Positions 1-64,000 of a DNA stretch of 64,000 nt are shown piece by piece. Every line of letters begins with the position of its first letter. The stretch's first letter is position 1. The notes beneath the pieces are model-generated. The model searched no databases. It was not told the origin of the DNA and saw nothing but the letters and a program-made list of their open reading frames with translations. The position numbers were made by a program, and so were the translations under genes. The stretch is from Tigriopus japonicus (lineage: Eukaryota; Arthropoda; Copepoda; Harpacticoida; Harpacticidae): NCBI GenBank assembly GCA_010645155.1, contig CM021317.1, positions 735,330 through 799,329 on the forward strand. Direction: 5' to 3'.

Positions 1-407
1 ATCTTGAATTCGACGTTCTCAAACTCGGGGTATTCACTCAAGGCTAGCCATGGAAAAACTTTGCCCGGATTCAATACATTTTCCAAGTATGTGAGCAAAA
101 CTTTCTAGCCAAAAATACTCATCACTAACGATAAAAAGGTTGCGAGAAACATAGTGAAATGGGTTTTCGGATATCCTCAAGTCAACATACTCAAAAAGTA
201 GTCATTCTAACATTCGTTGAGGAATTTTTGAATACTATATTGCCTTAATTACTTATCAACAATACGAACGACTGAGTGTTGCTTCAAGAAAGAAAAAAAA
301 AGCAAGATGAAGTGCCATTTTAAAATGTCCATCTTTTTGCCGCTGTAAGTTGGAGCTTGAAGAATTCAATCCAACAGAGCGTGCGTGCTCCAATATTCCG
401 AGTACTA

Positions 408-660
408 TTTTTTTTTTTAAATTGATTGTGGGTGCTAGGGTCGGAGGTTTGAGCCTCGCCCGGCCAGCGAAGCCAGCCATCACATCTTCCAAATCATTTC
501 CGATAGGCAATCTCGTGTCCGATATCAGATTGGTTTTCCGTCTGTGGGTGTGGATTAGCGTCTAAAAGTTTCCTTGAGAAAGGTCGGGGAGGAGAATCGA
601 ACCTGGGACCTCTCTCACTACAGGAAACTGCGCTAACCACGACACCACGTCTCCTCCCTA
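408..660 (-). mobile_element. tRNA-derived SINE, copy 1
   Basis: Read on the minus strand this is a tRNA-like head with an A box (TGGTTAGCGCAGT) and a B box (GGTTCGATTCTCC), a unique body, and an A-rich tail (the T run at 408-418 on the plus strand). Two more copies lie at 18034-18288 (minus) and 54849-55087 (plus). Copy B of the duplication lacks it between the matching flanks, so it inserted after the duplication. It lies only a few bases past the stop codon of kelch gene A, so it would form most of that transcript's 3' end. Confidence 0.85.
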
Positions 661-666
661 AATCCT

Positions 667-3600
667 TTACGGTTTAAGTTGAAAAGTCCTGACAGTTGTG
701 AAAAGGAGCTCTCGGTCGTCCCTTCGTAGTTTCAAGTCGTACTCCTTCCAAGGAAGCATTTCCATATCCAAATCTTTGACGTAGTGCTGAGAATATTCAT
801 TAGGCTTGTAGTACAACTTGTTTTTCCATTGGATGAAATGCCCTCTTCCTCTTTCAGCAGGTAGATCATACTTGGGGGCATGAGACCAGGTTTGGCTGCT
901 CAGATCAAAGATATAGGCGGTTTTGATGGGGTCCTCAATAGTGGATCGTTGGTAACCCCCTAGGCACAAAACTTGGGGTTCGTTTGGAGGAATGGTCAGA
1001 AGAGTGCAAGCTGGGTACACAATCTTCATTGGGTAGGCCGCGACCATCTGCCACGAAGAACTCCCAACAGATAATACCTCAACTTCGTTAAAAACATCAC
1101 TATTGCAATGAGGATGCAACGGATTGATTTGAAATTATTTGAAATCTAGCATAAAAGAACGGATCAGTGAAACTTGGGTTCATCCAAAGTTTTTCAAAAC
1201 AGGATAATTGACATTTTTTGGACTCCTATATTTTTTATAATTGTCGTGGAAATTTTGCTACCGGCACAAGGAATGCGATTCCCTGATAGTGAATCAATCT
1301 AAATTTTAATGTATACCATTCACAACTTTCTCTTCATCTAAAATCTCTGGATGAAGCCAAGTCTTCCTTAGAGAGGTGAAAGCGATAAAGAAGTTTAACA
1401 ATTTTTTACCACAATTTTCAGTTGAAGCCAATATAATTTTAATGAAAATTGCTTGAGGTTTTGGTAGGTTTCAAATCAATCCGTTCCTGCCGGATCGGCC
1501 ACCAATGGCCATAATAGATGTCGAGTTGAGCGTGACTACAGTTAGTGAAGTTCGAGGAACATTAAGTGGAGGTCCTTTGATCCACGTTTTGGTGGATGGT
1601 TCCAACACGTCAATCGGAAACTGTTTCCCTCTGGTCTGAACAACTACCACCGTGTCACCAAGAAGGCCCATGCCATGATAAACTATGTTCTCGAAATATG
1701 AATGAGGCACGTATTCGGGCGTATCTAGGAAATACAATGACATATATAAGACAAGAAAAGATGTTTGGAAAGAGGTTGCCAGTTAAGTGGGCCTTACTAA
1801 AATCCCAAAAGTAGCACCAATTGCCAGCCTCGCAAGCCAAGAATCCGTTCTGGTATTCAATTTTCAAGGAAGGGTTCACAAACGGAAAATTGAAAGGAAA
1901 AGTCAGAGAGGCTAGGGATTGGGTATCCCCAGAAATGGGATTCATTTCGCCGTATCTTACATTGGCCATGTATAGTTCTAAAACAGATCCAATCGAAACT
2001 TGAGGACGAACGTAGTAAATCTGACAGAGAATGTGTTTACCTGAAATGGGTTCGAGATTGACAACGTGCTCGCTTTTCAAAAAGACTTGTTTGCCGTGGG
2101 TCTTGTTCCCATTCGTTGGTTGTCCCAAGCAAGCCAAAGCAGTGAAATTGAAGCTCACCAATTGACACATTTGGGTGGCTTTATCAATTTCAATGCCGTG
2201 GCATTTTTCACCATCGATTTCTATCAAACAATTGGCCATGCACTTCTCTGCTCTAAAATGAGAAATCTTATATTGGAGAGAGGGTCTACAATCAACTGTG
2301 AGATTCCTTTCTCATTTAAATGATTTTAACTCCCAACAAGAAGTTTAAAACAAGTCAAAATGGAAATGCTTGATTCGGTTGAGGACAAAATTTCCCTAAA
2401 TTGGAAAATAATAGTGGGAAATAGGAACTCAAGACACTTACAGTTTTGTCGTGTAAAAGTAAAAGGCCATGATTTCATAACCCAGTCCAAGCTAACCTAA
2501 GTGAATTTTGATCATGGTATTAGTTATTTCCGGCATCGAATTTATGGCCAGGGATGCACTTCGCAGTCAAATGCACTTTTTTACAGGTTTAACCGTTTTT
2601 TGCTTTATTTGCACTTTTTGCGGTGTTTACACTTTTTTCACTTTCCGTGATTTTTCGCCAGAAATCTTAGAACGTCGAGTGACCCTCTTTCCATCCATTT
2701 ATGAATGGAAGTAAGTCAATAGCACATAGGACTTGTTTCAATGAGGGGTGTAAGCATGTCCACGTACAATGTACTCAAAGGAAACAGAGACCGACAAAAT
2801 CTCTGTCCCCTAGATCAGGTTACAGGTTAGCCTCCAATCCCCAACCCATCCCCCAAACATTTCATCCTTTTACCATTCCCCCTCCCCGTTCTCGTCGTCC
2901 TCCTCCTCCCAATTCCTTGTCCCATTTTCCTTCCCTCATCCCAAAACCTATTTCTATTTCCACCCTTCTCCCAAATATCCATAACCCTGCCCCTTCTTCC
3001 ACTTTCTCCCATGGGCAACCAAGGTCTTACTCTAGTGTGACGGCCCCCTCCCCTCCTCCACAATCCCTTCCTGTAGAGCAAAATTTTGTTAGTAAGCAGG
3101 ATTTTTTAAGGTTAGACAGGAAGGTCCAAGAACTGATAGACTTGGTCCATCGGAAGACCTTAAGCCCATAAAAGGGCTTTACTTGAACGTGCTTTGCTGA
3201 TTTCCAAAAAAGATAGCACAAAGGTCAGAGTACTGGAGGAGCTAGCCATTGATAGAGAAGTCTCCTTCATTTCTATTAAAGAGACTTGGCTTCTTTTTTT
3301 TTTGTTTGTTTGGGGGGGGGGCGGATTTTTAATACCGCTACAAGGAATGGGATTCCCTGTAAAGAGAGTTAATGTTTAATTTAGTTTATAGAATTACCGT
3401 TTATATGAAATTTGATCTACCAATGAGTTACTGTTGGCAGATCTGTACAACCCTTGAATAGTGGGTTGGTCAGGAATAGTATTCAAAATTTGTCCAATCC
3501 TGCCTTAAATGCTGCTAGAGGATCAGCTCCTTCAGCTCCTAAGAAGTAGCAATGGCTAATTTTAGGCTAGTTCGTTGTGATAGAGTACGGCCGGACAATC

Positions 3601-5398
3601 CCATTTTCCCACATGGGGGCGTTTGTCTATATGTCAGGAAAGACTTACTTCTTAGTCATGTTCACAGCAATTACTTGCGTATATTCCACCAGCTGCGACG
3701 GAAAAAACTGTTACGTTTGCAGAACAAATTAGATTTTTATTGCTATCCAGCCAACAAATCTGATCAAGGCAAGCTCTGTGGACAACTTCCCGGTGTGGAA
3801 CCCCATGCCAGTCTGAAGTCATTCTGAGCCCATGTGCCAACCAACATTGGGTTCCCTCTGAAAACAAGCCACTCGGCTTATGAGGGCACCCAGGGGCTCA
3901 AACTTTTTATCATATTACTAATAACCTTACAATATATGAGTCCCTGAAGAATAAATCAATCAAATCAATCAATCAAATGTCGAACGGAGAAGTAGAAGTT
4001 TTGATTTATCACATCAAGGCTCTTGATCTTACGGTTGTAACAATGTATCGGCCACCTTCTTGTAGCTCTTCTTCATTTCTATAAGTTCTCCAATTTACGC
4101 TTATTAAATGTAGACCCCAGAAATGGACTTGAATAGGCGTAAAGCATACAAATGTTCAACAACTTATCCGTAGTATTTGAAATAATTTAGGTAGCCTACA
4201 GAAAATACTCAAAAATATCAAATTACTTGCACAATTTCAATCAAAATCCCCCTTTGATGCAGTAAAGAATGAGCATATCAAGTACGACAAAATAACACAA
4301 ATGTCCTAGTTCAGCAATGCCAACGTGTGTGGCTTGTGGGTGTGGAAACACCAATCAAAAGGAAGGTATCCAGCAGCACGTCGTACTTGTGAGTATCCAA
4401 GATTGCATTGGGGAGAAAAATGTTGGATTACGACCTTATTTCAAAACCTACAGTTAACAAAAAGCTGAATTGACTTTGAAGGCCAACATCTCATTTTTTC
4501 ACTTTTGTCATAAGGAGCGATTTTGGCGGTGAGGGTAGCAACAAAATTGTTAGGGACAACTTCCTGACCAGAAGCAAGAGGATGCCGCCATTCTGGTTCG
4601 CCAAGGGCATCAGGGTGGGTGCAAATGAGTACTTAGAGGTCATGAAAAAGACAGTAAAGGCTTGTTCTGATGTCACATATCCAGACAACAACTATTGTCT
4701 ATTAATGACTACAAATGAGGATGAGGGCAAGGGCAAAGTTTCTTCCCCTTCTTTTGCTTTCGCATCATTTAGTACTTCCAAGAAGCACTGGAATCATGGA
4801 GTGGGAGGCCACCAATGAGAATAATGATTTCCAGTAAGAACAATTCAATTACGTTCTTCTGCAAATGAGACCTTGCATATGTTGACAAAAACACGTATTT
4901 CAATTTTCAGCTCAATCGAACGTCGGAGACAAAAGTTATGCTCACTCAAAGTTCGGTGGAAATCCTACCGAGAATGAATGAACTAGCCCTTTTGTGATGA
5001 TCGTTTTACCACAAAAGGGCAAGTTCATTCATTCTATGCTCTCTTCAGTACATAAGTTTGAGAAGGCATAACTTTTCACTCCGGCATTTGATTGGGCTGA
5101 AATTTCAAATACGTGTTCTTCTCAATGCAAGCCAGGTCTCATTTGCAGAAGAACGCAAATGGTTCGTTTCTGCTGGAAATCATAATTCTCATTGCTAGCC
5201 TCCCACTCCATAATTTGGTATTTCATAGACCGCATTGGTTCAAACGCACGTGTACAAGCCTCGTGTTTGGAATTTGGGTTGGCAAGTTGTTGTTGGCATG
5301 CCAAAAGCCAGAGTCTCTTGGGTAGTTCCTTCTACATCTTGCGTCCAAAAGCAAAGATAACATAAGCACCACAAACATAGCACTCTTTTCTCGACCAT
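667..5398 (-). CDS. PAN-kelch secreted protein, paralog A
   Basis: Five exons on the minus strand: 5250-5398, 2041-2252, 1798-1977, about 1476-1724 and 667-about 1127. They total 1,251 nt and give 416 residues. Exon 1 encodes a signal peptide with a hydrophobic core (VLCLWCLCYLCFW) and the start of a PAN/Apple-like cysteine domain (TTTCQPKF). Exon 2 continues it (AEKCMANC, CHGIEI, QMCQL). Exon 3 has no named domain. Exons 4 and 5 carry kelch-type repeats (MAIGGRSG; VLCLGGYQ followed by Tyr and Trp at kelch spacing). PAN domains bind protein or sugar; kelch repeats form a propeller; the ligand is unknown. Introns 1-3 are GT-AG and in phase. Intron 4 is not GT-AG: its borders form a 17-bp inverted repeat (1118-1134 and 1469-1485), and without its removal translation stops just after exon 4. 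The poly(A) hexamer used by paralog B reads AATATA here. It could be a young pseudogene, but the exon frames are intact. Confidence 0.7.
1118..1485 (-). other. Hairpin-bounded non-GT/AG intron, paralog A
   Basis: The arms are 1469-1485 (minus-strand AACGGATTGATTTGAAA) and 1118-1134 (minus-strand TTTCAAATCAATCCGTT), a perfect 17-bp inverted repeat. About ten bases of each arm are coding and the rest intronic. Removing 1128-1475 joins codons for N-G-L to I-N-P in frame, and the joined sequence AACGGATTGATCAATCCGTT is a perfect palindrome. There is no GT donor near the end of exon 4, and the nearest AG acceptor (CTAG upstream of 1149) is followed by an in-frame TAA. The intron interior also carries a short relic of the LINE 3' end (around 1240-1300). 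That the segment is removed from RNA is inferred. Confidence 0.6.
2690..4130 (+). mobile_element. CR1/Jockey-type LINE, 5' part, interrupted
   Basis: 2701-3171 is a Pro/Ser-rich ORF1-like reading frame, repeated in diverged form at 22860-23250. It is followed by pieces of an APE-type endonuclease: 3194-3282 ends in the ETWL motif, 3552-3640 has GGVCLYVRKDL, and about 3978-4083 has VVTMYRPPS. The endonuclease is split by two 3'-end insertions: a minus-strand LINE tail at 3283-3545 and another element ending in an (AATC)n-like tail near 3960. The part up to 4062 is absent from duplication copy B, which resumes at 13161. Whether it was inserted in A or deleted from B is unclear. Confidence 0.7.
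3283..3545 (-). mobile_element. 5'-truncated LINE 3' end, nested
   Basis: This is the reverse complement of the LINE 3' end seen at 6410-6785, 24480-24700 and 28270-28490. It shares the block with AGGGAATCCCATTCCTTG and a terminal homopolymer (the T and G runs at about 3292-3320). It lies inside the endonuclease frame of the LINE at 2690-4130, between ETWL and the VRCDRV region. Confidence 0.75.
4478..4780 (+). pseudogene. Tc1/mariner transposase fragment (central part)
   Basis: The reading frame contains MPPFWFAKGIRVG, EYLEVMKKTVKA and NNYCLL. This is the central block of invertebrate Tc1/mariner transposases between the first and second catalytic aspartates. The QDGAP-type catalytic motif that should follow is not recognisable, and neither end of the gene is present. 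A second copy is at 13600-13880, and the N-terminal half of the same family is at 23340-23876. Confidence 0.65.
4797..5210. mobile_element. Foldback element, copy in block A
   Basis: This is a 414-bp palindromic element. The left end TGGAGTGGGAGGC and right end GCCTCCCACTCCA belong to imperfect inverted arms of about 190 bp that meet near 4990. It encodes no protein. Copies: 13906-14319 in block B, and a cluster at 49510-50410 before gene D. It lies in intron 1 of gene A, close to exon 1. Confidence 0.75.
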
Positions 5399-5597
5399 GG
5401 TTTAATGAAGACTGGTTCGCCTTTAGGAGCAAATGCATCCTAATCCTGAAGTAGTATTAGGTCGTCAACAAGAAAATCCCAACAACTTTGAAGCAAATGA
5501 TAATCCTTGCATTTGATTGATAACCCCCTATTTCACATATCTTTGACATCTGAAGTGCTCCAGAGATTGATGATAATGGCCTTGTTTTTTGGTCGAT

Positions 5598-5771
5598 ATG
5601 TTTTGCTCATTCTTCCTGTATTTATTTGCAATTTCTGCATTACAGGACCTGATTTTCCTCACTGGGTACAAAAGAGTGAAGTTCCAAAACATCATGTACG
5701 AGGCGCCCGCCAAATCAAATGCGAATCCATCTGCTGAGGGCAAACCATGGGACAAATTGCAAAAAAATTAA
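5598..5771 (+). CDS. Small putative secreted or membrane ORF (57 aa), copy A
   Basis: This short ORF begins MFCSFFLYLFAISAL, a hydrophobic stretch that could be a signal peptide, followed by a polar tail (GYKRVKFQNIMYEAPAK). It starts 200 bp from the divergent first exon of kelch gene A. The version in block B (14711-14872) keeps the frame but stops four codons earlier. The homologous sequence near gene C (about 34880-34990) has an early stop. It matches no family I know. It may be a remnant of a larger gene or chance coding, and the C copy argues against strong constraint. Confidence 0.25.
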   Translation: MFCSFFLYLFAISALQDLIFLTGYKRVKFQNIMYEAPAKSNANPSAEGKPWDKLQKN

Positions 5772-5884
5772 CTCTCCCTGAATTTTGTGAGGCTTGGCAA
5801 TTTTTTTTTGTTTTACATGTGGTTACAGTAGGAATCAACCCCTAGCTATGAGAGAGTAAAGAAATGGCTCAACATCGATAAACC

Positions 5885-6214
5885 CCTCCACTTTTTGCAT
5901 TGACGAGTGTTCATGACTTCGTCGTGGATCCGGCTCATGGTGGTTAGGATGCCGAGACTATTATAAAACTATGTAAGGCTGCTCACGGGAGCTATTCCCT
6001 CAGCCTCAGCCAAATCTACCGGATTTTAAGGGATGTTAGTGCTAAAAAAGCCCCCCCCCCCAACAAGCGCAACCAAAGTGCCAAATGCACCAAGAGGATC
6101 GCGGACTTCATCGAGGCCGCGAAGGAAAATGGGAAGGAAGAGACTTTTCTTGGTTCCCTCAATTAGTTCAATTGCCTAACGTTAGATGGCGCAGTACCTT
6201 GAGAGGTTGAAAGT
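5885..6214 (+). pseudogene. Mariner transposase N-terminal remnant, copy A
   Basis: This is the same sequence as the mariner remnant in block B (14985-15189 plus 16244-16300). The segment VHDFVVDPAHGG through IYRILRD is followed directly by the TKRIADFIEAAKENGKEE region. The rest of the transposase (about 540 bp, still present at 16300-16836) is deleted, and the shared 3' flank resumes at ACTTTTCTTGG. At 6080-6090 it preserves the uninterrupted target of the 1,054-bp element found in copy B. Confidence 0.7.
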
Positions 6215-6358
6215 AGTGATGCGACCAAATAAAAAGTGTCGCCGATTTTGACCTAGAGTTTATGCCTCTCTATTGTCAGGGGCCTATGTTACGAAACGTT
6301 CGCCAAAAATGTCCGATGTCCGACTGAACTGTCCAGTCGGACTTTGGATGGTGTAAAG

Positions 6359-7078
6359 TAGTGATGGACCGAAAGGGCTCATAACCGAAACCGAAAGTTT
6401 TACGTTTTAAGTTTAAGAGGTTTTACGTGCGCCCTGAGAGCACCTCCAAATCCTAAGGAATCAAGGCTAGTTCGAACAATGAAGTGCTCCTCTCTTCTTT
6501 ATTGGGCTCCTTCATTGTTCAATTTGTTGCTTATTTGCCTTCGTCGGGAATATGTAGGAGCTGATCCTCTAACACCATTTAAGGCAGGATTGGACAAATT
6601 TTTGAAAACTGTTCCTGATACCCACAATTCAAGGATTGTACAGATCTGCCAACAATAACTCATTGGTAGATCAAATTTCATATAAACGGTAATTTTATAA
6701 ACTATATTAATCATTAACTCTCTTTACAGGGAATCCCATTCCTTGAAGCGGCATTAAAAATCCGCCCCCCCCTCAAAAAAAAAAGAAAGTTTCGGCCGAA
6801 AGAGGGCTTAACCGAAACCGAAACCGAAAGCAGTGTTCACTGTTTACAAAATTGTTCAAATGCAAAATCCGCCTTAAAAATTAGAATGTGTTCTATGTTG
6901 GGTAGTCAAAAATTTTGAAAAATCTTAAAACTTAAATTTCAGAGGTTTTTGGACCAATTTTTTTTCCATTTTGTTGTCAAACTCCATTTTATATAGTGCT
7001 TGTCTGCTTTCGGTTTCGGTAGGCATAACCGAAACCGAAACCGAAATTTCGGCCGAAAGCGCTTTCGGTCCATCACTA
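6359..7078. mobile_element. hAT-like MITE, TAGTGATGGACC family, copy 1
   Basis: The ends are TAGTGATGGACCGAAAG and CTTTCGGTCCATCACTA, flanked by a perfect 8-bp duplication GTGTAAAG (6351-6358 and 7079-7086). The TARNG-type end and 8-bp duplication fit hAT. It has no transposase. A LINE 3' end (6410-6785) is inserted inside. A second copy at 35157-35486 has its own duplication, and a truncated end is at 36050-36092. Confidence 0.85.
6410..6785 (+). mobile_element. LINE 3' end, nested in MITE
   Basis: This is a 5'-truncated 3' end of the CR1/Jockey-type family: the last RT-ORF codons (region TTTTACGTGCGCCCTGAGAG), then the AGGGAATCCCATTCCTTG block and a C/A homopolymer tail. The same sequence follows the RT fragments at 24300-24700 and 28090-28490. 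Confidence 0.75.
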
Positions 7079-7086
7079 GTGTAAAG

Positions 7087-7604
7087 TCAATGTTATGAAA
7101 CTTTTGTATGTACCTATCCGGACTGGACCGTCGCCGAATGTGACCAGGGCGTTTACGTGTGTGACCAACCTACCCTGAAAACAACTTGACTAACTTTTCA
7201 CAATCAAAAAGAGCCAAGATTGCTTATATACCAAATATAGAGCTTAAATGTGAACTGTTACAGAGAGAGAGCATAAATAGACCTAAATATTAATGCTACC
7301 AGAAAGTTTTGCGCAATTTGGAATTAGACCAATAAAAAATAAAATAGGCAAGGAAATTTGGTTACCCTGCACATAAGCGAGCTAGTGTTGCCATATTTGA
7401 GGGATGGTTTTAATTTAAAGAAATAACACTTTTTCGACAAATACTAGGACACATTATTTCTCAAAACGTTATTTAAAAAAACGACAAATTTTTGTATAAA
7501 TTTGGTAGCCCTGCTCATGATACAGGTCCAAATTAATTTTGCACCACCAAAAAGTTTTTTCAATGGATTACTTACACAATTCTATTTACTTAAACTTTTG
7601 TTTA
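7087..7604. other. No gene recognised
   Basis: AT-rich spacer between two MITEs. I see no conserved reading frame, RNA gene or repeat in it. Confidence 0.5.
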
Positions 7605-7612
7605 CTCATCAT

Positions 7613-8157
7613 TAGGGTCCAGATAAATATTTGCAAAAAAAGTCTCAACATATCCAATATGTATTTTATTCAAGAGCCTTAGATATTTACGTAATATTTG
7701 CAAAAAGCCGGATACTTAAGAAATATTTTCTGATAACGCAATTATTTGGCATATTTGTCATGGTGTACCAATTTTCAAAATTTGTTTTTGGTGAATTTGA
7801 TGCATTTGACCGTGTATAGAGGCATACCTGAGATGCAAATGATTTAAAAATACAATTTTCAATTTGCCTCATTAGATGGCGCAGTTTTTCCGTGTATGAC
7901 AGTAGTTTTGGTCGTGAATGTCTAATTTTAGTAAAACTGTCAATTTTGTATTTTGGTTTCATTTTGGGTAAGCCCTCTTGAGCATTGGTAATTCATTTAT
8001 TTTCGTCAATTTTGCCTGATATTTTTTTCTGACTAAAATATTCAAGAAAATATTTAATTGTTCCTTAAAGCAGCCAAGTATTTAAAAAAAATCGAGCAAA
8101 AAGGGAGAAGAATTTTTAAAATGTTTTATATTTTAAGAAACTTATTTCTGTGCCCTA
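7613..8157. mobile_element. hAT-like MITE, TAGGGYCC family, copy 1
   Basis: 545 bp with ends TAGGGTCCAGATAAAT and a complementary right end (CTGTGCCCTA), flanked by the 8-bp duplication CTCATCAT (7605-7612 and 8158-8165). It is non-coding. Related copies are at 10172-10797 and 34089-34656. Confidence 0.8.
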
Positions 8158-8372
8158 CTCATCATCAATATCTCCACGAAGTTGGTTACTCTTTAAAGCC
8201 AGCAAACAGAGAAACAAAAAAATTTAGAAAAATACTTCTAAAAGTAAAAAAGTGCCCTCTAAAGTGAAAAATTACCGGAAGCAAGCAATAAAAAACGCCC
8301 CTGAATGTGATTTTTTGAAAAAAATGACTCAAAGAGTGAAAACTGATGTCAGATTCACCCTTTTCTCATCAC

Positions 8373-9682
8373 TAGGGACGGGCAAATAGTGTAAAAAGAT
8401 TTTTGGTAACATAAACCCATTTTTCTGCACTTTTGCACTTTTCACCTTTATTTGCACTTTTTATTTACGTTTTTGGCCAAAATTGACAAATTGTTAAGAA
8501 AATGTAGTGGCTTTTGACAGAATTTTTAGTTTCAAGATCAAATTTTGAACTAGTCGAAAAAGCTTGCATTTGCAATCAACCATTCTTAGCACCTTGAAGA
8601 AATATGTGCATTTCAGACGCAAACCTCACACTTTATTCACCATCTTGGCTTTAACTATAACATCCTGTTTACTAAACTAAAGATTAGACAAAAGAATCCC
8701 ATTGCATGCAACCAACAAATAGCAAACCTAAAGAAACTCATGTTATGGTAATGGAAGGATCTACAAACAATATAGATTGCAGAATTAGGTTTGCTGACTA
8801 CAAAGATCGCTATTTCTAAAAAAGGCCGTTTTAAAATTAAAATCATCAAGCTAAGGATACATCAATGTAGCAGTACACATTTTTTAATTGACTTGGAGAT
8901 ATTACTTTTAAGTTCCAAAAGTATTTGAGAACAGTTTTGATGTGATGAGACAATGAATGCCACATTTGAAATTGAGTTCTGGGAATTAGGCCATGGGCCA
9001 AATTATGAAGTAATGTCACTAAAAACGTGCTTTAAACACATTTATGAGTATTCTCTTTGATGCAATTGTTAGGCACACGGGTATTTTTCTGTTCAATTTT
9101 CAATGTCTATTTTTGACATCTTTTTGGCAACTTGAAGGACAAAAATGGAGTGATGTAAAGCCATATAAAACAATTGTTAAATATATTTCGACAATATTTT
9201 AGGTACATACATCCACGAGAGCACCTTAGGAATGAAAAATTCAGAAGGTTGTTGACTAGAGTATTTTTCATGACTTTACATCCTTTTTGCTAGTGACCTA
9301 ATTAATAGAACTCTATTACTTGTGCAGCATTGTCTCTTCACCTCAAACTAGTCTCAAATGTCTTTAGAACTTGTAAATGACTTTTCCTGCTCAATTAGGA
9401 GCCGCGGGTACTCCATGAATGACGTTTTAAGTCCAAATGCAAGTTATTTTCTCTTTTTTGACATTTATTTGCTCTTTTTGACATTTATTTGCTCTTTTTT
9501 GACATTAATTTGCTCTTTTGTGACACCTTTTTGCTCTTTTTTCGACATTTATTTGCTCTTTTTTGACATTTATTTGCACTTTCAACATTTTTCTGCACTT
9601 TGTTTTTCACTTTTGGGCACATTTTTTTGCAACTTTTGGTAACTAAAAGGTTAAGATTATTTGCACTTTCTGCCCGTCCCTA
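8373..9682. mobile_element. hAT-like MITE, TAGGGACGGGC family
   Basis: 1,310 bp with TIRs TAGGGACGGGCAAATAG and a right end CTGCCCGTCCCTA, flanked by the 8-bp duplication CTCATCAC (8365-8372 and 9683-9690). The right part holds a minisatellite of about 20-bp units based on TTTTTTGACATTTATTTGCTC (9450-9590). No transposase frame is visible. Confidence 0.85.
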
Positions 9683-9839
9683 CTCATCACCTAATATTTC
9701 ATATCCCAAACCTTAATGAAAAGTGTTATTAATTCGAGATTATCTGTACAGTATTTAAAAAAAGTGAAATTTTCATTCATTACTTGAGTTTGGGAAAAGT
9801 ATCCGATTTCGTTGTGTTCTTTTACTTTTGATAAAAAAT

Positions 9840-10035
9840 AATTTTCGGATTCGGATTCGTTCGGATTGGGCAAAAATTTTCGGATTCGGATTCGTTCGGA
9901 TTGAGTAGCAAATTTTCGGATTCGGATTCGTTCGGATTGAATGGAAGTTGTCGGATTCGAATTCGGATTCGGATTAAAGAAATCAAGTTCGGATTGGATT
10001 TTGGGGACCTTTCGGATCCGATGCACAGCTCTAAT
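9840..10035. repeat. Minisatellite and element end
   Basis: Tandem units containing TTCGGATTCGGATTCGTTCGG repeat at 9840-9985. The block ends in GGATCCGATGCACAGCTCTA, which resembles a transposon terminus. A matching left terminus was not found. Confidence 0.5.
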
Positions 10036-10171
10036 ACGTACCCCGAAGACTGATGGGCACCAAAATGAAATGAACAAAGAAGGAGCCCTAGTTCGAACTT
10101 GCGTTGATTCATTTGGTTGGCTGACCTCAAATTTAGGGTAAGGGCGGAGCCCATGAATTGTGCACCATCAA

Positions 10172-10797
10172 TAGGGCCCGGAAAAATATTTGCAAAAAGT
10201 GACAAAATATCCAATATATATTTTCTTCAAAAGCCCAAAATATTTGGAAAAAGCCGGATTTTGAAGAAATATTTCTTTTGACAAGGCCATTTTTTCGTAT
10301 TTTTGTCTGTGTCCACTAATTTTCAAAAATCATTTTTGTTGAATTTGATGCATTTGGCGTTGTTTGGAGGCATACTATGTATGGAATTGATTTAACAATA
10401 CAATTTTCAATTTGCCTCAATAGATGGCGCAGTTTTTTCGTATATGACAGTAATTTTGGTTGTAAATTTTTGGCCTTAGAGCAAATGCCATTTTGCAAAG
10501 ATTTTTGTATTTTGGGTTTTATTTTGGGTAAGCTCAATTGAGCTTTGGCCATTCATGTATTTTTTTCAATTTTGCCCAAAATATTTTTTTTGACTAGAAT
10601 ATTCAAGTAAATGTTTATTTTTTCCTTGAAAAAGCCAAAATATTTACAAAATCGAGGAAAAGTGAGGAAATATTTTTAAAATTAAATTTTAAATTAAATT
10701 TTTTTCTTGAAAAAGCCAAAATATTTAAATAATCGACGAAAAACGGATAAACATTTTTAAAATATTTTATATTTTAAAAAAATATTTCCGGGCCCTA
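10172..10797. mobile_element. hAT-like MITE, TAGGGCCCGG family, copy 2
   Basis: The ends TAGGGCCCGGAAAAATATT and AATATTTCCGGGCCCTA are strong inverted repeats. The right flank CTCATCAC is the exact left border of duplication block B. The left flank (ACCATCAA) does not match it, so the target-site duplication is broken. This suggests that recombination or the duplication itself used this junction. Confidence 0.75.
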
Positions 10798-10910
10798 CTC
10801 ATCACTAACGATAAAAAGGTTGCGAGAAACATAGTGAAATGGATTTTCGGATATATTTCGGATACTCAAAAAGTAGTCATTCTAACATTCGTTGAGGAAT
10901 TTTTGAATAC

Positions 10911-10916
10911 TTTATT
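10911..10916 (-). terminator. Poly(A) signal of kelch paralog B
   Basis: The plus-strand TTTATT reads AATAAA on the minus strand, 171 bp past the stop codon of gene B. The same place in block A reads TATATT, so gene A has lost the consensus hexamer. Confidence 0.5.
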
Positions 10917-11086
10917 GCCTTAATTACATATCAACAATACGAACGACTGAGTGTTGCTTCAAGAAAGAAAAAAAATAACAAGATGAAGTGCCATTTTAAA
11001 ATGTCCATCTTTGCCGCTGTAAGTTGGAGCTTGAAGAATTCAATCCAACAGAGCGTGGGTGGTCCATTATTCCGAGTACAAATCCT

Positions 11087-14000
11087 TTACGGTTTAAGTT
11101 GAAAAGTCCTGACAGTTGTGAAAAGGAGCTCTCGGTCGTCCCTTCGTAGTTTCAAGTCGTACTCCTTCCACGGAAACATTTCCATATCCAAATCTTTGAC
11201 GTAGTGCTGAGAATATTCATTAGGCTTGTAGTACAACTTGTTTTTCCATTGGATGAAATGCCCTCTTCCTCTTTCAGCAGGTAGATCATACTTGGGGGCA
11301 GGAGACCAGGTTTGGCTGCTCAGATCAAAGATATAGGCGGTTTTGATGGGGTCCTCAATAGTGGCTCGTTGGTAACCCCCTAGGCACAAAACTTGGGGTT
11401 CGTTTGGAGGAATGGTCAGAAGAGTGCAAGCTGGGTACACAATCTTCATTGGGTAGGCCGCGACCATCTGCCACGAAGAACTCCCAACAGATAATACCTC
11501 AACTTCGTTCAAAACATCACTGTTGCAATGAGGATGCAACGGATTGATTTGAAATTACTTGAAATCTAGCATAAAAGAACGGATCAGTGAAACTTGGGTT
11601 CATCCAAATTTTTTCATAACAGGATAATTGACATTTTTTGGACTCCTATTTTTTATAATTGTCGTGGAAATTTTGCTACCGGCACAAGGAATGCGATTCC
11701 CTGATAGTGAATGAATCTAAATTTTAATGTATACCATTCACAACTATCTCTTCATCTAAAATCTCTGGACGAAGCCAAGTCTTCCTTAGAGAGGTGAAAG
11801 CGATAAAGAAGTTTAACATTTTTTACCACAATTTTCAGTTGAAGCCAATATAATTTTAATGAAAACTGCTTGAGGTTTTGGTAGGTTTCAAATCAATCCG
11901 TTCCTGCCGGATCGGCCACCAATGGCCATAATAGATGTCGAGTTGAGCGTGACTACAGTTAGTGAAGTTCGAGGAACATTAAGTGGAGGTCCTTTGATCC
12001 ACGTTTTGGTGGATGGTTCCAACACGTCAATCGGAAACTGGTTCCCTCGGGTCTGAACAACTACCACCGTGTCACCAAGAAGGCCCATGCCATGATAAAC
12101 TATGTTCTCGAAATATGAATGAGGCACGTATTCGGGCGTATCTAGGAAAAACAATGACATATATAAGACAATGATAGATATTTGGAAAGAAGTTGCCACT
12201 TAGGTGGGCCTTACTAAAATCCCAAAAGTAGCACCAATTGCCAGCCTCGCAAGCCAAGAATCCGTTCTGGTATTCAATTTTCAAGGAAGGGTTCACAAAC
12301 GGAAAATTGAAAGGAAAAGTCAGAGAGGCTAGGGATTGGGTATCCCCAGAAATGGGATCCATTTCGCCGTATCTTACATTGGCCATGTATAGTTCTAAAA
12401 CAGATCCAATCGAAACTTGAGGGCGAACGTAGTAAATCTGACAGAGAATGTGTTTACCTGAAATGGGTTCGAGATTGACAACGTGCTCGCTTTTCAAAAA
12501 GACTTGTTTGCCGTGGGTCTTGTTCCCATTCGTTGGTTGTCCCAAGCAAGCCAAAGCAGTGAAATTGAAGCTCACCAATTGACACATTTGGGTGGCTTTA
12601 TCAATTTCAATGCCGTGGCATTTTTCACCATCGATTTCTATCAAACAATTGGTCATGCACTTCTCTGCTCTAAAATGAGAAATCTTATATTGGAGAGAGG
12701 GTCTACAAACAACAGTGAGATTCCTTTCTCATTTAAATGATTTTAACCACCAACAAGAAGTTGATTGAGCTTCTTGAGGCTCATGCGCAACTATCATATT
12801 TTCTTTGAAGTTAAGTTGTTGTTATCAAAATGGAAATGTTTGAATATGTTGAGGACAAAACTTCCCTAAATTGGAAAATAATAGTGGGAAATAGGAACTC
12901 GAGACACTTACAGTTTTGTCGTGTAAAAGTAAAAGGCCATGATTTCATAACCCAGTCTAAGCTAACATAAGTGAATTTTGATCATGGTATTAGTTATTTC
13001 CGGCATCGAATTTATGGCCAGGGATGCACTTCGCAGGCAAATGGACTTTTATACAGGTTTACCCGTTTTTTGCTTTATTTGCACTTTTTTCGTTTTTTAC
13101 ACTTTTTTCACGTTCCGTGATTTTTCGCCAAAAATCTAAGAACGTCGAGTGACCCTCTTTCTTGTAGCTCTTCTTCATTTCTATAAGTTCTCCAATGTAC
13201 GCTTGTTAATCATAGACACCAGAAATGGACTTGAATGGGCGTAAAGCATACAAATGTTCAATAACTTTTTCGTAGTATTTGCAATGATTTAGGGTGCCAT
13301 CAGAAAACGCTCAAAAGTTTCAAAATACTCGTACAATTTCAATCAAAATCCCCTTTTGATGCAGCAAAGAATGACCAAATGAAGTAAGACAAAATAACGC
13401 AAATTTCCTAGTTCTGCAATGCCGACGCGTGTGACTAGTGGGTGTGGAAACACCAACGAAAAAGAAGGTATCCTACATACACCACGTCGTACTTGTGAGT
13501 ATTCAAGAATGCATTGAGGAGAAAAATGTTTTATTTGGACCTTATTTCAAAAACTACAACAATTCAGCAAAAAGCTGAATTTACTTTGAAGGCCAATTTC
13601 ACATTTTTTCACTTTTGTCATAAGAAGCTGTTTGGCAGTGGGGGTAGCAACAAAATTGTTAGGGACAACTTCCTGACCAGAATCAAGAGGATGTCGCCAT
13701 TCTGGTTCGCCAAGGGCATCAGGGTGGGTGCAAATGAGTACTTAGAGGTCATGAAAAAGACAGTAAAGGCTTGTGCTGATGTCACATATCCACACAACAA
13801 CTATTGTCTATTAATGACTACAAATGAGGATGAGGGCAAGGGCAAAGTTTTTTCCCCTTCTTTTGCTTTCGCATTATTTACTACTTCCAAGAAGCACTGG
13901 AATCATGGAGTGGGAGGCCACCAATGAGAATAATGATTTCCAGTAAGAACAATTCAATTACGTTCTTCTGCAAATGAGACCTTGCATATGTTGACAAGAA

Positions 14001-14507
14001 CACGTATTTCAATTTTCAGCTTAATCGAACGTCGGAGACAAAAGTTATGCTCACTCAAAGTTCGGTGCAAATCCTACCGAGAATGAATGAACTAGCCCTT
14101 TTGTGATGATCGTTTTACCACAAAAGGGCAAGTTCATTCATTCTATGCTCTCTTCAGTACATAAGTTTGAGAAGGCATAACTTTTCACTCCGGCATTTGA
14201 TTGGGCTGAAATTTGAAATACGTATTCTTCTCAATGCAAGCCAGGTCTCATTTGCAGAAGATCGCAAATGGTTCGTTTCTGCTGGAAATCATAATTCTCA
14301 TTGCTAGCCTCCCACTCCATAATTTGGTATTTCATAGACCGCATTGGTTCAAACGCACGTGTACAAGCCTCGTGTTTGGAATTTGGGTTGGCAAGTTGTT
14401 GTTGGCATGCCAAAAGCCAGAGTCTCTTGGGTAGTTCCTTCTACATCTTGCGTCCAAAAGAAAAGATAACATAAGCACCACAAACATAGCACTCTTTTCT
14501 CGACCAT
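11087..14507 (-). CDS. PAN-kelch secreted protein, paralog B
   Basis: Five exons: 14359-14507, 12458-12669, 12215-12394, about 11893-12141 and 11087-about 11547. They total 1,251 nt and give 416 residues, the same structure as gene A with few substitutions. Order: signal peptide (core VLCLWCLCY), PAN/Apple-like cysteines over exons 1-2, a spacer exon of exactly 180 nt, then kelch repeats over exons 4-5. Introns 1-3 have GT-AG ends and match in phase (2, 1, 1). The last intron has the same 17-bp hairpin borders as gene A (11538-11554 and 11886-11902) and no GT donor. An AATAAA hexamer lies downstream. Because B keeps that signal and has no SINE in its 3' flank, it is the better candidate of the pair for expression. 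Substrate unknown. Confidence 0.75.
11538..11902 (-). other. Hairpin-bounded non-GT/AG intron, paralog B
   Basis: The arms 11886-11902 and 11538-11554 are a perfect 17-bp inverted repeat identical to those of gene A. The interior is close to that of gene A but with small indels. Joining 11893 to 11547 restores the N-G-L-I-N-P reading frame. Confidence 0.6.
13600..13880 (+). pseudogene. Tc1/mariner transposase fragment, copy B
   Basis: Duplicate of 4478-4780 (MSPFWFAKGIRVG, EYLEVMKKTVKA). It is open over 137 codons including flanking sequence, but only the central transposase block is recognisable. Confidence 0.65.
13906..14319. mobile_element. Foldback element, copy in block B
   Basis: Duplicate of 4797-5210, with ends TGGAGTGGGAGGC and GCCTCCCACTCCA and long imperfect inverted arms. 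It lies in intron 1 of gene B. Confidence 0.75.
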
Positions 14508-14710
14508 GGTTTAATGAAGACTGGTTCGCCTTTGGGAGCAAATGCATCCTGACCCTGAAGTACTTTTAGGTCGTCAACAAGAAAATCCCAACAACTTTGA
14601 AGCAAATGATAATCCTTGCATTTGATTGATAACCCCCTATTTCACATATCTTTGACATCTGAAGTGCTCCAGAGATTGATGATAATGGCCTTGTTTTTTG
14701 GTCGGTCGAT

Positions 14711-14872
14711 ATGTTTTGCTCATTCTTCCTGTATTTATTTGCAATTTCTGCATTACGGGACCTGATTTTCCTCACTGGGTACAAAAGAGTGAAGTTCCAA
14801 AACATCATGTACGAGGCGCCCGCCAAATCAAATGCGAATCCCTCTGATGAGAGCAAACCATGGGACAAATAG
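14711..14872 (+). CDS. Small putative secreted or membrane ORF (53 aa), copy B
   Basis: Counterpart of the ORF at 5598-5771. It has the same hydrophobic start MFCSFFLYLFAISAL and tail, with a stop four codons earlier. It is divergent from kelch gene B exon 1, with about 200 bp between the two starts. No recognised family. Confidence 0.25.
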   Translation: MFCSFFLYLFAISALRDLIFLTGYKRVKFQNIMYEAPAKSNANPSDESKPWDK

Positions 14873-14984
14873 CAAAAAAATCAGCTCTCCCTGAATTTTG
14901 TGAGTCTTGGCAATTTTTTTTTTTTGGTTACAGTAGGAATCAACCCCTGGCTATGAGAGAGTAAAGAAATGGCTCAACATCGAT

Positions 14985-16836
14985 AACCCCCTCCACTTTT
15001 TGCATTGACGAGTGTTCATGACTTTGTCGTGGATCCAGCTCATGGTGGTTCAGATGGCGAGACTATTATAAAACTTTGTAAGGCTGCTCACGGGAGCTAT
15101 TCCCTCAGTCTCAGCCAAATCTACCGGATTTTAAGGGATGTTAATGCTAAAAAAGACCCCTCAACAAGCGCAACCAAAGTGCCCAATGCGGTTCCAGGAC
15201 AACTCGACCCAGAGGACAACTCGACCCAGGACAACTCGACCCACCGGACAACTCGACCCACCGGACAACTCGACCCAGCGGACAACTCGACCCAGGACAA
15301 GTCGACCCAGGACAAGTCGACCCACCGGACAACTCGACCCACCGGACAACTCGACCCACCATGTAAGACCCCAATAACCAAATGCATCAGTCAACACGAC
15401 GAGGTTCAAGATCTACAACAGGGTCGATCTTACACACTAATTCATGTCTCTTTTCTGGTCGCCAATCAACTTCTTTGTCTCCTCATTAAGTGACCAGAAT
15501 TACTAATGGAAGAGGGTACGACTTTTCCGAAGCGAGATTATTGTGGTGCTTTGACAAAGTCGTTACTGAACGACCGTGTTCACAACACAAGTTTTAAATG
15601 ATGCTTTCTTGATGAGAGGTCTTGACTTAAGGTCGGTTGTTGAGGTAGTTGGAAAAAATACAGAAAATCGTAAGACATGAAAGCCACCGCTCAGGCGTTC
15701 AGTTGTGGGTTTTTTTAAATCGAATTCCATTTAAGAAAATGATTTTGTTTTGATAAGATTAATTCAACAATCATTTAAGGATGTCGTTTGCTAAATTTTA
15801 GCAGGATACGCTGCTCCATTAACGAGAAACAACGTTTCTGTACATTAGGACAGTTTCCAAATTTGCTACATTGGGAATGCATACGGGCGGAAACGAGTGA
15901 AAAATTGACCTCGGTGTTAAAATGCCATTGAGAAAAGAATGAACGATGCTCTTAAAGAGAATCAATCAGCAATTTAGCTACCTGGCCTCTCAAGGGTTTC
16001 ATATCTTTTTCATTTTGCCACTTTTTCATTAGGTACTCGATGAAATACGAAAATTATTTACATATAAATAAAATTGGGTATTTTCGAACGGTTAAGTTAT
16101 GTATTGGGTCGAGTTGTCCGGTGGGTCGAGTTGTCCGGTGGGTCGAGTTGTCCGGTGGGTCGAGTTGTCCGTTGGGTCGAGTTGTCCGGTGGGTCGAGTT
16201 GTCCTGGGTCGAGTTGTCCGCTGGGTCGAGTTGTCCTGTCACCCCCAATGCACCAAGAGGATCGCGGACTTCATTGAGGCCGCGAAGGAAAATGGGAAGG
16301 AAGAGAGGCATGTGAGCATGAACAAGATTTTCATGGAGTTTGATGCCTCAGAAACAACTCTCCGAAGAGTGCTTGGTGATGACCTTGGCCTCGTAAAATG
16401 GGCTACAACGTGGGTCCCCCAGCAACTCACAGATGATCACAACAAGGAGTGCGCGAGATGTACAAAGGTGTTCTTTAATGCCAAATTCCACGAAGGTCAG
16501 GCCTTTCTTTATTCCATTGTGGCCATGAACTAAACGAATGTGACCTTCTATACCCCTGAGACAAAAACAATCCAACAAACAATGGATTCCAAGAGGTCCA
16601 AAAGGCCCGAGTAGGGTTAGGTTCAGGAGAGTCGGAAAAACAAATTGCTATTGCCTGGTTCAACAACATGGGACTTATCAACCAGCATTATGTCCTGGCC
16701 GGAACCAAGATTAATGCAGTCTACTTATGCAATATCTTGACCGCTTTCTTAAAAAAATTCAAGGCCTAAAGGCCAACCATGCCCAAAAACGAATGCTTTT
16801 TGCACATGGACAATGGACCGTGTAGAGCTTATTTAC
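14985..16836 (+). pseudogene. Mariner-like transposase, interrupted and decayed
   Basis: The N-terminal part (VHDFVVDPAHGG ... IYRILRD) runs to 15181 and continues at 16252 with TKRIADFIEAAKENGKEE. It then reads on through WVPQQLTDDH, a catalytic-region relic (IVAMN, where the family has MDET), YTPETK and a last part near MDNGP around 16795. Frameshifts and stops lie after 16533, so it is dead. The 15190-16243 insertion splits it. Confidence 0.75.
15190..16243. mobile_element. Non-autonomous TIR element with subterminal minisatellites
   Basis: 1,054 bp. The left end GGTTCCAGGACAACTCGACCC and the complement of the right end (GGTGACAGGACAACTCG) form a TIR. It is flanked by an 8-bp duplication CCCAATGC (15182-15189 and 16244-16251). 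Inside each end lies a tandem array of 15-17-bp units (GGACAACTCGACCCACC) in opposite orientation: about 15195-15360 and 16100-16240. The middle is unique and non-coding. The empty site is at 6080-6090. The TIR and duplication do not fit the usual hAT end, so the superfamily is unassigned. Confidence 0.85.
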
Positions 16837-16906
16837 TTTTCTTGGTTCCCTCAATTAGTTCAATTGCCTAACGTTAGATGGCGCAGTACCTTGAGAGGTT
16901 GAAAGT

Positions 16907-18033
16907 CGAATTGGGCAGTGAAATTCTACCAAGTTTCGGCGTCTATAACTTTGAAAAGGTATGTGTTATTGCGTGAAAACCGAATGTTACTTGTTCTCGC
17001 TCCGAGATTGCACTAAAATGTCCAGGACTGCGCAGTGCGCAGTCCTGGACATTTTAGATTCCTAGGATGAGGGCGGTTTGGTGTGCCAGATACAAACCAG
17101 TTTTGTTTTCGAGACAACTCATAAACAGTGTTGAAATAAGTTCCAAATGCCAAGTACCATCGTCATGACTGAAATAATGAAAAAGAGAGCCCAACACAGC
17201 GTTTAAAGGCAACGAGAGATTCCCAGAAATTCTTTGTTTTTTTTTGGATTACTCCCCCTGTTCCGGCAAAATTTCTTGTGAGATAAAGTTCTCATTCCAA
17301 TGAGACACAAGCACTACCTAAATCAAAATCTAGCAGCACTGATTTTATCACGTACTGCCTATGTTACGAAAGATCGAGGTCCGACTGGACACTCGTAAAT
17401 TCTGTGACAAAACATTGACTTAAAGAATAGGGATGCCATTAGTTTTTGCATAATTCCAAATACTCCATTTTCAATTTTAATCAATTTCTGCAATAATTAG
17501 CCTTTTCGGTTGCAAATATAAGGCTGATTTATAAACTTTAGAAAAATCGACTCAATGGGGGGGCCCTTAATGATTTTCAAGACTCGACTAAGAATCTTAA
17601 CTTCCACACAATTTGTGCGGATTCAGAGAAATTACGAGTGTCCGACTCGCCAAAAATTTACAAGTCATGGAGGTGCGTACTTTTGGTGTCCGACTGGACA
17701 TATTAATGGCATGCAGTCCCAAGTCATTACGATGCACCCACGTACATTTGCGCTTTTAGTTATCAAATCCTGTAGGACATGCGCGAGTTCTGTCTCGGAT
17801 GATCGCTCGCCAGGGGTGCCATAATCATGATTTGTTAGTATACAGCTTAGAAGGAGTGGGCGGGGGTCTTTAAGACCGTCATCAAGGAAATGGACATAGC
17901 GGCTTTCAATAAGCGGGTAAAGCGGTGGGAGGATTGTATTAAAAGAGAGGGAGAATATGTTGAAATATAATATGTAATAAAGTTTAGTAAATTTCCTGTA
18001 GTTTGTCTTCAGCAAACTACAGGACTACAAAAC
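16907..18033. other. No gene recognised; one perfect hairpin
   Basis: Apart from the perfect inverted repeat at 17013-17057 there is no conserved frame. Sequence near 17350-17400 resembles 6285-6350 (CCTATGTTACGAAA, TCCGACTG), so a diverged element may span this stretch. Confidence 0.4.
17013..17057. repeat. Perfect 45-bp hairpin
   Basis: Two 22-nt arms are separated by one base. The left arm begins CTAAAATGTCCAGGACTGCG. There is no mismatch. Confidence 0.9.
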
Positions 18034-18288
18034 TTTTTTTTTTTTTTTTTGGATTGTTGGTGCTAGGGTCGGAGGGTTTAGCCTCGCCCGGCCAGCGAAG
18101 CCAGCCATCACATCGTCCAAATCATTTCCGATAGGCAATTTCAAGTCCGGTATCAGAATGGTTCTCCGTCTGTAGGTGTGGATTAACGTCTAAAAGTTTC
18201 CCTGAGAAAGGTCGGGGAGGAGAATCGAACCTGGGACCTCTCTCACTATAGGAAACTGCGCTAACCACGACACCACGTCTCCTCCCTA
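18034..18288 (-). mobile_element. tRNA-derived SINE, copy 2
   Basis: Same SINE as 408-660. It has a T run (minus-strand A tail) at 18034-18050, a B box (minus GGTTCGATTCTCC) and an A box (TGGTTAGCGCAGT). The tRNA-like head is followed by a short repeat of CACCACGTCTCC. Confidence 0.85.
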
Positions 18289-18835
18289 CACCACGTCTCC
18301 ATTGACTTTCGCATTTGATTTGGCGGGCGCCTCGTATGTAATCGTGGTTTATTTATTCACAGGTGATCAGAGACGCAAAGTTTGCCATATCAAAGTTTTT
18401 AGTCCACAATGATAGATTGTATAGTAGATTGAAACTTAAGAAAAATGTTAAAAATACCCTCCTAGCAAGCAAAAAAAGAGCTTTTTTCATTACAAAGAAT
18501 ATGCTCCAACATTTTTTCCAACTTTAAAAGTGTGCCTACCTACAACTGAAGTAACAAATGCTGATTCGATTTTTTCGATTCGAATCTAAGTCACTAGAAA
18601 TTTGTAACAAACTACCTAAATGCACAGAGAAGCATTATGGGCTTCATAGATTTAATTGGCGCATCATTAACGTGGGTTTTTATCTTCGAGTTTCTTTAAC
18701 TTAAATTCTAAGGAATATTAGTAAATACCAACGATTTAGACAAATCATGAAGCTATTCATATATTTTTTTTTTCCAAAATCATTGAAATGAATAACCGCT
18801 TTTAAAACCCGCGTAATTACAATCGCTCCTAATTA

Positions 18836-19215
18836 CAGGGTCGGCGGTCCAAGTGTAGACCCTTCGGACCATCATAAGTTTTGTAGTTTTTGATAGATTT
18901 TTTTAAAATTTTGATTCAAAGAATCCCAAAGTATTGAGGAATAGAAGTTGTGTTATACATATTCCTGTTGAAGCTTTGGGCATGGATGAGATCATGACAT
19001 CGATGACGTAATTGGGACAGATGGCACAGTTGCTATGCATTTGTCCCTCAAAGGAAGGAAAGGAGATTTTTGGGTTGGAATGGACTCTTGGGTATCCCAG
19101 GATGTCTCACTTTTGAGGATTTACCAAGCAAACAAATCTATGAGCCTCAGTTAGATCTGAAACAGACGCTGGTTGTGTACTAAAAATGCCAAAATCTACA
19201 CTTGGACCACCGACC
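18836..19215. mobile_element. Short TIR element, GGTCGGCGGTCC family, copy 1
   Basis: The left end (CAGGGTCGGCGGTCCAAGTG) is complementary to the right end (CACTTGGACCACCGACC). A related copy is at 51653-52032. Both are about 380 bp and non-coding. I could not confirm a target duplication here. Confidence 0.6.
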
Positions 19216-19308
19216 ATGAAGACTTTCTATAAAATTGATGCAACTATTGTAAATAACCCTAAAAAATATCAATTCAATATGGTTAATGAAAAGTGTTTTC
19301 AGACCCAC

Positions 19309-19463
19309 GTGTATGATCCTCTCGTCTTGAATTTGGGTTGACAACTCGATGATTCCATTTGAAAAGCTAAGGTTTCTTGCGTATATCCCTTCACTTGGTT
19401 TGTCGACAAGCATAGATAACACGATGCCAGGAACCAAAAGAAGCGGTTTCCTTTCTGATCCAT
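19309..19463 (-). pseudogene. Orphan first exon of a PAN-kelch gene
   Basis: A 155-nt exon with ATG at 19463, signal peptide (core FFWFLASCYLCL), TQETLAFQM, the PAN start CQPKFKTRGSYT, and a GTGGGT donor in phase 2. It closely matches the exon at 40201-40355 and is recognisably related to exon 1 of genes A and B. No PAN exon 2 lies between it and gene B's own exon 1 at 14507, so it is a stranded exon. The homology to 40170-40740 runs on to about 19860. Confidence 0.65.
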
Positions 19464-19929
19464 AGTTTAGTATCCACTGGTTGTATTCTAGCTAGTGAAT
19501 GGGTTCTTCTTCTGCATAATTATGATACTTGACCTTTAAGTGGCAATAAGAGGTGAGAATAAAGTTTACACATTAGACAAGTTCTTGGCATTTTGACAAC
19601 TATTGTTGTCTCCTCAAGCCTATAGAGTGCCGTACAATTTTGCGACAACGGCATGGCTTAATGCAAGTACAGTTTAATTGTACTTGCATTTTTCATTTGC
19701 ATTTCATTGCAGAAATTGAGGTGACTTTTCCTGGTGATCTCAAGGTCTCTTTACGAGTACCTAAGTACTTCTGGAATGATCCAGACTACAAATTGTAACA
19801 ATGACAAGCTCCAGAAGGGCTGTCCGAACTCGTTTTTGTAAGGTAATCAAACCAATACATTTAAAATATCACTTTGAGTGAAAACAAATGTTAAAAAAAA
19901 CTTTACCATAAACGAGTAATATTGTGATA

Positions 19930-20765
19930 TCACAGGTGAGTTGACTAGAATGGTTTCAGTGCACATAAAAGAAATGAAGAGGAGATTGACACACACAACA
20001 AATACAGTTGGCAAGAGGGAGATGATGGAAATCTTGGTTATTGTAGTAGATTGGAAGGGTCAGATTGAACAGATTCTTCGTCAGTTCCCGTCGTTGATGG
20101 AGTTGGGCACGAAGCTGAACAAAGGTGCGTGACCGCCAATATTCCGAAGGGATGTCAGGCCAAGGACAATGAGATGTTGTAAAGTCCTTGACTGGGAAGG
20201 ACAGCATGTGTCCTGACATTGCCTTTGGAAAGGTTGGGTTCCTAAAACTGTTACACACTTACCTTCCCACCCCGGTGGTGAAGGGCTCGGTTTTGCATGT
20301 GAAATACGTCCATGCATTATTGGCATATTGGGGCACGCAGAGGTATTGTTTGAGGAATTTGGTGTAGGTGGCATCGGTGGATTTTAGGGAGGATTGGGCA
20401 GAGTTGGGAAAGCAGAGGTGAAGGCCGTAGAGGAAGATGGGGCTGTTGAAGGTCCGGACCTTTATGGAAGACCATGGCCTTCGTCTTGATGGTGTTGACT
20501 TGAATGCTGTTCTCTAGGCAATAACAGTGGAGAGCATAGATGGCATTTTGCAATTCCACGGCCGAGTCAGCTAAAAGAACCAGGTCGTCTGTATATTGCA
20601 AGTACTGTATTCTATTGTGGTTGATGGAGAGGCCTTGGTGAGTAAGAGCCTCAGGCAGGTCGGATACATAAAAGTTAAAAAGTATTGGTGATAGTGGATC
20701 CCCCTGAGGAAGGCCGATTGATGTGAAGTAACAGGAGGATAGGTCCTCACCAGAACTAATAGTTT
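19930..20765 (-). mobile_element. LINE RT fragment (I/Jockey-like, YTDD)
   Basis: The minus-strand frame 20317-20601 carries QYTDDLVLLADSA, the catalytic palm motif of a reverse transcriptase (YADD in the copy at 45260-45574). Upstream lies the GDPLSP-type segment (about 20700) and downstream an eroded C-terminal frame (20081-20374). It is 5' truncated and broken by frameshifts. Confidence 0.75.
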
Positions 20766-21168
20766 TTTAGGTATAAAATTAGGTATGAAAATACACAGCC
20801 GACTCTCTTAGCCCACCAGACAATCCACGGGCGACTCTCTCAGCCCACCAGACGATGCTTTGGGCGACTCTCACGAATCCACCCGCATGGCCAATCGATC
20901 CGGGCACTGGTTTTTGCTCCGTGGGGTTTCGGCATGGCGTGATAACCGCACACGCCTACCTTACCTACTCCCACCACGGAAACACCGCTACCACCATGTA
21001 GCACTACGAGTAGCCGCGAGGCCACTCGACTTGTAGTGAGTAGAGATGTACTTCATACTCGTTTTATTCTAAATGAGGACGGGGTTTATATACATCGTGA
21101 GGGGGAAGGGTTGTGAGCAACGCAGTGCTCATGAGCGAGCACGCCACAACAGTCAATTGGCTTACACG
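20766..21168. repeat. Short tandem repeats, otherwise unknown
   Basis: 20790-20880 holds two to three diverged copies of a roughly 40-bp unit (GCGACTCTCTCAGCCCACCAGAC). The rest (CACCACGGAAACACC and a TATATA-containing stretch near 21090) might be part of an LTR, but I cannot show its ends. Confidence 0.4.
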
Positions 21169-22294
21169 GTGTTCCGAATGGCTTTTTAGGTTTGAATCAA
21201 AATACCCAAAAACACCATGGCACTTTTTGGACCCACAATTCAATGGGGAACAGCTTTACTTTTATTGTATTATATAAGATTAGGTCCAGGGAAAAAGTTA
21301 TATACCTAAAAACCTATTAAATATAACATTTTTTAACAAACTATTTAATCCATATTTAGAGACCATTTAGTTACCTAATGAATTCAAATTGAATAAAAAT
21401 TCATTCAGCAGTAACTGAGTTATTTGACTTTGAATGGTCCATTTTTGACCCCAAAAAGCTGAAAAACGCTACAGTTATATAAAAAAACAAATTCCCAAAG
21501 ATTTCACATAGTTTTTCAATATTGCAAAAATAAATGATTTTTTTCAGTTTTGGAACTTATGTCAAAATAGCTCAAAATATGAAAAAATATCACTTAAAAT
21601 GCACTTAAATAAGATTTTTGGAAAGTTATTTTCATAACAATTTAGGGTACGCTATGATGTGTGTTGTGCCAAAATTACAAATAAAAATGTCTAACAAAGT
21701 CATATCCAAAATTACGATTTCTAGAAGGGCCATGTTCAAAATGGACTAAAATCGAAACTTGAAACATTAACCGATTTCTTCAAAATTTTAAATTATTACC
21801 CAACTTTGAGTGCCTTTGATACTGCAAAAGTTTCTTATTGGAAAATGTATTTTAAATACCTTTTAAGTGATATTTTTCCTTATTTTGAGCTATTTTGACA
21901 TAAGTTCCAAAAGTCGAAAAAAATCATTTATTTTTGCAATATTGAAAAACTATGTGAAATCTTTGGGAATTTGTTTTTTTATATAACTGTAGCGTTTTTC
22001 AGCTTTTTGGGGTCAAAAATGGACCATTCAAAGTCAAATAACTCAGTTACTGCTGAATGAATTTTTATTCAATTTGAATTCATTAGGTAACTAAATGGTC
22101 TCTAAATATGGATTAAATAGTTTGTTAAAAAATGTTATATTTAATAGATTTTTAGGTATATAACTTTTTCCCTGGACCTAATCTTGTATAATACAATAAA
22201 AGTAAAGTTGTTCCCCATTGAATTGTGGGTCCAAAAAGTGCCATGGTGTGTTTGGGTATTTTGATTCAAACCTAAAACGCCATTCGGAACACCG
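21169..22294. mobile_element. Large foldback element with ~430-bp inverted arms
   Basis: The left end CACGGTGTTCCGAATGGC and right end GCCATTCGGAACACCGTG are exact complements. The arms (about 21169-21600 and 21860-22294) stay highly similar throughout. CTTA occurs on both outer flanks and may be a 4-bp target duplication. No protein is encoded. Truncated relatives are at 25288-27145 (interrupted), 29085-29210, 34998-36058 and 43970-44147. Confidence 0.85.
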
Positions 22295-22430
22295 TGCTTA
22301 TCCAGTTAACTTTTCATATTGGAAAATTCCAGCACTCCCAAAATCCCGCTCTAAACCAGCTGGGACCAGAAACATATCCTCCTAATCCTGTTCCCTTAGA
22401 GAGTTATTAATTCTCAATAAACTTGTCCAA

Positions 22431-22465
22431 ACTAGAGCTCTATATTTCTTATATAGAGCTCTAGT
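22431..22465. repeat. Short perfect hairpin
   Basis: 15-bp arms ACTAGAGCTCTATAT with a 5-nt loop TTCTT. Confidence 0.8.
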
Positions 22466-22479
22466 CCAAACCAGTCCTA

Positions 22480-22690
22480 AAGAAGCCAGAGTGGCCACGC
22501 GTACTAGCGCGTTCGTAAAAGTGCCGAGTGTAAGTGTAAAAATATAAGTATTTCCTCAGACGGCGTAGGTTCAAATCCTGTTGGGGGTTGGATTGAAGCT
22601 GTCGGGAGCAATTCTAAAGGAAGCCAGAATAGCTGAGCGTACTAGCGTGTAGGTTGCAAAAGTGCTTCCCCAGACGGCCGAGTTTTTTTT
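22480..22690. repeat. tRNA-like repeat pair, degenerate SINE
   Basis: Two related stretches (22480-22600 and 22620-22690) share GCCAGA-TGGC/GCTGA and GCGTACTAGCG. The first has GTAGGTTCAAATCCTG, which fits a Pol III B box. No tRNA cloverleaf closes, so this is at most a SINE relic. A T run follows at 22685. Confidence 0.35.
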
Positions 22691-22859
22691 TTTTGGATGC
22701 TTTTATTTTTGCTCACAAAAATGCAGAGAGGATATAGGAGTTACTTTACATGGATAAAAAATGAATAGTGAAATGGTATCGGGAGAAGGCATCCAAGGAT
22801 CAGCAAGACTTTTTGAAAAATGAAACAACCTGCCCTTTTTAACAGCGATATACTTCCGA

Positions 22860-23260
22860 GTCAAAAATGGCAGCACTCCTGGTTCGAAACACATCACTAT
22901 CAATGAATAATGGGATATGTTTCCATGTGGAGTGTAGACAGGTTCATGTACGAGGTACTCGGAGGAAACCGAGACCAGCAAAATCTGGGTCTCCTAGATA
23001 TGGTTATAGGTTAGCATTCAATCCCCAACCAATCCCCCTGAACATTTCATCCTTTCAGACTCCTCGTCCTTCTCCTCTTCCCAACTCCTTGTACCATTTC
23101 CCTTCCCTCACCTCAAAACCTATTCCTATTTCTACCCTTCTCCCCAACATCAAAAACCCGGTTCCTCCTCCCACTTTTTCTTATGGGCAACCTAGGTCCT
23201 ACTCCAATGTACAGTGTAGAAGCAAAGCCCAGACCTCTTGTTTATAAGCCACATCTTTGA
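22860..23260 (+). mobile_element. LINE ORF1-like fragment, copy 2
   Basis: The Pro-rich frame (RKPRPAKSGSPRYGYRLAF, SISTLLPN-type segment, YGQPRSYSN) matches 2750-3040. It stops early at 23245. It is truncated at its 3' side and joined to an unrelated transposase. Confidence 0.65.
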
Positions 23261-23339
23261 CAATTTAAATTTCCCGCAAAAACCACGTTACCAGCCCTTG
23301 AACATGACCTTTTTGAGCAACTTTTGGTAAATAAGTTTT

Positions 23340-23876
23340 GAAGTAGGACACAAAATGAACGATGACGAGATCAAGAGGCAAAAGGTGTCCCCTCTGATTG
23401 ACGCCCAAGTGCCGACGATGAAGATCTGCGAGGTTGTGCCCTGCTCCAAGTGGCTTGTCCAGAAAGTCAGGAAGCTCAAGGATGATGATCAGAGCCTCAA
23501 GAGGAAGCCAGGAAGTGGCGAGCACAACTTGAAGAGGACGCCAGAGTTCCTCACAGACTTGAGGACCACAATTGAGACCAGCCCAACCACCAGCATGAAC
23601 AAGTTGGCCAAAATCAAGAGTGTTGACCCTATGACAATTGGCAGGGCTGTCAAGTTCGACCTTGGGATGAAGTCCTACGTCAGGAGGTATCGACAGCTGC
23701 TCACAACGACCACAATGGCGACCAGGGTAACCAAGGGAATGAAGCTCCTCAACTGGCTCTGTCATGACTCTGGCACAGTCTGCATCTTCTCAGACATGAA
23801 GATGTGAACTGTGGATCAGGTAAGATATGCCAGAAATGACAGGTTTCTGGCCTTCTGTGTCAATGAGCCATCTGTA
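23340..23876 (+). pseudogene. Tc1/mariner transposase, N-terminal half
   Basis: From MNDDEIKRQKV at 23355 the frame shows the two helix-turn-helix domains (PTMKICEVVP; TSMNKLAKIK...TIGRAVKFDLG), a RKPGSG linker, and IFSDMKMW at the position of the first catalytic Asp (IFSDEK in active enzymes). A stop after 23807 breaks the frame, and relics TVDQV/ARNDRFLAF follow. The central part of this family is at 4478-4780 and 13600-13880. It is cut off by LINE sequence at 23877. Confidence 0.7.
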
Positions 23877-24700
23877 TGAGCTGATCCTCTAACAGCACTT
23901 AAGGCAGGATTGGACAAACTTTGAGGAATTTAGGAGTTGTCGTCCAAGATGATGGAAAGTTTGATGAGCATATCCAGTTGAAAGTAGAGAAGGCATTTCA
24001 AACGTGCGGCTGGATCTATTGCACTTTCAAGTCCAGAGAAAGTATTACGGAGCTAACTCTGTACAAGTCGATTGTTCAGCCTCATCTTGAATATGCCTCA
24101 CCCATTTGGGCTCCAATGAGTTCAGCAGGTTTGCAAAAGGTCGAGCAGGTCCAAAGATGTTTTACTAGGAACATCACAGGAATGAGAGAGCTCTCGTATT
24201 GGGAGAGGCACCAGAAGTTAGGGCTGTACAGTACTCAGAGAAGGTAGGAAAGGTATCTGATACGGTTTGTTTTCAAGAGCATTCATGGGCTCTATCCTAA
24301 CCCAGGATTTGAGATCAGTTGTATCAATTGTAGAGGTTTTACGTGCGCTCTGAGAGCACCTCCAAATCCTAAGGAATCAAGGCTAGTTCGAACAATGAAG
24401 TCCTCCTCTCTTCTTTATCGGGCTCATTCATTGTTCTACTTGTTGACTATTTGTCTTCGTGGGGAATCTGTATGAGCTGATCCTCTAACAGCACTTAAGG
24501 CAGGATTGGACAAACTTTTATACACTATTCCTGAACAACCCACTCACTATACAAGTGTTGTATAGATCTGCCAACACTAACTCATGGGTAGATCAAATTT
24601 CATACAAACACTAATAATAGAAACTATATTTATTATTAACTCTCTTTACAAAGAATCCCTTTCCTTGTTGCGGTATTAAAATATCCCCCCCCCCACCAAA
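23877..24700 (+). mobile_element. LINE RT C-terminal region and 3' end, copy 1
   Basis: The frame 23921-24247 (DDGKFDEHIQL, SIVQPHLEYASPIWAP, QVQRCFTRNITGM) is the C-terminal part of a CR1/Jockey-group ORF2 beyond the RT palm. After a stop at 24245 the coding relic continues to 24475 and ends in the family 3' tail (C/A homopolymer at 24690). From 23925 it is nearly identical to 27716-28490. Confidence 0.8.
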
Positions 24701-25480
24701 AAAAAGTGTCATCTATAATCTATAAAAATGAAGTGTAAGAGTTCATAATCAAACTTCAAATTTTGTTAATCATTTTGGGTTGGATATTACTTAGGACAAA
24801 TATATTGAAAAGCTAAAACACATTTTCTTATTTTTCTGGCCCACCTTACACTTAAAGCTTTTGGTTCTCATGAAGGCGTTTTTCTTGTTTCTAAAATTGG
24901 TATAATTAGAGCTAGCCGCAGGACCTCTTGAATTGACACCTTCCCTCTGATAAAATAACTCATTGAATCAAAATTGTGATGGATTACTATTGCCGCTTGT
25001 TTTCTAATGTGGAACATTTCAGCTTCAAGCAATGTCTTTGTGGTTATAAAGTGGAAAATGCACTCGCCTTGCGTTCATATGATTATGGACCAAAGTAAAA
25101 TTAGAAGTTGCAGATTATGCACTTTTAAAATGTCATGTGCAATAACTTCTATGTCAAATCAGGGAAAACTAATGATATCCACACCAATTTGCTGCAAAAA
25201 TGTGAGTTCGATTTAAATATTTCTTAATTAAGTAGCCGTTAAACTAGACGAACAACAAAATGTGACAAGGAGAGATAAATAAAAATGGTGGACACAGTGT
25301 TTCGAAAGGCTTTTTAGGTTTGGATCGAAATACCCAAAGACATCATGGCACTTTTTGGACCCACAATTCAATGGAGAACGACTTTACTTTTTTTGTATTT
25401 AATAAGTTTAGGTCTAGGGGAAAAGTTATATACCTAAAAACCTATAAATTACAACATTTTTGAAAAACTATTCAATCCAT
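24700..25480. repeat. Long direct repeat, unit 1
   Basis: Together with the preceding LINE end, this non-coding stretch recurs almost unchanged at 28490-29210, where it runs straight into an assembly gap. It includes the left end of a foldback relative (25288). Confidence 0.8.
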
Positions 25481-27145
25481 ATTTAGCAGGGTTGGTCGGG
25501 GGATCAACTTTTTCGATTTATCCCCTTTACCCGGGGATAAACGGGATAAATTGGGGGATAAACGGGATAAACGGGATAAATGGGGGGATAAACGGGATAA
25601 ATGGGAGGATAAACGGGATGAACCGGTGGATAAACGAAATAAAGCAAATTTTGTTCCGATTTTGACATGTTTGAATACTTTTTGGCATCCCTGAAAATGG
25701 CCGATCAAACACTAAAGGCTTAATATAAATATCAATAAAATATATTTACAATATTTAACAGATATATAACAGAAATAATTGTTATATATTATCAAACTCA
25801 AAAAACATGTTACAATTGACAATACTTGTCGAGTGGTGATGAAATTGAAGTCTTCCACAGTTGAAGATATTGAGGTAAGAAAACTTCATGCTCAGTGAAT
25901 GTAATACAGAGACACAAAAATGAAGTAATTTCTAGAAATAAGGGGAATTTGTTTGATAAAGGAGGGAAATCCCCTTTATCCCCGTTATTCCCTGGAGGAA
26001 AATCCCGTTAATCCCAATAAACGGGACGCTTTATGGATGAGAAAATCCCCCAACTAACCCTGCAATATTCCTACAGAGCAGACAGCCTATATCAGATTGC
26101 AGCTGCAAAGCTGCGTTCTGACTTCGGAAACACAAACAAATAAAAGCTAAAAACCCAGGAGTTTTCATTGTATTAATGGAAATCATTTTTTGTGTGGGAC
26201 TTAATTGAAAAAAGTGAGATTTTGTGGGTAACATACTGTTACAGAAATTTGTGAATAATTATAGAAATGAGGAAGAAACGCTTGAAACGTAGGAAAATTG
26301 CTTTTAAGATAGGATAAAATGCTTGAAGACAGAAAAAATGCTTTTAAGGTAGGAAAAAATGCTGGAAGAGTAAGAGAAAATTGCTTTTAAGGTAAGAATG
26401 CTTGAAGAGCAAGAAAAAAATGCTTTTAAGGTCGGAAAAAATGCTTGAAGAGTAAGAAAAAATGCTTGAAAAGTAGGAAAAAAGCGTGAAAAGTAGGAAA
26501 AAAGCGTGAAAAGTAGGAAAAAAGCGTGAAAAGTAGGAAAAAAGCTTGAAAAGTAGGAAAATCCCGTTTATCCCGTTTATCCCTTTTACTGCTTGAAGGA
26601 AAATCCCGTTTATCCCAAGGGGGATAAACGGGACTCTTTTTGGAGGGGATAATCCCCCTGACCAACCCTGATATTTAGAGACCATTTAGTTAGTTGTTGA
26701 ATCCAAATTAAATAAAGATACATTCATCTGCAGCTGAGTTATTTGACTTTCAATGGTCTATTTATGACCCCAAATGGCCGAAAAATGCTAGTTATATCAA
26801 AAAACAAATTACCACATGTTCATGCACCTTTTTAAAATTTGAAATATATGATTTTTTTGAGTTTTGGAGCTTATGTCAAATTTGCTATAAATAATATATA
26901 TAATCTCACTAAAAATGCACTTAAACAAGAATTTTGGAAAGCATATTTCACAGCTATTTAGAGTTTGCTTTGTTGTTTGTTCAGCCAAAATTTTTAATAT
27001 GTATGTCTAACAGATTCATATTCAAATTTTCGATTTCTAGAAAGACCATCATCAAAATAGACTAATACCGAAACTCGAAACATCATCCGATTTTTTCAAA
27101 ACCTTTAAGTATTACCCAACTTTGAGTGTCTTTGACATTGCATGA
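25288..27145. mobile_element. Foldback relative, interrupted
   Basis: The left end CACAGTGTTTCGAAAGGC and following arm match the element at 21169. The arm is split by the hAT-like element at 25487-26670 and resumes at ATATTTAGAGACC. The loop region is present to about 27145, but the right arm is missing. Confidence 0.7.
25487..26670. mobile_element. hAT-like element, CAGGGTTGG family
   Basis: The ends CAGGGTTGGTCGGGGGAT and ATCCCCCTGACCAACCCTG are inverted repeats. The 8-bp duplication ATATTTAG lies at 25479-25486 and 26671-26678; relatives of the host sequence have it once. Arrays of GGGATAAACGGGATAAAT (25530-25630) and AAAAGCGTGAAAAGTAGG (26440-26560) occupy the interior. A second terminus-like sequence at 26050-26063 (CCAACTAACCCTG) suggests one element inside another. 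No transposase. Confidence 0.85.
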
Positions 27146-27368
27146 TAACGACAAACAAGTGAATTTTTTGTTAGCCTTTTTTCAACAAAATAGTTAAAAA
27201 ATGCCAAAATAATCGAAAAAAGTCACACAGTTGGTTGAAAAGGTGAAAATTGTGTTCATTCAACATCTGGGTTACATTTTAAAAGATTTTTTTGTGAAGG
27301 AAAAAAGGCTTTTTCCCACAGGCAATTGTATTTTAAAAATAGAAAATAGCAGATATTAAGTTTCAAAT

Positions 27369-28492
27369 TTGATTGAAGGATCATTTAGTGGCATGTATTA
27401 TGATGTCAAGTCAGGTGTTCCACAAGGTTCACTTTTAGGTCCGCTCCTGTTTATTCTCTTTATTGCTCCTCTCCAGAAGTTTAGAACAAAAGCCAGTTTT
27501 TCTTCATATGTTGATGACACAAAGCTAGTTTGTGGAAGGAATGGTCAGGACTCAAAATGTTTAGTAGATGACTTGGACAAAGGCTACTCTTGGGTTGGCG
27601 AGAGTAACATGGCATTGAACAGAATGAAATTCCGTACAATGACGTATGGGGCGTCAAAATTAGATGTTCCGCTCAATGACAATGGAGATTGTGAAGTTGA
27701 GCAGGTATCATCTATGAGGGATTTAGGAGCTGTCGTCCAAGATGATGGAAAGTTTGATGAGCATATCCAGTTGAAAGTGGGGAAGGCATTTCAAACGTGC
27801 GGCTGGATCTATTGCACTTTCAAGTCCAGAGAAAGTATTACGGAGCTAACTCTGTACAAGTCGATTGTTCAGCCTCATCTTGAAAATGCTTCCCCCATTT
27901 TGGCTCCAATGAGTTCAGCAGGTTTGCAAAAGGTCGAGCAGGTCCAAAGATGTTTTACTAGGAACATCACAGGAATGAGAGAGCTCTCGTATTGGGAGAG
28001 GCACCAGAAGTTAGGGCTGTACAGTACTCAGAGAAGGTAGGAAAGGTATCTGATACGGTTTGTTTTCAAGAGCATTCATGGGCTCTATCCTAACCCAGGA
28101 TTTGAGATCAGTTGTATCAATTGTAGAGGTTTTACGTGCGCTCTGAGAGCACCTCCAAATCCTAAGGAATCAAGGCTAGTTCGAACAATGAAGTCCTCCT
28201 CTCTTCTTTATCGGGCTCATTCATTGTTCTACTTGTTGACTATTTGTCTTCGTGGGGAATCTGTATGAGCTGATCCTCTAACAGCACTTAAGGCAGGATT
28301 GGACAAACTTTTATACACTATTCCTGAACAACCCACTCACTATACAAGTGTTGTATAGATCTGCCAACACTAACTCATGGGTAGATCAAATTTCATACAA
28401 ACACTAATAATAGAAACTATATTTATTATTAACTCTCTTTACAAAGAATCCCTTTCCTTGTTGCGGTATTAAAATATCCCCCCCCCCAAAAA
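27369..28492 (+). mobile_element. LINE RT fragment with YVDD palm and 3' end, copy 2
   Basis: The 223-residue frame 27369-28040 holds SGVPQGSLLGPLLFIL and the catalytic SSYVDDTKLV (Asp pair at residues 49-50), then the thumb and C-terminal region shared with 23921-24247. The 5' part of ORF2 is missing and a stop at 28038 ends the frame. The 3' end (homopolymer at 28480) is intact. CR1/Jockey group. Confidence 0.85.
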
Positions 28493-29210
28493 AAAAGTGT
28501 CATCTATAATCTATAAAAATGAAGTGTAAGAGTTCATAATCAAACTTCAAATTTTGTTAATCATTTTGGGTTGGATATTACTTAGGACAAATATATTGAA
28601 AAGCTAAAACACATTTTCTTATTTTTCTGGCCCACCTTACACTTAAAGCTTTTGGTTCTCATGAAGGCGTTTTTCTTGTTTCTAAAATTGGTATAATTAG
28701 AGCTAGCCGCAGGACCTCTTGAATTGACACCTTCCCTCTGATAAAATAACTCATTGAATCAAAATTGTGATGGATTACTATTGCCGCTTGTTTTCTAATG
28801 TGGAACATTTCAGCTTCAAGCAATGTCTTTGTGGTTATAAAGTGGAAAATGCACTCGCCTTGCGTTCATATGATTATGGACCAAAGTAAAATTAGAAGTT
28901 GCAGATTATGCACTTTTAAAATGTCATGTGCAATAACTTCTATGTCAAATCAGGGAAAACTAATGATATCCACACCAATTTGCTGCAAAAATGTGAGTTC
29001 GATTTAAATATTTCTTAATTAAGTAGCCGTTAAACTAGACGAACAACAAAATGTGACAAGGAGAGATAAATAAAAATGGTGGACACAGTGTTTCGAAAGG
29101 CTTTTTAGGTTTGGATCGAAATACCCAAAGACATCATGGCACTTTTTGGACCCACAATTCAATGGAGAACGACTTTACTTTTTTTGTATTTAATAAGTTT
29201 AGGTCTAGGG

Positions 29211-29810
29211 NNNNNNNNNNNNNNNNNNNNNNNNNNNNNNNNNNNNNNNNNNNNNNNNNNNNNNNNNNNNNNNNNNNNNNNNNNNNNNNNNNNNNNNNNN
29301 NNNNNNNNNNNNNNNNNNNNNNNNNNNNNNNNNNNNNNNNNNNNNNNNNNNNNNNNNNNNNNNNNNNNNNNNNNNNNNNNNNNNNNNNNNNNNNNNNNNN
29401 NNNNNNNNNNNNNNNNNNNNNNNNNNNNNNNNNNNNNNNNNNNNNNNNNNNNNNNNNNNNNNNNNNNNNNNNNNNNNNNNNNNNNNNNNNNNNNNNNNNN
29501 NNNNNNNNNNNNNNNNNNNNNNNNNNNNNNNNNNNNNNNNNNNNNNNNNNNNNNNNNNNNNNNNNNNNNNNNNNNNNNNNNNNNNNNNNNNNNNNNNNNN
29601 NNNNNNNNNNNNNNNNNNNNNNNNNNNNNNNNNNNNNNNNNNNNNNNNNNNNNNNNNNNNNNNNNNNNNNNNNNNNNNNNNNNNNNNNNNNNNNNNNNNN
29701 NNNNNNNNNNNNNNNNNNNNNNNNNNNNNNNNNNNNNNNNNNNNNNNNNNNNNNNNNNNNNNNNNNNNNNNNNNNNNNNNNNNNNNNNNNNNNNNNNNNN
29801 NNNNNNNNNN
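29211..29810. other. Assembly gap (600 N)
   Basis: A run of N of round length, placed directly after the second copy of a long repeat. Reading frames drawn through it are meaningless. Confidence 0.99.
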
Positions 29811-29916
29811 CGTTTTTCACTTAATGTCCGACAATCAAACAGCGTATGCTGAATAAGATATATTAAGCATCTGCATATAAGGCATGACATTGCATAAACA
29901 AAATCATTTTTTATGA

Positions 29917-29922
29917 TTTATT
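29917..29922 (-). terminator. Poly(A) signal of kelch paralog C
   Basis: AATAAA on the minus strand, 69 bp past the stop codon of gene C. Confidence 0.55.
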
Positions 29923-29990
29923 GATGTTCGTTATCCAGCTTTGACTTCAGTGCTCAGTTCAATCAAAATTTAGTTCCAATCACAAGTCTT

Positions 29991-32900
29991 CTATGGTTTG
30001 AGCTGAAAGGTCCTGACAGTTGTGAAAAGGAGCTCTCGGTCGTCGCTTCGTAGGTTAAAATCGTACATTTTCCAATGACGTTTTTCCTCATCCAGATCTT
30101 TTACGTAGTGCTGCGCATGTTTATTTGGTTTGTAGTACAGCTTGTTTTTCCATTGAATAAAATGACCTCTTCCCATTTCAGCGGGTAGATCATATTCGGG
30201 TGCATGAGACCACTTTTGGATGTTCAGATCGAAGATATAAGCCTCCTTGATGGGATTATCAAAAGAGGATTTTTGGTAACCCCCAACACACAACACTTGA
30301 GGGTCGTTCGGAGGAATGGTCAATAAGGTGCAAGCGGGACACACGACAGTCTGTGGATAATCCTGGACTGTGTGCCAAGAGGAACTCCCAACGGAGAGAA
30401 TCTCGACCGCGTTAAAAACGTTCCTGCTCAAATGATGCAAAGGATTAATCTGAAACTTCTTCAATCCTAGAGCTCAAGTTTGAAAGTGTGAACAGAACAG
30501 AGCAAGGGGTTTTGTTGATTCACTTGTCCGTTTCGCAAAAGGCAAAAAAGTAGTTTATCTGAATTCTAAAATATTTTCTTGATAACATGCTACGGCATAG
30601 GCCGGTCTTCATCCAAACTATAAAGCAATATAAATCATGATATTGTACAATAAAGCTCTCATACGGATGAAATATATCATACATACATACATACAAGTTT
30701 GCTTTATGGGACTCAAATGCTATCCCCTCCAAAAAGAGTCCCGTTTATCCGCCTTGGGATAAACGGAACGGATTTTCCTTCAAGTAGTAAAAGGGATAAA
30801 CGGGATTTTACTACTTTTCAAGCTTTTTTCCTACTTTTCAAGCATTTTTTTCTACTCTTCAAGCATTTTTTCCTACCTTACAAGCATTTCTTCCTTATTT
30901 CTATAATTATTCACAAATTTCCCTAACACTATATTTCCTACAAAATCTCACTTTTTTCAATTAAGTCCCATACAAAAATTATTTCCATTAGTGCAATGAA
31001 AACTCCTAGGTTTTTAGCTTTAATTTGTTTGTGTTTCCGAAGTTAAAACGCAGCTTCGCAGCTACAATGTGACTGATAAGGCTGTCCGCTCTGTAGGAAT
31101 ATTACAGGGTTAGTTGGTGGACTATCTCATCCATAAAGCGTCCCGTTTATTGGGATTAACGGGATTTTCCTCCAGTCGGTTGTTCAGGTTGTTTGGAAGT
31201 ATAGTATAAGCATATCTAGAAGCATATAAGAAACACAAAAGAAGCATATGAGACGAAATAGAAGTAACCATGATCGATCAAGTTTCGCTACTTAAGGTGC
31301 CTTTTCCATTCACAACTTATGTAGTAAAACTTGATCGAGCATGGCTATTTCTGCTTCACCTCATATGCTTCTTTTGTGTTTCTTATATGCTTCTAGATAT
31401 GCTTATACTATACTTCCAAACTACCTCAACAACCGACCTTATGTTTCCAGTCAATATGGAGCTTTGCTAAAGTAAATTTCAGTTACAAACATGGTTAGGG
31501 CTAAGGTGCACCATCTGAAATATCCCATTTCATACTTGATACCTCATTTTGGGTCCGCTCTTCATGTACCCAAACATCTACATAAAAGGTTCAGCCAATC
31601 TAATGTTGATCAGAACCGTTTAGAATTTGAAAGTGGTTTTCAGATTAATCCATTCCTGCCAGATCGGCCTCCAATGGCCATAATCGATGTCGAGTTGAGC
31701 GTGACCAAACTCGGCGTACTTCGGGGAAAATTGAGAGGAGGCCCTTTTACCCACGTTTTGTTGGAAGGTTCCAATACGTCCATAGGAAAATTCTGCCCTT
31801 GAGAATGCACTATCACCACCGTGTCAGCAAAAAGGCCAATACCGTAATGGACTTTGTTCTCCAAATATGAATGCGGCACATACTCAGATGTATCTTGGAA
31901 AAAGAATTAGTAAAGTAAGCAGCATATACGAGGAGAATGTCAGTTATAACGAGAATGACGCTGTAGTGTAGAAACCTTGAGGTTTTCAACGATGTTTGCT
32001 TTTACATTTTTTCAACATAAATTCCATTTAGTTCGGTGCATTTTTTACATCTCTCTAATGTATGTAAAAGACCATCTTATGACAACACTGTAAGGAGCCC
32101 CTGCACGGCTAATTTAAGCTCATTCTCATCGTCAAATGTCTTCCCAGACAATTATTTTTTCAATGATGGAAAAGACCAGAAGTCATTTGATGCCAAATCA
32201 GGTGAATAAGGGGGATGTCCAAGGAACTTGATACTTTTCTTCTCACAGAAAGCCGTTGTTTCCTGGCTAGTGTGAAGATGGACATTGTCATGATGGTTTT
32301 TTGGCCTTTTCCTCCAAAAATGGCGTGTGGAGGCTTTCCTCCCTCTAAAATCCTTTGCTTACATATGATTATGGTTTCTGGTGTGTACAATTGACCCCCC
32401 TTCATCACAAGTGAATATTCGTTTGAGGAATGTTAATTAATCCTTCTTGAAAATGATGCTTGATGAAGTCTCTTGAAAACTCCAGATGAGCCATCTTGTG
32501 TTCTTCTGTGAACAATAAAGGGACCCATCTGGCACTCAGCTTGGACATGTGCAGATTTTCAACCAGGATTCAAAACAGTTTTTTTCTGAGAGGTCAGATG
32601 AAAAGGCAATATTAGCAACACTCAGACGAGCATCTTTCTTTTAAAGTTCCTCACAACTTCCATATTTTCATGAGTTCAGAATATATGTTTTTGATGCTTC
32701 ATTTGCATGGAATGAAACGATTCTCTTCCATCTCGGATTCACTTGTGCCAAGCAAAAACACGTCTTTTGGACATTACCTTGTCCCCATAAGCATTCATGA
32801 GAAAATTGAAGGTTTTTTTGGCAGTTTTCCTTGCTTTTGCAAATGCAAGAATGGTAGCGCGTTGATGTTACCTTTTTGTGATTGTTCAATTTTGGCAGGG

Positions 32901-33770
32901 GTGAGCAAAATGACACGCAAGAATTCCGATTTTTTCGGTATTTAGCGCGATCAATCGGACATTTACAAATAATAACAATTGAAGCCTAAAGAAAAAAAAA
33001 ATCAATCGGGATTCATTGAAATTTTCACAGGCATTTCAAAAAAAAGTTAGAGCCTCATTCTCGTTATAACTGACATTCCCCTTGTACATATTTGGTTCTG
33101 GATTGCGTGAGTTCTGTTGCCTTACTAAAATCCCAAAAATAGCACCAATTGCCAGCCTCGCAGGCCAAAAATCCGTTATGATATTCGATCTTCAAGGACG
33201 GGTTCACCATCGGAAAATTGAATGGAAAAGTCAGAGAGGCTAAGGATCTGGTGTTCCCCGAAATGGGATTCATTTCGCCGAATCTTACATTGGCCAGGTA
33301 CAATTCTATAGCAGATCCAATAGAATCTTGAGGACCGACGGACAGTAATAACTCTGGCCAAGGGCATCTAGAATTTGATGGACTGCGCATGACCGACCAA
33401 AATCGAATAGACTTCCTACACATAAGAAACATAAGAAAGGAAAAAGCCCCCTTTTCCCTTTTCCTATGTACTAAATCAACTCGATCTTGGTCAGCCAAGT
33501 TGAATCCAGTGTATTCTAGAAATCCTTGCTTGCCCTGGCAAAGAAAATGTGTGTTTACCTGAAATGGGCTCGAGATTGACGACGTGTTTGCTTTTCAGAA
33601 AGACCTCTTTACCGTGATTCTTGTTCCCATTCATTGGTTGTCCCAAGCAAGCCAAAGCAGTAAAATTGAAGCTCACCAATTGACACATCTGGGTGGCTTT
33701 ATCAATTTCAATGCCGTGGCATTTTTCACCATCGATTTCCATCAGACAATTGGCCATGCACTTCTCTGCT
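29991..33770 (-). CDS. PAN-kelch secreted protein, paralog C
   Basis: Exons 2-5 are 33559-33770, 33126-33305, about 31645-31893 and 29991-about 30448. The 212-nt and 180-nt exon sizes equal those of A and B, and GT-AG ends serve introns 2 and 3. Protein features: PAN cysteines (EKCMANCLMEI, CHGIEI, QMCQL), the spacer exon, then kelch repeats (MAIGGRSG; VLCVGGYQ, WSHAPEYDLPAE). It is clearly diverged from A/B. No first exon lies next to it: the homologous promoter region at 34670-34990 has lost its ATG (TACGG where A and B have ATGG) and a MITE sits where exon 1 should be. An intact, phase-compatible exon 1 lies at 40201-40355; with it the protein would be 417 residues. The last intron (30449-31644) has hairpin borders and no GT-AG. 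Confidence 0.65.
30715..31175. mobile_element. Fragment of CAGGGTTGG-family element
   Basis: Contains ATCCCCTCCAAAAAGAGTCC, GGGATAAACGGGATTTT arrays and an internal AGGGTTAGTTGG. It matches both halves of 25487-26670 in the opposite orientation. Neither outer terminus is intact. Confidence 0.65.
31176..31445. mobile_element. Foldback element in intron 4 of gene C
   Basis: Arms of about 105 bp: TCGGTTGTTCAGGTTGTTTG... at the left and the complement ...CTACCTCAACAACCGA at the right, around a loop near 31290-31335. Part of the end (AAGGTCGGTTGTTGAGGTAG) also occurs at 15630-15650. Confidence 0.75.
31929..33084 (-). mobile_element. Mariner element with decayed transposase
   Basis: 1,156 bp between TA dinucleotides (31927-31928 and 33085-33086). 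The ends carry a TIR of at least 24 bp (GAATGTCAGTTATAACGAGA at 31935; its complement at 33053-33076). On the minus strand the end of a mariner transposase is readable (HPPYSPDLASNDFW near 32210, with the last catalytic Asp), then a stop. Upstream the frame is broken by several stops and shifts. It fills most of intron 3 of kelch gene C and leaves both splice sites intact. Confidence 0.85.
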
Positions 33771-34088
33771 CTAAAATCAGGAAAAATAAATTAAAGAAAA
33801 GGTCCGGGATCAAGATTGTCCTTTTGTAATTCCTTAATACTTCATTGTTTGGCCCAATAGTCCTTTGAGATTCATATGCTATCAATGTGTTTTCGGGAAA
33901 TTACTGGCAATTCGTTGTTATCAGGTTAGAAATCTTGGAATTTGTAAAGGACAAAACGTGCCTTAACTGGAAAATGACAGTGGGGAATAAGAACACAAGG
34001 CACTCACACTTGGATCTCGTAATAAAGGCTAAGCAAGTATTTTGAAACTGGGGCTAGAACACCCTAGAAAAGTTGTGATCATCATGAC

Positions 34089-34656
34089 TAGGGCCCGGAA
34101 ATACATTTTTTAAAATATAAAATATTTTGAAAATATTTCTCCATTTTTCCTCGATTTTTTAAATATTTTGGCTGTTTCAAGGAAAAAAAATAAATATTTT
34201 CTCGAATATTTGAGTCAGAAAAAATATTTCAAGCAAAATTGAGGAAAATAAATGGATGACAAGAGAAAACAAACCAAGCCCTTTAAGGGCTATAGCCCAA
34301 GAGAGCTTACCCAAAATGAACCAAAAATATAAAAATTTCTACAAAATGGCATTTGTATTGAGATTAGACATTCACAACCAAAACTACTGTCAAACACGAA
34401 AAAAAACTACGCCATCTATTGAGGTTTATTGAAAATTGTATTTGTAAATCAATTACTTGTCAAGTATGCCTCTATCCACGGTCAAATGCGTTAAATTCAC
34501 CAAAACAAACTGGAAAATCGGTGCACACAGACAAAAATATCAAATAATGGCGTTGTCAAAAAAATATTTGGATTTTTTCAAATATTTAGGGCTTTTAAAT
34601 GAAATATATATTGGATATTTTGACACTTTTTTGCAAATGTTTTTTTCCGGGCCCTA
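34089..34656. mobile_element. hAT-like MITE, TAGGGCCCGG family, copy 3
   Basis: 568 bp with ends TAGGGCCCGGAAATAC and TTTTTCCGGGCCCTA, and an 8-bp duplication ATCATGAC (34081-34088 and 34657-34664). It lies exactly where exon 1 of gene C would be expected by homology with A and B. Confidence 0.85.
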
Positions 34657-34664
34657 ATCATGAC

Positions 34665-34995
34665 CGACTGACTCGGTACGGTTTAATAAGACTGGATGAA
34701 TCTTTGGAAGTAAATACATCCTGATCTTAAAGTACTTTTAAGTCGTCAACAAGAAAATCCCAACAATTTTGAAGCAAATGATAGTCCCTGCATTTGATTG
34801 ATAACCCCTTATTTCACATATCTTTGACATCTGAAGTGCTCCAGAGATTGATGATAATGACCTTGTTTTTTGGTCGATATGTTTTGCTCATTCTTCCGGT
34901 TTTTATTTGCATTTTTTGCATGACTGACCCTGGTCTTTCTCCATGGGAACAAATGAGTGAATTTTTACAAGACAAGATCCAAAACATCAAGTAAT
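34665..34995. promoter_or_regulatory. Relic of the PAN-kelch upstream region (gene C)
   Basis: Homologous to 5395-5720 and 14505-14830, the region upstream of exon 1 in A and B. The sequence GTCGTCAACAAGAAAATCCC is exact in all three. The start codon context is destroyed and the divergent small ORF has an early stop. Confidence 0.5.
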
Positions 34996-34997
34996 CG

Positions 34998-36058
34998 TGC
35001 ACAGTGTTTCAAATGAGTTTTTAGGTTTGGATCATGGCATTTTTTAATTCAAAAAATTAAATAATTCAATGGGGAACAGCTTTACTTTATGCATCAAATA
35101 AGTTTAAGTCCAGCGAAAAAGTTATGTACTCAAAACAATTAAATATAACATTTTTGTAGTGATGGACCGAAAGTGCTTTCGGCCGAAATTTCGGTTTCGG
35201 TTTCAGTTATGCCTACCGAAACCGAAAGGAGACAAGCGCTATAGAGGATGGAGTTTGAGAACAAAATCGAAAAAAGTTTTCTTTCAAAAACCTCTGAAAT
35301 TTAAGTTTCCCGACTTTTCAAAATTTGCGCCTACCCAACATCGAACACATGAGCAATTTTGATTTTTAAGGTGTATTTTGGATTTATACAATTTTGTAGT
35401 CAGGTGTTTTCGGTTTCAGTTTCGGTTAAGCCCTCTTTCGGCCGAAACTTTTGGTTTAGGTTATGAGCCCTTTCGGTCCATCACTACATTTTTGAAACAC
35501 GATTCAATTCATATTTTGAGACCTTTTACTTACCCGTTGAATTCAAATTGAATAAAAATGCATTCACCAATAACCAAGTTACTTGGGTTAAATCGTCCAT
35601 TTTTGACCCAAAAGAGCTACAGGTATATCAATTTCTCTAATAAATAAAGATTTCATGTAGTTTTCCAATGTCGCTAAAGAAAATGACATTTCTGAGTTTT
35701 GAAGTTAATGTAAAAGTAGCTCAAAATAATATATAATATCATTTAGAATATACCTAAAGTATGTTTTTGGGACAATATATTACATACTTATTTAGAGTAC
35801 ACTATGTTGTGTGGGCGACAAAAATTGCAAAGAAATGAGTTGAGCAGATTCATCTTCAAATATACCAATGTTCAAAATGTGACCATGTTCAAAATTGACC
35901 GAAAACAAATCCTGAAACATCAACCATTTTTTTTTCAAAATTTCCAAATATTGCCCAACCCAAAGTGTCTTTGACATTGCAAGATATTTTTTCTTGAAAA
36001 ATGTATTAAAAGTGCATTTTAAATGGTATTATATATCATTTTGAGCTATTTTGGCCGA
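34998..36058. mobile_element. Foldback relative, truncated
   Basis: The left end CACAGTGTTTCAAATGAG and arm match 21169; loop sequences follow to 36058. It is interrupted by the MITE at 35157-35486, and the right arm is lost next to a truncated TAGTGATGG-family end (36050-36092). Confidence 0.6.
35157..35486. mobile_element. hAT-like MITE, TAGTGATGGACC family, copy 2
   Basis: 330 bp with ends TAGTGATGGACCGAAAG and CTTTCGGTCCATCACTA, and an 8-bp duplication CATTTTTG (35149-35156 and 35487-35494). Confidence 0.9.
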
Positions 36059-36092
36059 AATTATGGCCGAAAGCGCTTTCGGTCCATCACTT

Positions 36093-36704
36093 TTTTTGGG
36101 GTCGTTTGTCGTTTTTACTTCGTTTTACATTTGAGTAAAGGAACTTGACTTAAAATTAACAATTATTTTTCCTCAAATGATCCTTGTTTGTTGTAATTGG
36201 GTTTGAAAAATATACCTTAGGCCTTGGTATTCAAATTTTAAAAACGTTTTGTATTTTCGGTATTTAAACATTTTAAAAACCAACAATTCTCAGCTATTGT
36301 ATTCAAATAGTGACCAAGCATTACAGAATTCAATTGCATCCAAGTTCTAACTCTCGGTGTGTATAAGACAAAATAAAAGTGCTCGATTTGGCCACCCTGA
36401 CTTCGAGGGAAATTCAAAAAAGAATCGAGGAGATCGATTTCACGAACTTCTACCTTCCTTTTCCGATGCAATGAGCTTTTGGAGTGATGGTAAGGCCATA
36501 ATTAGACATCAAACGTGCCAAATTTTATCCCTTTAAGTATTGAATATATTGATTGATATGAGTTTCTAGAAAAATTAATTTCTGCCATTTTCTACTTACT
36601 ACCATTTTCTGCCACTTTTTTTCGCATGAATAAAAGCCATTTTCCGCCACCAATATCTGCCAGGTGGCAGAAAATGGCTTTTATTTATATGCTATCACTG
36701 GTTA
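36093..36704. other. No gene recognised; one hairpin
   Basis: AT-rich. A stem forms between AAAAGCCATTTTCCGCCACC (about 36626) and GGTGGCAGAAAATGGCTTTT (about 36663). No conserved frame. Confidence 0.45.
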
Positions 36705-37190
36705 CTGGTGGCAGATCTATGCAACCCTTGAATAGTAATTTGATCAGGAAAAGTATTCAAAAAAATTTCTAAAACTGCTTTAGAAGCTGTCAGAGGATCA
36801 GCTGCTACATATTCCTGACGAAGACTAATGGGCAAATGATTGAACAATGAAGAAGCCCGATAAACAAGAGAGGAGCACTTCATTGTTCGAACAAGCCTCA
36901 GAACGCACGTAAAACCTCTACGATCGTTGCAACTGATCTCAAATCCTGGGTTAGGACAGAGCCCATGAACGCTCTTGAAAACATATAGTATCAGATACCT
37001 TTCATACCTCTCTGCGCACTGTACAGCCCTAATTTCTGGAGTCTCTCCCATTACGAGAGCTCTTTCATTCCTGTGATGTTCCTTGTAAAACATTTTTGGA
37101 CCTGCTCGACCTTTTGCAAACCTGCTGAACTAATATTTGTGAGGCACATTCAAGATATGGCTGAACATATCTTTTACTTTTATTAAAGGC
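36705..37190 (-). mobile_element. LINE ORF2 C-terminus and 3' end, copy 3
   Basis: The minus-strand frame 36695-37093 (ERYLILYVFKSVHGL, NPGFEISC, LVRTMKCSSLVYRA) matches the segment after the frame break in the 24.2-kb and 28.0-kb copies, and here it is open. The RT palm is missing. Confidence 0.75.
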
Positions 37191-37851
37191 TAACTGAGAG
37201 AGTTGGCATTGTTACATTATATCTGGACTTGAAAGGGAGACAGATTCAGCCACATTATTGATGTTGAAAATGACACTTGTTCTTTTCTCAACCAAATACC
37301 ATATATGCCTCTTATGATTGATTTTAGAACCTCAGGCACAAGTCTAGGATCTCACGACATTTTTTGCGCCAAATTTGACAAAATTCAGGTTATTAGGCAT
37401 CAGGCAGATGCTATTAATATTTCTAATTTTAACTGGGTTTCAAAAATCAATCTTTGGGCTTGTAATCTTAACGCCTTTTGAATTCGTTCGCAATTTTTGT
37501 TCTGCTTCAGTTTAAAGTTACAAAACGTCAAACTCAAAGAAGGGCTTTTGAAACCTTTCTTGTAAATTAGGAATATTAGTATGACGTGACCACCCTGAAA
37601 AAACCGAATATGGTGTGCCTCTTGTGGTCCATTTTTGAACCTCAAGCACAACAGATCCGGGGTCGGGGGCTCATTGAAAAAATCATTGATCAATTCTTGA
37701 TTTCCAAATCCGTGCCTTAGTACAATTACTGATGATTCCACTTTGTAAATAATTGATTCAGGTCTTGTAAATAACCATCAAACAACGCCAATTCTTAAAG
37801 ATGTAATAAAGATGATATAAATGATGTTAAAGATTATTATATAGATGTTAT
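37191..37851. other. No gene recognised
   Basis: Holds a 113-codon minus-strand ORF (37400-37741) without recognisable features, which I do not call. It ends in GTTAT, one half of the target duplication of the LTR element. Confidence 0.45.
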
Positions 37852-40168
37852 TGTATGAACGTAGACTGTTTATTGGTATATATAATTTGGAGAGCAAAGT
37901 TACCGGTAGAAACGGAACAATATCGCGTAACCTTACAACTCCCCCTTTAAGCTATTAAACAATAAAATGTGCCATAGGGAAATTCTGACATTAATGCAAG
38001 ACATAACAAACAAAATTGAATAAACACAATTGTATGAGAAATGAAGTGATGAACAAATCTTCGTTACCCTGTTGACCTCGGGCTTGCTAGAATTTCCTCC
38101 CATCGTAGGTCTTTGCGTTAGCCGCAAAGTGAACCGCATTTTTATTTGCTCTCGTACGTTGACTACGTCGCAACACAGGCTTGGACATAGTAGGGGCCAC
38201 AGGTTTTGACGATTCTTTAAGAGATGATAACACTGTAGGCGTCGGTTGCGGTCGTATATATCGACGATTGCGTAGGATGCTTCGGCCATAATTCAACTCT
38301 ATTTCGTATGAGCGACCATTCTCACGTATTTTTTTTGACAGTACCCTTGGAATTCCATAGCTTGTTGACAGGGTTTTGAAGAAGAACTGTACTGCCAATA
38401 TCAAGTGGCCGTAAAGTTTTGGTGTGAATGTCATGTCGAGCTTTTCCTTCAATGCGGGTTTGGTGACGCGCGCGTGCTGCGTTCTTAAGGGAGCACTGAG
38501 ATTGAGGCAGGAATGGTAGAAGGCCCCTCTGACGGCGGCCAAGGAACATCTCAGCTGGGCTGAAACCATCAGTTCTTGGGACATTTCGCCATTCAGAAAG
38601 AGCTCGGTAAAAGTCCTCCTTGCTTTTTAGGCATTTTCCCAATAGCTTTTTAATAGACTTTACACCTGCTTCAGCTAGCCCATTGCTTTGTGGATGGGCG
38701 ACAGAGGAGAGAACGTGGGTTACATTGTACTCCTTACAAAAGCGTCGAAAAGGTTCTCGGAATTGGGGACCCCCATCAGAGTAGATGGTAGTTGGAAATC
38801 CCCAGTCTTGAAACCAGGACAGAAGGGCAGATGTGACAGCAGCGGTATCTGTCTTGTGGAGGCGTTTAACAAATGGAAAGCCAGAGAATCTATCAATCAT
38901 TAGTAACCACGTTTGACCATGAAGGTGGAAGAGATCTGTGGCAACTTCTTCCATGGGCCCTTGTGCTTCTTGAATGATGAGTGGTTCCGCAGCCTGTGAA
39001 GGCAAGTACTCTTGACACGTTGGGCATCTCGCAATGATTTGTTTGATGTCATTTGTCATACCTGGCCAGTAATAAAGTTGTTGGGCTGCTTTCTTTGTCT
39101 TGCCCTGACCTGCATGAGGTACGTGAAGCAGGCGAAGAATCTCTGGCCGACATTCGGCTGGGACCACAATCCTTGAGTCATCCAAGAGAAGCAAGGTGTC
39201 ACTTGCATCGTCAAGCAATGACAAGCGATTCCATATATTGGAAAAGGCATGCGCCGGGTGATCAAACGGAAGCCTTTTTGCCTCTAGGCCGTCTCGCAAT
39301 GCTAGTGTGATAGCTTTGTACTTGGAATCCGTAGCAGCAGCCTCAAAAAGAGGTTGAAACACCGGGTCAGAAGCAACAGTGTTACAAAATCTGACATTGA
39401 TGGTGTCATCCTCTTCAGGGGCCAAAACTGGTGCCCGTGATAGAGCATCAGCGATGAGGTGGTTGCGATCTTGTTGCCAAATGACGTCAAAATTGTACAC
39501 CAACATTTTCTCACGAAGACGCAGAAGTCTGGGGTTTTCTACTTCATGTAAGGCCTTATTGAAGATACCAACAAGGGGGCGATGGTCGGTAATGACAGTG
39601 AAGTGCTGCAAACCACGCAAATAATAAGCACACTTTCCCATTGCCCAAGATATTGCTAGGCACTCAAGCTCAATAACAGAATAGCGAGACTGTGTGTCCG
39701 TTAAGCTCCGTGAGCCACAAGTAATGAGTCTCTGACCCTCGTTGTCGGTCTGCAAGAGGACGAAACCGAGCCCATGAAGGCGAGATGCGTCTGTTAACAA
39801 CTGTGTAGGCAGCCCTGGGTGGAATGGACGGTTAAATAAATTTGATATTAGGGCTGTTTTTACCATCTCAAACTGCTCTTGATGGTCCGGTAGCCAGTTG
39901 TAGGCAACGTCCTTACGGAGTAAACGGCGTAGATTTGACGTCATTTGTGCCAAGTCTGGGACAAAATGTCCAAGCTGGTTAGCTAATCCAAGAAACGACC
40001 GCAGCTCAGAAACATTAGTGGGAACTGGAAAGTCTTTGATTGCTTGTGGCGCCCATGTGGAGCGCACCTCCGATCTGCGCCATGTATGAACGTAGACTGT
40101 TTATTGGTATATATAATTTGGAGAGCAAAGTTACCGGTAGAAACGGAACAATATCGCGTAACCTTACA
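37852..40168 (-). mobile_element. Gypsy-type LTR retrotransposon, internally deleted
   Basis: Two 86-bp LTRs, 37852-37937 and 40083-40168, run TG...CA and are flanked by a perfect 5-bp duplication GTTAT (37847-37851 and 40169-40173). On the minus strand the 5' LTR is followed at once by a primer-binding-site-like TGGCGCAGATCGGAGG, and the 3' LTR is preceded by a purine tract AAAGGGGGAG. Only the end of RT, RNase H and integrase remain between them; gag, protease and most of RT are gone. Ends this intact point to a recent insertion of an already shortened copy. Confidence 0.9.
38087..40067 (-). pseudogene. LTR retroelement pol remnant (RNase H-integrase)
   Basis: The 581-residue frame 38322-40067 begins inside the RT connection region. 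RNase H: acidic residues in LLTDAS (Asp 93), IELE (about 133), ITDHRP (161) and IADALS (207). Integrase: zinc-binding H315, H318, C348, C351, then a DDE core at Asp 378 (ATDLF), Asp 431 (YSDGG) and Glu 466 (GLAEAG). The frame ends at an A8 run near 38330. The integrase tail (Arg-rich, RRSQRTR) carries on in the next frame to 38087, so a one-base slip disabled it. The N-terminal two-thirds of a normal Gag-Pol is absent. Confidence 0.85.
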
Positions 40169-40169
40169 G

Positions 40170-40738
40170 TTATAAAGATTAGAAATGTCTTGGAACTCAC
40201 GTGTATGATCCTCTTGTCTTAAATTTGGGCTGACAGCTCGATGATTCCATTTGAAAAGCCAAGGTCTCTTGAGTGTTTCCCTTCACTTGGTTTGCTGACA
40301 AGTAGAGATAGCACGATGCCAGGAACCAAAAGAAGAGGTTTCCGTTCTGATCCATAGTTCAGTATCCACTGGTTGTGCTGTAGCGAGTGAATGGGTTCTT
40401 CTTCTTTATAATTATGATACTTGACCTTCATGTGGCAATAAGAGGTGAGAATAAACTTTATATATTTGACAAGTTTTTGGCATTTTGACGGACTGTTGTT
40501 GTCTCCTACAATCCGACAAAATGCCGTACAATTTTATGACAACGGCAGGGTTTAATGCAAGTACAGTTTCATTATACTTCCGGTTTTTATTTGCATTTGA
40601 TTGCAGAAATTGAGGTGACTTTTCCAAGTGATCTCAAGGTCAAAGTACTTCTGGAATGATCCAGACTTAAAATTTTAATAATAACAAGCCCCAGAAGGGC
40701 TGTCCGAACTCGTTTTTTGTAAGCTAATAAAATCAATG
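40170..40738. repeat. Upstream-region repeat, matches 19280-19860
   Basis: The exon 1 copy and about 380 bp beyond it (CTGTCCGAACTCGTTTTT at about 40700) recur at 19.3-19.86 kb in the same orientation. The 19.86-kb copy is uninterrupted where the 40739 element starts. Confidence 0.75.
40201..40355 (-). CDS. First exon of a PAN-kelch gene (probably gene C)
   Basis: ATG at 40355; signal peptide with core FFWFLASCYLYL; then TQETLAFQM, the PAN-domain start CQPKFKTRGSYT, and a GTGAGT donor in phase 2. That phase fits the acceptor of exon 2 in every paralog. The nearest downstream exon 2 on this strand is at 33770 (gene C), 6.4 kb away across the LTR element and other insertions. It may serve gene C or be stranded like 19309-19463. 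Confidence 0.6.
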
Positions 40739-41154
40739 GAGCGCGGTAAATAGGTCACACTGTAAAAAGGTCACGAGGTAAAAAGGTCACGGTAAAAGGA
40801 TCACAGACCCGGGCAGCTTAATAATTAGCCAAGAGGGTGACCCCAAGGGCTCTAGTATGTTCCATTACTGAATATTGTCCCATGGGACCCAATATTAACA
40901 AAGTGGAACACAACCATCCCAATCCTCGTCTTATATGCATAGTCAACACGATGTAACTCTCAATAGATTTTAGAACAATGGTCCGAACCCGCCTGGGATC
41001 CGTTGGACCAGGGCGGGTGTTCTTGCCCCTTTAGAGTCAATATTACACCCTTCTTTGTAGATATACCAATGGGCTTCTAAGATATTCTGAGGGGAACATA
41101 CTAATAGTAAACACGATAACTCAAGTAAAACATATTTTACCAATCAATGTTAAA

Positions 41155-41499
41155 ATGCAGATCGTGAAGAGTTTACTAATGCCTCACATCGAATATGGAC
41201 TTGCTATTTATGGAAATGCGCGAGCGATTGGTCAGATTAGCAAACTGCAAAAATGGGGTTTAAGGGAAGCTCATGGTGGGAAATATAATTGTCACACAAG
41301 TCCAATCATGAAATCTAGCGGTATACTTGCAGTTGAGGACCTATATCATTTGAAATGCATAGTCACTGTAAGTAAGATGATTGAAGGAATCGGGCCAATC
41401 GAGGTTCTTGAAGAAAACTTTAAATACTATCCCAAAAAGGGAAGGCAAATCAATTACATCGAAACAAGAAAACCGGAATCTAGATTAATGGACTCATTT
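41155..41499 (+). mobile_element. LINE RT C-terminal fragment, cut by gap
   Basis: The frame reads VKSLLMPHIEYGLAIYGNAR, then ISKLQKWGLREAHGG and GILAVEDLYHLKC. This is the typical post-palm region of Jockey-group reverse transcriptases. It runs into the gap at 41500. Confidence 0.65.
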
Positions 41500-42451
41500 N
41501 NNNNNNNNNNNNNNNNNNNNNNNNNNNNNNNNNNNNNNNNNNNNNNNNNNNNNNNNNNNNNNNNNNNNNNNNNNNNNNNNNNNNNNNNNNNNNNNNNNNN
41601 NNNNNNNNNNNNNNNNNNNNNNNNNNNNNNNNNNNNNNNNNNNNNNNNNNNNNNNNNNNNNNNNNNNNNNNNNNNNNNNNNNNNNNNNNNNNNNNNNNNN
41701 NNNNNNNNNNNNNNNNNNNNNNNNNNNNNNNNNNNNNNNNNNNNNNNNNNNNNNNNNNNNNNNNNNNNNNNNNNNNNNNNNNNNNNNNNNNNNNNNNNNN
41801 NNNNNNNNNNNNNNNNNNNNNNNNNNNNNNNNNNNNNNNNNNNNNNNNNNNNNNNNNNNNNNNNNNNNNNNNNNNNNNNNNNNNNNNNNNNNNNNNNNNN
41901 NNNNNNNNNNNNNNNNNNNNNNNNNNNNNNNNNNNNNNNNNNNNNNNNNNNNNNNNNNNNNNNNNNNNNNNNNNNNNNNNNNNNNNNNNNNNNNNNNNNN
42001 NNNNNNNNNNNNNNNNNNNNNNNNNNNNNNNNNNNNNNNNNNNNNNNNNNNNNNNNNNNNNNNNNNNNNNNNNNNNNNNNNNNNNNNNNNNNNNNNNNNN
42101 NNNNNNNNNNNNNNNNNNNNNNNNNNNNNNNNNNNNNNNNNNNNNNNNNNNNNNNNNNNNNNNNNNNNNNNNNNNNNNNNNNNNNNNNNNNNNNNNNNNN
42201 NNNNNNNNNNNNNNNNNNNNNNNNNNNNNNNNNNNNNNNNNNNNNNNNNNNNNNNNNNNNNNNNNNNNNNNNNNNNNNNNNNNNNNNNNNNNNNNNNNNN
42301 NNNNNNNNNNNNNNNNNNNNNNNNNNNNNNNNNNNNNNNNNNNNNNNNNNNNNNNNNNNNNNNNNNNNNNNNNNNNNNNNNNNNNNNNNNNNNNNNNNNN
42401 NNNNNNNNNNNNNNNNNNNNNNNNNNNNNNNNNNNNNNNNNNNNNNNNNNN
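41500..42451. other. Assembly gap (952 N)
   Basis: Run of N inside a repetitive element. Confidence 0.99.
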
Positions 42452-43049
42452 GTAAAGCTCCAAAACCATCATGGTATCAAACAAAATGCCGTTTTTTGTA
42501 CGTGTTTCTCTTCAATATCAAAGGTCTTTTTTAAGTGCTTGCCATTTTTTAATCAATAGAATAATTTTGCAAATTCTTATAAAACCGAGAGTCAAAATGT
42601 CCAAACTGGCAATTCGACATTTTTTGTAGCATCTAAGTCAAAAGGGCGGTCTGTAAAACGCGAAAACCCTTGCACTGACCAAAATCTTGCATTGACGAAC
42701 AAGCCTTTTCTCTTTTTTCATCCGCCCACAATAAGATTTTTGAAGAGATCACTTAAACCTCCCCCTGCATGCCTCATTGTTATTGAATTGAGTTGCGACC
42801 ACGCCAACTTCAATTTTTGGTGTTAACTTTTGAATAGTACAACTGCAAATTATCTTTAACCTATACCTTTGTTAAAGAGAAACTCCTTGCTATTTGATTT
42901 GCTGAATTATTTGTTGCTGTTTAGTGTCATACTGACGTTTTCTTAACGTCCAGTTAATCCCATAATTGATAAATTGTCTCAACCTCAGTTAAAGTATGAT
43001 GTTCAGCCCAACAACATTATGTGTTTGCAATGATTGCAAGACCTTTTCC

Positions 43050-43385
43050 TCGTGTGACCTTTTTACCTTGTGACCTATTTACCGTGTGACCTTTTTACTG
43101 TGACCTATTTACCGTGTGACCTTTTTACTGTGACTTATTTACCGTGTGACCTTTTTACTGTGACTTATTTACCGTGTGACCTTTTTACTGTGACCTATTT
43201 ACCGTGTGACCTTTTTACTGTGACCTATTTACCCCGTGACCTTTTTGCCGTGACCTATTTACCTGTGACCGTTTTGCTTGTGACCTTTTTACCTACAATC
43301 CTTTTAAATGTGACCTTTTTTTCCTCGTGACCTTTTTGCTGTGACCCATTTACTTGTGACCGTTTTATTTGTGACCGTTTTACCT
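43050..43385. repeat. GTGACC minisatellite array
   Basis: About ten units of CGTGTGACCTTTTTACTGTG-type sequence with TATTTAC spacers, degenerate at both ends. The 86-codon ORF across it only reflects the repeat. Confidence 0.9.
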
Positions 43386-43869
43386 TCAATCAAATCAATG
43401 CATTAGAAATGTCACTTTTTCAAAATAATATGAAATCTCACTTAAAAAGAATTTAAACAAGAGGTATACTGTATTTCATATCTTTTTAAAGTGCACTATG
43501 GTGTTTGTTTGTTGTTTGTTTGGGGTGGAGTCAGAACGCAGCTTCACAGCTGTGATCTGATAGAGGCTGTCCGCCACATAGGGATATTGCCGCTCCACTT
43601 GGACAAGCTAACATGCAAGCATTAATTTTTACCTCACCCTCGGGAATGACCCCAGGTTCGCCCATTTAAGCCGTCAAGGGCCGTGACTATTGCATGTAAC
43701 TTAATACCACAGGCCACTAGAACTCGGCAAGCCCGGGATCGAACCGGGGCTTGCCTATTTTTGCATTGAAAGACAGTTCAACGCTAAATTTTGACTCCGA
43801 AGAGTTGGGTTTGTAGATTTGATTGTTGCATTGAAAGACGGTTCAAATGCTAAATTTGGACTCCGAAGA

Positions 43870-43967
43870 GTTGAGTTTGGAGAGTGGCAGTCAGCCGGGA
43901 TCGAACCCCAGCCTTCCGCACAACCCGACGCAGTACGCACTACGCCATGCCTCACCCCCCCCCCGTG
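43870..43967 (-). mobile_element. tRNA-like SINE head, second family
   Basis: On the minus strand: GGCGTAGTGCGTACTGC resembles an A box and GGTTCGATCCCGGC is a good B box. No acceptor stem forms, so it is not a functional tRNA. A second B-box-like GGTTCGATCCCGGG lies at about 43735-43748. Confidence 0.5.
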
Positions 43968-43969
43968 CA

Positions 43970-44147
43970 CTATGGTGTGTGTTCAGCCAAAATTATAAAA
44001 AAATATGTCCCACAGATTCATATTCAAATTAAGGATTTCTTGAAGGACCATGTTCAAAATTGATCCCACTGAATTGTGGGTCCAAAAAATGCCATGATGT
44101 CTTTGGGTATTTCGATCCTAACCTAAAACGCCATTCAGAGCACCGTG
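43970..44147. mobile_element. Right end of a foldback relative
   Basis: Ends in CCTAAAACGCCATTCAGAGCACCGTG, matching the right end of 21169-22294. The left part (about 43400-43500) is separated by the SINE-like insert. Confidence 0.6.
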
Positions 44148-44165
44148 CCCTGTTTGATCAAAGTA

Positions 44166-45253
44166 CAGTCGAATCTCGATATAAGCAATCTCAGTTTAAG
44201 CGATTTTCGCGATATAAGCAACTTTTCCGCGCTGACCAAAATTTTACTACATAAGAATTCTCGATATAAGAAGTATTCCATTTTTCCTCAATCTCGATAT
44301 AAGAAACATTCTCAAAGTTTTGGCATACTTCTCTTGCTTTAATTGGTCACAGCACAAAACGACAAAAAACAACGAAGCATTTCAAGATGGATCGACGCAG
44401 TGCATCCATATCTTGCCATATTTTCCATATTTGCCCTTTTTGGGGTCCCCTTTGCGCTCTATTTTGGGCTCCCGCGCCTTGCACTTTTTTTGACAAAAAA
44501 CTCACACTTTTTAAGTTCCAGTCAAAAGAACAAAAAATCACATTTTGAACCCTAAAATAATTAAAAATTGTCCAAAATGTCACTCAACAAGAACTATTTT
44601 AAAGACATTAAGTTTCGACAATTATACAAAATGATATCAGCATAAATTAGTTTTACATACCAACAAATGTGCAATGCTTGAGAGTGGAACAAATTTCTGT
44701 GTCTACCAAAGCAAAATCTAGTGGAAAATAAGCAACTCAAGAAAGTGCCTCAAATTTGAGGTTATTTAAGGTTAAACTGAGAATAGAAGATTTGTAGTTG
44801 AGATATTCCAAAAATAGCAAAAAAACTTCATCAGTATTAAAGTGTGGAAGGCTCAATTTTTTAAAATGTTGTGTGTCCCTGTTTAAGTTCGATAATTTAC
44901 CAATCAATATGTCAAAATTGTAATGTCTTCTTTCATTTTTTTCCGTCAAACTGAGATTGAAACAGATTCTTTAGCTTTGTAATGGAGATATAAATGCATG
45001 CAGTTGTAATGTCAATTTGTGTGTTTTTTATGACGATTTTGTAAAAGCTAAATTTTTGAGCCATTGTCAGAGTTTGTTGTAATGAATGGAAGCTTATAAG
45101 GTTTTATAAAAGTGATGTAAACTCCTCTGGTAGTTTCCGGTATTTTTTTATCGTTTCTTGAGCCAATTTTCTCGAGTCTCAATATGAGAAAAATCTCGAT
45201 AAAAGCAACACTTTGCCGCTGACAGGAAAGTTGCTTAAAACGAGATTCGACTG
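44166..45253. mobile_element. Pogo/Tigger-like MITE
   Basis: The ends CAGTCGAATCTCGATATAAG and CGAGATTCGACTG (complementary) lie between TA dinucleotides (44164-44165 and 45254-45255). The CAGT...CTCGATATAA end is characteristic of pogo/Tigger elements. About 1.09 kb with no transposase. Confidence 0.8.
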
Positions 45254-45255
45254 TA

Positions 45256-46080
45256 CAGTTCAAGAATAACGCAATAACCGTGGAGAGCATTGATAACATT
45301 TCGCAGCCATGGCTGAATTAGCCGAAACAACCAGGTCGTCTGCATATTGGAGATATTGCAATCTATTGTAATTGATGATGGAGCCCTGGTGAGCAAGAGT
45401 TTCGGGCAGGTCGGAAACATAGAATTTGAAGATAATTGGCAAAATTGGATCCCCCTTAGGAAGGCCGATGTATGGAAAGTAGAAAGGGGATAGTTCCTTA
45501 CCAGAACGAATTGAACATTTGAGTCCTGCATGGATGTTGGTCAGCAGGGCACCTATTGAATCCGGATTCCCCACATTTTGAGTTTGAGGAATATCCTCAT
45601 CAGGTCCACCCTACCGGATGCTTTGAAAAAATCCCCGAAGCATCTTTAAACTCTCCTCTTAGTGCTGATGTTCGAGTGTACGATTTCGTAGAGGAAAGTG
45701 GCTGCCGAGGTGGTCGAGCGGCTTCCCCAGAAAGCGAATTGGAGCTGGGGAAGGAGATTCCTGTCCTCGGCCATTCCGGAGAAGCGGACAGCTAACAGGG
45801 TGGACATCATCTTCAAGAAGGGGTTTTCCAAGGCGATGGTCCTATGATTGTCTGGAATGTCCTTGGGCCCCTTCTTATGGATCAAGATGATGGCTGACTC
45901 CATCCAGTCTGGGGGAAGAAAGATGTTTGGAGGGCGTGGCTGAAGAGATCTTGTACGAATGGTTGGATTTGGGTCAGGAGAAGTGAAAGTTGGAGGCGAG
46001 AAACCCCTGATGTCGACGGGGCTTTACTCTTTATTTTCTTGCAGGCCGTGTCAATCTCAGATTCTATGAAGGGCTGCTAA
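45256..46080 (-). mobile_element. LINE RT region (I/Jockey-like, YADD)
   Basis: The minus-strand frames show the RT fingers (MESAIILIHKKGPKD, RTIALENPFLK, QFAFWGSRSTTSAATFL at 45646-45903) and then LPKGDPILP and LQYADDLVVSA (45260-45574), joined by a frameshift around 45640. Upstream codons (EIDTACKKIKSKAPSTSG) reach 46075. Same family as 19930-20765. It is cut at the palm by the pogo-like MITE. Confidence 0.8.
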
Positions 46081-46325
46081 AGGGTTGGTATTAAAGCGAG
46101 GTCAAGTTTCTTCTGTCTATATTAGCAGCAGGGTTGCCAGCTCTTCGACGGCTCTTATCGCCAGATTTGCCTCATTTGAAAAATCGCCACATTTTCGCCA
46201 AATTTCTTTTTACTTACAACCTTAAGTACAAAAATAGTCAATCATGCTGAAGTAATCATCAAGGAATGCCTCAAATGGTCAATTCTTCAGTTTTGTTTTT
46301 CAACTTTTATCTTTTGATACACAAT

Positions 46326-46610
46326 TCATGACAAAAGTTCTCGAAGAAAAACGGAATGCCCTAATAAAATAAAGTCACTACACAAAATTGGAGTGTCGAC
46401 GTCAGCTGAGATGAATTTCCAATCAAAAGTCTTTGGTCCTAGCCGAAGGGAAATTTTGCGAAAGCTCCAAGTTTTTATCTTCGTTTTATTAGCAGCAGTT
46501 AGGGACAATGTGAGAGGTTTCTGACGTTCAGCGACTGTAGCAGGGACTACACATACTGTAACTACAGATAACTCAGCTCCGGAATCGACGAGATAGCGAA
46601 GGTGTGACAC
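46326..46610 (-). pseudogene. Retroelement aspartic protease
   Basis: RYLVDSGAELSVV holds the catalytic Asp-Ser-Gly. The segment after it (about 80 residues) has the length of a retropepsin fold and ends at a stop at 46326. It is separated from gag by a stop near 46679, as in elements that make protease by frameshift or readthrough, or through decay. Confidence 0.7.
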
Positions 46611-46678
46611 TGCATCTTGGGCGAAGAAAAGACGATAAAGCTTAATGCTGTTATCTGAAAGGCCAGCTTTCGTGGAGC

Positions 46679-47605
46679 TTACTGAAAGCCGGCCTGGTCT
46701 TCCCCCGAAAAGTGTTCTTCAACCTTTTCAAGATCTGATAAAGCGTTCACATGACCACCACTTTTGTAATTCTTTTTTTGTTTTGGTCCTCGACGGTGTT
46801 GGCCGGAAATGGGTTTACGTACAAATTCTGACTCTCTACCGGTGGAAGAAGAGGTTTGAACGTGACCCGCTAATTTGCAAGGAGCCACACACGTCCAGGC
46901 CTTAAAACCATGCTCTTGAAGGTATGGGCATATTCCGTCCACGTGAGGACGCTCACCAAGCCTAATGGCAAACACTTGAGAAGAACCTGGTTGAGCTGAA
47001 ATCCAAAGGGCGTCCGCAGCTTCAATCACCGATTCGATGGTTTTCAACCCTTTAACCGACGCAGGTTCTCTCACGGGGGTAGGAAGTTTACGTAAAAGAA
47101 TTACGAACGGCCATGGACCATCAAGGCTTATTCCTGCTCCAGCAATCGATCGTAATCTGGCAAACCACAATGAGTCAAGCGAAGGTAGATCCAGGATCTT
47201 TTGGATACGTTGTTCTTGAGTTGAACCATACGAACCAATCAATCGTGCCTTGAGCATATCATATTTATTTGTAGAGGAGGTGGATGGAAGCAACATTATG
47301 TCTCCAATTAGGCGTCGTGATGAAGCATCAATTGCAGTGAGAGCATGGGAATACATTGTCGAAGGAACCGATATTCCTTTGACCTTAAACTCCTCCTCGA
47401 TTGCCGCAAACCATAGTTCAGCATCGTCAGGGTCGAAACTAGGCAACTTCACAGACATCGCACTCACAAGGGGGGATAATGCGGTCCCAGATGCGGACGA
47501 TGATAAAGCTGCCATAACCGCAGCGGCGATGCTATCTTGAAGTTGAGATGAAGTGAAGGTAATTGCAGACGCTCCGTCGCTCTCACCAGTTGGCTTTTTG
47601 TCCAT
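46679..47605 (-). pseudogene. Retroelement Gag-like protein (308 aa)
   Basis: Starts MDKKPTGESDG. Residues 50-210 look like a gypsy-type Gag capsid (VKLPSFDPDDAELWFAAIEE is the familiar first motif; LLPSTSSTNKYDMLKARLI follows). A Cys/His-rich stretch (CPYLQEHGFKAWTC, PCKLAGH) fits the gypsy nucleocapsid finger, then a basic tail. It is intact as a frame, but the element lacks polymerase. Confidence 0.75.
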
Positions 47606-47707
47606 ATCGAGGGGTTTAATGATTTGATTTCTAACTCAAAACGGAGGAGAAAAAATCGGGGTTACCAGTAAAGCGAGGAGGTCAAGTTTCTTCTGTCTAT
47701 ATTAGCA

Positions 47708-48330
47708 ACTACCGAGGTGGCCACAGTATTTTTCTAAGCAGCCTTGAACCTTCTCCACCACTGTTTCGGATGACGATGAAAACAGTCCTTGGCAGTGGAG
47801 GAGGAATTTGCTCACCGGAATTTCCGAGTTGGTGGCGGGCTTTTTGGCACGTTTGTACAAGCCCGCCATCCTGGACAGAGCCGATGAAAAGAGCAGGCTC
47901 TCCATTTCCAATCTTTGGTGGGCCGACTTGGCGCTCCTCGGAGACTTGTGATATGCAATTCTTGCAATCGCATTTTGCTCCTAAGTCTCTGGTGTTGGCT
48001 CGTCTTGGCATTTGGCAATTTTTGGAGCATTTGACCCCTCAGATCTCGATGGTAGAGCTGAACCTAGAGGTCTTGGGTCCTCTTCTCCTTGCCTGAACTG
48101 AAGAGGACTCTAGGAATGCGTGCAAAATGCCTTTGGCCACCGCAGTTGTATTGTAGTCTTTCCAGATATATGTTAATGGATAACTACAGGGCGCCCAAGT
48201 TGAGCCGAGCTGTAGCGTAGGAGAATTTGGCTGCGAAAAAAGAGGCCCTGAAGTGTTTGGGATAATTGCCATCTTGAACACCCACTCTTGAAACATTAGG
48301 AAGTTAGAAATGGATGGCATTTGATGCATT
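47708..48330 (-). other. Possible LINE-derived frame
   Basis: The minus-strand frame 47702-47911 (SALSRMAGLYKRAKKPATN, VVEKVQGCLEKYCGHLG) may be the ORF2 part upstream of the RT at 45256-46080, separated from it by the LTR insertion. 47930-47990 has a Cys-rich stretch (CDCKNC). I recognise no domain with certainty. Confidence 0.3.
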
Positions 48331-49509
48331 TTAGGACGAAAGAAATGTTTTAATTTGGTGAAATTTATAATAGACTCTCTCTGAAGTGAACATTTTGCTT
48401 ACTCGTAATTGTAAAGAGATTAATCAATGAACGTCAATTCTTCTACTTATCTACTGTATATCTTTACTCTGATCAATATTTAACTGCCGAACAGGTTCTA
48501 GGACGATCTATTTCGAATTGCTACTTTAGGGAAAGACCTCAATACAGTACTTGTTTTTCATGACACTCCATCTTGGTTTTACTTCGCCTCGATAATAAAG
48601 CTTACCGCACAAACGCTAACTTCTACGTATCTCAACAACTTATTTAACCCTATCCCTGAATTTTCTCCTTCGAAGCTCATGAGACAAATATGTAACACCG
48701 AAATCAACAACGAATTGACTTTGTTAGTGTCACTCGTGGAGTTGAAAATGCATTTAAACATTTCATTATGCTTGTGCTGAAGTTATCAAATCAAAACTTT
48801 TTGATTGGCTGTATTTCATTGATTCTAAACGCTATTGAAAAGTTTGAGCAAGACTTGTACAATCCCTATGCGCTTTAGAGCACAATCAAGCGCATTTACT
48901 TTTCGAATTTGGACAAATTAGACTATTTCTTTGCCCTTTTCCTCTTCTTTCGTGATCCTGAAGCATATTTGATGAATAAAGAGGAAAGAAATTTGCAAAT
49001 TTGAGATGCAAATCTGGCCCCTTGTTGCAAAAAGTGAAATTGTTTTCATGATGAGAGCAAAACACTGATACAAAGGTTTTCTTATTTTCATTTCGCAATT
49101 TTTTTTGGCGGTACCAGCAATTTAATAGCTGTTTGGTACTGAAAGTGAAAAACAATGATAATTGAATAGAAAAATGTATGAAGCAAAAGAGATTTCTGTT
49201 ATTTCTAAACTTTAAAAAATCCGCGTTAGGCTATTTCTATTTGAGTTTAGAAATAAAAGAAATATTTTTTTTTCTGAATGGCATTTTTTGCCTTGAAAGA
49301 AGTTTTGAAAATGTGAACAATGAAAAGAGAAAAAAAACATGAAATTTACCAAGAGACAAAAATTATAGTTTCAAATTGGAATGTTTAACAACTTGCACCT
49401 TAATGTTAACGTTGCATTGTGTTCAAAATGAAAACTTTTGTCTGAAAGAATCATGAATGGTAGTTAAAAGTCTTTCACGATCTATTAACCATACTGTACC
49501 ATGAATCAC
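48331..49509. other. No gene recognised
   Basis: AT-rich spacer. The only frames are short and lack homology to anything I know. Confidence 0.5.
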
Positions 49510-50410
49510 TGAATTTTACTGGACTGGGAGCACAATGAAAAGAATTATAATTTCCAGTAGGAACTTATCAACAACGTTCTTCTGCAAAGAGACTTTGTCT
49601 TGTTGACTTGAATACGTATTTCAATTTTCAGCTCAATCGAACATCTGAGTCAAAAGTCATGCATGCTCTTTCAAAGTTCAGGGCAAATCCATGAACCACT
49701 GAATTTCTCTGGACTAGGAGGCTAACGAGAGGAATCATGATTTCCAGTAAGAACAATTCAATTACGTTCTTCTGCAAATGCGACCTTGCTTATGTTGAGA
49801 AGAATACGTATTTCAATTTTTAGCTCAATCAAACGTCTGAGTAAAAAGTTATGCTCTCTCAAAGTTCAGTTCAAATCCTACCGAGAATGAATGAACAACC
49901 CCTTTTCTGGCAATTGCTTTACCACAAAGGGGCAAGTTCATTCATTCTATGCTCTCTTCAGTACATAAGTTTGAGAAGGCATAACTTTTCACTCCGTCAT
50001 TCGATTGAGCTGGAATTTGAAAAACGTCTCTAATAAATGTAAGCCAGGTCTCGTTGGGAGAAGAACGCAATTGAATAAAGCCTTCTAGAAATCATAATTG
50101 TCACTGTTAGCCTCCCACTCCAGAAATTTAGTGCTCCTTGGCAAATCTTACAGAGAATGAATGAACTAGCCCTTTCTGGTAATTTTTTTAACCACAAAAG
50201 GGCAAGTTCATTCATTCACTGCTCTCTTCAGTACATAAGTTTGAGCAGACATAACTTTTCACTCCGACATTCGATTGGGCTGAAAATTGAAATACGTCGT
50301 CTACTAAATACAAGTAAGGTCTGGTTTGCAGAAGAATGAATTGCACAATTGAATTAATACTTCTGGAAATCATAATTCTAACTGTTAGCCTCCCACTCCA
50401 AAATTCAGTG
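49510..50410. mobile_element. Cluster of foldback element copies
   Basis: Several partial copies of the 4797-5210 family, seen from repeated ends (GGACTAGGAGGC, GCCTCCCACTCCA at 50110 and 50385), AATTTCCAGTA and GAGAATGAATGAAC ... GTTCATTCATTC hairpins. They lie upstream of gene D, as the single copies lie near exon 1 of A and B. Confidence 0.65.
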
Positions 50411-51362
50411 CTTCTTGATTATACCTAAGTCATAATTCATTATTGCTTCACTGCTTCCGGGTTTAGAGGCGAAACATGCTTCAAAGTGTTTTTATCAATT
50501 CCGCATATCATGACCAATGTTACAAAACACCGACAGCATGGTTGGACTCTTTTTAGCAGACCTGCACTTTTGTCCGAAAATTCATTAAAAATATAAAAAT
50601 AAAAGTCTGATTTCATTCATTTACTTCAATTTGATGAATGCAGGTAACTGGCACTTTCAGACTTTCATTCTGTAACATTTCAGTCAAATATTTGGTTCTC
50701 CATTCCAACTTGGCAACGGTTGTATTTTTAAACTTTGCATGACGATGTGTTTCAGTGGATTGGCTTACTAATTATTTGTAGTGCTCACCATAAGCTGACG
50801 CAGGATTTGATTGATTTCCAAAGAAAAACTTTGTGTTAAAGCGAAGAAAGCCCTTGCATTAAATAGTCAGTATGAAAGCGATCATGGATTGGCGAACACT
50901 TATCATAATGAGTATTTTAGCCGTGAAAGTGAATTCAACCACAAGAACAAATCAAATGACCATGGCTCTACGGATTCCACCCAAGTGTTTTCCAAAGTTT
51001 GTTAAGCGCGGATTATATAGGTAGTGCTAGAGCATAATTTATCCGAAAAAGGAAAAAATTCATTTACTCCCTAAGCTTGAACAAGTCGTGAAATTAGAGT
51101 CAAACTTTTGATAATTTTCCCTTAAAATTTGAAGGACAAGTCACGAGTAGGAGAAGTTATACTAAGTTGCAGATGATAAGAGCCAAAAAATAAAAATAAA
51201 AAATAACCCCTCAAAAACGGCTAAATGGCAAGGAACAAAGTCACAGAATTAAAAAGCGACTCCTGTTTCCATCATTCTCACCCGTTATTGTTGTTCTTAT
51301 AGTATGATTTGAAAAAAAATCATGATATAATGGCACCACCAATTTTGTAAGCCTCCTTTCAG
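50411..51362. other. No gene recognised; expected place of gene D exon 1
   Basis: By analogy with A and B a signal-peptide exon with a phase-2 donor should be near here. I found none resembling TQETLAF-CQPKF. A 64-codon ORF at 50811-51005 has no support. Confidence 0.4.
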
Positions 51363-54260
51363 TGTGGATAAATGTATGGCCACGTGTATGATGGAAGTGG
51401 ACGAGAAAATTTGCCACGGAATCGAAATGGATTTATTAAAACAAACATGTCAACACCTCACGTTCAATTTCACTGCCGTCGCCTGTTTGGGCAGTACCTT
51501 TTCCAAAAACAAGACCGGGAATGAGATTTATATTAAAGAAAAATACATTGTTAATCAACCAATGGAACAAGGTTTGTTTTCAGAAAACCATTTAATGTCT
51601 TTTCCATGAAGTAAAAAATACGTCGGATTGTTAGTAGTGGCACATAGCTTTACAGGGTTGGCGGCTCAAGTGTAGACTTTTTAAGACCATCATAAACATT
51701 GTAGTTTGCGATCGATTTTTTTTTTAAATTTACAGTGTAGCAATCCTTAAGTATTAAGGAATGGAAGTTCTTTTATTCCTGTTGAACCCCTTTGGCATGA
51801 ATGAGATGTGACATCGATGAAATAGTTGGGACAGTTGGCACAGAGCCTTGCATTTGTCTCTCAAGGGGAGAAGGGCAGATTTTTGGGTTAGATAAGACTC
51901 TTTGGTATCTCAGTATGTCTTAATTTTAAGGATGGGCAAAAAAGAAGTTTAAGAGCCTCAATTAGACCTCAAAAGGACACGTGTTATTTTCTAAAAAAAA
52001 ACAAAATCCACACTTGGACTGTCGACCCTGTAGGTGACATCCCTTTGCATTGAATGATTGAGTGACAGAAGGTGTGATTCTAGTTTAAAAGTGAAGCACT
52101 CTTTTCTCTCAGTTTTGAAGAATGCGGGCAAGAATTTCAATCAACCCAATCAAATCTCATTCTTTCTCATGAGAAAGAATTCTATTCTTTGAACATAAAC
52201 ATTATGGCAGTACGTGGATATTTTGACACGATCAAATTAATTTAGGATGCAATTTAAGGATATTTTTTTTTGGAAATATTGTTACAACAGCAAGTGTCAC
52301 TTTTATGTTAGTGTTCTCTTCATGCAGGGTTGTACCTGATTTTAAAACGTTGTCAAAAAGCAATGAATGGCGGAATCAAGTTTTACTTGATCCCGGAAAA
52401 CGGGCGTTAGATAAGGAACACCTTATACCAAAAACAACTAAAATATTACTGTACACCAAGAATTAAGAGCTTGTGAAGTCTTGACCATTCATCAACATTT
52501 TAGGCAAAGGAAAGACATCTTTAAAACTGTGGACAAACGTTGAGAATTCCACACTTTCCAATTTGGTCGATAAAATACCAAATCTCATTTTCATGGATAG
52601 AAAGGCTAGTTGGGACCAATTGGATGTTAAGTCATTCAAATCTATTCCTACATAATGAAAATATTTTGGTCCAAAACTACGACAAAACTTTCATGTTAGC
52701 GCGTAATTTGGAAATCGTTAGATAAGGACAAGCAGCAAAATGAAATTAAAGCGGATAGTGGCGTAAAGGAATCAGCTGATTTTCATGCAGGACAAAATAA
52801 CAAAGAACCCCAATATTTGAAGCTTTCTTTAAGGTTTTCTTGCTTCTGTATCTTTTTCTAGAACTCTATTTTGCTAGCCTTGAGGATGGTCAAATGTACC
52901 CAATTTCAGGACTGAATCAATCTTTGGTCGATCTGACAATGCCCAAATCGTTGCTCAACCGTAATGACATCAGTGTGGAATATCGGAATGGAGTTATTTC
53001 ATGCCAAGTAAACACTCTCAAGTGTTTCCACTGGAGCTTTGGTAAGAGCAATTTTTTTTTTAAATTTTGCTACTGTGATAATATCATGGAAAAGTAACGA
53101 AAAGGAAACTCTTCTTATCATTGGAAGTTTCCTGGGCCAATATTTCAATAAAAGGTCTTTACGAAGGCACTTATATGAGTAACATAAAAATATGGGAAAA
53201 TAACTCAACTAATTATTTTTTTAAATCTCCAACCATGAAATTGATAGATTACGAGGGAGGGGCTCACATGTTTCTTTTCCCCATCTTGTTTTTAAGAGGC
53301 TGATGCGTATGAACCATTTCCATCTCTCAAACGACCTCACAGCACGAAAGAAGAATTGGCAGTTTTTGGCGCGAAGCTCATCGTTGTCGGCAATACCCGG
53401 TCTTACGATGCTTTGGAATCTGTTCATATCTTTGACCCAGCAAGTAACGAATGGATATTTGGTCCCGATCTCACAGAGGCACGGATTGGGGTGACCATTG
53501 TTACGCTTAATTCAACATCAGTCATGGCTGTAGCTGGCCAAATTAACAGGGACGAATCGATCTCGTTTATCAGAGTTGAGGTACCTTTGTGACACAATGA
53601 GAGCCTAAAGGTTACTGCAAGTTTAATGAACAAACGCACAAACAACTTACCGAAACCGGTGCGAAACACCTTGGACTGCTAAGCTATCTTTTTTTAACCT
53701 AACGTTTGCCCTGACAAAGATTTTGAAATTCTTACTTGATTAGTTTTAGTACCTCCTTGTTCGTAGTTGAAATGAGACCGATTCGCCCCTGCTTTAAATG
53801 TCGCAGCGCTAAGTTCTCTTCGAAAGTAGAGATGCTTTGTGTTGGCGATCAAAATTGGACCATCTTGGCCGACTATCCGGAACCAGTGGCATCTCCTGCT
53901 TGTGGAACATTGGCCTTTCCCAATGGCACCAAGGGGGTACTTTGCATTGGAGGCAAAAGTATTGCAGCAAGCAGCAGGGGAATTCCATTGGCTTACTTTT
54001 TTAACTTGGATACTCAGGAATGGAAGCAAGTCCCCGAATTTGATGCAGCAGAGGGGAAAACCGGTGGCCGTATTGTTCAGTGGAACGATGAGATATTCTA
54101 CAAACCTGAGATAAAGTTCAATACCTATCCTGATTACAACATTTATGTCAAGAACCTTACGAAGACCGAGCAACCTTGGCAAACCCACTCGCACGTTTTT
54201 ACTGCTTCGGCGAAAAAAATCGTCCCACTCAAGATCAGGATCTTCAAATTTAAGCCTTGA
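51363..54260 (+). CDS. PAN-kelch secreted protein, paralog D
   Basis: Plus strand. Exons found: 51363-51571 (PAN: DKCMATCMMEV, CHGIEM, QTCQHL), 52862-53041 (180 nt, as in the other paralogs: YFASLEDGQMYPISG), 53297-about 53558 (kelch: LIVVGNTRSYDA, EWIFGPDLTEAR, VMAVAGQ) and about 53780-54260 (kelch: VLCIGGKS, YFFNLDTQEWKQVPEF, stop after FKFKP). They sum to 1,132 nt, in phase with a phase-2 first exon that I could not locate. Introns 2 and 3 are GT-AG. The last intron lacks usable GT-AG ends and has hairpin borders (53551-53567 and 53771-53787) with a sequence unlike A-C. Its strand and distance mark it as the oldest split in the cluster. Probably secreted; ligand unknown. Confidence 0.7.
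51653..52032. mobile_element. Short TIR element, GGTCGGCGGTCC family, copy 2
   Basis: The ends CAGGGTTGGCGGCTCAAGTG and CACTTGGACTGTCGACCCTG are imperfect inverted repeats, about 380 bp apart as at 18836-19215. It lies in the intron between the PAN and spacer exons of gene D. Confidence 0.65.
53551..53787 (+). other. Hairpin-bounded non-GT/AG intron, paralog D
   Basis: The arms GACGAATCGATCTCGTT (53551-53567) and AATGAGACCGATTCGCC (53771-53787) pair at 14 of 17 positions, plus one G-U. Removing about 53559-53779 joins D-E-S to I-R-P, which lines up without gaps with N-G-L/I-N-P of the other paralogs. CGAT occurs at both borders, so the exact cut is ambiguous over four bases. The joined exons contain the palindrome CGAATCGATTCG. 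Confidence 0.6.
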
Positions 54261-54362
54261 GGAGAAAGTGGTCAATCCGATCCTGGGATGAACCTTTCAA
54301 CCAACGGATCACCCAAAATTCTAAACTGAAGTGCTGGCAAAAGATCGAAGTTCTTCACAACA

Positions 54363-54368
54363 AATAAA
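54363..54368 (+). terminator. Poly(A) signal of gene D
   Basis: AATAAA about 100 bp after the stop codon of gene D. Confidence 0.55.
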
Positions 54369-54848
54369 ATTGGTTATTGCACCTAAAGCGTCTTTTATTG
54401 CACCTTAATTTTTCATCCGGTGATGGCTTGAATCTAAGGTGTACTTTCCTTGCAAAGGCGGACCAACCCGTTGAGTTTGAAGACATAAATGGTGCAGAAC
54501 TAAAGGTAGATTAAAGGTGTTTACGACAGAAACTTAATTGGGGACGAGTCCACATGTTTTTTAAAGTTTGTTTTTGCGACAAATTATTTTCATTACGGCT
54601 ACAGAAATATGTCATGTGATAAGAGTGATGGCGATCTCCACAGATTGAACAGATACAGGTATCTGATGGACTGGAATGGAACTCTGCCAACTAAAAATCT
54701 AAAGCAAAGCAAACCAAATGATAAAAAAGGTTCGTCAGATATTATATTGTATTGTAAAAAGCCGAATAAGTTTTCAAGGTATTTCATTTGACCCAATTAA
54801 ATTTATCACTCATGATACAAGTATGCACAAAAACGTTCACGAACAAGA

Positions 54849-55087
54849 AGGAGACGCGGTGTCGTGGTTAGCACACTATCCTATTGTGAGAGAGATTAGG
54901 TTCGATTCTCCTCCCTGACCTCTCTCAAGGACGCGTGGACGTTAATCCACACTCACAGACGGAGAATCAATTTCATACCCGACATTAAGTTGCCTTTTGG
55001 AAGTACTTGGACGATGTGATGGCTGGCTTTGCTGGCCGGGCGAAGATCAAACCTCCGACCCTAGCACCAACAATCCAAAAAAAAAAA
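54849..55087 (+). mobile_element. tRNA-derived SINE, copy 3
   Basis: Plus orientation: GTGTCGTGGTTAGCACAC (A box) and GGTTCGATTCTCC (B box, 54899-54911), the same body (GATGGCTGGCTTTGCTGGCC) as the other copies, and an A tail at 55077-55087. It lies between the convergent genes D and the RhoGEF. It is more diverged than copies 1 and 2. Confidence 0.85.
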
Positions 55088-55121
55088 GTGAAATGACAAA
55101 AAGTGATAAAGTACGAATATC

Positions 55122-55127
55122 TTTATT
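55122..55127 (-). terminator. Poly(A) signal of the RhoGEF gene
   Basis: AATAAA on the minus strand, about 355 bp past the stop codon. Confidence 0.45.
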
Positions 55128-55481
55128 TCTTTTCTTTTTGGAGAACCGCTTTGAATATTTGTATTAATAGTATAGTGGTTTAATAACAAAATGGAAGAAA
55201 AATAGACTTTTGGAGTTGAAATTTGGCCACGAAAGACATCGAAGAGGCAAAGATAAGGGAGAGAGGACAGGTATTTCAACAAGTTGATCTTGCTTGACAT
55301 GGAAATTTCCAGAAAAATAAGCTATATTTAGAAGTCAATCAATTCTGGCGACAATAACGGTGATCCTCTGTAGTTGAAAAATGGGGTTGTACAAATCTCT
55401 ATTCTAACACTAAATGCAAAAAAAGTAATGTGTATCACAGCAGGAAGATTGATTGTAGGGGGAAGGGAGGATTATTATCCA

Positions 55482-58400
55482 TTACACTTTCATTTCCCAA
55501 ATAACGAGATAGGAATCAAAATTGTTGACCTGTGCCAATGCGGCGGTGCGTTGTTTCTCAACGGAGGCACGCCGCCAATTAATGTATCCACGCCCGCCCA
55601 TCAGAGTCGTGACAGTGCGTGGTGCGTCTAGTTTCTTGCGAGCCTTTGAAACGCTTATCGGTTGCACCTCTTGTGAACCTGCAGCTGGGCTGCTTTGCGT
55701 TGCTTTGAGGGCAGGCTTGTGCGGTGTGGCCGGCAAGGAATTGGAGTTAGGCTGACCCTCATGCGAGGATGGCCCGCTCGATGGGTGACTTGATCCTGAC
55801 AATGGGCTTGAGAGCGATGGGGCCAAGGGCTCATGAGGAGGCAATGAGTGAACAGAGGCTGTCCCTTGTGACTTGACAGAAGCATTGCGGCTCACATTAG
55901 GTGAGGGCCGTTCACTCCCTGCCTCACTTGAACTTGTGGTCTGCGTTGATCCACGGCTACCCACACTCCAAGAGGACATATCAAGACTGCGGGGTCGGCT
56001 GGTTTTCATTCTGACCCGGCGATCCAAAGTGGACACGCGGTAAGGAATGGTGGACAATTCAGGGTCGGACTTTCTAAGTTCTTCACCTTGCCGCGAGATC
56101 TCTCCTGAATCGCAGTCGTAATCTCGAACATTCAAGAGTTCTCCATATAGACCAAATACATCATAGTCCATTGAGGACATGTCGGTGTGTTCATGGGTCA
56201 TGGAGAATCCTCGTGGCAAGGTCTTGCTTGCTCGTCTAGATGCCACATTTTGATCGCGATGCTCACGGGAGGACTTGCGTCGCATCACCAATGGACTGCT
56301 GTTGCGGATCCGAAGTTTCTGATGCTCATTTTCCCCTGGCTGCGATTGGATGGACAAGCCTCCTTCTGAATACTGTTTAAGCAAGTGTTTCTTATGCCCT
56401 CCTACATCTTCATGAGACTCTAGGATCGTTGGGACCAAACTCGAGCATCCGCTGCTACAGTCTTCATTGCTCTCCAATTTGAGCTCGTGCTCTGATTCTT
56501 CTTGAATGGCCGAATGAGCATTGTTTTGCATTTGCGTGGTCACATCGGTCACCACCTTAGGCTGAACATTCAAAAAGAAGGTGACTGGTCCAAAGTGAGC
56601 ATGATAACTGATATTAGCCCGTCCGCTTATTATGGGGACTCCTTCTAATCTGGGCAAAGGAACTGTCAAGGCAATACCGACATTGGTTCCAACCCATAAG
56701 AGACCCCGGGACGCCATCAAGGCTGTGACATGGATACATCTTGCTGGTTGGCTAACATCTCGAGCAGCCAAAACTCTTGACACATTTGAGGCAATGTTGA
56801 TATCTTGCAAATGTCGGAACGTTTCCGTATGATACAAGCAAATTGTGGCTGAGTTCTTCAGCGCGACCCACAATCCAACTCCAGATTGGGCCATTTGATG
56901 TACACCCCCAATAGCCAGATTAGTCGTGGAGGAAGCAGGTGAAGTGGGAACAGGTTGACTGTCATGTTGAGCCTTGACCACAAAGTTCTTCAATTGCTCG
57001 TTGGTGTGGCCATCAATTACCCAAACGCGCTTGTCACAAGCGGCATAAATGCCGTTGGTGATGGGGAGAAGACAGGACACCGGATCACACCCAAGTATTA
57101 TCATGGATGGATGTGCCAGGTCCCAAGCGCCAGTGCAATAATCTCGTCTAAAGACCGCCATACTCCCTGAGGCCAAACCCACCCAAACTGCCTCACAGTG
57201 GTATTGAATACACATTACTTCAGCAGGAAGAGAGGCTCGTCCAATTTCATGACCACGCTCTGGATCACTGGCCGAATAGAGGATAATTCTGAAACAAGCA
57301 ACAATTCTAGTTAAAAAGAAAGCTCAGAAGAGGGACAAGCAATAATTTTGAAGAGTAACACTTACTTCTGAGTGTTCACCCCTACCCAAACGAGATCAGA
57401 TCTAAGAGGATCGTCCGGAGATGAGTTGGCAACACCATTAGTCAATCCAGGGACATACTGAATGGTTCGCGCATGGAATTGCTCCAAGGAGATGGTGCCG
57501 AGCTCCTTCAGGCCGGTATTTTGATTAGGAACACTGAAGATCCTCAAGTGACTTGAGTGACCATCAGTGGCATTGGTCCAAACATACCTGCAAATAGCAA
57601 GCCACAAAGTTTCCAATCTGGTTCGTGGTTAGATTATTAGGATCAAACTTACGTGTGAGGTCTTAAGGTTCTTGTTGGAGTTTGCACCATGAGTGAATAG
57701 GAACATCCACAATTGACTTCTGTTTGGTGTTTGGAATGGTACACTTGGAACGATTTGACGTAGAGTGGCATTTTGGTGGAGATGCTCCTCTCTTGTTCCA
57801 ACACATCCCAACCAGGGGAGTTATTTGGGTCCAACGCTAATTGGGCCAATCGGAGTTCTACAAAAGGACAAGGCCAAATGTCAGCTCAACCCTTGACACG
57901 TGAACCTTACAGGGTTAGGCAAAATTAGTGAAACTTTAGATTCAAGACCATGATTAAGGCCCTTGGTGTGAGCCACAATTTTAAATGAAAGGTTTAAAAC
58001 CGTAACAGGATACAGAAATATTGTCATGGAACCCTGGACAAGGTGGCCAAAAGAGGGCGAGGACTCCCACGTTGGTTAAGACCACTACCTGTAAGATTAC
58101 ATGAAATCCGGCTTGATCCATGAACAAGTTGGCTAAAGACTACAATTTGTCCCCATTACTTGTGGTTAGATCTTGAAAAGGCTAATAAGGGTAACAAGGA
58201 CCACTTTCGGTCATAGTTGAAGCAACATGGGATGATAACCAAGAGGAGGAATAGGTGCGTGCAAGTTGTAACATTATCAAGACCTTCAGGGCGGTGGTTT
58301 GGCTCAGAGGGGTACATGACAAATAATATTCCAATATGTTATAGTATGTTGTATGCGAAGCAACTTCTTAGAACAATCCTTTCCTATTGACCTTGTTGGT

Positions 58401-61400
58401 AAAGAGTTATTTCATAATATCCATGTTTCACTAATTCTGCCTAACCCTGTATACCTCGGGCACTTACCAACAGTCCACTCCTTCTTCACATTGGGGTCTC
58501 TGGTCTGGAACGTGTAGCTTTCTGGTTTGTCTTTTGAGTTGCGTCCTTTGATAACCAATTGCAAGCAACAAGCGTCCATGAAGGACATTTCCTCATCTTT
58601 TTGTCGGATTGCGCGTTGGATTTCAGAGAGGATTTGACTAGTCACAGAGGTAGTAAGGCCCTCATAGGAGGTCCTCATTGTTCCAATCAGTGAAGAGATT
58701 CGAGACACCACATCAAAATCATGCATAAGATCTGCCATGTCTTGCGCCAGGTTCTCAGCTTTGCCTCCTGTCTCGCCAGCAGGCGAGCCGCCCAGATCAA
58801 CTGGGTTGGAGGATCGGCCAAGACTAGCTCGTTTACCAATGGCCGAAAGTGTTCCACTGGCAGTGGGTGCCAAAAGTCGCGCCAAAGTCCCGCCCGCAGT
58901 GCCATCTATAAACGCGAAAGACAAAATGTAAGGCGCTCGATTGAAAGTACCACATAAATTTGCAGTGAACTTACCAACGATCTCAACGTCGCTCACAGAC
59001 ACTGCCCACTTAAGAGACAATCTTTCATTGGCCGAGGAGGTATGGTTGAATTCAGCTTCTGAGCTCCGCCCATTTACTGTCACACATAGCAACAGGTCGT
59101 TTAAAAGCAGAAGACGGCGCTGTTTAGATCGAGTGACCAAGCCTGAAGCGTTGAACTCCAATTGGGTCATGTCATCTTCCTTCAAAAGGAATCGATTGCT
59201 TCCCTCTCCGCCTGACAAAGGTTTGGACGACAGCCTTCCACTTATGTTGCTGATCTTGTCACGGAAGGCCGCGTATTGCTCAGCCTCTCGTTTGCGCTCA
59301 TTCAGCATCTCGGCAAGCGATTCCACCGTTGTCATGGCAAGTTGCAAAGCCATACGATCTGGATGTCCGGGAGGTGTTTCTTTCAAGAGATCTTGGAGCA
59401 AAAGGATGAACTGTGGGAACCGTTGGACCGGTTTGACCATGAGGCCAAAGAAAGATACGCGATCATGAGCTGTGATCTGTTTGACCTTTAGGAAATCCGC
59501 CAGGGCACTCTTCCGTTTCGACTCCTGTTTGGCACAATCCATGGCCACCGTAAAGTTGTTGATGAAATCCGAGTAGATTTCCAGGACCACAGCTTTGGAG
59601 AACGAGGCCACGAAAACATCGCCAATTTTCTCATCAGTGTCCCAATTTTTGATGGCTTCGGAGAGCGCGATCCGAAACAAAAGATGACACTGAAGGATTT
59701 CAGGTACCCGATGAAACAGGGTTTGAACTTTTTGTTGGCTTAAAATCGGTGGATGGGAATCCTCGAGCGGTTTCTTGTAATCCTGCAAAACATCAGAAGG
59801 CATTCATCGATAACGTTTCAATCTCAAATGTGAAGAAACAAATTCAAAAAGATCTTGGAGGAAAGGAAGGAAAACAAAACGGAACAGAACAATAACAATA
59901 GGCGATTTGTTTGCGTTCAGGATCCCAATCAGGCATGTCCAAACAAGCGGGATCCCAATCAAGCGTATAATCTTGGATTGTCTGCTTAGGAATGCCAATA
60001 AACCTGTCGTCGGGAATCAGACTCACATTGACTAGTCGTTGGAGGGTGGCCACATAATTGTTCTCACTATGTACCAACGAGGCCACAATGTGTCGCCGTT
60101 TCTGTTGCTCTGGAGTGAGGTTGGGTGGAGTGGGTTGGAGAATGGGCGGTAGGGATTTCCTTGCACCCGCATTGGGTGGCATGGAGCCGCCCAACATTTG
60201 CTCTTCCTCTTCTGCTAAACGCGGCATTGATATCTTTGGCGAATCATTCGGACCCGAACCTGAAACAACACAATAACAATGTGTCAAAAATATTTATGGG
60301 ATGCTCGAAGCAAGCAGAGCCTGCTTCTCTTTGGTCGTCACTCCTCGGAACGTGTGCACTCCTTGGCGACACAGCGACAGCTGATTCAGTGCAAAAATGT
60401 GGCTAGCCTTGAACCCCAGATTTTTCTTTTTCCCCCACTTCTCTTCCACTTTGCTTGCTCAAAATTGTTCTTCTTCATTGCCTTCAAGTAGACAGTGTGA
60501 CTCAAGTTGGTAACTCACTCAGACTTGTCCCTCATGCTCCTGACTGAACTATTTGGTTTGGGACAGGCAATACCGATAAACTCCTACCCACACATTGCAT
60601 CCGTCGTTGTTATCAAACTTTAAGGAGGGGTTCACGAAAACTCCCTGACGTTGCTACACATGACATTTCATGCATTAGGTTCAATATTACCATTGTCTAA
60701 CAAAACACACATTCACTGATTTGTCACTAATCTTCAGTTGCTCACCAAAGTACGTACATCAACTCGCGCTCAAAGGGTTCACATCAGAAGCAAGTTCAAG
60801 TTTCTTGTCACTTGTCACATCCTGCATTTTTTCCTGTTTTTAAACATTTGACGGATAAAAAACAACAACTCACTTGATAAATTGGACTTTCGGAGTGAAA
60901 ACAACCGAGAGAGTCGGCCCTCGCCCAATCCATCCAAATTCGTGTTGGACGCATTGGGAGAGCTGTTGCTGGTCATCGATCCGCCGCTGTTGGTACTGTC
61001 CTTGGAGTTGTCCAGACTTCTGCGGATCCCCCAGGTCTTGGAATCTCTGAATTTGTCACGAAGCAAGGACTTCGTCTTCGTAATGGTGGATGGATTTGAT
61101 TTTGATTCATCTTGGCTCCTGCAACAACAAACATACCAACTTGGGTTAGATCACAGTTTAAGTATTCCCAACGTTGGCCTCGTCTCACTTTTTGGGTTCA
61201 GGCCAAATGGCCTTGGTTTGGCCTTTACTACAGGGCTCTGAGCATTGTCCGTTAACATCAAAAGTATCGGGCATGTTCCCAGAGACTTTGGTGATAACCA
61301 CATTTTTGGCGCTTTCCTCGTCCAATGGTTCCTTTGCTAGAACGTCACTTAAATCGAGGCTGCCTGAAGATAACACACTACCCCCATTGCTACCGCTAAA

Positions 61401-61418
61401 ACCGCCCGATCTAAACAT
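55482..61418 (-). CDS. ARHGEF10: ARHGEF10-family Rho guanine nucleotide exchange factor
   Basis: Eight exons: 61189-61418, 60874-61118, 60027-60259, 58975-59782, 58468-58905, 57653-57857, 57366-57587 and 55482-57288. All introns are GT-AG (mostly GTGAGT or GTAAGT) and the 4,188 nt stay in frame for 1,395 residues, close to vertebrate ARHGEF10. Residues 1-212 are a disordered, Ser-rich N-terminus. Residues 213-407 are the DH domain that exchanges GDP on Rho GTPases, with its signature KPVQRFPQ at 353-360. The PH-like module follows to about 650. A WD40-like propeller covers about 660-1038 (VWVGLASG, WVGTNVGIAL, ISYHAHFGP). A Ser-rich insert (1039-1340) separates it from the C-terminal strand GGRGYINWRR ... 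YLVIWEMKV. This order and the propeller motifs identify the ARHGEF10/ARHGEF10L branch rather than ARHGEF17. The frame is open upstream of the chosen ATG (61418) for about 25 codons, so an earlier start or a missing 5' exon is possible. Confidence 0.9.
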
Positions 61419-64000
61419 TGCACCACTTGCGTTCCAGTTCCACTTTGCATAAGGGGTTGACTTAGTTTGTGGAACGCCATATTACGTTGGGATTATCACA
61501 AAAAGATGCACATCATGGATGGACGGTTGATGGTTTTGGTTGAGAACAACAGCTGAACTTATCTGTACACCAAACCAGGAGGCCTTCCTTCCTAGGACGG
61601 TGTTTGTAGGTAGGGATCCCCTGGCAGCCCCAATCAGCGAGAGCTCGAAGCAACGTTGCCAGCTCTGGCTTGATCAGCTTTGCACAGGTAGACTACGATC
61701 ATGATGATGAAGATCCTCCTCTTCCACGCACACTCTCCTACTATCCTCTTCATACCCCTACACCCTACTACGAAAAAGAGCCCTCTCCCATAAACTCGAG
61801 TACTGTTTGCACTTGAAGTATATTGTACGGCCTCTCTTTCCTTCCCTCTACGTTTTGTACAGTATATCTATCTTGCAAAGCGAAGGGATCTCATAGATTT
61901 CATGCCTATCACTAGATTTTTGATTGGGAAAGCCATTATTTTCGAACCGAGAAACTAGAAACTGGACAGGAATGTGGAAAATTGCATGGGAAATTATCAT
62001 TGGAATGTGCTGATCTAGCATATGAATCCGATCGGTGATATTCATATGTGCAAGTGAACGAAATTCTTCCTCTCTTCACGTCTGAGCGAATTATGGCAAT
62101 CCATAAAAGGCATCAATTTCATCGAGATTAAAAGGCTGAAACCCGGAAATCACCTTCCACGGTCAATTGAATATGGTTTTGGATTAATAATTGGTCGAGT
62201 ATTCCGGTCCATGGGGTTTAGACGTCCCTGTGGTCGGACATTTATTTAGAGTGGTCGTTGGGGACGAAAACGAAAACCGTCTGGTTGGCCAAACAACAAG
62301 CAAGAAGGCAGGTGGGGTTTTAAATCGAGCCGTTTTGACGGACAAGTTCAATGAAGATGATATCTTCATGCCATGCATGAAACAAGCGCATTAAAATTCG
62401 AGCCAAAATTGAAACAACACCTTGTAGACAGCAAAAAACACATTCCAAAAGATCGGGAATCCCTGCATAAATAACTAGAGAAATAAGCGGGTACCCGTCT
62501 GCCAAGAAACAATCGGAAAGTGACACTAAGTTTGCCAATCATTGGCAGTTTGTGACACGTTATTTTTTTTTTCTTGATGGAGATTATTGCACTTGTCAAT
62601 CAAAGTTGAAAGATTTCAACACCGAAATGACAATGGATGCAAAGGGTATCCATCTTCCAACATCTGGGCCCGAGAAATCGAGTCAGTCCGGTCCATTTCG
62701 CCCATCTCTACATTACATGGGCCAATGTTTGTCGAGAAGAAATGCGATCCTTTGCCAGACGTGGTATTAATTCCACTTTTTTGCGAGGTAATTGTAAACC
62801 CGAGTCTAAACAATGTTTTGCCATTTTGCCAACTGCCGCTGATGACTCATTCGCACACAGTTCACAAGCGATTCGCAACAAGCTTGCCTTGCTAGATCTT
62901 TGGGAATCGATCAACATTGGCGAAGGTGCCAACAAAACATCTCGACAACATCAACCCTCAGTGCTCACTAACCATCTTCCAATCAAGGAGGTGATGTAGC
63001 AAAAAATCCGTATGCAAATCCAGGTTTCAAGTGCTCCTCAAGCCTTGGAAAACATTTCGTTCAAGACCGAGAAAGATTGACAAATTGGACGGAGAAAAAG
63101 CGAACTAATGGCTCGAATTATGAACGATCTCGCGGATCCGTTCGAAAGTGAACTAAGCGATGATATGATATTCTGCATGTGGTGCCAAAACGCATTTGCG
63201 AACGCTTCGACACCAAAAACGAGCCCCCAATCTTGGAACACGTTCTGTCACCATATCCAATCGATGATATTTAGTTAAAGTCATCCAGGTTTCAGTTCGT
63301 TCCCCTTTCCAATCCAAAACCGTTGACATTCTCGATCCAACGGCTACCGGAAATTCCCAAGACATGCCTAGCATTCCAGCTTCATCATCGATTTCAACCA
63401 TTGAACAAAAGATATATGCCTGATATTCTCCGAGTTTTCAGTTTCAGCGGAGAACTTAATTGTCCATTTCTTTGAGATTCCGTCTCTTGTTTTAGAGACG
63501 CCTGAGGTTGCGAAACTGAAACCCAAAAGGACTCTGGTTTCTTTGTCAAGCATTGGCCAGACACTCATTAGGTTTTATTTCAAGCCCTCCTTTCAACTGA
63601 AATGAGCCATGCAAATGGTGATGATTTCTCTTCACACAATGCCCTCAAGGTGTCGTTTTTGCCCATCCGATTTTCAGGGATGTTCATAAACATTTTTCCC
63701 CAACGTCCCTCCCTCCCCTTCACATTAGGCGTAATCTATAAAAATACGAGGGGATTATTAGCCCTCCCAATGTACGTATAGTGCTGTAGTACTGTAGGTA
63801 TAATATACGCAATTGTGTTCGTACGCATTCACACACATGAACACGATCCAGGTCACGGAGGGGATACTTCCAGAGATCAGATTTGAATGAGCATTGGCTG
63901 TGGAAGGGAAAATCCGGGCTCTTTTAAATTCCTCTCATTGGGACGGGGCACAAAAAGTAATTGCAAATAACCCCTACGTCGCCAGCGATTCCATTTGTAA
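61419..64000. other. Upstream region of the RhoGEF gene; nothing called
   Basis: No repeat family of the left part appears here and base composition is more even. ORFs of 60-120 codons exist (the longest, 62637-62999) but show no domain and overlap others on both strands. Promoter and 5' exons of the RhoGEF should lie in or beyond this stretch. A TATAAAAA motif near 63737 faces right, away from it. Confidence 0.45.

Follow-up and report, generated by a model that had tools for sequence, protein, structure and literature searches.

Four related kelch genes (A, B, C and D), clustered in the genome of the copepod Tigriopus japonicus, share an intron whose two ends form a stem that covaries among them. 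On the evidence of the sequence this is probably (at odds of about two to one, a probability near 0.67) a phase-2 intron that was gained once, is spliced from CAG|GA or CAG|GG to AG as in the GA/GG-AG class of copepod introns, and carries a stem kept by selection that aids the U2 spliceosome.

Four kelch genes with one intron in common

The window, that is, the whole stretch of 64,000 nucleotides analysed (C3:735330-799329), belongs to an assembly of 195 Mb. Gene B is a recent duplicate of A, and the downstream exons of B and D are 97% and 34% identical to that of A. Two of the downstream exons are placed as follows:

667..1099, minus strand: gene A downstream kelch exon with stop codon (Kelch_6 and Kelch_1 over the cut-off; A-C dN 0.156, dS 0.872)
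53807..54260, plus strand: gene D downstream kelch-like exon with stop codon (by sequence likeness to the paralogs)

The Pfam scan covered A and C, and the Kelch families that exceeded the cut-off in the downstream exon of A fell just below it in that of C. The amino end of the gene A product had no Pfam match; judged by eye, the amino end resembles a PAN/apple domain. Protein searches returned one match for A (61%) and three for D (56-65%), all in Tigriopus californicus, and none for the downstream exon of A.

In each of the four genes, the two exons have an open frame that runs to a similar carboxyl end. Between A and C, dN/dS was about 0.2 on both sides of the intron (upstream exon, dN 0.154 and dS 0.746; downstream values as listed), indicating purifying selection on both exons; synonymous sites were saturated between A and D. 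These values were obtained by the Nei-Gojobori method on the join proposed in the preliminary description, with the eight junction codons left out, and include a few downstream codons that would be intronic on the reading favoured here. Given the purifying selection between A and C and the open frame to a similar end in A-D, translation of the downstream exon is very probable, the simplest case being a single protein with the upstream exon. Two runs of N in the window (29211-29810 and 41500-42451) produce spurious long open frames.

Reading through the intron in A-C meets a TGA stop at once, as had been described. Retention of the intron, with A-D encoding truncated proteins or being decaying genes broken by an old inverted-repeat transposon, would fit the T. 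californicus relatives, in which P0001 (A-like) continues beyond the site with 41 other residues before its end, P0003 (D-like) likewise with 30, and P0004 (D-like) leaves the common reading a few residues before the site. Only one of the four, P0002 (D-like), continues into the downstream kelch part, with a loop of 32 residues; when it was back-translated as a DNA-free test for the stem, 3 of 16 pairs were impossible, and 16% of random segments match as well. Retention is nevertheless a poor account, since all four genes keep an intact downstream exon, on which purifying selection acts between A and C, and the stem covaries. Moreover, Robertson attributes partial automatic gene models in Eurytemora to GA/GG donors (Robertson 2017, PMC5714493).

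A covarying stem at the intron ends

The arms lie exactly where the preliminary description had placed them, and its central claim, a covarying hairpin that bounds an intron without GT in four paralogs, holds. The arms are as follows:

1469..1485, minus strand: gene A 5′ arm, AACGGATTGATTTGAAA (pairing, shuffle tests, covariation)
1118..1134, minus strand: gene A 3′ arm, TTTCAAATCAATCCGTT, 18 nt before the predicted intron end (pairing, shuffle tests, covariation)
11886..11902, minus strand: gene B 5′ arm (located by its sequence)
11538..11554, minus strand: gene B 3′ arm (located by its sequence)
31638..31654, minus strand: gene C 5′ arm, AATGGATTAATCTGAAA (pairing, shuffle tests, covariation)
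30439..30455, minus strand: gene C 3′ arm, TTTCAGATTAATCCTTT, 15 nt before the predicted intron end (pairing, shuffle tests, covariation)
53547..53568, plus strand: gene D 5′ arm, 22 columns, CAGGGACGAATCGATCTCGTTT, its first three bases exonic on the favoured reading (shuffle test, fold, covariation)
53770..53791, plus strand: gene D 3′ arm, 22 columns, AAATGAGACCGATTCGCCCCTG (shuffle test, fold, covariation)

When the best stem within 40 nt of the originally proposed cut was compared with those in shuffled flanks, one as good arose in 0 of 500 shuffles for A, 0 of 500 for B, 3 of 500 for C and 0 of 3000 for D. The pairing reported for D was confirmed and its extent was corrected, as the stem is longer than claimed; of its 22 columns, 19 are Watson-Crick pairs, one is a G-U and two are mismatched. 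In its best fold, D keeps most of the stem at an energy no better than that of shuffles (z -0.74); for A the corresponding z is -2.30.

Covariation was assessed in an alignment of A, C and D over 17 pairs, B being left out as its arms are identical to those of A. Paired cells made up 94.1% and two-sided changes with pairing kept were found at 8 of the 17 pairs, values that none of 500 shuffles reached in either case, and sliding the partner register lowered pairing to 18.8-56.9%. The number of extra pair types was ordinary (equalled in 89 of 500 shuffles). Over 22 columns, 83.3% of cells were paired and 8 pairs were two-sided, with 1 of 500 shuffles reaching each value; the four outer columns are fully paired in D only. 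Just three distinct sequences underlie the covariation and represent few independent events, though A and D differ at about half of the stem columns. The covariation indicates that the stem is under selection, and the selection would presumably be for splicing.

Predicted splice junctions in the four genes

A search that demanded one left stem column for all four genes plus an AG acceptor gave an in-frame join throughout, from one stem column to one aligned AG. The predicted introns are the following:

1100..1486, minus strand: gene A, CAG|GAACGG ... TTGCAATAG|T, phase 2, 387 nt (in-frame join common to A-D; loop of 9 residues)
11520..11903, minus strand: gene B, GA-AG, 384 nt (in-frame join common to A-D)
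30424..31655, minus strand: gene C, CAG|GAATGG ... TTGAGCAG|G, 1232 nt (in-frame join common to A-D)
53550..53806, plus strand: gene D, CAG|GGACGA ... TGTCGCAG|C, 257 nt (in-frame join common to A-D; matched in the stem scan at the looser threshold only)

The acceptors (CAATAG in A, CAACAG in B, GAGCAG in C and TCGCAG in D) occupy the same aligned place, 15-19 nt past the stem end and in frame with CAG|G; the earlier statement that no usable AG acceptor exists is not confirmed. That of D lies one codon further from VEVL. Further in-frame AGs are present in C (one, three bases upstream) and in D (three more, further upstream). At the shared site the acceptor codon varies (Ser AGT, Arg AGG, Ser AGC) while its AG is constant, which is what a role of AG as a splice signal predicts.

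Nine left columns qualify, spaced three bases apart from -10 to +14, and x=-1 is the only one at which the exon ends in CAG and the intron starts with G in all four genes. At this junction the intron starts with GA in A, B and C and with GG in D, and its third position is A in all four; compared with CAG|GTAAGT, every donor matches at -3 to +1, +3 and +5 and mismatches at +2, +4 and +6. Counted from GG to VEVL, the resulting kelch loops have 9, 9 and 10 residues, and those of the uninterrupted paralogs have 7-15 (26 of 26, drawn from 29 matches other than A-D, of which three were without a locus). As several of the nine columns yield loops of normal length, loop length argues for the acceptor alone. 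The choice of donor base is based instead on CAG|G, on A at +3 and G at +5 and on the likeness to the GA/GG donors of Eurytemora affinis; the choice is partly circular. The junction had been derived before the comparison with the Eurytemora GA/GG class was made. In gene C, the direct repeat GCAGGAA stands at both junctions (31653-31659 and 30421-30427) and makes the exact cut ambiguous there; a short duplication may have accompanied the gain of the intron in this gene.

On the favoured reading the stem, of 17 pairs in A, 16 in C and 20 in D, would be part of the intron, GA-AG in A-C and GG-AG in D, save for the outer three bases in D. Being almost wholly intronic, it lends no support to the earlier picture of a stem that spans the exon ends and leaves a palindromic exon junction. 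That picture entails a cut in the middle of the stem, an exon junction of AACGGATTGATCAATCCGTT and a loop of 21-22 residues, and would call for structure-guided splicing independent of the spliceosome. The strong preservation of the stem by covariation speaks for such a cut, as do joins that stay in frame when A-C are cut at column 10 and D at column 8 and, slightly, the 4 synonymous and 0 nonsynonymous changes in the 8 arm codons between A and C. The same joins demand different stem columns in A-C and D; the loops of 22, 21 and 22 residues fall outside the range of all 26 paralogs, and the common AG and CAG|G are left unexplained. We therefore regard a mid-stem cut as improbable. Its agent could possibly be SOS splicing, in which AKAP17A, CAAP1 and RTCB reportedly remove transposons from mRNA through pairing of inverted repeats (a 2025 preprint). 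The genome does encode a CAAP1 domain; no relevant literature on SOS splicing was found, nor did a word search of a review bring up any.

Conventional dinucleotides were also considered. In-frame GT/GC-AG joins around the site do exist in A, B and C, and each loses conserved kelch residues, gives a loop of 2 or of more than 15 residues or is not common to A and C. In D, unlike A-C, several in-frame GT-AG options keep the motif. Splicing of D by GT-AG (e.g., at CTC|GTTTAT or GAG|GTACCT), with GA-AG confined to A-C, is an alternative, and CTC|GTTTAT joined to the acceptor of the favoured reading leaves a loop of 15 residues. These donors, however, are situated within the stem or past it, have no counterpart in A-C and lead to loops of 15 or 18 residues, and we consider this alternative unlikely.

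Editing of the duplex, in which A-to-I changes would create a GU-like donor from AU and an AG-like acceptor from AA, could draw on the AU that A, C and D have in their left arms and on the right arm, which has AG in C and D where A has AA. It would need two edits in A, and a search by hand found no in-frame solution common to A-C and D, making editing extremely improbable. Introns of the U12 type start with ATATCCTT or GTATCCTT, and the donors of A-D (GAACGG, GAATGG and GGACGA) have neither form. Conserved minor introns are described as absent in T. californicus and E. affinis in passages of PMC10639083.

Mechanism, origin and known systems

Under the favoured explanation, the phase-2 intron would have been gained a single time, in the ancestor of the four clustered kelch genes, and would be removed from CAG|GA in A, B and C or CAG|GG in D to the ordinary AG. 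The 5′ end of the intron from +2 onward would pair with the stretch that ends 15-19 nt before its 3′ end, bringing a weak 5′ site beside the 3′ site and enabling the U2 spliceosome to use a donor without U at +2. What the sequence establishes is the stem, its covariation, the constraint on both exons, the common in-frame AG acceptor and the normal loop. We infer from these features that splicing takes place, at the bases given, with the spliceosome as its agent and the stem as its aid. A difficulty for this explanation is that a stem starting at +2 covers the U1 site and should hinder U1 pairing; recognition by U1 before the second arm is transcribed would be one way round the masked donor. 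Eight U1 matches were found in the genome; six exceed the cut-off, and all of these have the standard 5′ end, with no U1 variant among them. A more far-reaching and less likely reading would make the stem rather than the 5′ dinucleotide the recognition signal. Copepods would then have a structure-guided splicing system, spliceosomal or SOS-like, for introns with pairing ends, and GA/GG donors would tolerate the loss of U at +2, with pairing in place of the U1 contact; the GA/GG introns of Eurytemora would be expected to have terminal stems as well.

GA/GG donors look rare in the T. japonicus genome. Among 26 neighbouring exon pairs of five myosin genes used as a control, a GT solution existed for 13, a good GC solution without GT for 1, only poor solutions for 1 and none for 11; with this crude method, AG|GRA donors were absent from the best listed solutions of the 15 solved pairs, the other 11 being unsolved. 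A scan of 283,395 bases for AG|GVA, a stem and an AG with coding sequence on both sides recovered A, B and C with 2 other sites at the stricter threshold and A-D with 14 others at the looser one. By eye the other sites look like chance, leaving A-D as the only convincing ones in those bases. Some false matches of the stem scan, at about 15200-16300, come from a GACAACTCGACCCA-type unit that is repeated there both inverted and in tandem. Genome-wide, the left-arm pattern occurs at 8 places, three of them in A-C, and no exact 11-base partner lies within about 1.5 kb at the five others.

The terminal inverted repeats that are present are in fact near-terminal, stopping 15-19 nt short of the 3′ end, and no convincing target-site duplication was seen by eye in the flanks of C and D. 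Intron A has 14 matches in the genome, of which only those in A and B are longer than 78 bases. A transposon origin was considered and rejected, the matches of intron A elsewhere covering only 55-78 bases of an internal repeat.

Two observations on repeat ends in the window may be recorded here. On the minus strand at about 57858-58467, a RhoGEF/PH gene followed by WD40 exons has a GT-AG intron (identified by eye) with an inverted repeat of 26 bp, ACAGGGTTAGGCAGAATTAGTGAAAC and its complement, that is near-perfect (one mismatch) and lies about 17 nt from the donor and 51 nt from the acceptor. With its CAGGG ends it looks like a miniature element of the hAT type, which would make up most of the intron. 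The stem of D likewise starts with CAGGG and ends with CCCCTG (53547-53568 and 53770-53791), like hAT ends. If the GA/GG donors of Eurytemora sat in hAT-like ends, their obligate exonic AG would be explained, which is speculation.

Several known systems share traits with the A-D intron. Introners, as treated in parts of PMC9860276, are likewise gained introns in aquatic hosts including copepods, and 72 of 177 assessable families have terminal inverted repeats; they are multicopy, whereas intron A, the one searched, is matched over its full length in A and B only. Strong pairing of the ends together with non-GT borders, as seen here, is described in passages on introns of hemistasiid diplonemids (PMC12621601) and euglenids (PMC4770533), and for diplonemids folding has been proposed to hold both splice sites close (PMC12621601). 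Those hosts are protists in which such introns are genome-wide and variable in their borders; the present case concerns an animal, with a regular exonic CAG and intronic AG. Fritillaria borealis, which the preliminary description had named as a parallel, is an animal with non-GT introns, but its most frequent borders are AG/AC and AG/AT, unlike those of A-D, in the available portion of PMC13326754, and the terms "inverted repeats" and "hairpin" both gave no result in a word search of that main text.

The closest parallel is another copepod, Eurytemora affinis, in which GA and GG donors occur at about 12% of introns (Robertson 2017, PMC5714493). Those introns always have AG before the donor and almost always A at +3, with ordinary acceptors, recent gain and a standard U1 (PMC5714493). 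The A-D intron agrees in its GA/GG start, exonic AG, A at +3, ordinary AG, lineage-specific gain and broken gene models. It differs in its terminal stem and covariation, which do not figure in the main text of PMC5714493, and in the apparent rarity of such donors in T. japonicus; for ten receptor genes, Robertson found zero GA/GG donors in the homologs from T. californicus and T. kingsejongensis (PMC5714493). Excerpts of Frey and Pucker (2020, PMC7072748) describe GA-AG introns of Eurytemora and Oikopleura dioica with an upstream AG and a downstream A, as in A-C, and suggest a U1 variant, in one of five potential U1 genes, whereas the six considered here are standard. A word search of the available text of the Eurytemora genome paper (PMC11706791) found no mention of introns, and the sections consulted of the literature on copepod GA-AG introns contained no link between GA/GG donors and terminal stems.

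New, relative to these systems, is the strong covariation around GA/GG donors, outside Eurytemora. The favoured reading would extend the GA/GG intron class from Eurytemora to Tigriopus, and gene finders for copepods should then permit AG|GRA donors. With U1 being standard in Eurytemora (Robertson 2017, PMC5714493), the covarying stem offers a concrete and testable answer to how GA/GG donors may be recognized in these animals.
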